DNA of 64,000 nt, from contig NC_079487.1 of NCBI RefSeq assembly GCF_020520425.1, positions 86,123,141 to 86,187,140 on the forward strand, in the 5' to 3' direction. Below, one piece after another: positions 1 through 64,000 of this stretch. Source of the stretch: Spinacia oleracea. Its lineage: Eukaryota; Streptophyta; Magnoliopsida; Caryophyllales; Amaranthaceae. Every line of letters starts with the position of its first letter. Positions within the stretch are counted from its first letter, which is position 1. The position numbers and the translations under genes are program-made. The notes beneath the pieces were generated by a model. The model was not told where the DNA came from. It worked only from the letters and a program-made list of their open reading frames with translations, and did no database searches.

Positions 1-407
1 TCATTGCATTTGCGTTGTTGGGGATTAGATTTTAATAAAGCAGGTTTGTAGAGATAACTTGCGGGAGAAATTATCATGGGATTCTTGTTGAGAGTTTAAT
101 CTTCCGTATTTTATAAACTCTATTTAATTTTATAGTCATGACTATCGTTACTACTATTGCTAGTATGGTTTGAAACTTAGTTTATGGATTTTATAAACTA
201 TTTATTACTTTGGTTTAGGCCTTAATGGTTCCAAGTTGTTTTAATGACCATTAACTATTTAATATGCTTTGAAAGTTAGTTAATTCCGTTGCGTAATTCT
301 GGTAAATAGCCTTAGCCGTTATCACGGTGGCGGTAATATCTTGGTAATTCCTGTGTTTTAAGTTGGAAAATGTTTTATAAAAAGCAAGGAATTATTAGGG
401 TGTTACA
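1..407 (+). mobile_element. 3' portion of a probable LTR (fragment)
   Basis: No reading frame is present. The segment ends in GGGTGTTACA, the kind of terminus seen on Ty3-gypsy chromovirus (Tekay/Del-type) LTRs, and the sequence changes character abruptly just after it. The start lies outside the window, so neither the LTR length nor a target-site duplication can be checked. It could be a solo LTR or the 3' LTR of an element to the left. The call rests on the terminus and context alone. Confidence 0.4.
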
Positions 408-408
408 T

Positions 409-1035
409 AAAACGAATCTGAAATTTATTATTGATTATCATAATTAAAATTGACATCAACTTATGCTAATCAATTAACCATATGAGTTTGATTAAAAACC
501 CTAATCATGGAATATAATTAAAACCCTTAAAATCAAAAAAAATCCATGATTTATTAATTAAAACCAAATCTGAAAATTAAGTCTCCAATCCGTACTTCAT
601 TGTCCAACAATCAAACATAAAACTTGTAACTTTAATCATCAACCATAGCAATTCCAAAACAATTTATTAAAACAATGATAATTTAAATAGAGGAGAATGA
701 TAATTAATTTCATGCATAAAGCCATAAAAATCGACGCTTTATTACTTAAAACAAATCTGAAATTTATTATTGATTATCATAATTAAAATTGACATCTAAT
801 TATGCTAATCAATTAACCATATGAGTTTAATTAAAAACCCTAATCATGGGATATAATTAAAACCCTTAAAATCATACAAATCCATGCTTTATTAAAACCA
901 AATGTGAAAATTAAGTCTCCAATCCGTACTTTATATTATCCAACAATTAAACACATAAGTCGTAACTTTAATCATCAACCATAATAATCCCAAAACAATT
1001 TATTAAAACAATGATAATTTAAATAGAGGATAGAT
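409..1035. repeat. Two-copy tandem repeat, unit about 339 bp
   Basis: The sequence beginning AACGAATCTGAAATTTATTA at 411 recurs with few changes from 750 (AACAAATCTGAAATTTATTA). Both copies end in TTTAAATAGAGGA, near 691 and 1018. The second copy is slightly shorter. The unit is AT-rich and non-coding. It is probably a local duplication of intergenic or transposon-derived sequence. Confidence 0.8.
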
Positions 1036-2906
<1,871 letters not shown>

Positions 2907-2916
2907 AGTTGTGCGT

Positions 2917-4314
2917 TGGGCTGTAAAAAAGTGACCAGACCTGAAAAACCGATCGAAACCAACCGACATCTGAACCGAAAAATATCTGAGAAACATTCAG
3001 ACCTAAACCAACTCGAACCGATCCGTTGTTGACCCGGAATTCGATTTAACCTGTGAATTGAAGACCTGGATCCGAAACGCTAGCAACCTAAGGAGACATG
3101 TAACCTGATTTGCATCCGATAACTTTTAAGCGAACCGAACCCGTATTCGATTTTACCCGATAAAACCGCAATCGAACCGAGCAAATAAAACATGATATCT
3201 GATTAACCCCAACCGGGTCTATCCGTATCCGAATTCGATCAACTGAATTGTTTTCAGTCCCACCCGATTAAATCTGATATCCGAAAAAAATCCGACTCGA
3301 GTCAACCCGATAAACAAAAGTCGGTCGAATAAAAAAATCGTGATTTAACCTGAATCTTATTCACATACTCGTCATTAATCTAACTCAAGTACCGAATTGA
3401 ACTATTAACTACATAAATCCAACTCGATATGTGAAGATTTATTATACTTCCTACGTTCCGGAAATATCGTACCATTTGATTTTTACACTATTCACACTAC
3501 GACTTTTGCCGTTTTTTGTGATTCGTACCTAAGGAAATTTTGGTCATGCGAGATCATGTTAGATTCGTATTGATATATATTTTCTAAATATTAATTTTTA
3601 TATTTTTTACTTGCACGTGATTTGAGATATTAAGAGTCAAGGTAAGGATTACAGGAGTAAAAGTCAACCATGGTTAGATTATTTCCGAGACGGAGGAAGT
3701 ATATTCTTGTATAATAAACAATACGGATAAATAGAACTCCAAAAAATCTTTATTTAGCATGAAGTCATGGAATAATTGAGCGATCTGACTTTATTGCGAG
3801 CTCTAGAGTCTCTCGATTAATAGAACACAAGATTACAAGCTTTCGATATAAATTTGAACTGCAAAGTTAATCTGTTATTGACCCAAATTCAAGGTATGTC
3901 TCATCCGAACTTCACCCGAGCCCGAGACTCACCGACTCATACTTGACTTGATTTCGGGACTAATTAGGCGATCCAGACATGATCCATACCTGAAGTAAAC
4001 CGATCAAATCGTAACTGGTATCGACATGCAACCGAACCGAAATCAAATCGAACCAAATCAAACCGATAAAAAACCGTTATAAACCTGAACCATTTCCAAC
4101 CGAACCCGAGATTGAACCGAACCGAAGTTACCCGATTCAAAACCGAGTTCAATCCGAAACAACTTATGACCCGAACTCACCTAAACAGAAGTTATCCAAA
4201 CCGATCTGAATCAACCCGAATAGAAATATTGACCCGACATTAACCAATTTTGAAGTGACCCAAACCGTTTATAACCGATCCGAAACCGATCCGATGACCT
4301 GACTTGACAGCCCT
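2917..4314. mobile_element. hAT-like non-autonomous element rich in ACCCGA/ACCGAA repeats
   Basis: The element starts TGGGCTGT and ends ACAGCCCT, so the ends are imperfect inverted repeats. It is flanked by the direct repeat AGTTGTGCGT (2907-2916 and 4315-4324), of which 8 bp would be the hAT-type target duplication. The body is made of degenerate ACCCGA and AACCGAA motifs and encodes nothing. A similar body composition is seen in the element at 9257-9804. A Stowaway-type MITE is nested at 3447-3699. Confidence 0.7.
3447..3699. mobile_element. Stowaway-type MITE (253 bp), nested
   Basis: The terminal inverted repeats are CTTCCTACGTTCCGGAAATA at the left and, read in reverse, CTTCCTCCGTCTCGGAAATA at the right. 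A TA dinucleotide flanks each end (3445-3446 and 3700-3701). It is non-coding and shares internal motifs with the copy at 27640-27893. It sits inside the ACCCGA-rich element, so it inserted later. Confidence 0.8.
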
Positions 4315-4568
4315 AGTTGTGCGTATCGACTTCAACAAAGAAGAAGTACCAGCTCATCCGATTGATCTGCTGGTAACTGACAATATATTTTGACGTTTCC
4401 AAATCGCAACGTTTGTGAATACCGTTACGTACTCTTGATGAAGGGTGTTGGGATAACGTAGTTATCCGAGAAGATAGAATATTATATGAGATAGAGTTGT
4501 GTTATATGATATGATATAGAAATCTATTGTACTTAGAAAATCTACAAAGAGTAGAATATATAATGCAT

Positions 4569-4828
4569 CTGTATTTTAAAAAGAGATACAATTTAGTACG
4601 TAGTTTTAGGAGAGTGTGTTCAATTTATTAAAATAAAATGAAAGTGGGGTAGTTGATGAATTATTTATTATAGTTAAAAGATTATGTGAGTAAGTGTGAG
4701 GACCACAAGAAATAGAGAAATATTAATATAATGGGGGGAGTGAGGACCAAGACATGTCAAAAAAGGAAAGTGTATCTCTTTTTAAAATACGACTGTATAA
4801 GCTAAGTGTATCTCTTTTTAAAATACAG
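4569..4828. repeat. Short foldback (inverted repeat, about 260 bp)
   Basis: A 22-bp sequence at 4569-4590 (CTGTATTTTAAAAAGAGATA...) reappears as its reverse complement at 4807-4828, with a further copy of the right arm at about 4769-4789. This could be a MITE of unknown family. No clear target-site duplication was found. It lies roughly 400-700 bp upstream of the first germin-like gene. Confidence 0.55.
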
Positions 4829-5139
4829 AGGAAATAGTTTGTAATATAAATAGCGCCGTATGTCAACAATCATATGAGACAATCAAATAATATATTTCTT
4901 TCATAATTTAGCACATATATACGTAACATAAGAGTATCATCTTTGAATTATTGATAGAGTACACCATCTTTGAATTCTCTATTTCCTAAGCTGATATACG
5001 GAGTATCATATTTGACTTCACTAAAAATATTATTTAAGTTCCATTCTTCTATGACCATCTTAATTATAAATATATTGACTTCCAACTTCATCTTTATATT
5101 TGAACAGGACAAGTTCAACAAAAGTCAGTTCCGGCAATC

Positions 5140-5147
5140 TATAAATA
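5140..5147 (+). promoter_or_regulatory. TATA box of the first germin-like gene
   Basis: The sequence TATAAATA lies 101 bp upstream of the ATG at 5248. That is a plausible distance for a plant promoter with a short 5' untranslated region. Confidence 0.7.
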
Positions 5148-5247
5148 GGTTGCAAATCGCGGCTATTATAACCAAACAAACAACCATCTCAACCTAAATA
5201 AACAAAACTGCCCTTATTCCTCCTATACACATTAATTAGTTTCCGAT

Positions 5248-5874
5248 ATGAACAACCTTGTAACTTTCTTCACCTTTACCGTCTTGGTTTCTCTTTGTCA
5301 AGCTATTGAGCTCGACTTTTGTGTGGGAGATACTACTCTCCCAAGGGGACCTGAAGGATTCGCTTGCAAGGATCCTTCTAATGTAACCACTGATGATTTT
5401 GTTTTCACTGGTTTTCGCCATGAAAGCTTTACTGCAAATCTATTTAGAAGCAATGTCACGTTGGGGTTTGTAGATAATTTCCCTGCTTTGAATGGTTTAG
5501 GTATCTCTATGGCAAGGCTAGACTTTGCCGTTGGCGGAGTTATTCCTGTACATTCCCACCGAACATCAGAAGTTATAATCGTGACAAGAGGATCTATAAT
5601 TGCAGGATTCATTGACGCAAGTAATAATGCATTTTACAGAAGGCTCGAGGTTGGAGACGTTATGATCTTTCCACAGGCCATGCTTCATTTCCAAATCAAC
5701 GTTGGTAGAACCCCGGCTACTGCCATTGTTAGCTTGAACGGTGCTAACCCAGCTGTCCAATTTACCACCACCTCCTTATTTGCTGGCAATTTACCTGCTG
5801 ATATCGCTCAACAAATCACTCTTCTAGATCAAGGCGAGGTGATGAGAATGAAGAGGCTATTTGGCACTGCTTAA
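5248..5874 (+). CDS. Germin-like protein (auxin-binding protein ABP19/20-like subfamily)
   Basis: An intronless frame of 208 residues encodes a typical secreted germin-like protein of the cupin fold. A hydrophobic signal peptide covers about residues 1-19. Cys25 and Cys40 fit the conserved N-terminal disulfide pair. Germin box 1 (about 97-115) contains His102, His104 and Glu108, and box 2 (about 136-153) contains His147; these are the four manganese ligands of the family. Two N-glycosylation sequons are present (Asn45, Asn69). Length and the Gly-Thr-Ala C-terminus fit apoplastic germin-like proteins. Family members can be superoxide dismutases or have other cell-wall roles; the activity here is not known. 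A TATA box lies upstream at 5140 and AATAAA-like signals follow (about 6011). The second germin-like gene in the window (56571-57203) is its clear paralogue. The F-box gene converges on it with about 345 bp between stop codons. Confidence 0.94.
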   Translation: MNNLVTFFTFTVLVSLCQAIELDFCVGDTTLPRGPEGFACKDPSNVTTDDFVFTGFRHESFTANLFRSNVTLGFVDNFPALNGLGISMARLDFAVGGVIPVHSHRTSEVIIVTRGSIIAGFIDASNNAFYRRLEVGDVMIFPQAMLHFQINVGRTPATAIVSLNGANPAVQFTTTSLFAGNLPADIAQQITLLDQGEVMRMKRLFGTA

Positions 5875-6219
5875 TTATCCATTTTTCACCAACGTTAATT
5901 TTATTAGTGAATACCGAATAAACATGAGTGTATGTATTTGAGTTCGAGTTATCTTTCACATTGATCATCCTCAAAAGTGTAAACAAATTTATGTTGTATA
6001 TCCTTAACATTAAATAAAAATACTTGGTATCATTTTTTAGCTTCAACAGAGTTATATAGGGTTTGCTCTGCTACACTTCTCCTTCCATTGATGAAAGCAG
6101 ATCAAAACCAAGACGTAGAACAAGGCAAAGAACGAATAATTTCTCCTTTCATTAAGCTGAAATAAAATGCAAACAAACAACGGAGTACAAAGTTTGAAAT
6201 ATGATTGAATATCCGAAGC

Positions 6220-7620
6220 TTAATCTGATCTTGAAAAGAAGACTAAAGCAAAAGCTAGAACAAGAAGTAGAATTGGTAGTGCTGAACTTAAAAAACTAGA
6301 TAATCCCCCAAGATTATTTATGTTACCAATATTCATATGATGATTATCAATCCCACCAATATTCATATGATGATTATCAATGCCACCAACATTGAGATGA
6401 TCACTATCAATGTCAGTAATCTTGGCAACATTTAGCAAGCTTAGGCACGGCTTAAATGGAAAACCAACAACTTTACTAACATTCTCCAGAGGATTATGTA
6501 TGTCAGTGATCTTCTCTAGGATGTCAATGGTTAGATCATAAGCGAATACCGAAGACTGGACAAGAAAGTAGACAACCGCAACATCAGGATGACAGGCAAG
6601 CGGCCATACAGTAGTATGATTATTAATGCCAATAGAAGGTTCGACCACAAAGTCGGTGTTGTTGATCTTCCTTAATGGGATCCACGCCCATGTATCAGCT
6701 TTTGTTGATGAAGCATAATCATCAGGATGCTTCCATATCCATGTCCCGTTCGAGTCGTTTCCAGAGATGTGAAGGATTCCCCCACAATCCCATAATCTCG
6801 TGTTCCGTAGTCTTTCACGCACGAGTTGAGGTAAAGGAAATGTATACTGATCATCAACTCTCTCTGGACTTTTTTGATCTCGAAATTTCAGCACCACACC
6901 GCAAATGTTTGCCAAGAGGAATAAATATGAATCCGAACCATCAACAAGGGCAACATAATTGTTGACAGTACTCAAGCTAATATTATGGTTGTTTAGAAAT
7001 TCATTGTTCAACTCCAAAGGTGATCTTTCCCACACACCAGTTTTCGAACGATAGACTTCAATAGAGTTCCAATTATAACAACACAATCTAATAACCATGA
7101 AATCACATTTGCAGCCGGGAGGAGTAGGGAGTCTAATGATCATACCTGGCGTCATCATACCATCGGAACAACGTTTCTTACCAGGCACAACAAACACTTC
7201 CTTAGTAATGGGATTACGCACTTCATAGATACCGCGATAAAATGACAAGAGCAATAAACCTTGGTGCATAGCATAGAAACAACCCCGTCTCTCTGGATCG
7301 GGGTTGTTGAAATTACCATCACCTAAAGCCGAAAAGTCTAATAGCGACTTTTTGTACCCATTATGCACAGTGAATTCATGGTTTTGCATAAGAATACTCT
7401 TCTTGGTTTGCATACAAATATAAGTACCATACTCAGGTATATTATTTGAGCCAAACCGAAGTAAAATGCCACAAAGCGGAACTGATTGGGAATCCATCAA
7501 GTAATTGCCAATATCGCGCCAACTTCTACACACACATTTACATACCAGTAGTGAATCGATGGGCATTCTTGATAGAATCTCAAGCCACATTTCATCCTGT
7601 AGACAACGAAGATGGCTCAT
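6220..7620 (-). CDS. F-box protein with a C-terminal hydrophobic anchor
   Basis: A single-exon frame of 466 residues. An F-box occupies about residues 5-45 (LQDEMWLEILSRMPIDSLLV, then a Cys-rich stretch and SW), which in this family binds SKP1 within an SCF ubiquitin ligase. The middle resembles the F-box-associated or kelch-like beta-propeller substrate region of large plant F-box families, without a sharply defined repeat. Near residues 405-435 there are about three copies of a 10-residue unit of the type GGIDNHHMNI, corresponding to a short DNA tandem repeat at about 6320-6400. The last about 25 residues (SALPILLLVLAFALVFF and flanks) form a strongly hydrophobic segment, a possible tail anchor that most F-box proteins lack. 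The frame is intact, so the gene is probably functional. The substrate is unknown. Confidence 0.9.
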   Translation of the reverse strand: MSHLRCLQDEMWLEILSRMPIDSLLVCKCVCRSWRDIGNYLMDSQSVPLCGILLRFGSNNIPEYGTYICMQTKKSILMQNHEFTVHNGYKKSLLDFSALGDGNFNNPDPERRGCFYAMHQGLLLLSFYRGIYEVRNPITKEVFVVPGKKRCSDGMMTPGMIIRLPTPPGCKCDFMVIRLCCYNWNSIEVYRSKTGVWERSPLELNNEFLNNHNISLSTVNNYVALVDGSDSYLFLLANICGVVLKFRDQKSPERVDDQYTFPLPQLVRERLRNTRLWDCGGILHISGNDSNGTWIWKHPDDYASSTKADTWAWIPLRKINNTDFVVEPSIGINNHTTVWPLACHPDVAVVYFLVQSSVFAYDLTIDILEKITDIHNPLENVSKVVGFPFKPCLSLLNVAKITDIDSDHLNVGGIDNHHMNIGGIDNHHMNIGNINNLGGLSSFLSSALPILLLVLAFALVFFSRSD

Positions 7621-8302
7621 CCTTGAATATTAATTGCTTCTTTCGCCTTTCGGGTAATGCCAATGTCACAGGGTATAATGCTCGGAATCAAGAACAACCT
7701 ACAAAAAAAAATGGCGACAAATTATTGTAATGCATGATAACTTCGTCAAAATAATATTTTAAAAAACCATTGCGTTAATGGTTAAAAGTTAAAACCCTAG
7801 CTTAATTAGAATTACAATAGTTGCTCCTAAAATAAAATCTCCTAAAGATTGTAATCTACGAAGCGCGGAAACGCCAAAAAAATCACGACTTACCGTTTCC
7901 GAAACGTCCTGGAACGGGGAAACCGGGAAACGCGCGCCGAAACCGTTTCAGAAAAATGGAGACGTGTTTGAAACTGAATTCATCCCGGAAACGAATGGGA
8001 AACGAGATTTCAATCTAATATTCACGTTTCCCAACCAAACTTGCTCAATTGTATCAAAGTTTTTCCGCCAGAAAACTGAAATTAGGTTGAAGAAGATAGG
8101 TGGAAGAAGATCTCCTTGCATAGCCTATATTCGAAACCGTGCTACAAATTTGGGCCTGGCCCAAGTAGACAAATGGAAATTAAATCATTAAGGGTGTATT
8201 TGGTTCAGTATATTGTGGAATCAGGTATGTGTTTGAAATCATCTAACTCCATACTTGATGTTTGGTTAACTATTTTTATAAAATTTAAAATTTGGGGACC
8301 CA
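7621..8302. other. Intergenic sequence upstream of the F-box gene
   Basis: It holds the putative promoter and 5' region of the minus-strand F-box gene, and a stretch at about 7860-8010 full of GGAAACG/CGTTTCC motifs. Small open frames here show no domain. No clear TATA box was identified. Confidence 0.35.
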
Positions 8303-8439
8303 CCTCCAAAAGTGTATCGCTATTCGACGTCCTCGTTCGTTAAAAACGCCCGCGTATTTTACATGAAAGGACAATTGTGTCCTTAAAAAATCTACCCCAC
8401 GATTTACCATAAATTTTGGGCAACAAATTCCGGCAGCCA

Positions 8440-8640
8440 TCACCATCTCCATCACCGTCCCCATCTCCACCACCCTCCCCGTCACCACCACCCTCCCCGT
8501 CACCACCACCCTCCCTGTCACCACCACCCCCCTCCCCGTCACCACCACCCCACAGCAGCCTGCAATCACCACCACCCCTCATCCCGTCACCACCATCATC
8601 TTCACCACCGTATTCACCATCGCACCACCATCGTCACCAG
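8440..8640. repeat. C-rich minisatellite (CCACC/CCCCGTCA units)
   Basis: Units of the type CCCGTCACCACCACCCTCC are repeated with variation. Proline-rich or glycine-rich frames across it, on either strand, follow from the repeat and are not considered genes. Confidence 0.85.
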
Positions 8641-9256
8641 TGGCGGAGGTTCGATTTTTTTTAATTTTTTATTATAGTGTAACTCGAATGCCGCCCAGAA
8701 TTAGCAGGTGGTGACCAAGGTGGCTCGCCCAGAAATGGTGGAACCCACTATGGCTCAGCCGCAGATCTTGGGTGGGTGAGCCATGGTGGAAGCCGCTCAA
8801 TCTGGGCGAGCCACCATGGTTTCCGTCCGCCAAAGGTGGACGACAGTTACATTTTTTTTATAAAAAAGCTTTGTTTATATTTTTAGAATTACTGGGTTAG
8901 CATCTTTACAAAAAAAAAAAATTATTTCTTACAAATTTAAATTCCATTTTATTTAACTATGAAATTCTGAAAAAATTGTGAAAAATTAAGAAATCTGATA
9001 AATTATTTTTTTATAAAAATCTGAAAAATTAAAAAATTATCTGTATAACAACAATTAACAAAAAAAAAAATCAAATATATATTCATAAATTTTAAAATAT
9101 TTATTTTATAATAATTAATTGTAATTCGAATATGGTAAAATAATTAATTTGAATTTGCTAAAATAAATCGTTTTTTAAAAAAATTCAAAATGGGGTTGAA
9201 AATAATAATTCAAATAAATAATTTAGTTTTTTTTTATTTTTAAGATGGAGTGCCGC

Positions 9257-9804
9257 TAGACCTGTCAAAAATCGACCCGACCCGAAAACCGACCCGAACC
9301 CGACCCGAAAATACTGGGTCCTGAACAAGATTTTGTGACCCGTAACCCGATTTTATCCGAACCCGAGCAACCCGAAAAGTAATGGGTCAAAACCCGACCG
9401 AACCCGTTTTGGACCCGACCGATTGAAAATCATTGTATTTATACTAAAAAATGCGATTATGAGAAAATTTAAGCATAATAAGCACGTTGTTTTTACTATT
9501 GTTGTGTGTAATATGATTTTATTTATACTTATACGTCATTTTATAGTTGAATTTGACTAAATATAAACTTGTGTAGGAAAATTTGTTAATTTCTGCTAAT
9601 ACTTTGTATATTTATCACCTAAATTAATGAAAATATAATGCGCGTTTTAAAATCTCTCAACCCGTTGGGTCGACCCGAACCCGAAAGTTCTGGGTCTTGA
9701 ACAAGCATTTGTAAACCCGAACCCGAAAATGACCGACCCGATTCAACCCGAACCCGAAAATAATTTTTTACAACCCGACCCGACCAACCCGTTTGACATG
9801 TCTA
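9257..9804. mobile_element. hAT non-autonomous element (548 bp), ACCCGA-rich
   Basis: The left end is TAGACCTGTCAAA and the right end, read in reverse, is TAGACATGTCAAA. An exact 8-bp target duplication, AGTGCCGC, flanks it at 9249-9256 and 9805-9812. The subterminal regions are arrays of ACCCGA motifs; the centre is AT-rich and non-coding. It is nested in the Mutator-like element 8312-10430. Confidence 0.9.
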
Positions 9805-10439
9805 AGTGCCGCCCAAAAATGGCGGTTGATACCATGGTGGTGCCGCCCTGGATTAGCGGTTCCTGCCATGGTACAGCCGCCCAAGATCTGCGGTTATACC
9901 ATGGTCGCGGCCGCTAATCCGAGCCGGTAAAACCATGGCTCCGGCCGCCATATCTGGGCGGCACAGGGGTAAATTTTTTTAAAAAAAAAATCGATAACTA
10001 ACCACTGTACGAAGAAGGCGGAGGAATGCACGGCGGGACCATTGTAGCCCTCTTCAGCGGCACCTCCGGGTGGCAGCACAAACAGGCGCGGTGGCCGGTG
10101 GGTGATGAATTGATTTGGGACGCAACACCAAGAACCCGAGTACAGCAGCGGCGCAATACTTGTGGGTTTAAAGGCAGTGTGTGAGGTGAGGGTGGTGGTG
10201 GTGTAGTGCGGTTACCGGTGGTGGTGGTGGTGGTGGTGTGTTGCGGTGTCGTGTGGTGGTCGTTGTTTGGTGCGGTGGCTGGTGGTGATGGTGGTGATTT
10301 GTGGGAAATAACGGGGCTGAGGGGAGAAGGGAAGGGAGGAAGGGGGGTAATTTTTTTTAGGGGTAGTATTGTACTTTTACTTGTAAAATGAGGGCGTTTT
10401 TAGCGGAATAGGACGTCGAATAAAAACCCCCCTCCAAAA

Positions 10440-11962
10440 CCCCTATGGTATCGAGTTCTCATACTCAAGGGCGAGGTGTATGTATGGAATTATATTAACT
10501 GAAAATAAAATCGACAGTGCAAACTTGATCAAACAAACACCATGACAGCCTAACTAATGTTACTCCACCACCGTCGCCGCCCAAGCTACCCAAAAAATCA
10601 ATATCATAAAAATTATACTACTAAGTTACTACCCTGTCGATTCGCCATCAAATCGCCAATGCTACCTAACGCCACCATCAACATCCCCGTAAGAACCCAA
10701 AATGACGAAATTAGAATACTGAAATTTAATTTAACTAAACATATCTTTGAATAAAATACCTAGATATATTGTTAATCGTCGAAATTTTGGACATTGAAGT
10801 CTAGATTTGTAGCTTCAATTGTAAAAAACAACCACCAAAAATCAAATTTAGTCTAGTGACAGAAGAATGTGATGGTTAGAGTTGAAGCAAAGCGAGCGAT
10901 TGTGGTGGTGGAGATAGTGCCATATATCAAAATATAATGTCTGCCTTTTATATTTTATTGAATTTTAGTTTTTTTTCCCCTTACATCTTTAAGTAGAAGG
11001 AGGAGGGGAAGGTGTAAAAAACAAAAAGATGAGAATAAGGAGTAGGAGAGTATATTATCGGTAGAATTAAATTCTAAATTTATTTTACCAAATAGGTGGA
11101 ATAAGTTATGATTTTCTATGTATCGTTGATTATAAACCCATGAGTTTAATACTCAAACATATACCTTATACCTATGGTCGAACTAAACAGGGTCTAACTG
11201 AATAGTCAACAAAATATGGATATGACTGTATGCATTAAAAATATCATAAATGCCACTAATTAAAACATTGTACACAAAACTTTGACGTTAAATTTGTGTT
11301 TACAATGACAATGGATTTTTATTTATTTTATCTCTTATCCTTACTTTACCTCGTAATAACATTTTGAAAATTGTTTTTTAAATTTTAAAAATTATTCATT
11401 AATAATTAATAACATGTTAATAAACAATTTTTTTATTATCTAATTAAATATATATTTTTTAATCAATCAATAACTTCAATAACTATATATACTAAAATAC
11501 ACATCATGATTGACACGTGTCAACTCTCGATGTGTCTTTGACTTCTTTTTTTTTAATTTAATTTAATATAATTTTATAATGTCTACTCCATTAAAGAAAC
11601 TTTTAAAAATAATAAATTTTCTAATTTGTTTCCTTCCATATCATAGAACAATATATAGAGTATATTACAAGTAATATTATGAGTTCATTTATTATGGCAA
11701 GAATCGAAAATAATACACTGCCTTATTACTATTGATTTTCTAATATTAATATGAAAAATATCAATCACGTAACATGGAAAAAATTACAAATTATACACTA
11801 CACTATTACTATTGATTTTCTAATATTGGTTTATATGTTACTAATTACTATCATAAAAATATATGATTTTACAATCTTAACAAATGAATTTCAACTGCAA
11901 TATAAAAATTTAGAGAAATTATTTAACTCTTATGTTTCTTAAACTTAACTTATTATTAAACA
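10440..11962. other. AT-rich intergenic sequence, no gene seen
   Basis: The short frames present (for example near 10557-10754 and 11751-11942) are of AT-rich low-complexity composition without domains. No further transposon ends could be paired with a target duplication. Confidence 0.4.
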
Positions 11963-11971
11963 TAATTTCTA

Positions 11972-13472
11972 CGGAAATTTCATGAAATGCCCTCGAGTTT
12001 TGCCATAATTCACCAAACGCCCATCAAGTTTCAATAATTCATAAAATACACCTCACAATTCGTACAAATACCCAACATACCCTTACTAATAACGGGCCGT
12101 TAGTCCGCCGTTAGCCAAGTTTCCAATTCACCCAAATGCCCCTATTCTGAAACTTATTTCACCAAATGCCCCTAGTAGGAAACTTATTTTACCAAATGCC
12201 CCAAATTTAAATATAGCTATTCTGATGTTCCGACAGCTAGTTTTTGTGTTTGAAAAGTGGTTCTTGGTCATGGTTGGCTATAAAAACCCCTTTGCTGAAT
12301 GGTTCTTGTATTTTAGATGTTATTTTACTTTACTTTGCTAATTTCATAAGATTTGTGTCATGAGTTTTCTTTCAAAATCATCTTCCACACCCAATGAGTC
12401 CACATATATTAGGGTACCTAACAATTTTTTTTATTGTGGTAGGAATGGAGGTTGAAGTGGTGTTCCACAAGCTCTTCTAGATAGCTGTTAATGCTTTTTG
12501 GGGTAGTTTTTTGCACATCTGTTTTGATCTTGCACATATTCATTGAGTAGAAAATAACATTAAATGTAGTTGGTGCAAAGATGTTTTGTAAGTGAAGCTA
12601 AAAACAGAAATGCTTCCCAGTTTGGTATTTTGTGCAGATTATGCAACATCAATTATTTATGAAATGTGAATTTGTTTCTCATTACTTGTGTTTACTTCAT
12701 GATTACAAACAGTAAAATTACAAACATCAATATCCCCATTTGTATTACAACTTTGACTACTTTTTGTTGTTGTTTTAGCTTCTTCTTCATTTGCTTCAAT
12801 TCTTCTTGCATCTTACTGTTTCGCCTGTTTTCAATACTTTCTCCTTCGCCTAAGCTTCCCCCGCATTGTCCTTCGTGTTGTTGCCCCTTGTTTTTTTGCT
12901 CAACTACTCCCTTTCACCATCTTAGATTGTTTCAAGGATCACACTTGTAGTACAACCTTTGTGGATTGAGTGTTGTATCAAAGCTTCGAATGACAAATTT
13001 CCTACCACAATGACAAAAATTGGTAGGTACTCTAGTATATGTGGACTCATTGGGTTTGGATGATGATTTTGAAAGAAAACTCATGACAAAAATCTTATGA
13101 AATTAGCAAAGCAAATCAAAATAACATCCAACTTACAAGAACCATTCAGCAAAGGGGCTTTTATAGTCAACCGTGACCAATAGCTACCTTTCAAACACAA
13201 AAACTAGTCGCTGAAACATCAAAATAGCTATACTTAAGTTTGGGGCATTTGGTGAAATAAGTTTCACAATAGGGGCATTTGGTGAAATAAGTTTCAGAAT
13301 AGGGGCATTTGGGTGAATAGAAAACTTGGCTAACGGCAGACTAACGGTCCGTTATTAGTAAGGGTATGTTGGGTATTTGTACGAATTGTGAGGGGTATTT
13401 TATGAATTATTGAAACTTGATGGGCGTTTGGTGAATTATGGAAAAACTCGAGGGCATTTCATGAAATATCCG
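11972..13472 (-). mobile_element. Mutator-like element with about 475-bp terminal inverted repeats carrying a gene fragment
   Basis: Long inverted repeats (about 11972-12446 and 12999-13472) start CGGAAATTTCATG and, in reverse, CGGATATTTCATG. They are flanked by an exact 9-bp target duplication, TAATTTCTA (11963-11971 and 13473-13481). The 1501-bp element has no transposase. Its unique centre and part of one arm carry a minus-strand GRF-zinc-finger gene relic, so it is a Pack-MULE-type element or a small TE-associated GRF gene unit. Confidence 0.9.
12692..13084 (-). pseudogene. GRF-type zinc finger protein relic inside the Mutator-like element
   Basis: Read from the ATG at 13084 on the minus strand, a single frame of 131 codons runs to TAA at 12692. 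It is broken by two in-frame TGA codons at about codons 51 and 57. Residues 24-48 match the plant GRF zinc finger pattern: CHCG, then about 20 residues, then YYKC. After the stops come a charged, probably coiled-coil segment (about 95-110, rich in Lys, Gln and Glu) and a C-terminal hydrophobic stretch (about 112-129), the usual layout of small plant GRF proteins. Both TGA codons are plausibly decayed Trp codons, one within an Asn-Leu-Arg-Trp context. The initiation codon and finger lie partly in the terminal inverted repeat. Function is not expected unless the stops are sequencing artefacts. Confidence 0.75.
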
Positions 13473-13481
13473 TAATTTCTA

Positions 13482-14424
13482 TTCAATTTTCCCGAAAAAA
13501 GTGAAAATAAATTAAAAATACCGATGTTCAATTTATAGTTTACGTACGTAGTATAATTCATGTTTAATTGACCACTTTGAACTAATTATATTGTGTCTTA
13601 TATAAATTCAAAATTTTACTAAGTCGTAACAAAATATTAGTTCATTAAAAATATTTCATATTTATAATATTATTTACGAGTAATTATAATACTCCGTAAA
13701 CAAATTTTAATTTCATATGTGCGTTACACGAGTCCTAAGCTAGCTATTTATATATTTAAGTCGTTTCCCCGTATTTTACAATTTTGAAATTTGAAGTTTT
13801 CCCGTATCTCCTTTTTCCCTCTTTCGTTTCCGTTTCCCGTTTCCATGCAACCTAAATTGTAATTGTAACATGTCGATAATTTATTAATTTCTCGATTTTT
13901 CATCCGAACCATTTATCAAACATTTGGCGTGCAATACAAAAGACAACATCATAGAATTAACTAAACACAATACAGGTAGCCAAACTTGTTCTAGAATTCA
14001 TGATTAAAAACAAAACCTTTAAAATGCAAAAAAAGTAGAAGAAAGGAAAGCTAAAACTTAGGTTTTGTTATAACGAGATAAACCAACAATCAAAACAATG
14101 AAGCAATTCATCACATCCCAAAGAAAATTCATTGTATGAAAAAGAGAGAAAACGATAGTACCTGGTTCGAGTGAGTACCTGGGCGGATCTGAAATTGCTT
14201 GTAAGTGTCGCCAGTCAGTATCTCAACGGAGGTATGGCTGGTAGACTGGTAGTCTAGTTTAGAGGCCGGAGTGAGAGAGACAGAAGCGGCAATGTGAGTG
14301 AGTAAGAGAAGGAAAATAAGCGAGACAGCTCTAGTTTTTCTTCGATGGAGGTTTAACGTACTTATAATATATCTATAACTGGTTTTTGGGTCTGGGCGAT
14401 ACCCGGGTTACTACATTAATAACA
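13482..14424. other. Intergenic sequence, possible antisense gene-leader-like stretch
   Basis: It is AT-rich without coding capacity. About 14160-14345 is purine-rich on the plus strand (GAGAGAGACAGAAG, etc.), as expected of a pyrimidine-rich 5' leader read on the minus strand. No coding exon accompanies it. It may belong to whatever sequence the adjoining Helitron-like element inserted into. Confidence 0.25.
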
Positions 14425-14447
14425 CTAGTCTTATATGCACGCGTTGC
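14425..14447 (-). mobile_element. Helitron-like 3' terminus (split by the LTR element)
   Basis: On the minus strand the sequence ends in CTAG followed by T, preceded by the hairpin GCACGC-GTT-GCGTGC. The hairpin is complete only if 14437-14447 is joined to the bases after the LTR retrotransposon (25890-25900). Hairpin plus CTAG is the Helitron 3' signature. Nearly the same end occurs at 27899. The 5' end was not located. Confidence 0.4.
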
Positions 14448-15980
14448 TGTAGACACCTACTTTTGTCCCCATTCCCGCAAGGGAAAGGTTCGATGATGAA
14501 AGCATAAAAACTCCACTTGATAACGCATCTCCTATAAAATAAACGAATCTCGATTCCCCATTTCATTTCACCCGAAACCTGCTATTTATGGAAACCTGCT
14601 AAAAATAGTAACTGCCGTAAAAGGTAGCGTCTAAAAGTGGCAAATCATAAAAGATAGAAACCTGTCAGAATTAGGTGTTGCACTCCAACATAAATCCTAA
14701 ATGAAATAGAAAATCGCGAGAATCCTATTCCTAATAGGATTCGGAAATAAGAGTTACGTATTAATTAAAATCCTAACGAACCTAGAGTTCGTAACGGGCC
14801 CAGACGCATTCCGTCACAAAATTGATACGCGCTAAAAGACTCGAATTAATCTCAAACTCTACGGATTTCAGGAATCCGAATATGACAAAGAATTCGGCCC
14901 AGACATCACTTTCAACGCCCATAGCTGGGCGCCGAAATCTTTGACTCCCAGCCCTGGGCGCTGAAATTACATGGATCTCTATTTTCAACGCCCAGCCCTG
15001 GGCGCCGAAATCTTTGACGTCCAGAGCTGGGCGCCGCAATTACCTGGGACGTGTTTTTTCCTAATTCTTTATGGATTAGAACTCTGCAATTCTATCTTTC
15101 CACGAACTCTTCCCTATAAATAGGCCCCTAGTTTCGACGTGAAAGGACACAACAACACATAATATATTCTGAGTATTGACTCTAAACCCCTTAGCCTAAG
15201 CCTCTCGCTGCGAAACTGTTCACGCGTTCTGTCGCAATCGATCCATAAATCGAACATAACGTATCCTGTCCCATAATTGAGATTCGTTAAATAAAAAGGA
15301 GAAATAGCAAAGTCAAAGTGGTTAGTTTTCTGAGAACCGTGACGCACCTCTCAAGGGTGCGTCGTAATGTGTCCCTTTTCGATGATTTAACTGCTTTCCT
15401 CGCCCTTTTTATGAACTGTTAAACTAACCTAATATGATTGTTCTGTCACGCCTAACAAATATAATATTTTTGGGAAATCGGATTATCATGCTAGGTCCCT
15501 TAATGTTATTTAAATCAGATAATCTCGATCGAATTAGTATTATATGTTGCATATTGCTAAAATCAACTCAGATTAGTTTAATAGTTAACGCATGTCCCTT
15601 CAATTATTTATGCTGAGCTAGTAAGGATATCCTGCCTCTGGAGTTATCGACGAGCGAATTACTCCTCTCGGTAGTTACAGTCCCCCGAACCCTCAATCTC
15701 TACCTTGCGGGTGTATATTGAGAGATCCCCACACCAGGGATCACAAGGGAACCTACGGCCGTCGTGGTCAAACATAATTGCACTCCCTTTATGTCACGAT
15801 AACCGGGTTTTGTCAGTTTTTCTCATTGTCGTTAAAAACTGAATGGCGACTCCTATATTACTAGTCAATTGGGTGTATACTCACAGGAAATCCAATTACA
15901 CTTGATTGAATCAAAAGAATCGTCACACCCACGAAGGACAAGGTCACGCATTAGCCTCGCGCTTTTTCGACCCCCTCACA
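14448..15980 (+). repeat. 5' LTR of the non-coding retrotransposon
   Basis: It matches the 3' LTR at 24357-25889 over its whole length with no net length difference. A TATA motif (TATAAATA, 15115-15122) is the likely element promoter. A cluster of GGGCGCC palindromes lies just upstream at about 14915-15045. The small minus-strand frame at 15114-15347 recurs in the other LTR and is not considered a gene. Confidence 0.95.
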
Positions 15981-15981
15981 G

Positions 15982-15999
15982 TGGCGACTCCGCTGGGGA
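15982..15999 (+). other. Primer-binding site, TGGCGACTCCGCTGGGGA
   Basis: It starts one base after the 5' LTR. The sequence resembles the tRNA-Arg-type primer site described for Ogre/Tat Ty3-gypsy elements. That assignment is from memory of the family and needs a match against a tRNA set. Confidence 0.65.
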
Positions 16000-16647
16000 T
16001 AGTGAAGGAAATACTCGTGCTTGTAGGTAATCAAAATAGCCGAAGGGTGAAACGATCCTACCCCGCGTTTATTTCCCCATCAAGTTGGGACGACCTGAAA
16101 ATCAGCATATTAATGTGAACGGGAAGAACATCATAACGAATCTCGGCTCCCTCGGGAGTTGGGACTAAGGATACCTTTTTTTTGCCAATAGGGGGGTGCA
16201 TACGCCGCGCATGTTTCCCACTTGGTACTTGTGCAGGTAGTACACCTATCCCGAACCCAATCGCTCGCCCATTAGGTCCCTCTCGCCTGCATGCCCCCTT
16301 GGCTTGCACTTGCGGGTTGGCCTCTTGAGTGAAATTCGTCTGTTGAAGACACTACCTCGACCGGGGCATGTGTTGGATCTACGATAGAAGCGGTACCAAG
16401 CCAGGCGCAAATAAACTACCCATAGAAGCCTATCATAAACTACGTGGCATATTTAATTTTCAAATCCATGTTTGTAATGTAGTTATGTGTAGCGAAATAT
16501 GTGATTGTGTGTGACAAACTATTCTAGAAAACCAACGACCTTAAAAACTGCCCAAACATTCATAAACCAATTGGCCAAAGAGTTACACCAAAATACGTGT
16601 TCCGCAAACCCGAATGATCGCCACAAAAATAAGCGACGCTCGGGATG

Positions 16648-17341
16648 CAGGCCCGGTCCTGACATTTTGAGGGCCCTAGGCGAAATATGGGATTTGGGCC
16701 CCTTCGAAAATAATACGTCTTTAACTGAAATGATATTTTTTTTTTTTGTGAAATCCATTATATTGTTGAATTCAAATCAATAAAAACTTACTATATCTCC
16801 TTTGCAGGATCCTAGAATTTCAAAATCCGGCTCTAGTCGATTTCTTGAAATATTTCAATAAAATAAATACTCACTTAATTACAAGATAATTAATATGCGT
16901 AAAGAGATATTTTTTAAAAATAAAGGTTCATTTTGAGCATATAAAAATATCAGTTAATTTTGTCTTCATTAAAATGCTTATCTATTTTAAAACTTATAAA
17001 CCCAAATAAGCATTTTTTTGCTCACATATAGTTATATCAATTAGAACAGAGTACTAAAAGTCAAATACTATGCGCATAAACTCAACGTAAAACACAAAAA
17101 TAAAAATATTGACAACGTTTAAAAAAAAAAGAGTTAGTAAGGGGAGTCGAACCCTAGACCTCTAGTAAATATCAAAATTTTAGAAGCTACTTTCTACCAA
17201 TAAGCCAAAGAAATAACATGTATATTTAATGCGTTGTTTATTATTAGTACTAAATTACTGGATAGACAATTATTTTGGGCCCCTTTCCGCCTTGGGCCCT
17301 AGGCGGTCGCACCCCTCGCCTACCCCCTAGGGCCGGCCCTG
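16648..17341. mobile_element. hAT non-autonomous element (694 bp) nested in the LTR retrotransposon
   Basis: The ends are CAGGCCCGGTCCTG and, in reverse, CAGGGCCGGCCCTAG. The exact 8-bp target duplication TCGGGATG lies at 16640-16647 and 17342-17349. The subterminal regions contain mirrored GGGCCCTAGGCG motifs. The AT-rich interior encodes nothing. Confidence 0.92.
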
Positions 17342-17460
17342 TCGGGATGGCCTGTAACGAATCCCACAAATGCTGTTACGCGTAAAGGACGTTATTAGGC
17401 AAGCACGCAAGTCGAAGTCGCATAAGCAGAAGACAGAAAACGAGTACCAGTCAGGGACGT

Positions 17461-20400
17461 ATTTTCAGCGCCCCTGGCTGGGCGCCAATATTTCTCACGC
17501 CCACTGCTGGGCGCTGAAGTTGCTGCCTGGCCTTTTGGTCAGGCACAGCAGCCTCGGTGCCCACGCATGAAGAAGATACCTAGCAAAAAAAAAAAAATAC
17601 ACAACTTTTCGTAAAAACAATTGCTACGAGGGCGTATGAAAAAGCACTCGATTCTAAAAGCGACTCGTAAAAAAATTAATAACTCTTTGTGTCGGCGTTA
17701 GGCCTCCTACGACGACAATGCTCGGCACCCAAAACCGAGCATGCTAATTAAACGACCTTGAATGTCACATGGGCAAAGTATTCAAAAAATAATGTTCGAA
17801 TAGAGTCCTTAAAGAAAAATAATGTTCGAATAAAAAATAAATTCGAGTCTAGACTAGGCTATGCCAAAGTACAATCTAAATCCTAAGTCTTAGTTGTCTT
17901 ATCCATAGAATCGGTCCCAATGCTTGGTGTCGTTCTGCAAGTTAAAAGGTTAAACCATATTGAGTCTCCCCTCCTAACATTTAAATCAATAAGCACCCAT
18001 ATGTAATTGTCATCCCTTGCTAAGGATCCACGGCCTCAATACTCTCTCTCACCAATAAAAAGAATATATTATAGTATTTGCAAAATGGAAACGGTCACAT
18101 TCTGGAAATCATTCCCCCATAATCGCACAAACCCCAAAGTGAACCTAAGGTGTCAATACCGTTAGCAAAAATTAATAGCCTCAAGGCTTAGGATCACATT
18201 GGGTCACGACTATCATAATCCTCTCGAGTCACTCACTCCTTGAAATACTACTAAGTACGGACTAAAAGATTTTCCATGAATGCAACATGACCAACCATGA
18301 AAATACCCAAATCGGCATACCATAAGGCTACCATTGGGGTAAAAGCAATACACACTAAGAGAGAAGCCGCACTAATGATTCTAGTCTTGCAAAAATGAAA
18401 ATTCGATCTCCCCAATTAACCACCTTGCCAACATTAAGCAAAATGGCGCATGACAAATGAACACCCAAGGGTGAAAATCTAAAGTGTCAACCAACGAAAG
18501 TCTGAGAGTCGCTTGGTCAAGTATTATAGGCTTACGCCACGTCATTATTTTGAGTCTAGGCCACCTCCTTGTATTCATACACGGGTTATAATCAGAAAGA
18601 TTAATGAAAGATTGAGTCTAAATCACAACTTCCAATTAAATCCCAGAAACTGGAATCTCAAAGAAACAAAAAATTACTTTCGATGTAATTCTTTCGTTAA
18701 AATTCAATAAGGTAAAAACAACATTTTGAATCTACGCTATTTGCATATTTTAAGAAACGACTAAATACGCTTGCAAAGTAAGACAATTTAAAGGTGCACC
18801 CTAGGCCTGCTAAAATTAAAAGGTCCACTATAGGCCTACCAAACGAGGCTCACTCAGTCTCGCCTCGTGACTCAAAGACCACAACCATCTACCTTTTAGC
18901 CCAAAACAAAAAAAATTGATTGAAGGATTTATGTTGGGGAGAAATCCCATGCAAAAGGAAAAAATAGAAAGGAAAAGGAAGCGAAAAGAGCGAGCCATGA
19001 AATACTTAGCCCGTACCTCCCAAGGTGCGAAATCTACCCAAGTAAACGAAGGAAAAGAGTTGAGTCAACCAATCCAAATCATAAAATTCTACGACATCTA
19101 CCCTTTCCAATCCTTATGCTCTTAGACGCCTTCGCTTTGGGGTCCCTGGTCAGCTCATTTAACCCATCCATGTTCTCATTGCCATAACCCAAGAAACCAT
19201 TACCTCAACTCTTGTTTTTTAACTTGTTATTAACCGCAAACCACGCACGGCCATTGACACGTGCGTCATGCCCAAAATCCAAACCTGCTCTTACACCACC
19301 ATTAGCATAATGACCATATAACTTGTTTGGATACGTCCTGTTGATATACCCTTGAACCGTCCCCATGCTATTCATTGGCCTTGGTTGATGTAATCCTCAC
19401 GCTCGACTAATACCTATAAAACTTATCCTATATCATTCAACCCATCTTTCAAGCCGTCTTGAGTCACAAATAAAAAAGAGACAAATGAAGAGTACATTCT
19501 ACGCTCAACGTAAAAATAAAAAATGCAAATAATAAAAAAGAAACTTTGCAAAGCGCCTCTAAAGTTAGTCTAAAAAGAAAAGAAGCATTTAGCGCACCAA
19601 AAAAGATCCGCCCAAAAATAATTTTCAGCGCCCACAGCTGGGCGCCGAAATCTGTAACGCCTCATCCTGGGCGCCGAATCTCTCTGCTTGCATAGTTTGA
19701 TGCCAAAATTTATCCAGAAGTGCTCGTCATTTTATCCGCACATACACGGAAAAATAACGAACACTTGGAGGGGTACAACACGTATTCAGACATACGTACC
19801 ACCAAAAATACATGTACTCAAAAAAAATATATAAAACAAATTTTTGGCTTACGGCAAGGCAGCAGATTTAAATAATAATAAACTTCACTTATTCTACCAT
19901 TTCAAATAATATGTTTCCACCTCAGAACGTACTTGTTTAAAATCGGCATTCTAAAAAAAAAAAACCATTTTCTAGGCTAAGAACTACCCAAGACCTGATT
20001 CCAAATTAAATCTATTTAAGGCGGATACGTAGGCAATCCATGATTCGGTCCAACCAATTTGCAAAAATATTAAAGCCTATAGAATAACAAGAATAAAAAT
20101 AGAAGTCCCTTATTGAAATTTAATTATTTGCAACCCAAGTCGAAAGAAAAATTTAAGTCAAAGGAAGAATCCAAGTCACCAAGATGCCAAAATTAATGAG
20201 CACACATCGAAAAATAATAAGGGCACGTACCCTTGCCAGAAGGAGCACTCACACTCCTAGGCACTTAGCCAACACTCAAAAAATCGCTTTGCCTCAATTA
20301 AATGGGGGCTAGCGCAAGCGTCCATGACCTCTAAAGTACTCGACTTGACCCTCTCTAAAACGAACTAACTCACTTAAAGACTTTCTTTCACCACTAGACA

Positions 20401-22800
20401 TAGTCGTTCGCTTAAAGACCTTCTTTCACCACTAGACACAGTCATGATCGCCAACAAGTAGCAAAGGCAGTAAGCTTGCAATAAAGAGGATTGTTCTACG
20501 GCATCGCCCCATCGTCCATTCGAACTCAGGGCACCCGTTCATGGTAATTCGAATGCTTGCTAATCCCCTTTGAAATAAAATCAGACATTGTCAATAGGAC
20601 TTGGCACTTAACCAAGGCCCACCCTACCCAGACATATGACACGGGCATCTAAAATCGAAATCTGAAAGCATCATCAATGGGAAGACATAACAGCAACTGG
20701 GGGCTAAAAATTGAAATGAAAGAGCTAGGGAAAAAACTAAATATACCTTGACCTTTTTTTACAGACATACACCAAGTAAATCTAAGTCAATTTGACAACG
20801 GTTTATATTCCCGCAATTCTGGAAAAGATGGCCCTAAAAGCCTAAAGCATATGCCAAACGGGCACAAGTATATCTTGACGCCTGCACCCTGGCTTCCAGC
20901 AAATCCTTAGACAGCATTCCAAAAATCGTAACAGTATGTAATCCTAAGCGAACCCTTCTATGAGTCAACTTACTTAGGACACCTCAGACTGTACATAGTA
21001 GGACTCGGATTTCAAATAATTTTCAAAGACTTCTTCGAACATAATAAAGTGTCATTGGTTTAAGCTTAGTATGCGTCTATCTCAACATTGCAAGTGAGTC
21101 AAAAAGATTTTTTAAATATGATTATGGGTAAAGAAAGGCACCTAACTTTTGGTCAAGGCACACTCCAACATGTGACTACCTTGACCATGGCAATGTCGCA
21201 CAATAGGACATTTACAAAAGAAGTAGCAGATCACTACTCGAACGTACCTCGCACTGAACGAGTCTGGTTCAAACTATTCATGATCCATGTCACCATGAAT
21301 GCATAAAGACGTATACAAAGCATTATAGCACCAAGCCAATCCCGTAGCTACAATTGGGGGCTTGAGAAAAACACTCTAAAAATGCTCGAAATGACGATTT
21401 TATCGCAAATTCTTGGCGCTAATGCTATACATACATCATAGGGGCTCAATCCTAAGCTTTAATCGTGCAAAACGAACCTTAGAATGGCTACAACCCCTCC
21501 CAAATTCTAAAGCACTACTTAAAATATATAAAGTCACCCCACTAACAAGGGTAACTGAAAATCGCGAGTCACCAAAACTCCGATCAAACCACTGCACATA
21601 ACGCTCGCCCTATAAGGCGCCCGTTACACAGTCTACATCGTTCCAAAGCAAAAGCGAAAGAAAAAAAAATAAAAAAACTGTCAAAGTTCTGCCCAGAAAT
21701 CATTTTCAACGCCCAAAGCTGGGCGCCAATATCTTTAACGCCCCAGCCTGGGCGCTGAATCTTTCTGCTAGCCAAGTTTTGCCCAGATATAAAAATAAGA
21801 AAGAAACACCTATGAATCCTCGCATCGAACGAAGTAATAAGCCATGCAAACCCTTGCAGAAAATGCCACACTTGTTCGGACACCTGAACGAGGCATGATG
21901 AAATACTCCAATGCAAAAAATAATAATATCCCAACACCTGGAGAAATGTTCTAAGACACGCCGTTAGGCCACACAAGCCTACGTCGCACCATAAGTTCAA
22001 CCGTCCCACGGTACAAGTCTAAAAGAAAGTAAGGCATGTTGCACTAATGTAGGCACGACCAAGAGTATGTGTAAAAGAGGCAAAGACTACTTGTCGCCCA
22101 AATTCAAAATGCAGCCACACTACTTCTACATTAAGGATTAAAGGTAGCAAAATATTACCTACCATGAAAGGGATAGCTCGCACCTACACGAGCGGAACCC
22201 CAAGGCATCTTTCTCGAAAGAACCTACAAAAATCGTACGCCAAAAGGAAGCATCCCAACACGCATACTTGGGGGCTCCAAGCTACGAAACAACCATAGCA
22301 AAATAAAGAAAAATCTCGAAGCAAATGTTTGAACAAACGAAAGGGCACGATGTTTGAGCCCACTTCATGAATGGGCCTGAACCCTATCAAACTTCTAAGC
22401 AAACTATTCAAAATCAGTCGTTGCTAAAAAAAAAATGAAACAATTCAAGTAAATGGACCGCACACAACGGCCATTCTATGAGCACTCGTTCGCACATATA
22501 GACTCGCCCAACTATCGCAATAACTGTACGCCTTAAGAGCAACGGTTCCTTAAAATAATCGCCCCAAAGCAACAAGCACCGTAGTCCACCAATCGGCTAC
22601 GGCTTCTCAAGAAAACCATCACGTTCTAAAAACAAAGAAAAAAAGCAAAAGAAGAGAGAATACATAGAACTTCCAAGTGAAATAAACGAATGAACAAGAG
22701 GCCAACTGTGTCATCAAAAGACCAGCCCAAGCAACATTTTCAACGCCCCACCTGGGCGTGAATTATTTCAACGCCCAGGCCTGGGCGCCGAAAATGAACC
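17461..22800. repeat. Dispersed GGGCGCC-type palindromes inside the retrotransposon
   Basis: Short palindromic modules of the form TTTTCAACGCCCAGCCTGGG followed by CGCC occur near 17465-17520, 19620-19680, 21700-21760 and 22738-22790, and again in both LTRs (about 14915-15045 and 24825-24955). They come in pairs about 35-45 bp apart. The rest of this interval is non-coding internal sequence; short frames in it have no recognisable domain. Confidence 0.75.
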
Positions 22801-23234
22801 CAGGCTCAAAAAATGCCCTAACTTCTATTGGGCCCTGCCAGATTCATTCGGCTTGAAAATTGCCGATTTCTTCACTGAAAGTCGCACCTCACGGCTTTGT
22901 TAAAAATAGCACACTACTATAGGAGGTCGCTTGCACATACGAGCGTGACCCCAAACATGATTACAAGATGCAAAAACAACCGACGAGCCCCAACGCTTGG
23001 GGGCTCGCAAAAAAGGGGACTCCAACAAGGAGCGCGCGATCAAAATCACATTCCCAGACTGCACCACACACCATATCATGTTTGGATATCTCAAAAAAAA
23101 AAAATATTGTTAAACAAAAATATACACAGTGTGGACCCACTTACAGGACACATCTAATTAGGAAATATTACGACCCACCAACAGGCTGTAATCACCAAAA
23201 GCTCTTCTACATAGGCAAAATAAGAAATTCAAAA

Positions 23235-23870
23235 TGGGCTCGCCCACCCTCAGCGGGCGGGGTCTGCGTCACTAGCCGCGCAGGTCCTCAGTTTTTCGAA
23301 GAATAAAGTCTTCAAATTTAAAATAGGCTCGCCATCTTCAGCCGGCGGGGTCTACGGCGCAAACCACGTAGGTCCTTATTTTCAAAAAAAAAAACAAAAT
23401 AAAATTTCAAAACAGATTCGTCCACTTCTATCGGACGGGGGGTCCACCCTTAGCGGACAAGCTCGCCATCTTCAGCCGGCGGGGTCTACGTCACAAACCG
23501 CGTAGGTCCTTATTTTCAAAATTTCAACACAGATTCGTCCACTTCTATCGGACGGGGGGTCCACCCTCAGCGGACAGGCTCGCCATCTTCAGCCGGCGGG
23601 GTCTACGTCACAAACCGCGTAGGTCCTTATTTTCAAAAACATCAAACAGATTCGTCCACTTCTATCGGACGGGGGGTCCACCCTCAGCGGACAGGCTCGC
23701 CATCTTCAGCCGGCGGGGTCTACGTCACAAACCGCGTAGGTCCTTATTTTCAAAAACATCAAACAGATTCGTCCACTTCTATCGGACGGGGGGTCCACCC
23801 TCAGCGGACAGGCTCGCCCACCTTCAGCGGGCGGGGTCTGCGTCACTAACAGCGCAGGTCCTTAGTCGCT
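23235..23870. repeat. Tandem array, units about 115 bp with internal palindromes
   Basis: Four to five units contain ATTCGTCCACTTCTATCGGA, GTCCACCC(T/C)CAGCGGAC, CTCGCCATCTTCAGCCGGCG and GTCTACGTCACAAACCGCGT in fixed order. Flanking partial units carry the variant CGCCCACC(C/T)TCAGCGGGCG. Each unit holds several short inverted repeats. The array lies about 500 bp upstream of the 3' LTR, a usual place for tandem repeats in plant LTR elements. Confidence 0.9.
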
Positions 23871-24342
23871 GCAGCGATAACTTTTATTGGTTTTCCCTTT
23901 TTCCAAAAATTAAAGGATTGGTTTGTTGGATTTTCCTTCGTTTTACGTCCTATAAAAACAAGGGGGTTTTCTCGTTTAGCTAGCCATGAAAATGAGAATC
24001 TTTAAAAACGTTTTACCTCGTGATTGGGCTTGGCCAGGCCCAATTACACTTTACAGCTTTAATTTCGAAAACATCTGTAGTTACTCCCAATGACAAAGTG
24101 AGGGAGTTTTCTACACATCTTTAGATCCTTCCAATGACAAAGTGAGGAAGTTTCTATACTATCAGTTGACAAATCCCAATGACACGTGAGGGATATGTCG
24201 ACACTTCAAGTGATGACCCTTAAGTCAAATGTTATCACTCGGGGGCTCGTGAGACCCTCGCAAAACAGGTCACATACACCATGGCTTGTGTGACGCACTC
24301 CGTCTAATACTTTGACCATCGTCTTACTCCAAGACTCAGTCA

Positions 24343-24356
24343 AAGTGGGGGCTAAC
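24343..24356 (+). other. Polypurine tract of the non-coding LTR retrotransposon
   Basis: AAGTGGGGGCTAAC directly precedes the 3' LTR, as expected for the plus-strand primer. Confidence 0.75.
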
Positions 24357-25889
24357 TGTAGACACCTACTTTTGTCCCCATTCCCGCAAGGGAAAGGTTC
24401 GATGATGAAAGCATAAAAACTCCACTTGACAACGCATCTCCTATAAAATAAACGAATCTCGATTCCCCATTTCATTTCACCCGAAACCTGCTATTTATGG
24501 AAACCTGCTAAAAATAGTAACTGCCGTAAAAGGTAGCGTCTAAAAGTGGCAAATCATAAAAGATAGAAACCTTTCAGAATTAGGTGTTGCACTCCAACAT
24601 AAATCCTAAATGAAATAGAAAACCGCGAGAATCCTATTCCTAATAGGATTCGGAAATAAGAGTTACGTATTAATTAAAATCCTAACGAACCTAGAGTTCG
24701 TAACGGGCCCAGACGCATTCCGTCACAAAATTGATACGCGCTAAAAGACTCTAATTAATCTCAAACTCTACGGATTTCAGGAATCCGAATCTGACAAAGA
24801 ATTCGGCCCAGACATCACTTTCAACGCCCAGAGCTGGACGCCGAAATCTTTGACTCCCAGCCCTGGGGGCTGAAATTACATGGATCTCTATTTTCAACGC
24901 CCAGCCCTGGGTGCCGAAATCTTTGACGCCCAGAGCTGGGCGCCGAAATTACCTGGGACGTGTTTTTTCCTAATTCTTTATGGATTAGAACTCTGTAATT
25001 CTATCTTTCCACAAACTCTTCCCTATAAATAGGCCCATAGTTTCGACGTGAAAGGACACAACAACACATAATATATTCTGAGTATTGACTCTAAACCCCT
25101 TAGCCTAAGCCTCTCGCTGCGAAACTGTTCACGCGTTCTGTCGCAATCGATCCATAAATCGAACATAACGTATCCTGTCCCATAATTGAGATTCGTTAAA
25201 TAAAAAGGAGAAATAGCAAAGTCAAAGTGGTTAGTTTTCTGAGAACCGTGACGCACCTCTCAAGGGTGCGTCGTAATGTGTCCCTTTTCGATGATTTAAC
25301 TGCTTTCCTCGCCCTTTTTATGAACTGTTAAACTAACCTAATATGATTGTTCTGTCACGCCTAACAAATATAATATTTTTGGGAAATCGGATTATCATGC
25401 TAGGTCCCTTAATGTTATTTAAATCAGATAATCTCGATCGAATTAGTATTATATGTTGCATATTGCTAAAATCAACTCAGATTAGTTTAATAGTTAACGC
25501 ATGTCCCTTCAATTATTTATGCTGAGCTAGTAAGGATATCCTGCCTCTGGAGTTATCGACGAGCGAATTACTCCTCTCGGTAGTTACAGTCCCCCGAACC
25601 CTCAATCTCTACCTTGCGGGTGTATATTGAGAGATCCCCACACCAGGGATCACAAGGGAACCTACGGCCGTCGTGGTCAAACATAATTGCACTCCCTTTA
25701 TGTCACGATAACCGGGTTTTGTCAGTTTTTCTCATTGTCGTTAAAAACTGAATGACGACTCCTATATTACTAGTCAATTGTGTGTATACTCACAGGAAAT
25801 CCAATTACACTTGATTGAATAAAAAGAATCGCCACACCCACGAGGGACAAGGTCACGCATTAGCCTCGCGCTTTTTCGACCCCCTCACA
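24357..25889 (+). repeat. 3' LTR of the non-coding retrotransposon
   Basis: It has the same 1533-bp length as the 5' LTR, with about 20 scattered substitutions. Several of these fall in the GGGCGCC palindromes (for example GCTGGGCGCC became GCTGGACGCC). It is followed by the target duplication GTTGC. Confidence 0.95.
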
Positions 25890-25894
25890 GTTGC

Positions 25895-27639
25895 GTGCAG
25901 GAGTATACATATAAAATTAATATTTTGTTATTACAACTAATCAACACAAACGATAGGCAAGAAAAAAAATTCACAAAATTCATCTACATTCCATCTTTAG
26001 CCAAAAAATAAAAAAGTACACTTTAAAGTTTTATGACTTATAAACAGACTAATGTAAAATATTATAAATAAACGTAATTTTCTTTTGTTTAAATAAAAAA
26101 AATAGAGAAATCTTAATGCATATTAATTAGTATTTAATAAACGTGTAAAAGGCTAAACGTAAAGAACAAAATGAAATGGAGGGAATAACTGTTAGAAACC
26201 AATCCTAGGCTATAATTATGGGAGAAATTTATGGAGCTAATTATCCTAGGCTATAATTGTTAGAATATATGAATATATTCTGTAAAAATATCCTGTAATA
26301 TTAATATTTAGGCAATGATTTAGCAAATCATACATTAATAGCAAGAGTAATAATATCTCACGTGATTGTAGCAAGGGATATTATTCTCTCACGTAATCAT
26401 AGATGTGTATCGTGTAATTATGGTTATGATTGATTATGTAAGATAAGTGTATTATTGGAATAAGATAATTCAAGGGATTAATCTCTTTCAATAATATTAC
26501 TTGATTTACCTTTTATACGGGCTTGCTTTTAACTGTTAGTCGTGTCATTTTACAAACGAAATCGAATCCCTTATTTCTTTCCGTAATTATAGGCTGAAGA
26601 TGACACGGCAAAACTTTATATTCTTAAATAATAACTTAATTCTTTGTTGATTTTTGCTTTATACATGAGAAAGATTTGTGAAAGTGTAGAGGGTAGTTTA
26701 GTCTTTTCCAAGAGGGACACCAAAGGAAGATTTACGGAAATAACACATCTCTTAACTTATAGAATAGAGATTAATGCATAATAACCATAAAGATGAAATT
26801 GCAAATTTATTTCGGTGTAAAGAAACCGAAAATGTAGTGACTTGTTCGAGGCCATAGTCGACACAAACAGAATTCGTAAGGCACGGAGTATCACCCAATA
26901 TTTTTATTGACCACCTTCAATGCAAGATTGCATTATTCTAAAACTAATGACCTTGCTCTGCAAATTGGCTAGTCTTTAGAAAAATAGAAAAATGAGCTAT
27001 TGGACCAGATAATTGTAGTCTGTAATTTTAGTCGACATATTTTGCATTCCGACTCTAATTTCATCATTTCAACCACTCCATTTTCATAATCATATCATAA
27101 AAAATCAGTACCAAAATCATTGAAAATTAAGAAATCGATGTAATTTCATAAAAAAAAAAAAGTTTAAAAATATAGAGAAAAGTTTGAGAGAGAAAAGCTC
27201 AAAAGATACATTGGTAATTATTAATCAAAGAAACAATGAAGTTTCTTAGAAAATAGGTAGTTTTGAATCATCATTGCAATTTCTCTAATTTCTTTCAAAT
27301 TAAAATAATAGAAAATGCAATAAAATGAAAGCAAAAGACGAAGTAAGAAGATAACTATGAAATTGACTGATGTGAAATGGGGTTTATATATGATTACAAT
27401 GGTTGTGATCAGGAGAGAAAAATGGTAGAGGGTATATTAGTCTTTTTGATTGGGGACATCAAAAGTGGGATTACATTATTGCCCCTCCCCTCTTCCCTTA
27501 TGCAATAGAGATTCACTTATACTTTATTTTTATTTGCAATGAAAACATGAAATATGTCATGTCTTAGTGGTAGAGCTTTTATTGTTTAAAATCGTCATGC
27601 GTCACGTAAGTTTTTTTAGAAACGTTTTTTTAATATATA
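25895..27639. other. AT-rich sequence, probably inside a Helitron-like element
   Basis: No coding sequence was recognised. A short direct repeat, ATCCTAGGCTATAATT, occurs at about 26202 and 26246. If the interrupted Helitron-like end at 14425 is real, this sequence would be its body. Confidence 0.3.
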
Positions 27640-27893
27640 CTACCTCCGTTTCAAAAAGATCTTTACGCTTTGAAAAATGTGTCCAAAAATCAAAACTTTG
27701 ACCATAAATTCTCACTATTATATCTATCAAAAATCATCATGAGATATCTTGTTAGATTCATCTCGAAATGTATTTTATAAATATCAATTTTTATAATTTT
27801 TTGCCATACTAAATTGGATATATTAATGGTCAAACATTGCACCGGAGTTCGTGTAAATAGTAAGTGTAAAGATTTTTTTTGAAACGGGAGTAG
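27640..27893. mobile_element. Stowaway-type MITE (254 bp)
   Basis: The terminal inverted repeats are CTACCTCCGTTTC at the left and GAAACGGGAGTAG at the right, with TA duplications at 27638-27639 and 27894-27895. The internal part resembles the MITE at 3447-3699. Confidence 0.85.
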
Positions 27894-27898
27894 TAGTA

Positions 27899-27925
27899 CT
27901 AGTCTTATATGCACGCGATGCGTGC
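27899..27925 (-). mobile_element. Helitron-like 3' terminus
   Basis: Read on the minus strand, the perfect hairpin GCACGC-GAT-GCGTGC (27911-27925) is followed by CTAG at 27899-27902 and then T. That fits the Helitron rule of a hairpin about 10 bp before CTRR and insertion next to T. The body would extend to the right. A related but weaker end (TTATATGCACGCATCATT) lies near 29860. The 5' terminus was not identified. Confidence 0.45.
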
Positions 27926-28635
27926 GAAATCATCAAAAAACTTAAAATTGTGTTGTTAAAATTAATATATCATAACGAAAAATCAAAATTTCATTACATA
28001 GAATAAAGGATTTGCAGGAGCTAACATAATTTCATAATCCTGTTATAGTCTCTACATAGTATATCCTGCTTGATAGGACAGATTCAGTCTTATTATACCC
28101 AAAATTATCCGAGTTAAGAAAGCTCAGGGGATGTCTCTTCGCCAACTTCATCTCTCTCTGAAGCCTCCTTTATGTGACGCCACTCTGAATTTGTATTATG
28201 AATGACTCTTACCTATAATTAACAGAAATAATTATGAAACAATCTCATACATCCACCTATAGAGGCAGATACTCAAATGTAACAGAAACCAACTTGAGGT
28301 ATTCAAACTCCTAGCCACTTTGATAATTCATAGGCAAAGCGTTTTTAATTATGCTGACATTCTGGAAGATGAAAACTTATAACCGTAACTCTTTCTCTTA
28401 ATTTGCAATCATCATTTACAGGTTTGAATAAAGCAAAGAAGACAACTCCACCGGATTGTAAAATTTGACCCTAATTGTAAACAATCTGTTTACATGAGTA
28501 GAGTATGCAAATTTTGCATATCAAGATTTGTTTTGTTTTTGGACTTTCAAGATGATTGTACGTACCCTAGTGTTTATAATTAACCTTAATTTGAAGAAGT
28601 TTTAGATAATATTTTGGTTATCTTATTGATTTTAC

Positions 28636-28774
28636 AGGAGTGAATTGGTGTGGGAAGAGTTGTAGACTGAGATGGTTGAACTATCTAAGACCAAATATCA
28701 AAGGGCCGGGGGAAACATTTCTGATGAAGAGGATGACCTTATACTTAGGCTTCGCAAACTTCTTGGTAATAGGT
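28636..28774 (+). pseudogene. R2R3-MYB exon 2 relic
   Basis: After a splice-acceptor-like TTTTACAG, the sequence encodes [18 protein letters not shown], the diagnostic end of the R2 repeat and linker of plant R2R3-MYB factors. A small insertion near 28700 then shifts the frame. In the other frame the R3 start continues ([19 protein letters not shown]) up to a GT donor-like site. No exon 1 or exon 3 was found nearby, and introns and AT-rich sequence surround it. It is an isolated, frameshifted exon, possibly captured by the Helitron-like element whose end lies at 27899. Confidence 0.8.
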
Positions 28775-30240
28775 ACTAAATTATTTTCATATATTTCAAC
28801 AATTATACTTGAGATTATATTCTACTTCGTATCAAATAAAGGATACTAAGGATAGACTCTCAATTATTATATTCACGCAATTATTTCAGTTAATATGTAA
28901 ATGAATCTCTAAATACAATCATAAACCAAAATTGATTAATTAAGGTTGTGACTTGTGATCCATAAAATATTAGGCAGCAATCTATATACTAATTTGTTCT
29001 TCTTAGTTCTTGCTTTTTCAAATTAAAAATAGAACGTAACTAAAAGTAGAAAGAGTGAGAAAACACTTATTTATATGCGAACCATACTCGTTTAGACAAC
29101 TTTAATATCTAAGTGGTAAACCTTTAGCATTTTACTTGAAACGGTATGAAGTTGGTGACGTGTCTTGTTTCTTATTTCCTTTATTGATCCTCTTTTCTAC
29201 ACAAAGATCTTTTAACGAATATGGCACGAAAATTGTACTAAATGAAAAACTTGCAACAAAATGGCAACAAAAAGGTTGTTGTAAGTTTTTACTATAAAAT
29301 GTTATTTTAGACTCAGAAGTGGGCATGCCTAACACTAACAGTACCTAAAACTTATAATCAAATCTCGTCTGCATCACATCAATTTCTACTTTTATGTGAA
29401 AACCAAAACATTGCAAGAGAAAGCATGGTACAAGGAAATAGGCTAAACAATGTTACAATATGTTTTTCTGTAATTTCATTCCATGGAGAAAAGTTTACAG
29501 CATATGGTACATTCTTTACTGTACAATAATAAAGTAATAACATCAGTAATTTTCTTTTCCAAATATCTCCTAACAATTCCATCTATAACCTATATGTAAT
29601 GTATGGAAGGCAATTAAGAAATTAACTGCGTTCGTTCCATATATTACACCAATAAGTGTTTAACTATTGTATACTGTCCTATCATAAAAAAAAAAACTAT
29701 TGTACACTGAAAGGTGTTTTGAACTCCTTTTGTTCAGTGTGAGGAAATGAATGAACAAATATCGCACTATTTTGAAATATGCAGTTCAAACAATGAAAAA
29801 TAAACCTTTTTCCTGTGTAGTCGGTTTTCATATACTATCATAACAATCTTTGACCATAGCCTTATATGCACGCATCATTATATAAAAATTTAAATTTGCG
29901 TTATTAGAAACCGAGTGAGAAAAGGAAGAAACAAAACAATCTTTAGTTTGTGTGTTTATTAACAATAAAACTCATTATCCTAGTTCAAATTACAAAAATA
30001 ATATGGTCCAATTTTATTTCAAAAGAAATAAAATTACGAGCATATATGAGTTTTCATACTTTTGCATGTGGAGAATTAATTTATTACAATTGTCAACAAA
30101 TAGCACAAAAGGACACTTAATAAATAAAATTCACGTTATTCTCAAAACTTAGGGTCATTGTGTTATTAATATAATGAGACCTCCAAAAACTCAAAGAAAC
30201 AACTATAAATTTCAAAGCATAAAAATGAAGTACTAATATC
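28775..30240. other. AT-rich intergenic sequence, no gene seen
   Basis: The short frames here (for example 29132-29335 and 29379-29582, minus) have no recognisable domain. A second Helitron-like 3' signature is possible near 29856-29875. Confidence 0.35.
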
Positions 30241-30244
30241 TCAT

Positions 30245-30850
30245 ATATAACAATAAGAAACGTCACCCGTCTAATTTAAAATCTTGATCAATTAAACTTT
30301 GTCTAATACTCCATAATTATTTAATATGCGCACTTTAAATTTAATTCGCGTATAAAAGATTTACAAATAAATCGTCTTGGTAAGAAAGGTTACTCGTCTA
30401 ATTTAAAACCTTGATCAATTAAAGTTTCTCTAAGAGCAACTCCAATGGTTGCATTTAGAGACTTGCTTGCAATTTCCAAACATTCAAGCAAGTAGCTAAA
30501 CCATTGGAGCTATTTTGTTAAATTAGCTAGACAAAGCACATTAGCTCTACCAAGCTAATCTTGGGAAAAAAACAACAACTTTTGTTTTTCCTAATTATTA
30601 GGAATGTAATTATGTAAACGTAAGAATAGAAGAAAAAAAATAGAAAAGAAGTTAAACAAAAATCAAAGCTACTTGCTAACCATTAAGAGCATGTCGTAAC
30701 TAAAAAATGTTGCTTGAAAAAATGATTTGGCATACCAAGCTACAATGTTATTAGCTAACCCATTAAAGATGCTCTAATACTCCGTTTTTATTTAATTTTT
30801 GAACATTAAATTTAATTCGCGTATAAAAAATTTACGAAATCAACGTTAAG
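30245..30850. repeat. Tandem duplication, about 130-bp unit, second copy split by a MITE
   Basis: The sequence CGTCTAATTTAAAATCTTGA followed by TCAATTAAA and, later, AATTCGCGTATAAAA occurs at about 30268-30362 and again at about 30394-30828. The second copy is interrupted by the MITE 30434-30774. Confidence 0.8.
30434..30774. mobile_element. Tourist/Harbinger-type MITE (341 bp)
   Basis: It starts GAGCAACTCCAATGG and ends CCATTAAAGATGCTC, with TAA target duplications at 30431-30433 and 30775-30777. The neighbouring tandem copy (GTCTAATACTCC, about 30302) shows the unoccupied site, which confirms the boundaries. A second internal CCATTGGAG motif is present at about 30503. Confidence 0.88.
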
Positions 30851-30954
30851 AGATTAGAAAAAAGCAAGTTAAAAAAACATTAAAAAAACTATATTTTAAA
30901 TGCATTTTATGGTCATAAGTATATACTTTTATTAGGTTCAATTTATTACTTCAT

Positions 30955-32480
30955 AAAAAAACCTAAAAACCATGACTCTTTCTCTCACCACATTTCCTCA
31001 TCCAAAGGAAACCTAAAAAACCCAAAACCCTAGCCGCTCCGCTTGCTCGCCGGTGGCCACAACCTTCACGGCCACCGGTGAGTTTGCGTGCCTCCAGCGT
31101 AATAGTAGATGGTGGTCAATCTAAGTGCCCAGTGGTGTTTTTCGCCGGTGAAGAAGTCGAAGAAGGAACGAGGCCTTCATTCCGATTGCTTCCTACTCCT
31201 CCTTGTGTTCTCCTCTTCTAGTCGGATTCTCTTTTTGCTTGTTCGTATCATCGGAAGGAAACGACCTAATTAAGCTCAGTCGAGTTTGGGTCAGACGATT
31301 AGTTTGATTGATTTTCATCAACCTTGGTGCCTATTTCCAGATCTTCCCGTAGCGCCGCCGTCGATAAATCGGCAGTAAAGGTAAAGTTAAGGGTTAGGGT
31401 TTATATTTTGTGATAGAAAACACTAGTTTAGGTTGTGACCTGTTGTCTTTAGGGTTTTGGAATCTTTAATTCCGAAAGTATCCTTGTCGCAGCCGTCTCG
31501 TGGTGTCGGAAAACGCCGACCTTGACGGTAAAGGTAAAGATTAGGGTTTTGGCATCTTTAATTTCGAATTTAGCTTTGTCGTCGCCGTCTCGTGGTGTCG
31601 GAAAAACGCCGACCTTGACGGTAAAGGTAAAGATTAGGGTTTCTAAATTGGTTCTTAATTTTGCTGTTTTGTGTCCCTGAGGCTCGATCCCCTAGTTTGT
31701 AGGCTTAGTTTCTCTTTGGGTGGGTTGGTTATTTCCTTATGTGTTTTAATAGGTTAATGTTATTATTGATTCTTTGTGGTTTAGTAGTTTGTTGATGTGG
31801 TGTTTAATTGAGGAAGTGAAGGGGTTGGATTTTCTATATTGGTGGTGGAAGTTGTTAAGTTGCTTTTGAAGTAATCTTAGGGTAATGCTCTTAGGTGTTA
31901 TGGCAGAGGAAGGAAATGTTAGTCAATGGAAGGTTTGGTGTTCTTGGGTTGTAGTTGTTAGTTGGTCTTTGGGATTAACTTTTGTTAATTTTAATATTAG
32001 GTTGGCGTTGCAAGAATTCAACGCTTTCAAAACCCTTAATCTGAAAGCAGCTCCCCAATTTTTGGGGGTTCATAGCTTGCTACCAAAGTCACGTTTAGTG
32101 ACTCAAGATGCTTGTGAGCGGTTCATAAGGTCTTTTCAACCCCGTTGTGACATTCTTACACTTTCGATCCTTTCTTTGTCTTCCATAGTTTACAGGTTAA
32201 CAAAGGAATACTCCCTCAAACTCTGTTTCATCTCCTATAAGGAAATCATGGCTAACGACGGCTTTGGCACGAGTACACCTCGTTGGTGGTGCAAGCAAGG
32301 CCCTTTCAACAAACAAGGTTGGACACAAAGAATGCATACTTGTTTTGTAATGGTCTTTAAAGACCATAGTGATGTAATTTTTTTAGTTTGTTTTGTAATG
32401 GTCTTTAAAGACCTTAGTGGTGTAGTTTAGTTTGTAACTTTATTTTATTAATGCAATTTAAGCCTATGTCAAAAAAAAAA
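30955..32480 (+). mobile_element. Poly-A retroposon (LINE-like, non-autonomous)
   Basis: The segment ends in an A10 tract and is flanked by the 10-bp duplication ATTACTTCAT (30945-30954 and 32481-32490), the mark of target-primed retroposition. The 5' part is GC-richer and leader-like (CCCTAGCCGCTCCGC near 31030) and contains an approximately 89-bp duplication (about 31497-31560 and 31586-31645, both with AAACGCCGACCTTGACGGTA). The 3' part has two copies of TTTTGTAATGGTCTTTAAAG (32342 and 32391). No reverse transcriptase is encoded. It may be a deleted L1-type element or a chimeric retroposon. Confidence 0.75.
31885..32430 (+). CDS. Hypothetical 181-residue frame inside the retroposon
   Basis: An uninterrupted frame of 181 codons. 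It starts with MAEEGN at an internal Met, then has a Trp/Val-rich hydrophobic stretch (about 18-35). A charged and Ser-rich middle follows, and the tail repeats CFVMVFKD twice because of the DNA repeat. No domain was recognised. The placement within a poly-A retroposon suggests it is a remnant or host-derived fragment; whether it is translated is unknown. Confidence 0.3.
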   Translation: MLLGVMAEEGNVSQWKVWCSWVVVVSWSLGLTFVNFNIRLALQEFNAFKTLNLKAAPQFLGVHSLLPKSRLVTQDACERFIRSFQPRCDILTLSILSLSSIVYRLTKEYSLKLCFISYKEIMANDGFGTSTPRWWCKQGPFNKQGWTQRMHTCFVMVFKDHSDVIFLVCFVMVFKDLSGVV

Positions 32481-32490
32481 ATTACTTCAT

Positions 32491-32951
32491 TATCTTTTTC
32501 ATCTTTTTATAAAAATATATAATGAGGGTCGGGTCCTTTTGAACCCCCATAAAACAATACTAGTCCGCCCCTGCTCTGTAGCATCCTTAACCGAAGAAAT
32601 ATGGGCTATGAAATCAACAAGGAAAAGACACCAATAGGGAAATAGATTTACATTACAAAATGAATCTTAACTTTTACGTTACAGTTTTCTTAGGCTTTTT
32701 ATAATTTTTTGCTTGATGATAATTATTGTACCCGTTTTAGTATTTTCCCTTAAGGGCTACATGAAATGTTCTTAAAACCCAAATCTAAGGACCATAGCCC
32801 TAGGAGAAAAAGTATGGCGGCCAACCGAATGAAGCCCAAAAGAAGCCCAATCCTATGTAGCAATTTAGGTTGACATCATGGAAGTAAAGAACGGAGAAAG
32901 ACGAAGCTATTCGAGGAAATTGATGTTTGTGATTGAGAATCGTGCGAGAAA
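32491..32951. other. Intergenic flank of the copia insertion
   Basis: No gene is seen. The part 32580-32700 (for example GGGCTATGAAAT and ACATTACAAAAT) has a diverged direct copy at 52575-52690, on the far side of the copia element. Confidence 0.5.
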
Positions 32952-32956
32952 TCGGC

Positions 32957-34396
32957 TGTTGGTTCTGCGTTTTGATGATGAAAACGCAAACTTCCTAATT
33001 ATTGTTTAAGTGTGTTATTGTAATGCTAAGTTAGGGAGTGCCTGAGTTGGACAAACTAAGCATGTGGAACAAACACCAAGCAATATAAGGAGCTCCTAAA
33101 GAATCGATCAGTGTGCAAATGTTATCAATGGTTGATCCTTAGGAAGTTGATCCTCAAGAAGTTGATCCTCAAGAGATTGATCCTCAAAGAGGTTGATCCT
33201 CAACGAGGTTGATCCTCTAAGAGGTTGATCCTCAAAGAAGGTTGATCCTCAAGAAGGTTGATCCTCAAGATGGTTGATCCTCAAAGTGGTTGATCCTCAA
33301 CGGTTGATCCTCAACGGCTGATCCTAAACAAGTTATTAAGAGTGTTCCTCATATATTATGAGAATCATCATTGTTTCGGAGAAGGAACAATGCATGAAGC
33401 GTTCAGGGGAAGCTTCAAAAGGTTCCAACATGAAAGCTACAACATATGAGTTTATGTTTAGATTTTGTGTAAGTATTTTAATATCGTTTATGCATAATAT
33501 GGAACAAAAGGAACACGTGCATTTTAATACGTTTTGAGAAAATAGTTTTTGTAAATAAAATAAAGTTTTATAAAGGAAAAATCTTTGGCAAATAAATAAA
33601 ACGATTTTAATAAAATCAGCATTGGATTCTGATTCAGAATTCCTTGTTTTCCAAGAAAAGGTTTTTACTTGTTCCTAAAACGACTCCCACTATTTTTTCT
33701 GAACTGAACGTGTTAAAAGTGGTTTGAAAAAGTCTTCCTGTTTCTCTCAATCAACGTGCACGTTACTGCTCCCAGTAACTGTTAGTGGTAGTTGAGGAGA
33801 ACATGGGAAACTGACCTAGGAAGTTCTTCTATAAAAGGAAAAGAATTTTCATTTCTCAAATCACTACTGACAACGTGTAATATTTCTAAAGAACTTAAGA
33901 GTTTTTATAAAAGTCAGTTTACAAAAGAGCGTGTTCCTCAAAGTTCCTTTATTGTACATAAGCTTTATTGAATACTAGAGTTTTCATAATTCGAGTTGTA
34001 ATTGTGGGGTTAAGGATCGAGTGATCCTTGAGTTGTGGGGTTAAGGATCAAGTGATCCTTGAGTTTTAAGTGTAAGGGTTGAGTGATCCTTAAAGTGACT
34101 TAGAGGCAAGTCAGCGAGAGAGTGTGAAATGAGCAAGCACAGTAATCAACGGGGATTGCTGTGGGGAACTCGTGTTCAAGTGGAACTCGAGTTGTTGAGT
34201 GTATTGTATTCGAGGCATTGCAATATATAAAGAGGTTGAGGTTTTCCTTCTTGATTAGTGTCAAGAAGGTTCCTCATTTTCACATTCTTCTTGTTTATTG
34301 ATCGTTGTTCCTTTAACGTTTAAATTCCGCAAGAAACGTACTAAATTCCTCAAAACAATTCACCCCCCTCTTGTCAGTGTTCCTACTGAACTATCA
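32957..34396 (+). repeat. 5' LTR of the copia element (1440 bp)
   Basis: It begins TGTTGGTTCTGCG and ends ACTGAACTATCA. It contains a minisatellite of GGTTGATCCTCAA(A/G) units (about 33125-33330) and a TATA motif (TATAAAAGG, 33830-33838). The homologous 3' LTR is longer, mostly because it has about twice as many minisatellite units. Confidence 0.95.
33125..33330. repeat. GGTTGATCCTCAA minisatellite in the 5' LTR
   Basis: About a dozen 13-17-bp units vary at the spacer (AAGAA, AAGAG, CGAG, AAGT). Confidence 0.9.
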
Positions 34397-34398
34397 GT

Positions 34399-34410
34399 TG
34401 GTATCAGAGA
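34399..34410 (+). other. Primer-binding site of the copia element
   Basis: TGGTATCAGAGA starts two bases after the 5' LTR. It matches the initiator-methionine tRNA primer site typical of plant Ty1-copia elements. Confidence 0.85.
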
Positions 34411-34462
34411 AGGATCTCACAAAAATACAGGAAACCCTGTTGAGAAAAAGTTCCTGGAAAGT

Positions 34463-36325
34463 ATGAACACTCACAAGAAACTCGAAGAAGGTTATTCAAC
34501 TCAAAGACCTCCTATGTTCAACGGAAAATTCTATACCTATTGGAAGAACAGAATGAAGATCTTTATCAAGGCAGCGAACTATCAAGTTTGGCGAGTCAAA
34601 GAAGTCGGTAACTTCGAGGTAACAAAAACCAATGCTGAAAATGAGGTAGTTCCTAAACCTATTTCTGAATTTGTGAAAGAAGATTTTGAAAAATATGAAA
34701 TCAATGCTATGGCTGTTAAGATTTTGCATTGCGGCCTTGGACCTCATGAACACAATAGAGTCATGGGGTGCAAGAGCGCAAAGCAAATCTGGGATCTCCT
34801 TCAAGTAACACATGAAGGAACAAATGAGGTCAAACGTTCTAAAATTGATTTACTGATGTCTAAATATGAACGTTTTGAAATGCATCCACAAGAAACAATT
34901 CAGGAGATGTTTACTCGTTTCACTAACATTACTAATGAACTTGTTTCCCTTGGAAGAATTATTCCCTCTGATGAACAAGTTAGGAAAGTTCTAAGGAGCA
35001 TGCCTCAAGATGATCGATGGAGAACCAAGGTCACTACATTGTTTGAAATCAAGGATTTCACCAAATTCAATATTGAGCAACTGGCAGGATCCTTAATGAC
35101 ACATGAACTACATCTAAGAGCAGCTGTTCCTGAGAATCCCAAGAACCAAGGTCTTGCTCTTAAGGATGAGGAAATGGAGGATTCAGAACCGGATGAAGAA
35201 GGGGCTGCCACTTTGGTCAGAAGGATGAAAAGATTATACAGAAACCTCAGACCTGGAAATCAAAAAGCAAGGAACTCCGGAAGAAGAACAATTGGTTCCA
35301 AATCCGACCAAGGATGCTTCAAGTGCGGTGATCCTGACCATCAAATCCGGGAGTGCCCTCAGTGGGAAAATCAAAAAGGAAAAGGAAAGGATCAAGTCAA
35401 AGAAAGATTTAACAAACCCACCTTTTCCAAACCCAAAAAGGCAATGATTGCAGCATGGGGAGACGTTACAGACTCGGAGGACGATGATAACCAACCAGAA
35501 AAAGAAACTGCCAACCTATGCCTCATGGCAAAGATTGATGGAACAATGCAAGATCCGTTAAACGAGGTAAGTTCCACAATCTCTCAATCTTTGTCTAATA
35601 ATAGGTTAATTGAATCACCGATTAAAACTCTAGTTATTTTTAAAAAGCTTAGTGCAATAAAGGAACAAAGTAATAAGGCATTGGAGCCCAGTAAAGATCA
35701 CATGACCTACCTAAATAATGTTAGATATGAGGTACATGGTAGGTTCTTGGAACTGCCTGACAGGAACAACTCTCTTAAAGACTCTTTTAGAAGAGTTAAA
35801 AATGTACATACTAATCTTGATGAAACTAATAATATTGATGAAGTTCAGGAACAAGAGGATTTCGAACTTGGTTTGATTCACTTTACAGATGCAAATAAAA
35901 GGATAGATGAACCAGTAATTCAAGAAATCAAAGCGAATCAGGGAGTACCTGTGCAAGAGGAACAAGCAAAAAATCAAGGTGTTCCTATGCAAGAGGAACA
36001 AGCAGAAAATCAAGGTGTTCCTGTGCAAGAGGAACAAGCAGAAAATCAAGGTTTTCCTATGCAAGAGGAACAAGCAGAAAATCAAGGTGTTCCTGTGCAA
36101 GAGGAACAAGCGGAAAATCAAGGTGTTCCTATGCAAGAGGAACAAGCAGAAAATCAAGGTGTTCCTATGCAAGAGGAACAAGTAGAAAATAATCTGGAAG
36201 TTCATGTTCAAGAGGAACAAGCTAATCAAGAGGTTCCTATCCGAGAGGAACAAGCAGAAAATACTGGAGTCTCCGTTCAAGAGGAACAAGAGGAACAAGG
36301 AACTCCAGGATCAAGAGTAACTTAA
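34463..36325 (+). CDS. gag: Copia gag polyprotein with a C-terminal 12-residue repeat domain
   Basis: The chosen start (Met at 34463) lies after the primer site and begins MNTHKKLEEG; the frame stays open upstream into the LTR, so the true start is uncertain. The protein has about 620 residues. The N-terminal two fifths match the copia gag domain (PPMFNGKFYTYWKNRMKIFI near 14-33; a KQIWDLL motif near 106). A CCHC zinc knuckle follows at Cys285, Cys288, His293 and Cys298 (CFKCGDPDHQIREC), the nucleic-acid binding element of the nucleocapsid. From about 492 to the stop there are seven near-identical copies of a 12-residue unit of the type NQGVPMQEEQAE and three degenerate ones, encoded by 36-bp DNA repeats. 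Gag would form the particle that packages element RNA. Protease and integrase, which should follow, are missing. Confidence 0.88.
   Translation: MNTHKKLEEGYSTQRPPMFNGKFYTYWKNRMKIFIKAANYQVWRVKEVGNFEVTKTNAENEVVPKPISEFVKEDFEKYEINAMAVKILHCGLGPHEHNRVMGCKSAKQIWDLLQVTHEGTNEVKRSKIDLLMSKYERFEMHPQETIQEMFTRFTNITNELVSLGRIIPSDEQVRKVLRSMPQDDRWRTKVTTLFEIKDFTKFNIEQLAGSLMTHELHLRAAVPENPKNQGLALKDEEMEDSEPDEEGAATLVRRMKRLYRNLRPGNQKARNSGRRTIGSKSDQGCFKCGDPDHQIRECPQWENQKGKGKDQVKERFNKPTFSKPKKAMIAAWGDVTDSEDDDNQPEKETANLCLMAKIDGTMQDPLNEVSSTISQSLSNNRLIESPIKTLVIFKKLSAIKEQSNKALEPSKDHMTYLNNVRYEVHGRFLELPDRNNSLKDSFRRVKNVHTNLDETNNIDEVQEQEDFELGLIHFTDANKRIDEPVIQEIKANQGVPVQEEQAKNQGVPMQEEQAENQGVPVQEEQAENQGFPMQEEQAENQGVPVQEEQAENQGVPMQEEQAENQGVPMQEEQVENNLEVHVQEEQANQEVPIREEQAENTGVSVQEEQEEQGTPGSRVT
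35937..36300 (+). repeat. 36-bp coding minisatellite in gag
   Basis: The unit AATCAAGGTGTTCCTATGCA plus AGAGGAACAAGCAGAA is repeated about seven times almost perfectly and three more times with changes, always in frame. Confidence 0.95.
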
Positions 36326-36719
36326 GGAGTTCAAAGAACAGAAGCAACTGAAGAAACTTTGGATGTTCCCATGGCTCAAATTCAACGTAAACCATGGAAA
36401 CTTCAGAGTTCCCATCAAATGGAACTAATCGTCAGCAACATTGTAAGGAGAACTCAAACACTAGTAGAAAAAACATCATTTGCAACTCTCCTCTTGCAAC
36501 TCAGCTAATCTGCGAATGTTGCAAAATGTCATGGTCAACGCGGGTCAAAGGTTAAATGATTTAATTACAACTTTTATGGGCTATCAAACGATGCAATTAT
36601 TGGAAAAAAAAAATCAACGGTGCATTCTTAGCGCACCCAGTGAGCCCACACTGCGAATCGGCCGTGTATTGCAACTCCAACCAAACAAACGCGCTGCTTG
36701 AACCTTCATCAGATCTAAA

Positions 36720-37000
36720 ATTTTAGCTCCCTCGTTCTCCCTAGAACTCTCCGCCCATTTCATGTCAAATCCTATAATTCGCCATCTCTCTATTCTCCTT
36801 GATACCGCTTTCTTCCAAATCGTTCAATGGGTTTTTTTGATAAATCGCGCTTTAATCCTGTTTCTTCCAACTCTCATAATCTAGATGAGTAGAATATTTT
36901 CATCTCTTACAATTTTGTGTTATATTTTCAAGCCGATCTATAGAGAGAGAAGGATGTCGACCTCGTGCTACACTCGACGTTCGCTTCGGCTATTGCGGTA
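36720..37000 (+). pseudogene. Possible captured 5' leader and first exon, gene unknown
   Basis: A pyrimidine-rich leader-like stretch is followed by an ATG at 36954 opening a 15-codon frame (MSTSCYTRRSLRLLR). That frame runs into a good splice donor (GCG|GTAAGG near 36999), and T-rich intron-like sequence follows. The gene is not recognised. It might be the 5' end of the FAHD1-like gene whose inner exons follow about 1 kb downstream, but FAHD1 similarity is not visible in this exon. Confidence 0.4.
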
Positions 37001-37984
37001 AGGTTTCGGTTTTTAAACTCTTCGTTTTCTTCGAATTTATGATTTATGAAGATTCGCTGATTTAATTGCTGAATTGTTGGTGATTTAATGTTCTTCGTTT
37101 TAGTTGTTAATTTGATGAAAATCTGGTGGGTTCTGTTAATTTACAAAATGCAATTAAAATAAAAATCTACTACTAAGTCGAAATCCTTTTCCATGATATG
37201 GGGAAAACCCTATGTTAAACTGATTCGGGTCATTTTATGGTTTGATTTGTTGTTTTTGATGTTATTTAGGTCGATCTTGTTGAATTTGTGGTCAAATTGG
37301 TTTGGGATCTTGGATTTCTTATCTTTTTGGAGGAGATAGTTTTCATCCAGTGTGACTATGGGCAGTCATGTGGTGGTAAGGCCGTAAGGGTGGGGAAGGT
37401 CCGAAGGGGGAAGATGAGAAGGAGATAGACGGGAGAGATGAGAAGGAGATAGATTGGAGAGATACACGAAAGAGGAGGGAGGGTGCAGGGTAAGGGGTGT
37501 TGTGTCGATTGATATGGGCTTGCAGAAGGTGTTTTAGGAGGGATACCAACAAAATTATACACAACCAAACCATCAGAGCATAGCCAACAGTACACTGAAT
37601 CATTGATTAGTAGTTTCATTGTTCACGGAGAAAATTTCAAAGCTAACCGTGGAATAGCAATGCTGCAGCATATTCTAACTCAGCAGCCGTTTATTTCAAT
37701 AAATAAAATCCAATCCAGATGCGTTTGTTATGTGAATCCACAGTGAAAGATGTCCTTCACCTTTTTGTTTGGAATGGAATGTGAGACCAAACCAGAGTAT
37801 AATTTAAACACATCAATTAGTCACAGTGTAAGTGGATTCTTTGCTTAAATAGAAATCTTTCCATTTTCAGTATTCCTGTTATCTATACAGTCAATTTATA
37901 ACATTATCATTAAAACTATAGTATGTGAACTTTCAGATACTTCCCTGACATTTTGTTTCACATTTTCTCCTTTCCTTCTATTAG

Positions 37985-38386
37985 GCAACAGGCATTCCAT
38001 GGCTACTAGCTAAAGGACTCGACACGTTTACCTCTATCAGTGAAATGGTAAGATATATCGAATTCGACAAATAACTAGGATAGCATATGGCAGATCATTT
38101 ATCCTTGGTTTGTCAATTTTGTGCAGATTCCTGTATCTACAGTGCCTGATCCTCATAACTTGGAGCTGTGGTTGGATGTGAGTTCAACTCTGTAATTAAA
38201 TACATTCTATGTACTTGTTTGTGATTGTATTAATAAAAATGTAAACAAGTTTAATTATATGAAAAAAGGTTGATGGAGAATCGAAGCAGAAAGGATCAAC
38301 AAAAGACATGATATTCAAAATCCCATTCCTGATTAGCTACATCAGTTCTTTCATGACACTTATGGAAGGAGATGTCATCCTAACAG
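37985..38386 (+). pseudogene. Captured FAHD1-type acylpyruvase fragment, three exons
   Basis: Three exon-like blocks are bounded by AG and GT and can be spliced in one frame: 37985-38047, 38127-38177 and 38269-38386. They encode WLLAKGLDTFTSISEM, then PVSTVPDPHNLELWLD, then VDGESKQKGSTKDMIFKIPF and a stretch ending EGDVILTG. This is the central catalytic-domain sequence of plant FAHD1 homologues (fumarylacetoacetate hydrolase domain family, mitochondrial acylpyruvase or oxaloacetate decarboxylase). The start and the C-terminal end of the gene are absent, so no enzyme can be made. The introns are retained, so capture was from genomic DNA and not from mRNA. Confidence 0.85.
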
Positions 38387-38389
38387 GTA

Positions 38390-40128
38390 CGAGCTTGGTA
38401 TGACTCAACCTCAATGACACAATTTCTTCCTTACCCCAATTCAATAATACTTGTAGAATTCTTCGTTTACTGTCAGAACAAAAAGCACTAGTGCGCCAAA
38501 TATACCAATAGTATTGATTCAAAATTTTAATTATTTGAATTTACAAAAGTTTTAAGCTTAGGATAATTTTAGTTTAACACTTTACATGTTTCACATATGG
38601 TAGAACATCGGGTAATGAGTCCTCACAGGTCGGGTAATAACAATAACAACATGTTTTGGGTTACAATCGTTTTCTGGTTCGTAGCGGGTCAGGTGTTGAT
38701 CGGGTTCCGATCACTTTCGGGTCGGGTCAATTTGATTATCGATCATCTTTCTGTCGAGTTCGGGTTTGGGTCATACAACATCGGTTGTCAGTTTTATCGG
38801 GTTGGGTACAGATTAGGTTAAGGGTTTCTTGTTTTACCCAAATTTCAGGTATAAGTCAGTTACGGGGTTACGAATACAGGTTGGTTCAGTTGTGGTTCTT
38901 AGGTTGGGTCAGTTTTGACATCTCTACGTAGTATGTGCTATTCTATAATTTCTAAATGAAAAGTATATAATTAAGTTATGCTTACTTTGGGGGATTTGGA
39001 GGTGTATTACACTAATACAGTAGCAGATTGTACGAGCAACTCTTAGCGTTAAGGTTGGATTTCGTCGTTATCATAAATTGTTTTATGGTTTCTTTTATTA
39101 TCAGATCTGTGATTTTTGGTATCAATTTTACTCGTAGGTTTTCTTGATTTTACACAAAAATCTCAAACAAAGGAGAACGAAAACTACGGAGAAGAAGAAC
39201 TCGCCGATCTCTACTAGGGTGAGTTTCCAAATCCTGATGCTTCAAAGGTCACCTTTTATGGTTCTTTTTGTCATTTGTGTGGATTTAGCTCTTTCTTTTT
39301 TAATTAATGTGCTTTTCCATTGAGATATGGCAGACCATGTCATGGTTGTGGTTGTAAGAATAAATCTTGTTACTTATGCAAGCCGAATTTATGAGATAAC
39401 TTGATTCTTTAGTGTTCTTGAACTTTTGTGTTTTATGAGATAACTTGATTGGATGAGCTAGGTTGGGTTAGATTTAGTGATGTATTTTGTGTTGGGAGTA
39501 AGTTGGTTGTATTCTTGCCGAGGCTATAGAAACCATGATGTTCACCATGTGTGATTAGGTCACTCTATCTTGCTGTTGAATTTCTGTTTGATTGGTCGAT
39601 GGACGTCTTCTCAGAATTTTGGTCATCTTTAGAGCAATTACCTAGAACTCAATTGGCTATTTAACTACTTTCTTAGTTGCATGAGGTTGTGATAATGTGC
39701 TAGGTCTGATCTATGCAAAGATCCTTTAAAGATGAACTGCTGCCATTGGGAATTCTTTCTCTTTTTTTTTACATAACGGAAACTTAAGAGTTAATTTTCC
39801 AATCCTAGTCATTCACGTGGTATTCAAATGGTTGAGTTACAATATTTTGTTGTTGATGCAACAGATTTTATCCCACTCTCCAGTGCTTATCCCAATTTTT
39901 TTTGTTGATTGTAAATTATTTCACTTTCAATGCTCATCGTCCTTCTTTGTTTATCTTAAACTGAATTCCTAGGGTAATACTCTGTGTTGTCTGTACATGG
40001 TTTATAAGGCTTGGTTGTTTTAAAAACTCATAAGGACTCTCCAGTGCTTCTTGTTTTGCAATGTGGTGTTTACTGTTTATTCCATTTTGAACTAATATCC
40101 TCTGATACTTGTTTCATCCTGTTAATAG
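38390..40128. other. Non-coding interior of the Pack-CACTA element
   Basis: It includes a GGGTC/GGGTTCGG-rich stretch (about 38600-38930) similar in composition to the ACCCGA-rich hAT elements read in reverse, ending near TTTGACATCTCTA. A further leader-like, splice-donor-ending stretch lies at about 39140-39220 (CGCCGATCTCTACTAG|GGTGAG). The latter may be the 5' end of the captured syntaxin gene; that is a guess. Confidence 0.4.
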
Positions 40129-40471
40129 CCACAAGACAAGGTTACATATTGGGCAATTAGTAAAGGATACTTCAGATAAACTCAAACAAGCAAGTGACAC
40201 AGATCATGGCAATAATGTCAGTGTAAGTATATTTTCAACACTTCAGATTTATGGACTGCATACCTTCCTCAATTGGGTATTAATGCGTTCCCGAGCCAAA
40301 TTTTGATTTCATCTTCCTTCCATTTATCCAGGCAAACAAGAAGATTGTTGACGCAAAACTTGTAAAATATTTCCAAGCAGTTTTGAAGGAATTCCAGAAG
40401 GCTCAACGTCTTGCGGCAGAACGGGAAACATCATATACCCCTTTGATTCCTCAGGCTGTCCTTCCTTCTAG
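40129..40471 (+). pseudogene. Captured SYP2-type syntaxin (Qa-SNARE) fragment, two exons
   Basis: Two blocks with consensus splice borders (40129-40222 and 40332-40471) encode HKTRLHIGQLVKDTSDKLKQ, then KKIVDAKLVKYFQAVLKEFQ followed by KAQRLAAERETSYTPL. This is the N-terminal three-helix (Habc) region of plant vacuolar/prevacuolar syntaxins of the SYP21/22/23 group. The SNARE helix and membrane anchor are absent. One substitution stands out by eye: KYFQ where family members usually have KDFQ. Confidence 0.87.
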
Positions 40472-41427
40472 GTACTTAGTTGTTTCAGAAAATTGTGTAT
40501 TTAGTACTCATGTAGTGACATGTCATCCAGCTGTTACTCCTAAATGATACATTCGATTATTCAGGATCATCTTTGTATAGCTTTTAGTCAAACATTGAGC
40601 GTCTTTGTTCATGAGTCACAAATAAAGTAGCTATTGTTATCATTTTTCCATCATCGAAGTTTTCTAGTCTACTGTGAAAAAAAGACAAGAACTTTCACTA
40701 ATGTGCAATCATCTTATATTCTACTTTTGGTTGCACTCTTTTGTGAAGAAAATCTGAGAGTGTGTACTCTTCTAATGTTTGAGTGTGCATGTGTGTCTTG
40801 TGCTTGTGTGCGTGCATATTTTTAGGAGTTATAATAAATTTTACTCTACCTTCTGTATTGTTTAAGAACTTTAATTCTTATGACCTTATCCATTTTTGTT
40901 TGGAATCAAAGTCAAAATTCCAAAGTTTATCTAGAACTTTAAACTTACTACAGTTTCATTTGTAGTTATAAATTACCGACCGCCAATTTTTGTGTAATTG
41001 AATCCCGTGCAACTCCATCTTCTTTACTTTATTAGCTTGGATGGAAATCCTAATGTTGTTAGCATCAAACATCAGAAGTCCCTCTGGACCCGTGATCCTT
41101 TCTAACCCCATACAACTCCCATACAACTAGTGAGTCATTACAGCTAGTAAGGAATCATCTGATTTGCTGCTCTGATTTGTTGCTCTATTGTACTGCGTTC
41201 TGAACTAATTTGCTATTCTGCTAGCTTTTCCTAACCTGATTTCATGTAACTAAGCTGAGCTGATCTGATTTTTGCTAGTTTTAAGGAGTTTGTTATTGCT
41301 TGTTAGTTGGGATTGCTGAATTATCTATGTAAAAGATTGGGATTGCTGTAAGGTTTGGGATTACTGAATTTATGGTTTCTGCCTTCCTCTGGTCATTATA
41401 GTTTTCTTATTTGGATTAGTTTTTCAG
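40472..41427. other. Non-coding interior between captured fragments
   Basis: T-rich intron-like sequence, possibly from the syntaxin or WD40 donor genes. No further exon was recognised. Confidence 0.35.
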
Positions 41428-41831
41428 TTACGATGTACATATCGAGCTTTTGATGCTATGAATGAGATTACTGCAGCCTTTTCAATTGCTTTCAACCCTA
41501 CTGGAACCAAGTATATACCATCATATGCTTGGAGAATTCTTTGTTGCCTTGCTCTTCTGGTTTTTACTTTCATGTATTTGTATCTTGTCAAATTCAAGTG
41601 TTGAACACCATCTAATTCGAGGACTATACCTGAATTGTGTGCAATGTTTACATGATTTGGCAGAAATGATTTAGCGGTTTGTCTTATTCTCATCTTTTCT
41701 CATGTTACTCAATTCCTTCGCAGGATATTTGCTGGGTACAACAAAACACTGAGGGTGTTTGATGTACATCGCCCTGGCGGAGATTTTAAACAACATTCAA
41801 CTCTTCAAGGATCCAAAGAAAGGGCAGTCTG
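41428..41831 (+). pseudogene. Captured WRAP53/TCAB1-like WD40 fragment, two exons
   Basis: The first block (41428-41510) encodes CRYRAFDAMNEITAAFSIAF and NPTGT. A lysine codon split by the intron joins it to the second block (41724-41831), which encodes IFAGYNKTLRVFDVHRPGGD and FKQHSTLQGS. The pattern matches WD40 blades of the telomerase Cajal body protein 1 (WRAP53) family. In animals this family binds CAB-box RNAs and telomerase RNA; the plant function is less defined. Most of the propeller is missing. Confidence 0.8.
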
Positions 41832-42004
41832 GTACAGCATTCTACCTTTTCACATAATTGAACAACTTTTGCGAAGGTTTTTTTATTGTTTTAGAAGTTT
41901 GTTCAAGCTAAATTTTAGTTTAGGGCTTAAAAGAAGAATCTTGGTGGTTGATAAGAAAAAGATTCCAAGTTCCTAAACTCACGTGAACTTGTTTTTAGAA
42001 CTTC

Positions 42005-42120
42005 TACTAGTAGAAAAAACCTCATTACCAACTCCTCATTCGCAGCATTCACTAATTGATCTCGGTGCAATAGCTTATGGTCAATGCGGGTCAATGAATA
42101 AATGAGGGCTAGAAATGCAA
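42005..42120 (+). mobile_element. Internal second copy of the CACTA 5' terminus
   Basis: TACTAGTAGAAAAAACCTCA at 42005 repeats the element's own left end (CACTAGTAGAAAAAACATCA at 36459) with the first base changed. It is followed by similar subterminal sequence (AACTCCTC, GCAGCATT, ATGGTCAATGCGGGTCAA versus ATGGTCAACGCGGGTCAA at 36530). It marks the start of what may have been an independent 1.67-kb element ending at the same right terminus. Confidence 0.75.
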
Positions 42121-42737
42121 GTCTCAACTTTGGTATGTGTTGAATCTTGAATGTTTGGCTATCATAAATTCGTAGCCTTTTAGCAAGCATTAGGAAAGAG
42201 TGCTTGCTCTTTACTAATGAAACGAGTTAGGTTAACGATACAGTTGGAAATTTAGCGGGAGCGAAGTACTGGGAACTGTTTCATGTTTGATACAGTTAGG
42301 TTAACAGTACTAGGTTAACGATACAGTTGGAAATTTAGCGGCACCCTACATTTTCGATGTTAAGTTTTATGTTTGATTTGTGAATTGTTTTTGTTCAACT
42401 TGCTTTTGTGTTTGATCTTAATTTTTACCAATTCTTTATTAAAAAAATTCAATTGCCAATTTGATTGATTAGTTTGATAGATCATTGAATTAATTGCCAA
42501 AGATCTGTTTATTTGAAATTTTGTACGAAATCAATTGATGTATGCCGATTAGGGTTTAGTTTTAAAAATTTCCTAAATTGTTTCTTTGTTGATTATCTTT
42601 TTATTATCTAAGTACATAAATTTTGTATGCTGCTGGTCAACATTTTGTACGTGATCCTAATATAAAAAATGCATAGGCGAGGTACATACCTGATATTGTT
42701 TTCTCTATTCTGGTTGCTTTTGGATGTTCAAATTTAG

Positions 42738-43180
42738 TATGATGTCATGATCGCTGTGATCTTTGGAACAGGAACCAATGTGTGTTATGTGGAGAGGACG
42801 GATGCCATTCCTAAGCTGCCTGGCCAAATATCAAAGTCGGGAACAACTGTAAGCCAGAATCACTTCACTTAAAGATTTCTCACTAACTCTTTTTTTCACT
42901 ACGTAATCTGTAATTTCTATATCAATGAATGGGGAGCATTTTCGACTGGACTTCTGTTGACTGAATATGATAGGGGAATGGATGCTGCTAGCATCAATCC
43001 TGGTGAGCAGGTATTTAGTGGCTTAGCATCAGAACTTATGCTTTTAAATCTCTGGACTCTGGTAATTATTTGCATGATGTTGTTACAGATATTTGAGAAA
43101 ACAATATCATGTATGTACCTCGGCGAGATTGTGAGGAGGGTGGCATGGGAAGATTTCTCACTAATATCGAGCAAGCAGTG
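42738..43180 (+). pseudogene. Captured hexokinase fragment, three exons
   Basis: Block one (42738-42848) encodes GTGTNVCYVERTDAIPKLPG. Block two (about 42915-43010) encodes NEWGAFSTGLLLTEYDRGMD and AASINPGEQ. Block three (43089 to about 43180) encodes IFEKTISCMYLGEIVRRV. This order and spacing match exons of plant hexokinases in the second, larger domain (glucose-binding and adenosine-side region). The acceptor before block two looks degraded, and after block three the frame loses similarity (AWEDFS). The protein would be non-functional. Confidence 0.87.
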
Positions 43181-43389
43181 AGCTACAGAACATTCTTTAA
43201 GTATTGTAATTAACATGTTTCTGATAGGTCAAGTTAATTCACCAATATATTTCAAATTTATCACATTGGCACTACTTTTTGTGGATGTTATTTATGTATT
43301 TATGGATGTTAGAACATAATTATGGAGGCTAGTACCGAGTAGTAGTACCAATGTATTAATGTAGGAATTTATTTTTTTTGTAAAATAAA

Positions 43390-43660
43390 TGCACTATTTG
43401 CAGCGCGCACTGTTAAACCAAAGTTGCAAATTGTGGCAGAAAATTCCCTTTGAAAATCTCTTTTTGCAATGCCTATGCACATCAGCGCTGCAAATAGACA
43501 CTAATTGCAGCGCGTGTGAAACACCATGCGCTGCTATTAATGGTTTTTTGCAGCGTTTATGTTCGCTGCAAATAAAAGTCAATTATTTGCAGCCATCACA
43601 ATTGCAGCGCTCAAAAACGCTGCAAAAAGCCCCTTTTATGCGCGCTGTAAATGATATTTT
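43390..43660. repeat. CACTA subterminal repeat cluster (GCAGCG motifs)
   Basis: The motif TTGCAGCGC and its complement GCGCTGCAAA occur about ten times in mixed orientation. Such subterminal clusters are the transposase-binding regions of CACTA elements. An open frame crossing it into the retrotransposon is accidental up to 43671. Confidence 0.8.
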
Positions 43661-43674
43661 TTCTACTAGTGAAA

Positions 43675-44256
43675 CAAGGTCTCAACTCAGGAACTTCTGT
43701 ACTTTCCAGTCGTTCCTCTCCATAATCAAGCCAAATAACACGAAGGGGATAGGACTCAAATGGATGCTCAGGAACAAGCTTGATGAACATGGAACAATAG
43801 TCAGGAACAAAGCAAGGTTAGTTGTTAAATGCCATAATCTACAGGCGGGTACTAATTTCAAAGAAACTTTTGCTACTGTTGATAGATTAAAAACTATAAG
43901 AACCTTAATTGTTTTTGGAGCCTTTACAGAAATTAAGTTGTACCAAATGGACGTCAAAAAAGCTTCCCTAAATGAATATTTAGAAGAAGACGTCTATATG
44001 GAACAACCTCCCGATTCTAAATATCCTGAATTTCCAAACCACATATATAAGCTTGACAAAGCTCATTATGGGTTAAAGCAAGTTACTAGATCGTGGTACG
44101 AAATATCATCTAAATTCCTTCTGAAAAATAATTTTAAACGAAAAAACTTTATTTTTAAAATCAAAAGGAACTGACTCACTAGTTGTACAAATTTACGTTG
44201 ATAATATACTATTTGGTGCAACTAACGAAAGTATGTGCAAGGATCTTACAAAGTAA
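43675..44256 (+). pseudogene. pol: Copia reverse transcriptase fragment, inactive
   Basis: From the CACTA boundary the frame encodes the region just upstream of, and the start of, the copia reverse transcriptase (RSQLRNFCTFQSFLS, NKLDEHGTIVRNKARLVVKC, QMDVKKASLNEYLEEDVYME, HYGLKQVTRSWYE). A frameshift or stop ends this frame at 44174. The remainder, in another frame, reads the catalytic box as YVDN at 44194-44205, where active elements have YVDD, and stops at 44256. RNase H does not follow. The part preceding the CACTA element (about 36385-36458) belongs to the same frame. The enzyme must be inactive. Confidence 0.88.
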
Positions 44257-44686
44257 ACAAGCAGAGAGAAGCACGAGAAAATGAGACTGGAACTGGGAAT
44301 GATCAAGCTAAGTTAAGGAAGCAGGAAGATCCTCTCAAGGTATAACTTTAATATTAAATACATGGACTTCGATATATATTCATAATTTTATGTGCGAAAG
44401 CATAGCTGAAGTTTACCATCGTTAAGGATCAACCTACAAAATGAAAGTGCATAATATATAATTACATAAACTACCAATAATACGAGATGCAAAATTAAGT
44501 TGTTCCACAAACAGGTTATTTGCAATATTTTATTTTATTTTCCGAGATCCTCTCACATCTTTTATTTTTTTTATTTTTATCATTTATTTTCTTTTACGTC
44601 TTTTATTATTTATTTTTCCACATATATATACATCCATCCTAATTCTCATAAAACTCCTCATAATTTGTTTAATCCTTAAATTTTTC

Positions 44687-45840
44687 TTGTTTCCAACAAT
44701 TAAGAAACTAATGAAACAACCTATCCCAATGGAACTCACCTACCCAAGCCCCCAAAAAGAATATACACAGTCAAACCTCTCCTCCCCTCCACCTTGTTCC
44801 CCTCTCACACTCTATTCCCCACCTCTTCATCTCCCTTCATCAACCATGGTGAGAACAAGTATAAACAAATATCTGAAAACTAAAATAAAGACATTCACTT
44901 CCCCTATTCCCATGGATACATCCCCAATTCATACTTCAAAACCACTCCAAACTCGTTCTCCACAAAAAACCCCAAATTTTGGAACCTTGCTCGACCCATT
45001 ACCGGCAAAGAGTCAATTCTCACCGGCAACAATAGTGGCGCTTCGCAAGGGGAAGGAGTAGTCGGTCGAACGTTGGGGGAATTGGGAAGTGGGCGGTGGT
45101 CAGAAAAGGAAGCGGCGAATGTCCTCTCGTCCAAGAAGGTTTATTTGGTTGAAGGTGTTGTAATAAATAAGATTAGATTAGACCGAATCGGTCAGTGATG
45201 AGGAGGATGTAAGTGAAAAGGAGGAAGAGTCTGTAAAAGTTAAGAAAGTGAAAAAGGTAGAGAAACAGGCGAAAGAGAAGAAGGTGAAAAAGGGTGTTCC
45301 TAAATCACCTACATGAGGGAGAAGGAGTATGCGGATTGCTACTAAAGGAGCAAAAGTAAGTATTCCTCCTGCATATGTTGATATATCCTGTGATGATGAG
45401 GATGAAGAGGGGGAACAAGGAGAGGAGGCTATTAATATTGAAAATAAGGAGAAGGAACAAGCATCCCAACCCAAGGATGTTGTTCCTAATCCTAGAGTAG
45501 TACCTGTTCCTCCCCCTACAGCTGTTCCTGTTGGTTTTAGTGGTTTTGGTGGCTTTCATTCTTTTGCTAGTTCCTCTAGTTCCTTGGGATCACAGAAGGA
45601 TCCCTCCATTGAGGAACTCAAGGAGCAGGTTGGTCAACTTAAGGAAATGATGGCTAGGATGTTAGATGTACAGGAAGGCACGGATGCAAGGATTGTTCAG
45701 CTACAGGCATAGGTGGGTGCTTTAGTGTCAATAATCTAGGAAATAGGATCTGGTCTGCATCAACTCAACACTCAAGTAACTACGAGTTCCTCTACTATTC
45801 TTCAGAAACTTGAGACTGATCCTTTCACCACCTAAGCCTA
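44687..45840 (+). pseudogene. Decayed 3' ORF of the copia element (env-like position)
   Basis: Two open pieces are visible. The first, 44687-45061, is rich in Pro, Ser and Thr (for example LSSPPPCSPLTLYSPPLHLP). The second, about 45190-45712, has an acidic and Lys-rich part (VSEKEEESVKVKKVKKVEKQ), an in-frame TGA at about 45314, another acidic stretch (DISCDDEDEEGEQGEEA) and a heptad-like end (IEELKEQVGQLKEMMARMLD). The position between reverse transcriptase and 3' LTR is where Sireviruses carry an extra, sometimes env-like, ORF. No signal peptide or membrane segment was seen, so function is unassigned. Confidence 0.5.
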
Positions 45841-46419
45841 ATCGTCTACTTTGATTGTTCCTTGGTTTATTATTTGTTTGGAACTTTTTCTTTTTTTTTT
45901 TCTTTTTGGTATGTAACCCTCTGTTGGGAAACATCTATTTTTATTTTTATTTTTTTTTAACCTGTGGAACATTAATTAACCCATCTCTAAAACTTGGTTG
46001 CTTTATTTAAATATATATTATACTTACGATTAATTGTGCATGTTGATACTTCACTTTGAGGCTAACTTAGTTTGTCAAACGTTGATCGTGGGGTGCTATG
46101 AATATTATATTGTTGCCTTGTATTTTTTTTCTTTTTGTTAATGCCAACAGGGGGAAAAGAATGCAAACTTTCTTAGAATGATCTTACCTGTTTCCATGTA
46201 TCTCATTAACTCTCTTCTCACTATAAGGTTTTTTTACGTTCATTTTTTTATTGTTTTTCTTCTTCATATATAATAAAAAAATTAAAGTGTATTTTCTTTA
46301 TTTTTTTATGTTGTTTTATATTAAACTATTTATTTAATTTAATTGTACTTGAATGCTTGTTTAGGAATGCAAATACGTTTGATTTCTTTTGGAAAAAGTT
46401 TGCTTATGTTGTCATCACC

Positions 46420-46433
46420 AAAAGGGGGAATAT
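46420..46433 (+). other. Polypurine tract of the copia element
   Basis: AAAAGGGGGAATAT immediately precedes the 3' LTR. Confidence 0.85.
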
Positions 46434-46602
46434 TGTTGATTCTGAGTTTTGATGATGACAACGCAAACTTCCTAATTATTGTTTAAGTGTGTTATTGTAA
46501 TGCTAAGTTAGGGAGTGCCTGAGTTGGACAAACTAAGCATGTGGAACAAACACCAAGCAATATAAGGAGCTCCTAAAGAATCAATCAGTGTGCAAATGTT
46601 AT

Positions 46603-46998
46603 CAATGGTTGATCCTCAGGAAGTTGATCCTCAAGAAGTTGAACCTCAAGAGATTGATCCTCAAAGAGGTTGATCCTCAACGAGGTTGATCCTCTAAGAG
46701 GTTGATCCTCAAAGAAGGTTGATCCTCAAGAAGGTTGATCCTCAAGATGGTTGATCATCAAGATGGTTGATCCTCAAGATGGTTGACCTAAAGATGGTTG
46801 ATCCTCAAAGTGGTTGATCCTAAAGATGGTTGATCCTCAATGTGGTTGATCCTCAATGTGGTTGATCCTCAAAGTGGTTGATCCTCAAATTGGTTGATCC
46901 TCAAAGTGGTTGATCCTCAATGTGGTTGATCTTCAAAGTGGTTGATCCTCAAAGTGGCTGGTCCTCAACGGTTGATCCTCAACAGTTGATCCTAAACA
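46603..46998. repeat. GGTTGATCCTCAA minisatellite in the 3' LTR, expanded
   Basis: About two dozen units of 13-17 bp, with spacers AAGT, AAGATG, AATGTG and AAGAAG, against about a dozen in the 5' LTR. Confidence 0.92.
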
Positions 46999-48307
46999 AG
47001 TTATTAAGGGTGTTCCTCATATATTATGAGGATCATCAATGTTCCGGAGAAGGAACAATGCATGAAGCGTTCAAGCGAAGCTTCAAAAGGTGCCAACATG
47101 AAAGCTACAACATATGAGTTTATGTTTAGATTTTGTGTAAGTATTTTAATATCGTTTATGCATAATATGGAACAAAAGGAACACGTGCATTTTAATACGT
47201 TTTGAGAAAATAATTTTTGTAAATAAAATAAAGTTTTATAAAGGAAAAATCTTTGGCAAATTAATAAAACGATTTTAATAAAATCAGCATTGGATTCTGA
47301 TTCAGAATTCCTTGTTTTCCAAGAAAAGGTTTTTACTTTTTCCTAAAACTACTCCCACTATTTTCTCTGAACTGAACGTGTTAAAAGTGGTTTGAAAAAG
47401 TCTTCCTGTTTCTCACAATCAACGTGCACGTTACTGCTCCCAGTAACTGTTAGTGGCAGTTGAGGGGAACATGGGAAACTGACCTAGGAAGTTCTTCTAT
47501 AAAAGGAAAAGAATTTTCATTTCTCAAATCACAACTGACAACGTGCAACATTTCTAAAGAACTTAAGAGTTTTTATAAAAGTCAGTTTACAAAAGAGCGT
47601 GTTTCTCAAAGTTCCTTTATTGTACATAAGCTTTATTGAATACTAGAGTTTTCATAATTCGAGTTGTAATTGTGGGGTTAAGGATCGAGTGATCCTTGAG
47701 TTGTGGGGTTAAGGATCAAGTGATCCTTGAGTTTTGAGTGTAAGGGTTGAGTGATCCTTAAAGTGACTTAGAGGCAAGTCAGCGAGAGAGTGTGAAAGGA
47801 GCAAGCACAGGAATCAACGGGGGATTGCTGTGGGGACTCGCACTAGTACATAATGAACCTTAAGTAACACCCAAAAAGTGATACATAAAGTGGTAAAAAT
47901 GTTACTATAGACAATAGGTAACACTTTAGTGGGTGATACATCCGCCCATGTTCCCTAAGGTCTTATGTAACACTTTGGGTAACGTATGGTAACACTTTTA
48001 AAAGTGTTACTATAGACCCTCTTATGTAACACTTTTTTATATCATTGGTATCATTTTTAAAGTGTTACCTTTTATTTCTTATGTAACACTTATTTATCTA
48101 TAGTAACATTTTTCAATCATATAGTAACACTTTATTCGACATTATGTATCACTTTTATGAACTAATGTAACACCTTATTAATTATTAGGTAACATTTTTT
48201 AATCATTTTTTGACATATAGTAACACTTTATTCGACATCATGTATCACTTTTTGCAAACTAATGTAACACCTTTTTTAATTAATAGGTAACATTTTTATT
48301 TTAAAGT

Positions 48308-48313
48308 AGCACC

Positions 48314-48362
<49 letters not shown>
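48308..48362. repeat. (ATA)n microsatellite
   Basis: A run of about 17 ATA/AAT trinucleotides within the CACTA element. Confidence 0.95.
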
Positions 48363-48363
<1 letters not shown>

Positions 48364-48479
48364 TATAATATTATTATTATGATTCATAATATTAAATATT
48401 TTTATATATTTTTAAATATAAAATATAGTAACATGTATAATAACAAACACGGATGTTAATTGACATACGATAGACAATA

Positions 48480-51400
48480 ATTTAAATTGATATAATCCCA
48501 TAGTTAAAAACAGAGATCTCTTTCCCCGCACGAATTAGGTATCTACATATACAAAAACATCTACAAACACCCATCATTGTTTTTGGGTAAGTATGAAATC
48601 AATAAACCAAAGTGAATTAGTCAACTGAGGTCAACATCTGTCTAGACCACCAAATTCCAAAATTGAAAAAGCAACGCTTCCCTAATGGCTTGTAGTCCCC
48701 TACAGTCTTCACCGTCGTCCACCATCTTCCAGCAATAAAATAAAATTAAGTCAAACCTGAATCAAGACAAGGCAACCATCAGTTCAAGTGAGTTCCAGAG
48801 TATTAGAATTACAAATTTTAGTTTCATAAAAGTTAAACTTAATACTAATGAATGATGGTAAACGGTCATAAACTTAACTTGAAAATTAAATGTAGGAAAT
48901 TTAATTTTATCCAACTTTTTTGTATTGGCAGAGTCTTTGTCTTTCCAAGCTTAAGGTCTCTAGTTTATTAAGTGCATATGTTAAAGTAAGATGCTAACTA
49001 AATCACTATACTATTTATGACTTTTGAATAAACACTCCCTCTGTCACATGTAATAATTACTCAATTATCTCAGAGGTACTAATAATAATCATTCTGTAGC
49101 TAAAAGAGTTGAGAACAAAGCTAGAACAACACAAGCTTCTAGAACTAATACTCCTTACTTTTTTTTCTCTCACGATGTCTTTCTTGATTTAATTTCTTAA
49201 AAACAAACAGTAGTTACAAAATCAAAAAACAACCCAGTTCAATGCATCAAAATAAAGAGTACCAACCAAAATCAATAGACCAAATATATATATATATATA
49301 ATTTAAATAAAAACTAAAGCAATGTAATACCTGTAAGGGTCGGACATGGACATTTCACTTGGGGTTGACAAGGAAGAAAATTAGAATGAAAAAAAACGGT
49401 GGAAAAAACAAACGCATCAAATGTAGTAAAGTAAAGTTGTGAAAGTACAGTAATTGTGAAGTGGGGAAGGGAGGAAGATTCATCTTGGATAGGCATGAGC
49501 TCCTGTGTTTGTTCCTATTTCACCTACACTGAAACAAAATGGCTTGGATTATCAAGAGCCAAGCAACCCCAGATTATTAGCAGCAATAACACGTCTTACT
49601 TGACCGAGATAACTCAAATAATGAGATCAAAGAACTAAATCAATTCCAATTCTCAATTCCAATGATGAGCAGCAATTGAAATTTTGTGGAAATTGTGGAC
49701 TTGTAGTAGTTATAGTTAATCAATCATTACAATTGAGTTCTTGTTCATCTTAGATTATGGAGAAACAAAATGACGACATTAAAGGTTACTTAATAAAGTT
49801 GGATACGAACTTTACTTAAGTTGCTTAATTTTAAACTGTTACACGCCGAGTCTTGCTCAAATAATCCCAACCCCGTATCTACAGATATACATGATGTTGC
49901 AATCCTCGCCTCGAGTTATTTGTGAATATGTCAGGTCTGCACTCCTAACAGTCTCAATTGGGTTACGAATTGAATATACTCCAAAGCAGCATGTTTCTTG
50001 TTGAGTCATATGTCGTCTTTCACTCAAAAAGATGGTTTAACCTTAACATTGATACCATGCAAGTGAAGATCCATCTCTGACTCAACCCTCAGATCACTAA
50101 GCCAAATGCAAAGACATATTTCAGATTTTATTCTACTATGATGAACATTTCAATAAATTCTCAAAATTTATATATATATTACCATTCCACCGGTCTACCT
50201 ACATTTTTAATTCATAAGGTTGTATCAAAACTCAATTTAGGGTTCTTATTTTCAAATCAATGAATAGAGTAGAAATGCTAATTAACTAAATGACCACTCT
50301 AAATCACCTTTCTCCACATACCACGCCCAAAAAGAAACAAAAAACGAGCTTACAATGCAAGGTACGGTTTTTTCATAACCAATGATAATCCATTGGCCGC
50401 AATTGGCATCTATATAGTATGTTGCTATAATAGGGAGAAGCAAAGTCCATGTCTTTCCAAATGGACAAAGTAGAACAGTGTTGAAAACTAAAATAAGCAG
50501 AAAAAAAAAAAAATGCAGACAACCCTCTTGCTTCTTATAAGTTATAACTAAACTCGGTAATTCAATGAAAAACATAAATAATCGATCAATGCGGTTTACT
50601 TAGTAAATCGATTTTGTTAATCTAAGTGTATGTAACCCTTGAAAATTCAACAGGGATGCATATCAAGCTTAATTAATTATGAAATTCCCCAAGGCTAAAG
50701 GTATGGTTCTTGATTTGTTTAAAAGCATATTCTTAGTGATATTATGTTTTCAAAATATTATTTGAGATTGGCAACTATTATTCCATTCGTTAAATACATC
50801 TTAACCTATCAAAAACATACAAATTATAATTAAATCCCAACATCAATTCAATAAAAAAAAGCCCCTCAGATTCTGAAAAAAAAACCGAAACAGGAAAATA
50901 GAAAACATACCATTTATCCCCAATTTTTCCGGCAATTAGAATCAAAATTGCAAAATTACAATTAATCCCAACAATGATATGTTATAAACTCGATATTACC
51001 ATGATAATTCGAAAAAATCGACAGATAAATATCACGACATATAGTCTTACAAGAATGAATCATAAACCAATAAATAAAATTGAACAAATAAGAGAAGATA
51101 CAAAGAGAGACCTTAACAATATGCAAATATTGCACCTCCGTTAGATCATATCACTGTAAAATTACCTAAAAAAAATATCAAGCTAGTGTGAACATCCCAA
51201 TTTGATGAACCCTAGTAGTACTAGAAGACCCACTTTCGAAATGCCAACTTCATCTGGATTGAGGGTTGGAGGCAGTAATGAAAAGGAAATAAAGCATAAT
51301 TAACACAATTAAAAACTACGTCTTACCTCTAAAACGGTTCAAACTCCTCGAAGGAGAGTCAATTTCGCACTTATCTTCACAATTGGCTAATTGAAAAGCA

Positions 51401-51560
51401 AATTGGAATCGCCGACTCAATACTCAGAATTGAAACTACAAATTATGACCAGATCTATTCGGATAGAGTAAGAAATTGAGGTTTTTGGGAGAAATTCGCA
51501 CTGTTTTGTGGTGAGAATTAGGGTAGCAAGAATTCTGCTGCCATGTTTGGCGGAGAGGAG
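48480..51560 (-). other. Core of the second CACTA element, gene-leader-like on the minus strand
   Basis: No conserved protein domain was recognised. Read on the minus strand, about 51545 down to 51325 looks like a gene 5' leader ending in a splice donor (CCGTTTTAGAG|GTAAGACG). A further exon-like stretch near 51115-51260 is followed by GGTCTCTC. The short frame 50282-50575 (minus, 97 residues, hydrophobic) has no recognised family. The core may be captured 5' sequence of a host gene, but I cannot name it. Confidence 0.35.
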
Positions 51561-52545
51561 AGGAGATGCGAAAGGGAAGAGGGTTTTTGTTTCGTTAGTT
51601 TAGCATTTTTTTTTTTTCCATTTCATTCGTTTTTTGGGTCATTTCAATTAAAAAAAAAATACATATATCACAAATACGACGAGTTACTGGTCGTATCTAG
51701 AACTCTGGTCATCGTTGATTTTAGAGCAGACCCGGGAAAAAATTGCCGCTTTAATTATCACCAAACTAATTATATTTTTAACTAAAAATAATAAATGGAA
51801 TAGATAAAGATAATAATGATCGAATTGTTGGGGAAGGGGAAAGTTTAGAGATTTTTAGAAAATTAAACGTAAGATCAAATTTTTTTTTCTTTATTTTTTG
51901 GTCTCTTGCAGTTTCAGAATTTTCTGAGAAATTAAACCCAAATTCTATTTTTCCTTTTGGCGGCAAGTAGTTAAATTTTCTATCAATATGAGATATTTTA
52001 GGATTAGCCCTAATTTTTATTGCAAATATTTAATTTCCTTCTTAAAAAATAAGGTAACACTTCAAAGTGTTACCATAAAATGTTACCTATTTTAAAAGTG
52101 TTACCATAAACTGTTACCTATTTTAAAAGTGTTACCATAAACTGTTACCTATTTTAAAAGTGTTACCATAAAATGTTACCTATGTAAAAAGTGTTACCTT
52201 GAGTGTTACATTTTTTTAAAAATGTTACCAAAGTGTTACTTAAAAATCTAGTAATTTTGCATTTCAAAAAGTGTTACCAACGCGTGTTACATAAGCTCAA
52301 TTATGTACTAGTGTCGTGTTCAAGTGGAACTCGAGTTGTTGAGTGTATTGTATTCGAGGCATTGCAATATATAAAGAGGTTGAGGTTTTCCTTCTTGATT
52401 AGTGTCAAGAAGGTTCCTCATTTTCACATTCTTCTTGTTTATTGATCGTTGTTCCTTTAACGTTTAAATTCCGCAAGAAACGTACTAAGTTCCTTAAAAC
52501 AATTCACCCCCATCTTATCAGTGTTCCTACTGAATTATCATCGGC

Positions 52546-53240
52546 GGTTTTCAACGAATAACCACCACCTCCCTACATCCTTCCTTAATCGAAGAAACAT
52601 CGGGCTATGAAATGAACAAGGAAAATACACCAATAGATCAACATTACAAAATCAGTCTTAACTTTTACAGTGTTCCTAAGCCTTTAGCACGCGTTAGCAA
52701 AAATTGTAGGCTTAGTAGTGTGGATTAAAATCAAAATGTGGTTTATGCATCCGGATACACAATACTCACTGTGCATCATGTTTTTAAATGAATATTTAGT
52801 TTAAATATAAAGTACATATTGTTTATACCCAAAAAACTTATATATGAACATATAGTTCAAATGCAAAGAGCATATATTAAAATATTTCACTTGTACCTCC
52901 ATATTCATAGGAGCTCAATGAATGTTCATTCTGGTGCACAGTGAACATTGTGCACACCGGAGCGTATAATCCAAATTTTGGTTTTCTTTCCAAGAGTAAC
53001 TTGATAGAGGCACTTTTTTTTTAAGATTTTTGTTTGTTCAGTTTTACTTTCTAACATCAGTGACATAAATATTTTCTATATAAGGCACGTATTTTCACCT
53101 TAATCATTAATCAATAATTGAAAATTTAGTGGTTCATGTCATGCACTACCAACGTGTCTAAAGAAATAGATCAACTAAAAGAAAATGTATAAAGTACTTC
53201 GTATTAATTAAAAAGTAAATACTACTCCATAATATAATAG
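52546..53240. other. Intergenic flank right of the copia element
   Basis: The part 52575-52690 is a diverged direct copy of 32580-32700 left of the element. The rest is AT-rich without genes. Confidence 0.45.
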
Positions 53241-53242
53241 TA

Positions 53243-53270
53243 CTAGATTTTAGCCCGTGCGATGCACTGA
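53243..53270 (-). mobile_element. Possible Helitron-like 3' terminus
   Basis: Read on the minus strand, a short hairpin (GTGC-GAT-GCAC) precedes CTAG at 53243-53246 and then T. This matches a widespread plant Helitron end type (TAGCCCGTGCGATGCAC). The stem is only about 4 bp here, and no 5' end was found. Confidence 0.35.
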
Positions 53271-53510
53271 TTTTGTTAAATCGTTAAGTTAAAATAAAAC
53301 TCCTATTATAACTGCTATATTTTATATATTAGATTAAATTAGTATTTAGGTTGGAATGAGAGGTTGAGTTCTACGAAAACTCTACGCCGTCGGTGAGAAA
53401 TTTTACTTAAAAGGTAAAATATTAAATTATAAATATATTTTAAATTGGAAACATATTTTCTAATAGAAGACTGATTTATTATTTAAATATTTGGTAACTT
53501 ATAATAATTA

Positions 53511-54195
53511 GGAAAATTTGTAATTATTAATCCAACCTTTGCCCGATTTTGTTTAATTAAGCCTACCTATGCAATATTTCTAAATAATCCAACCTTTATG
53601 ACCCAACTACTATTATTAAGCCTAGCAAGTTAATAACCTGCTGTAACCGGTATTCACCCTTACGTGGCAATATAACCGTTACATTTTTTTCCCCTCCTTA
53701 TTTTTAATTGTTATTCTAATGTTCGTTCCTCTCTCCTCTGCGATTTAATTGCTTCATCTCTGCAATTTTCGTTCCTCTCTCCTCTGTTCATCATTTCTCT
53801 TCTACCTCTTCTCCACCATTGTTGATCCCTCATACCTCTCCATTCGAAGTTCGTCAAAAATAATCAGCAATTCCTATGACTGGGTTAAACCAATCAACTG
53901 TTGGATCTGGGTTAAGGGTTAAGGGTTAAGAGGAGAGAAGGGTTAAGGGTTTTTGGGAAAAAAAAATAGAAAATCCTGTTTATGTGGCACGTGATGTGAC
54001 GTGTCCAAAATTTTAGGAGGAAAATCAACTTCAGGTTGTCAACGTTTTTAATGTTGACTTTGTAACAGGTAACCGGTCACATAGGCTTAATAATAGTAGT
54101 TGGGTCATAAAGGTTGGATTATTCAGAAATATTGCATAGGTTGGCTTAATTAAAGAAAATCGGGCAAAGGTTGGATTAATATTTACAAATTTTCC
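53511..54195. mobile_element. Mutator-like MITE (685 bp)
   Basis: The element begins GGAAAATTTGTAATTATTAA and ends TTACAAATTTTCC, with inverted repeats of more than 100 bp. They include CCAACCTTTGCCCGATTTT and CCTTTATGACCCAACTACTA. The 9-bp duplication TAATAATTA is at 53502-53510 and 54196-54204. The centre (about 53700-53990) is pyrimidine-rich, then GGGTTAAGGGTTAAG, and encodes nothing. Confidence 0.92.
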
Positions 54196-54227
54196 TAATA
54201 ATTATAATCGGAGATGATTGTTTATTA

Positions 54228-54551
54228 CTCCCTCCGTCCCTTAATACTCGCACCGCTTTCCTTTTCGGGCCGTCCCTTAATACTTGCACCGCTTCTAGAA
54301 ATGGAAAATTATACTAATATTATATTATTTCTCACACTTACTTTCTAACCCCACCTACACCCTATTCCCTACAAAAAATCATTTAAAAATTCACACCTCC
54401 ACTCACCACTCCCCACCTCTTACACATTTCTCACTAACTATATTAAAAAATACCCCACTATCAACTAACACCCATTAAACTAATAAGTCAATTCAAATGT
54501 CTTAAACTCCGCACCGGTCAAACCGGTGCGAGTATTAAGGGACGGAGGGAG
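54228..54551. mobile_element. Stowaway-type MITE (324 bp)
   Basis: The terminal inverted repeat CTCCCTCCGTCCCTTAATAC is followed by TCGCACCG and mirrored exactly at the right end (CGGTGCGAGTATTAAGGGAC). TA duplications flank it (54226-54227 and 54552-54553). Confidence 0.95.
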
Positions 54552-54555
54552 TAGT

Positions 54556-55614
54556 AGAGTATGTATTTTAGTATGAAAAGGAATGTAACTATGAAGAATG
54601 TATCTATTCATAATTCTAGTAGTAGAGTAATTAGTAAAATCTCCTACGGCTTATTTACTATGCAATTAGCCAGTAATAAGATAAAAATTGGGAAGTCTGT
54701 TTGTACTTTAGCATATCATAGTCAATTATTTATCATGATTGATTTTTACTTATTCAGTGAAGTTTTAATCAACTACGGAGTACTATTATTATTGGTGTGC
54801 TTAATTAACTCTTTATTTAGAGCGTTATATTATATTGTAAACACTATAGCATGTATAGTATACTTCGTATTAGAAAATAGACAATATTAGAACAGTATAA
54901 CTCTAGTTATTATTGAGATATTTGTCATGATTTTATTTGATGTGAATAACAATAATGAGATACTCCCACTTATTTATAACCTTAATATATTGTGTTTAAG
55001 TTCTTTGCTTTGGGTACTTTTCCCCTTCGTATAGCCTAAGTACGTATAGATCCCGATAGTTGGTATGACCAAACCCGAACCAAAAGTTTTCCAGCTCCAT
55101 TCAGTTCAATTCACAAGAACGACATTGTGTTCATTTTTATTCTTTAATGATCTATTTTATTTATTATATAAGTATTACTATTAATTATAATGTAATTTTC
55201 ATTTTATTATTATTATTATTTAGTGTTTACTTTGGACAAATTTTTATTGTAGATTTTGGATTAAATTTTATTATAGATTTATTTTAATTATTAGAATATT
55301 TGATTTTGGATGGAATTGTATATATTATTAATTAATTAAAATATCTACTTGACACCTAATTATTTATCTATGTGGCACTTGATTTTTTTAATTCAAAAAT
55401 AAATTAGAAATCTTATTTTTCATTGACCGAAACCATTAGTAATCCTAGGTGGCGCTCTAATATTTTAGCAAATATGCCTTCTTTATATATGTATATTAGA
55501 TTAAGAAAGTAAAGAGTATACGAAAGTATAAATTTCGGAATAATGCAAGATTGCAAACGTAGAGCGGGAACTTTCTTTTTAATTCAAAATACTTCAAATC
55601 TGGTCTTAAATGCC
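54556..55614. other. AT-rich intergenic sequence, no gene seen
   Basis: A 109-residue frame at 54561-54890 has AT-driven composition and no recognisable domain. No transposon ends could be paired. Confidence 0.4.
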
Positions 55615-55794
55615 CATTGTCCTCCATTCACACCTCTCACTCCTCAACCCCACCTCTTAACTAACTATATTAAAATTATACCCCACTATTAACTACTTCG
55701 TACCAGTCTACCACCCATTAAATTATTAAGTCAATTTAAATATTTTAAACTCCGCACCGGTTTGACCGGTACGAATATTAAGGGACGGAGGGAG
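55615..55794. mobile_element. 5'-truncated Stowaway-type MITE
   Basis: The right end (CGCACCGGTTTGACCGGTAC, then GAATATTAAGGGACGGAGGG) and the interior match the element at 54228-54551. The left terminus is missing or too degraded to find. Confidence 0.75.
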
Positions 55795-55867
55795 TACGAT
55801 TTTGGAGTAAATTGTTACATTGATTCACTAGATAGATAACACACCACTAATATCACATTAAAAATTA

Positions 55868-56238
55868 TTCCCTCTGTCCCACTTTATTCTTTACGTTTTT
55901 AGTGTCTCATTTTAATTTTTACACCTAAAATATTTCATTTTATATTGTAGCATAAATATCCGTAATATTCTGTCAAAAATCGTGTCGATCAAATGATTAT
56001 TTCAATCAATCTAATATATTGAGACATTTTAACCACAAATCTCTCATATTTTCCCATTGAAATACTAAATCTTTCTTATTTTTTCAAAGTTAAATTTTTG
56101 ATAAAAGTAAAAATATTATTAATAAATGTAATTTACATTATTTAATATAAACAAAAAAAAAATAAACTTTATCTAAATTAATTATTTGTTAAATCACATG
56201 CATGATACCAAACGTAAAGAATAAAAATTAAAGAGGGC
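55868..56238. mobile_element. Stowaway-like MITE, degenerate
   Basis: The left end TTCCCTCTGTCCCACTTTAT, followed by TCTTTACG, is mirrored at the right by CGTAAAGAATAAAAATTAAA followed by GAGGGCAC. The flanking TA is not clearly duplicated at the right end. It lies about 330 bp upstream of the second germin-like gene. Confidence 0.6.
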
Positions 56239-56477
56239 ACACAATTTCTTTCCCAATTTTCTACGGAGTATATAGTACTAGTGTATTCTATTGCGTAATT
56301 ACAATAAATTATTATAGCTTGTAGGTACAATGAAGCCTATTTTTCCCCCCATGTACTTCGATATCCCGACGGAGGAAGTAATCCATAAAATTTTATTACA
56401 GTACGTACTAGTTAAACTTTGCTTCCATAGTTCCATGCATGATGATGAGTTAATGAGTTAGGGGAGCATCAATTCTC

Positions 56478-56485
56478 TATATATA
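56478..56485 (+). promoter_or_regulatory. TATA box of the second germin-like gene
   Basis: TATATATA followed by GGG lies 93 bp upstream of the ATG at 56571. Confidence 0.7.
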
Positions 56486-56570
56486 GGGTGTCAACCGTGG
56501 CTACCAAATGCAAGAAACCCGAGCAAGTATACACCACGTATCATAATCTTTAGCCAACTAGTTTCGAAAA

Positions 56571-57203
56571 ATGAATATCCTTGTAGTTTTCTTCACATTT
56601 TCTCTCTTGATTCCCCTCAGTTACACCGCCATTGAATTCGACTATTGTGTAGGAGATCCTAAACTCCCCACATCACCAATCGGGTATTCTTGTAAAGACC
56701 CTGCTCAAGTCATAACAGATGACTTTGTTTACACTGGTTTTCGTGGCGAAATAACCACCGCAAATATATTCAAAGCTAATGTGACATTTGCATTTGCGAA
56801 TACATTCCCAGCTTTGAATGGTTTAGGTATAGCTATGACTAAGGCAGAAATCGGTGTAGGTGGAGTTATACCAGCTCATACCCACCGAACAACAGAAATT
56901 ATTGTCGTACTTAAAGGGTCAATAATTGCAGGATTCGTTGACACAAACAACACTGCATATTATAAGAGACTTGAGGTTGGAGACGTTATGGTTTTTCCTC
57001 CGACAATGATTCATTTCCAAGTGAATGTTGGTAAAACTCCGGCTAGTCTATACGCTAGCTACAATGGCGCAAACCCAGGGGTCCAACTCATTTCCCCCGC
57101 CTTATTTGCTAGCAAAATACCTACTGAACTCGTTGCACGAATCACTTTTATTAGTCCTCTTGAGATAACGAGGATTTCAAAGATTCTTTTTGGCACTGCT
57201 TAA
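56571..57203 (+). CDS. Germin-like protein (auxin-binding protein ABP19/20-like subfamily), paralogue
   Basis: An intronless frame of 210 residues, collinear with the protein at 5248-5874 and clearly homologous along its length. A signal peptide covers about 1-20. Cys26 and Cys41 are the disulfide pair. The manganese ligands are His103, His105, Glu109 and His148 in the two germin boxes (GGVIPAHTHRTTEIIVVLKG; GDVMVFPPTMIHFQVNVG). Sequons lie at Asn70 and Asn126. Differences from the paralogue concentrate in the signal peptide, around 55-75 and in the C-terminal third. The protein is expected to be a secreted cell-wall oligomer; enzymatic activity is not determined. A TATA box at 56478 and an AATAAA cluster at about 57270 frame the gene, which appears intact. 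Confidence 0.94.
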   Translation: MNILVVFFTFSLLIPLSYTAIEFDYCVGDPKLPTSPIGYSCKDPAQVITDDFVYTGFRGEITTANIFKANVTFAFANTFPALNGLGIAMTKAEIGVGGVIPAHTHRTTEIIVVLKGSIIAGFVDTNNTAYYKRLEVGDVMVFPPTMIHFQVNVGKTPASLYASYNGANPGVQLISPALFASKIPTELVARITFISPLEITRISKILFGTA

Positions 57204-57552
57204 TTATCATGAGTTCTTTTGCTACCGAGTGACTCCCTTATTCTACTACTTTGTAATATTCTGAACTTAAATAAAATAAATATTCTATGATTCCTATATA
57301 TGGTTGATCGACTAGATTTAAGTAGAAGCATCTCTTCAAATTTCAAAAATCATATTTAATTACCAGGTTGGCCTTCTAGTAAGCATGCATATGCATTATA
57401 CCCAATAGATCTTCTATGAGCATTTAGATTGAACTTACAAAACACCATCACTGATTAAAAACTAAAAATGTTCATTTTCATCCAAGATGTAGATATGACA
57501 ACGTATTAGTATTGAAAGTCATACTTTCAATTCGATATATCAAATAGTTATA
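57204..57552. other. 3' flank of the second germin-like gene
   Basis: It contains the likely polyadenylation region (AATAAAATAAATATTC at about 57270). Nothing else was recognised. Confidence 0.5.
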
Positions 57553-59004
57553 CTCCCTCCATTTCTAAATGTTGTATCCATATGGAATCAAGTTGGGTTT
57601 TTAAGAAAAATAGAATCTTGGTTTGTATGGGTATAAGTGTAATGATTGGGTGTAAGAGAAATGATTGTGTGTAAGTGATTGGAATAAAAGGAGAGAGAAA
57701 ACAATAAATAATTAGTGTAAAGGGGAGATATTGTATTATTATTAATAAAATAAATCAGATTTTCTCACCACAAATTTGTTTACCGGAATTCGAACAACGA
57801 TCAACAAAAAAAATCAAAAAAAATCAAAAAATTTCAATCTGGAAATTCGAATAAAAATTCAAACCCAGAAATTAAAAAAAAAAACAACAAAAAAATCAAC
57901 CCAAAAATCAACAAAAATTCAACCCATAAATTAGAACAAAAATTCAAACAAAAAAATCAAGAATTCAACCCAGAAATTCAACCCAGAAAATCAACCCAAA
58001 AAAACCAACAAAATTCAAGAAATCAACCCAAAAAATCAACAAATTCGAACCCAAAAAATCCAAAAATCAATCCAAAAATCAACCCAGAAATTCGAACAAA
58101 AATTCAAACCCATAAATTCAAACAAATAAATCAAGAATTCAACCCAGAAATTCAACAAAAAATCGAACAAATTTGAACCCAAAAAGCAACCAAAAATCAA
58201 TCCAAAAATCATTAAATTCGAACCCAAAAAGCAACCAAAAATCAACCCAAAAAATCAACCCAAAAATCAACAAATTCGAACAAAATCAACCAACAGAAAA
58301 TCGACTTTTGAACCACAAAAATCAACAAAATAAAATAAAAATCAACAATTTTACCATAAATCCAAGATTTTGAAGATTTAGAGGTCAAATTCGACCATGA
58401 AAACTCTAGATCTAGAATTTTTAAGGTCGAATTTCACCCTCTAAAGCCTTAATATAGAGTTTTTTCCAAAGATGGTGGTGGAAACACAAAGGCGGCGGAG
58501 GTGTGGTGGTGGTGGTTGCGGCGGAAATCTACAAAAGAGGTTTTGAAAGGAGAGAGAGTGAAAAATTTGAGGGAGGAGAGAGATGAAATTAGAAGAGGGA
58601 GGGAGGGAAGGCGCATCAGAAGAAAGAGGGAGGAGAGAGAGTGAAAAATTTGAGGGAGGAGGGAGGGGAGACGCATCAGAAGAGGGAGGGAGGAGAGAGA
58701 GTGAAAACATGAAGGAGGAGAGAGAGGGAAATCAGAAAAGGGAGGGAGGAGAGAGAGTGAAAGTGATGGGAAGGGAATATTAATTTAATAATGAAGGTTG
58801 GGAAAATAAATTGATTAAATATTATGGGTGGGGAAAATTAGGTGGGAATATGGATAGAATCTTTAGGTATTTTGGTAATTAGATTGAAATGTAAGGGTAT
58901 TTTAGGAAAAAATGTATGTCCATAAATAGAAAAGATTCTAAGTGGATACAATATTATGAAACGACTAAAAAGGAAACGGATACAACAAAAAGAAACGGAG
59001 GGAG
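57553..59004. mobile_element. Long mariner/Stowaway-type non-autonomous element (1.45 kb)
   Basis: The left end CTCCCTCCATTTCTAAATGT is mirrored by AGAAACGGAGGGAG at the right, with TA at 57551-57552 and 59005-59006. The interior has an A-rich array of AAATCAACCCA-type units (about 57790-58340) and a GAGGGAGGAGAGAGAGTGAA array (about 58550-58760). Lys/Asn-rich and Ser/Leu-rich frames over these arrays are not genes. Confidence 0.85.
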
Positions 59005-59012
59005 TAGTTTAT

Positions 59013-59017
<5 letters not shown>

Positions 59018-59080
<63 letters not shown>
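59018..59080. repeat. (TA)n microsatellite
   Basis: About 31 TA units, just right of the mariner-type element. Confidence 0.97.
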
Positions 59081-59083
<3 letters not shown>

Positions 59084-59154
59084 TGCTAATGATGACATTA
59101 TGCGTTAAAAGCCTAAAAATGTTAGAGTAGTCTTTATATATGGTGAATTTTTAT

Positions 59155-59775
59155 TGTTGGGAATTATCCCACATTGATAGAATGGAGATGGAAGGAGTTG
59201 TTTAAATTAATTAGTAGACCACCTTGTATGTTTGAATAGAAGTGGGCCTACTAGTTGGGCTAGTGTGTGCTTTGAGCCTGGGAGTGCTTGTGGTGGGTTA
59301 TTAATATTACTATACATTAATAATCAAGATTGACACTTACCACTTAAGAGATTAGTTAATAATTAATTACATTTTTTTGCTTAATCACGTAATTAGAGGT
59401 TACGTTGTCTCAAGTCAGTTTCTCTGGCTATTTATATTCCTAACTATTCCCATTAATCTTAATTTTCTTTGAATATGTTTGCCTCTATTTGAATAGTTAC
59501 GTTGTTCCAAGCCAGTTTCCCTGGCTATTTATATTCCTAACTATTTTAATTTATCTTAATCTTCTTTTCTTCCTCTCTTCCTCACAAACTGCTTTTACTT
59601 TCATATGGATATTATTGCTTTGTTATAATTAATCTCAGTTTAGGGAAATCTTGGAAGTATCCTAATCAGTAGCCCATAGCAATAAATAGTGGGGGCTAAT
59701 ATTACTTTAAGGATAGTGATAATCACGACCCTGATTCTCCATCCCATGTATTTATTTCTGACAACAAAATATACA
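59155..59775 (+). mobile_element. Probable 5' LTR of a truncated copia element
   Basis: It begins TGTTGGGAATTATCCCACAT, a common type of copia LTR start, and a copia gag start follows at 60029. The LTR end is uncertain: CTGACAACA near 59768 is a candidate, but no clear primer site follows. The call therefore rests on the start motif and the gag fragment. Confidence 0.4.
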
Positions 59776-60028
59776 AAACCCATTGACTTTGTATCACAAA
59801 CTAGATTTGGCTGAGTTGGTTTTGGCAGGATTATAAGGCCTAATGTTTAGATTGGATATGATTGAACCTTGGGAAACGAATCGGTGAATACAATTGTTGT
59901 ACCGAATCTTGTTTTCAAGGCAGTGGTTTGGTTACCACGACACAACAAGTTCCGTAAGATTTTTTTATTCTCTTGTTCTACATTTTAGGCTTGAAAACAC
60001 TTAAATACAACAATTTGAAAACAATATT

Positions 60029-60145
60029 ATGTCTATTTTCATGGCTAACTCTATGTTGAATACGACTCTTCCTGACCTCTCTAAGTTAGAGCCTCTTGAT
60101 GGCAAGGCATACAAGAGGTGGTCACAGCAATTATTGATTTTTTAG
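60029..60145 (+). pseudogene. gag: Copia gag N-terminal fragment
   Basis: Thirty-eight codons from ATG at 60029 (or 60041) contain LPDLSKLEPLDGKAYKRWSQ followed by QLLIF, the characteristic gag N-terminus of plant Ty1-copia elements. The frame ends in TAG at 60143, exactly where sequence of another retrotransposon begins, so gag was cut by a later insertion or rearrangement. Confidence 0.8.
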
Positions 60146-60423
60146 CCGTAGGGTTATGAATAATACAAACAATATAATTCATGCGGAAAAACCATAAAGC
60201 CAGGAATCCAAATTAATTGCCACATAGTCAATTAGCATAATTTAGGTTACATACAATGTGATGCGTGCCTTCCCTAGCTGCTCCCGAACCGAACAAGAAC
60301 CAGTCTTTAGAGCTCCAAGTGTCGCCCCTCCGTAGAAAGTCCACAACACGTTCGGATCCGACTTAGGTTGAACCGACTAGGATACTACTAAGGTTTTATG
60401 CACTCGGGTTAGGCTATAAACTA
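60146..60423 (-). mobile_element. Antisense 3' portion of a copia-type LTR
   Basis: The reverse complement of this segment matches the 3' part of the LTR at 60424-61811. Shared blocks include TTCTTGTTCGGTTCGGG, CAGCTAGGGA, CTAAATTATGCTAA and TTTTTCCGCATGA-like sequence. It is a diverged member of the same family in inverted orientation, truncated where the plus-strand LTR starts. Confidence 0.75.
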
Positions 60424-61811
60424 TGTTCTGAAAGAAATAATGCCCTTGGTCCAAGTATGCATTCAATGTTAAGTCTAATAAATGCGGTTCAGTATTAATT
60501 AACAAGTTAATAATTCAGTGAGATCAAGTGAGCTGAATGCCTAGCTAGAGGCCGCTTCAGTTCAAGTGGAATTAATGATATTAATCCACAGCTTACTCTT
60601 GACTGAACCCGTAGGGTCACACAAATAGTACGTAAACCGATCAAGTATTTAATGGCATTAAATACTCTATCTATGGATATTCGGAATCGACGGATCTTGG
60701 TTTCAGTGGGAGCTGAGATCGTCACAAGCAAGAAATGAATACTCCGGAAACGATGATATTGCCGGAAACGGAAATATGGATCGTATCGGAAATATGAATA
60801 TTATCCAAGTCGTAGATGTTGCCGGAAACGGAAACATGGTACGTATCGGAAAATATTATCGGAAATGGAAATATTGCCGGAATCGGAAATATTGCCAGAA
60901 ACGGAAATATTGTAAGAATCGGAAATATTATCGGAATCGGAAAATAATTCCGGAAACGGAAATATTAAATATTTGTTCGAAACGGAAATTAATTCCGGAA
61001 TCGGAAATATTAAATATTGTTCATATCGGAAATGAATTCCGGATTCGGGAATTTAATCGGAAGCGTGTCGTACGAATTAGCATCGGACGAGGCCCGCTAG
61101 ACGAAGGCCCAGCACGAAGCCAGGCCATCGCCCAGCGAGCCAACACGCACCATCGCACGCCAAGCCTCGACCAGGCCCAGCGCAAGGCCAGGCCCAGCCA
61201 AGGCCTGGGGCGCGCGCGCGAGAGCACAGCAGCAGTGGGCTGAGCGTTGTGCGCCTAGCGTGGGCCGCAAGGCTTGCGCGGGTGTACGGTGCTCGTGCAA
61301 TGCTTGTGGGGGAATCCTAAAGCAATCGGGATTCGAAATATGATTAAATCCTAAAACTATTAGATAATGATTATTTAATAGAGTCCTAGCAGGATTCTAA
61401 TTAAACTAATTAATATCCTAATAGGATTATAATTCCTTTTCCATACCTCTATAAATAAGTGCCTAGGGTCATAATTTATAGATACGATTGAAGTATTCAA
61501 AGGGTAAGTTTTTGAAAGAAAAATCAGCCATACACTTGCAAACACAATAGCCGAAATTCCTAGTAACCTTAAGGGCGATTCTAGTTGGTCTAACTTGAGG
61601 CTGATCCGGACGTACTGTGGACTATCTACGGAGGGACGACATTTGGAGTCCTAAAGACTTGTTCTTGTTCGGTTCGGGCGCAGCTAGGGAGGGCACGCTA
61701 CAAAGTGTATGCTCCTAAATTATGCTAAATGATTATGTGTAAATAATATGTTTCCTGGCATTAAGGTTTTCCGCATGATTTATGTTTTGTCATATGTATC
61801 ATAACCTAACA
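60424..61811 (+). repeat. 5' LTR of a further copia-like retrotransposon
   Basis: It starts TGTTCTGAAAG and ends AACCTAACA, and a primer site follows directly. A TATA motif (TATAAATA, 61450-61457) is the likely promoter. An array of CGGAAACGGAAATATTGC-like units fills about 60740-61050, and a GC-rich block about 61085-61290. The 3' LTR lies outside the window. Confidence 0.8.
60740..61060. repeat. CCGGAAACGGAAATATT minisatellite within the LTR
   Basis: About 15 degenerate units, alternating GGAAAC and GGAATC, each followed by GGAAATATT. A Lys/Arg/Tyr-rich frame across it is an artefact. Confidence 0.9.
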
Positions 61812-61812
61812 G

Positions 61813-61825
61813 TGGTATCACGAGC
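61813..61825 (+). other. Primer-binding site of the last copia-like element
   Basis: TGGTATCACGAGC, one base after the LTR end, resembles the initiator-Met tRNA primer site (TGGTATCAGAGC). Confidence 0.75.
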
Positions 61826-64000
61826 TTCTTATTATTTTCATAATCTAAATTGCATAAACATGGTTAAATATTACAAATTTGCAAGAATTAAAAGGGGTGA
61901 TTAATTTTCGTAATTGTTAATTAATTGCAAATTGCGTTTATTTAATTATACGTAAGCAGTTTTTCGGCAGTTTCTTCGTTACTCATCCAAATCGAGTGAT
62001 TTTTGTGTCAATTCCGCATGTAAAAGGCATTCTAAAATATTGACAAAATATTTTTCGGCCGAACCCAGAATTCTCAAATTCGAAGCCTAACTATGACTTT
62101 TCGGAGGTTTTAGTTTTTCGAACGCAAAATTTTGTAAATTTAAGATGTTAAATTAAATATTTGCGATTCTTGTTGTTAAATCTTGAATTTTTGATTGACC
62201 TACTGTATATGTTTAACAAGTTTGAATGCCTAGCCTTGTTAATTATGCAATCTAATTTGTAATTATGATTAATTTGTTGAAAACTGGAATAATTTAGAAT
62301 TAATTTGATTTTCATAATTAATTAATAATTTAATTAGATACCTATGATTAAAAACAACCATAAAACTTGTAAATTTGTGTTAAATTTTAAAATTTTATGA
62401 CCTAGACTTGAATCCATGTTAATCGGAAATCAATTAATTAATAAATTTTCGATTTTTCGCCCTAAAATTATGAAATTAATATGATTTATTAATTTGTCAT
62501 TAATTTTGAAAATAAAATTTTTAATTTTTATGCGATTCGCTCATATAACTTGCACGCACAAAGCAATGGACGCTACGTGTTACCCTTAAGGGGTGTTGTA
62601 TAGTGCGGGCATGCGACGACGAGCAAGGGAGCTCGTCGCCCATGTGGTACAAATGCAATGAGCAAGGCTATGGTGCACGAGCACAAGGCAGCAGCCCTGC
62701 CTTGTGTCGTGTGCTGTGTGCGATGGGCGAGTGGGCAAGGGCGAGAGCAAGGCAGCGAGCAGTCGCGTGCAACGCGCACTGCCTCGCGCAGCGAACGAAG
62801 CCTCGCGCACAGCGATCGCTGGCTCGCGTGCGACGAGCGCTACGACTGCATCGAAGCCTGGCTCGCGTGCGACGAGCGCTGGCGCGCGCCCAGCGATGGT
62901 GAGCAGCGAGCGTGCTTCGACGATGCCTTGCGATGGTGAGCAGCAGCAGATGCGACGCAGCACATAGGCTGCGCGCACATGGCCAGCGATGGCTGCGTGC
63001 GTGTGGCCTATGGCTGTGCGTTGCGTGGTGATGTTGCGTGCCTTGAGTTACGATTAGATCGTTTTAAAATTTTAATTTGAAATTTTCAGTTTACGTAATT
63101 TTAATTAATTTTAAAATTAATAATTTAAATTATTTTCTTGGATTTTAATTTTGAATATTATAATTATAATAAATGTCATTTATTCTAATTATTTTACTAA
63201 AATTAAAATCATGAATTAATTTAAATACGACTGAAAATAAATTAAATATGTGGATTCAATTATAAATTTATATGAGCTTTAAATTTTAATTAAATTTGTA
63301 TGTTTCCGGTTAGACTAGAAATACATTTTCATGTTTAAAATTAGTAAAGCATATGAATTTATTGGTTTAAGTGGGAGCCCTTTTAGTCATAAACTCTTGA
63401 TTAGGTCTACAAATCCTTAAGGTTAAAACAACTTGATTAGAATTAATAAGGACTGAATAATTTGTAGATTATTGGTGCCCTTGATTAATTGCTGCAAATA
63501 TTTATGTGATGCATAACGTGTTTTACTAATCAACTATGTGGGCCATTCATGATAATGAATGGGTGAATGGTATATATTGTATATGTACTGTTTTGCAGGT
63601 TATGAAGTGACTAGTATGGCCCAAATAGGATAGAAAATATGGTCTGCGTACCATTAATTTGAATGTAATTGGTCTAAAGTATCAAAATTGTTTTTCAATT
63701 CAAATATGGTCTGCGTACCATCAAATAGTTGTAATTAGTTTAATTATAGCTTATCCTATTTGAAGAAAATGGTGCCTCCCACGGAGATTTTTGAGACGGA
63801 CTTTGAAGTTGAAGCTTCAATTCAAGATGAAGTCGGGCCATACTAGATCACATTTATCTTATGCATGCTTTAAGTTATTTATTGCTTTAAATATGTCTTA
63901 ATTATGCATGAGATTGTGGCTTGATTATGTTGCATGATTAAAGATTTTAGTTCACTTAAAATCTAACCAACATAGTAAGAGCCTTAAGTTCCAAACTTAA
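61826..64000 (+). mobile_element. Non-coding internal region of the last copia-like element (partial)
   Basis: No gag or pol is visible in almost 2.2 kb after the primer site, so this element too is probably non-autonomous. AT-rich sequence brackets a GC-rich block at about 62545-63050. The pair of ATATGGTCTGCGTACCAT motifs near 63638 and 63704 is a short direct repeat. The element continues beyond the window. Confidence 0.6.
62545..63050. repeat. GC-rich block with GCTCGCGTGCGACGAGCGCT repeats
   Basis: Degenerate units (CTCGCGTGCGACGAGCGCT, GCAGCGAGC, GCGATGGTGAGCAGC) occur in both orientations. Many overlapping Ala/Arg-rich frames on both strands are by-products of the composition; none has a recognised domain. 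Confidence 0.7.

Follow-up and report, generated by a model that had tools for sequence, protein, structure and literature searches.

A composite Pack-CACTA transposon in spinach carries fragments of four host genes and probably arose by fusion of related elements

Introduction

How does a single transposon come to hold pieces of several unrelated genes? The way in which CACTA elements collect them is unsettled, and the question is raised directly by one locus in the genome of Spinacia oleracea. The window, i.e. the whole 64-kb stretch of DNA analysed here (C1:86123141-86187140), had been read from its letters alone as containing one CACTA transposon that had captured fragments of four host genes. 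We compared this window with protein and RNA families, with itself and with the spinach genome (894,210,420 bases, 242 contigs; loci were read on six large contigs). In the genome search, 40 of 735 candidates were scored, 56 matches were listed and 30 were made into loci, and all resulting counts are minimum values.

Results

The element occupies positions 36459–43671 (forward strand; 7,213 bp). It starts with CACTAGTAGAAAAAA at 36459 and ends at 43671 with the exact inverse of that sequence (15/15 bases), whilst the agreement between its terminal 26 bases is 92%. A 3-bp target duplication (AAA/AAA), as in the CACTA class, flanks these ends. The outer left end with its subterminal region spans 36459–36559 (forward strand) and the right end 43372–43671 (reverse strand), the latter with eight subterminal GCAGCG/CGCTGC motifs in 300 bp. 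Allowing up to two mismatches, the window held three end matches, the third being an inner one at 42005. Three of 100 shuffles likewise gave three matches, so the identification of the ends rests on their exactness, pairing and duplication and not on this count. A six-frame Pfam scan (E up to 1) detected no transposase between 36459 and 43671, returning hexokinase, syntaxin and FAA-hydrolase alone, and no Rfam family was found in the element. The sequence-only reading of a 7.2-kb CACTA with exact ends, a 3-bp duplication and no transposase was thus confirmed, and the element is a non-autonomous CACTA with captured host genes, i.e. a Pack-CACTA.

Protein searches likewise supported the earlier identification of four intron-bearing fragments on the same strand, all of them forward: a FAHD1 acylpyruvase fragment (37911–38390; exons 37985–38047, 38127–38177 and 38269–38386), a SYP2-type syntaxin fragment (39247–40936; exons 40129–40222 and 40332–40471), a WRAP53/TCAB1 fragment (41366–41990; exon blocks 41428–41510 and 41724–41831) and a hexokinase fragment in two parts. 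The first of these parts (42105–42274) comprises, from its translations, the end of one exon, an intron and the start of the next exon; the second (42739–43151) comprises blocks running to 42848, from 42919 to 43010 and from 43089 to 43139. Pfam E values were 9.4e-25 for FAA_hydrolase, 1.9e-16 for Syntaxin_2 and 5.3e-24 for Hexokinase_2. The WRAP53 identity comes from a PDB match to telomerase Cajal body protein 1 (1.1e-14), the Pfam WD40 match being below cut-off. For the syntaxin fragment the PDB match was not strong (0.33); its donor gene begins MSFQDLEAG. Scans of the three forward frames against PDB (E up to 0.5) returned FAA-hydrolase-family proteins including FAHD1, hexokinases and, weakly, WRAP53. 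All ten exon blocks lie on the forward strand and lack a stop in the expected frame. In the first exon model, 18 of the 19 splice sites considered had canonical sequences, a count that excludes the uncertain opening block and the truncated outer edge of the final one. Close to its end, the second WRAP53 block carries a single additional base relative to a copy at C6:57.646 Mb, whose reading still matches TCAB1 at that point, so its final codons have probably lost the frame. That four fragments share one strand has by itself a chance of 1 in 8.

Two further stretches of the left part were distinguished. The region 36954–37543 contains an ATG followed by 44 bases of open frame and a GT donor, plus a block (37048–37543) repeated in whole or in part at C1:33.2, C6:80.65 and C4:130.73 Mb and elsewhere; this region may represent either a fifth capture or old CACTA sequence. 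The block 38578–38833, rich in GGGTCGGGT and missing from the relatives at C3:118.84 and C4:174.99 Mb, is probably a later insertion.

We located the donors of three of the four fragments at nucleotide level, introns included. The FAHD1 donor is C1:132355144-132355658 (85.9% over 519 columns, 43 of them gaps), a second FAHD1 gene on C5 reaching only 69%. The SYP2 donor lies within C6:149238390-149241277, matching in three blocks (89.7, 83.1 and 93.1%). The hexokinase donor at C6:84.205 Mb (93.6% to the first part of the fragment, 86.4% to the second) stood out clearly among the five candidate regions compared, a set without the further hexokinase gene at C4:180.252 Mb. The expectation that each block would map to its own parent gene therefore held for FAHD1, SYP2 and hexokinase, at separate loci; for WRAP53 only further fragments were recovered. 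The 625-bp WRAP53 block (41366–41990) also occurs at C6:57.646, C2:68.241 and C5:64.176 Mb, and C4:130.73 Mb has the greater part of it; three of the WRAP53-block loci contain none of the other fragments within 1.5 kb on either side. The C6:57.646 Mb locus was considered as the WRAP53 gene but not accepted, as 3.6 kb there matches TCAB1 only at residues 257–298 and 291–332, the same two exons, and a set of motifs used to look for further WRAP53 exons gave none. This copy extends beyond the window copy at the exon end and may be closer to the WRAP53 gene. Separately, another hexokinase fragment (profile 70–115, one TGA inside) occurred with near-equal score in at least 15 places on C2, C3, C4 and C6, and a fragment of profile 181–241 with a TAG in at least six places among the matches listed; another repeat seems to have amplified those pieces.

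The inner left end (42005–42105, forward strand) begins with TACTAGTAGAAAAAA in the window. Positions 42006–42105 align to 36460–36559 of the outer left end at 73.5% over 102 columns (E = 1.2e-9 in the window). This inner end, together with a direct repeat of 31 bp and an inverted copy of 28 bp that are described below, scored above the best of 100 shuffles in each case (direct repeats 57.2 and 53.6 bits against 32.8; inverted repeat 47.3 bits against 34.6). Homology to the hexokinase donor starts at 42105, where left-end homology ceases, so that 42005–43671 is organised like a complete CACTA element with hexokinase cargo. All 15 bases of the inner end are intact, as CACTAGTAGAAAAAA, in the copies at C1:61.69 and C4:136.21 Mb; the window copy has a change at the first base and the copy at C4:97.47 Mb at the fifth. 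The motif AACTTC precedes the inner end in four copies. A T before the inner end, together with a 14-bp palindrome, TTCTACTAGTAGAA, was tried as a junction between a right end and a left end and was rejected: two other copies read CACTAGTAGAAAAAA behind an identical AACTTC flank, so the T at the inner end is a point change. Self-comparison of the window revealed no remaining right end upstream of 42005. A mutated or deleted internal terminal repeat is a trait of tandem fusion, and the single changed base agrees with it, although on a strict reading the two intact relatives oppose it. Of the proposal that one CACTA captured four genes, capture with introns retained therefore stands, whereas the single transposon now looks like two or more fused CACTA units.

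The hexokinase part also bears signs of local rearrangement. An insert of 464 bp (42275–42738) lies within a hexokinase exon, the donor being continuous there apart from two bases (donor-region positions 648 to 651), and in the C4:136.21 Mb copy this insert is ~850 bp long. The 31-bp local repeat (42228–42258 and 42311–42341) is situated at the insert, and 42678–42705 (reverse strand) is the 28-bp inverted copy of hexokinase exon sequence 43095–43122 (27/28). In place of the 28-bp filler of the window, three relatives keep between 340 and 351 bases, which are alike. We read the 28 bp as probable templated repair filler at a deletion of ~350 bp; its interpretation as a capture event was discarded, since the relatives keep ~350 bp there. 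A 15-bp repeat (42872 and 43150; 28.3 bits) fell within the shuffle range and was likewise set aside.

Further copies, whose existence the sequence-only reading had suggested checking, were found. A full-length copy lies at C4:97473550-97480751, differing at 131 of 7192 aligned bases (1.8%; 97.8% identity by BLAST) and flanked by GAA/CAA with one mismatch. Its location at a different site shows that the composite was mobilised as a unit. Just 2 bp separate its left end from another CACTA right end, which lies to the left and is oriented alike (region position 8855; 1047 on the reverse strand); this is the tandem state that a fusion model requires. At C1:61.69 Mb, 39013–43671 is present at 97.9%. 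Other relatives share one half of the element. The complete 5,515-bp element at C4:140.33 Mb (AGT/AGT) has the left part of the window element up to 39596 and a different right part, the last 318 bases of its right end being 84% alike, and elements at C3:118.84 and C4:174.99 Mb are of the same type. Conversely, the complete 4,852-bp element at C4:90.1 Mb (TTA/TTA) has SYP2, hexokinase and the right end in common with the window, has a different left part and gave no WRAP53 match. Homology to the SYP2 donor continues across 39596, the breakpoint of the left-half relatives, which may therefore be derived and not ancestral. From these comparisons we conclude that halves were apparently exchanged within the element family, in an order that is unsettled.

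The insertion site lies within a Copia retrotransposon and not in a gene. When 240 and 330 flanking bases were joined with one AAA kept, they gave an open frame, NIVRRTQTRSQLRNF, leading into Copia reverse transcriptase; the RVT_2 match (6.8e-33) is downstream of the element, after 43675, and a gag ORF (34298–36325) is upstream. LTR-like copies of this host lie at 32957–34172 and 46434–47840 (both forward strand), with 35 differences in the 1005 positions that lie beyond a tandem array. Matching duplications are absent at the outer borders of these two repeats, so their pairing rests on layout and similarity. At substitution rates of 7e-9 to 1.3e-8 per site and year, the divergence corresponds to some 1.4 to 2.5 million years, which sets a maximum age for the CACTA insertion. 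The sequence-only reading had mentioned neither the Copia host nor the left end at 42005, the 31-bp direct repeat and the 28-bp inverted copy.

Elsewhere in the window we observed an inverted repeat (11970–13474; 476-nt arms, 92% complementary, spacing 553 nt) and a 300-nt direct repeat (14447–14746 and 24356–24655; 99% identical) that possibly represents the ends of another retrotransposon. Two ORFs with cupin domains (5248–5874 and 56571–57203; 208 and 210 aa), which resemble germin-like proteins, stand ~51 kb apart.

Exon identity to the donors was 222/231 for FAHD1 and 219/231 for SYP2, with dS ~0.10 for both and pairwise dN/dS below 1 (0.22 and 0.37, respectively). With the C5 gene as outgroup, the element branch accumulated ~4 nonsynonymous and 1.5 synonymous FAHD1 changes and the donor branch 0 and 3.5, a comparison that used fewer sites for the outgroup and involves small numbers. 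A chimeric protein is not supported by the spliced blocks, whose frame shifts at each of the three changes of donor and once more inside hexokinase. Among the other copies, the second WRAP53 exon is frameshifted at C4:97.47 Mb, and stops interrupt the WRAP53 exons at C4:136.21 and C4:130.73 Mb.

Discussion

We consider it about 75% probable that this Pack-CACTA was built by fusing at least two related CACTA units carrying host DNA. The right-hand unit would be 42005–43671, in which a CACTA left end was joined directly to the hexokinase fragment and a right end, and units or host segments with the FAHD1, SYP2 and WRAP53 pieces would have come to stand upstream of it. A transposase acting in trans could then have used the outermost left end together with the last right end, bypassing the inner left end, and the composite would have moved as one piece, in this instance into the Copia retrotransposon. 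Several observations weigh against such a fusion. In two copies the inner end has kept its 15 bases without change, whereas the published model lets inner ends mutate or vanish; the WRAP53 donor gene was not found; and the left part may have been assembled through template switching. Since no right end lies upstream of 42005, the first unit's own end must, in a fusion, have been lost. Among the loci read, we saw no stand-alone unit corresponding to 42005–43671 with both ends and no cargo in front.

An unlikely alternative is that the fragments were gathered serially in one element by template-switching repair, during gap filling after excision or fork stalling, with the inner left end copied from a sister element. 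The inverted hexokinase copy and the 31-bp repeat do point to templated repair within the element, and the text available from PMC8277862 reports, for animal Pack-TIRs, models of gap filling and fork stalling that involve microhomology. However, the filler is better read as later repair than as capture, given the longer sequence that the three relatives keep in its place, and serial gathering fits poorly with a left end that runs straight into hexokinase and with complete elements that share halves. A single uptake of four blocks already together at one ancestral locus, the circumstance that the sequence-only reading had named as fatal to capture, would suit their tandem arrangement on one strand, yet it is vanishingly improbable: it is ruled out for the FAHD1, SYP2 and hexokinase donors, the first being on C1 and the other two on C6, 65 Mb apart, and at three loci the WRAP53 block has none of the others within 1.5 kb on either side.

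The captured exons are, on the available sequence, best read as passengers. That the element instead yields a useful chimeric transcript, a protein or a regulatory RNA against the donors seems very unlikely. Canonical splice sites, stop-free blocks and the low pairwise dN/dS ratios would agree with such a role, as would the captured exons of the soybean element Tgm-Express1, which are spliced into host transcripts (PMC1947982, in the text available). Against it, those ratios blend donor and element branches, and the nonsynonymous FAHD1 changes fall, in small numbers, on the element branch; the first hexokinase block represents one half of a donor exon that the insert has cut in two; the spliced frame breaks at the changes of donor, and the frame is also disrupted in other copies by a frameshift or by stops; and the site is a retrotransposon. 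For annotators, the four gene-like stretches are a warning, as they are transposon passengers.

To a more tentative idea we give somewhat less than even odds: the family may preserve a natural series of stages of multi-gene capture, with complete elements swapping whole halves around shared host exons and bypassed inner ends staying intact for a time. If true, gene pieces would spread mainly via transposon recombination, fresh capture from genes being rare. As a single genome holds the three donors, the composite with its inner end, another full-length copy and relatives that share one half, sequence comparison could reveal the order in which the events took place.

Our limited literature search found no report of this spinach composite element, although multi-gene Pack-CACTAs and capture by tandem fusion have already been published. 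Wheat chromosome 3B alone has 140 CACTA capture events, according to the accessible part of PMC4290129. The part seen of PMC8903248 describes Pack-TYPE elements with several loci and acquisition via fusion of neighbouring insertions; that paper and PMC13317346, as far as their available text goes, credit the tandem-fusion model to Catoni et al. 2019, and the latter, a 2026 review, allows in the same text that an undiscovered mechanism may exist beside it. A close structural parallel is Tgm-Express1 in the soybean wp allele, a 5.7-kb CACTA that contains exonic and intronic parts of five unrelated host genes, similar in size to the spinach element and likewise carrying multiple unrelated gene pieces (PMC1947982, available text). 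Tgm-Express1 lies in an F3H intron and is spliced into F3H transcripts, whereas the spinach element lies in Copia; an internal transposon end is present in the latter and goes unmentioned for Tgm-Express1 in the portion of that article seen.

Jozin, a CACTA from Chenopodium pamiricum, has a left end that differs from that of the spinach element at 2 of 28 positions (by eye, from the available part of PMC8978399), and its Chenopodium hosts belong to the same plant family as spinach. Jozin encodes a transposase and the spinach element none, and the captures of Jozin described in that part are Neprosin fragments and an 80-bp AP2 piece. With Pack-CACTA and Pack-TYPE elements of Arabidopsis, maize and rice, as presented in the accessible text of PMC8903248, the spinach element shares CACTA ends, a short duplication, the lack of a transposase, coding DNA from multiple loci and, probably, tandem fusion. 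Unlike them, its inner left end persists, with 15 bases intact in two copies, and three of its four donors are mapped in the same genome. The spinach element is a well-preserved example of a known route of exon shuffling in plants.
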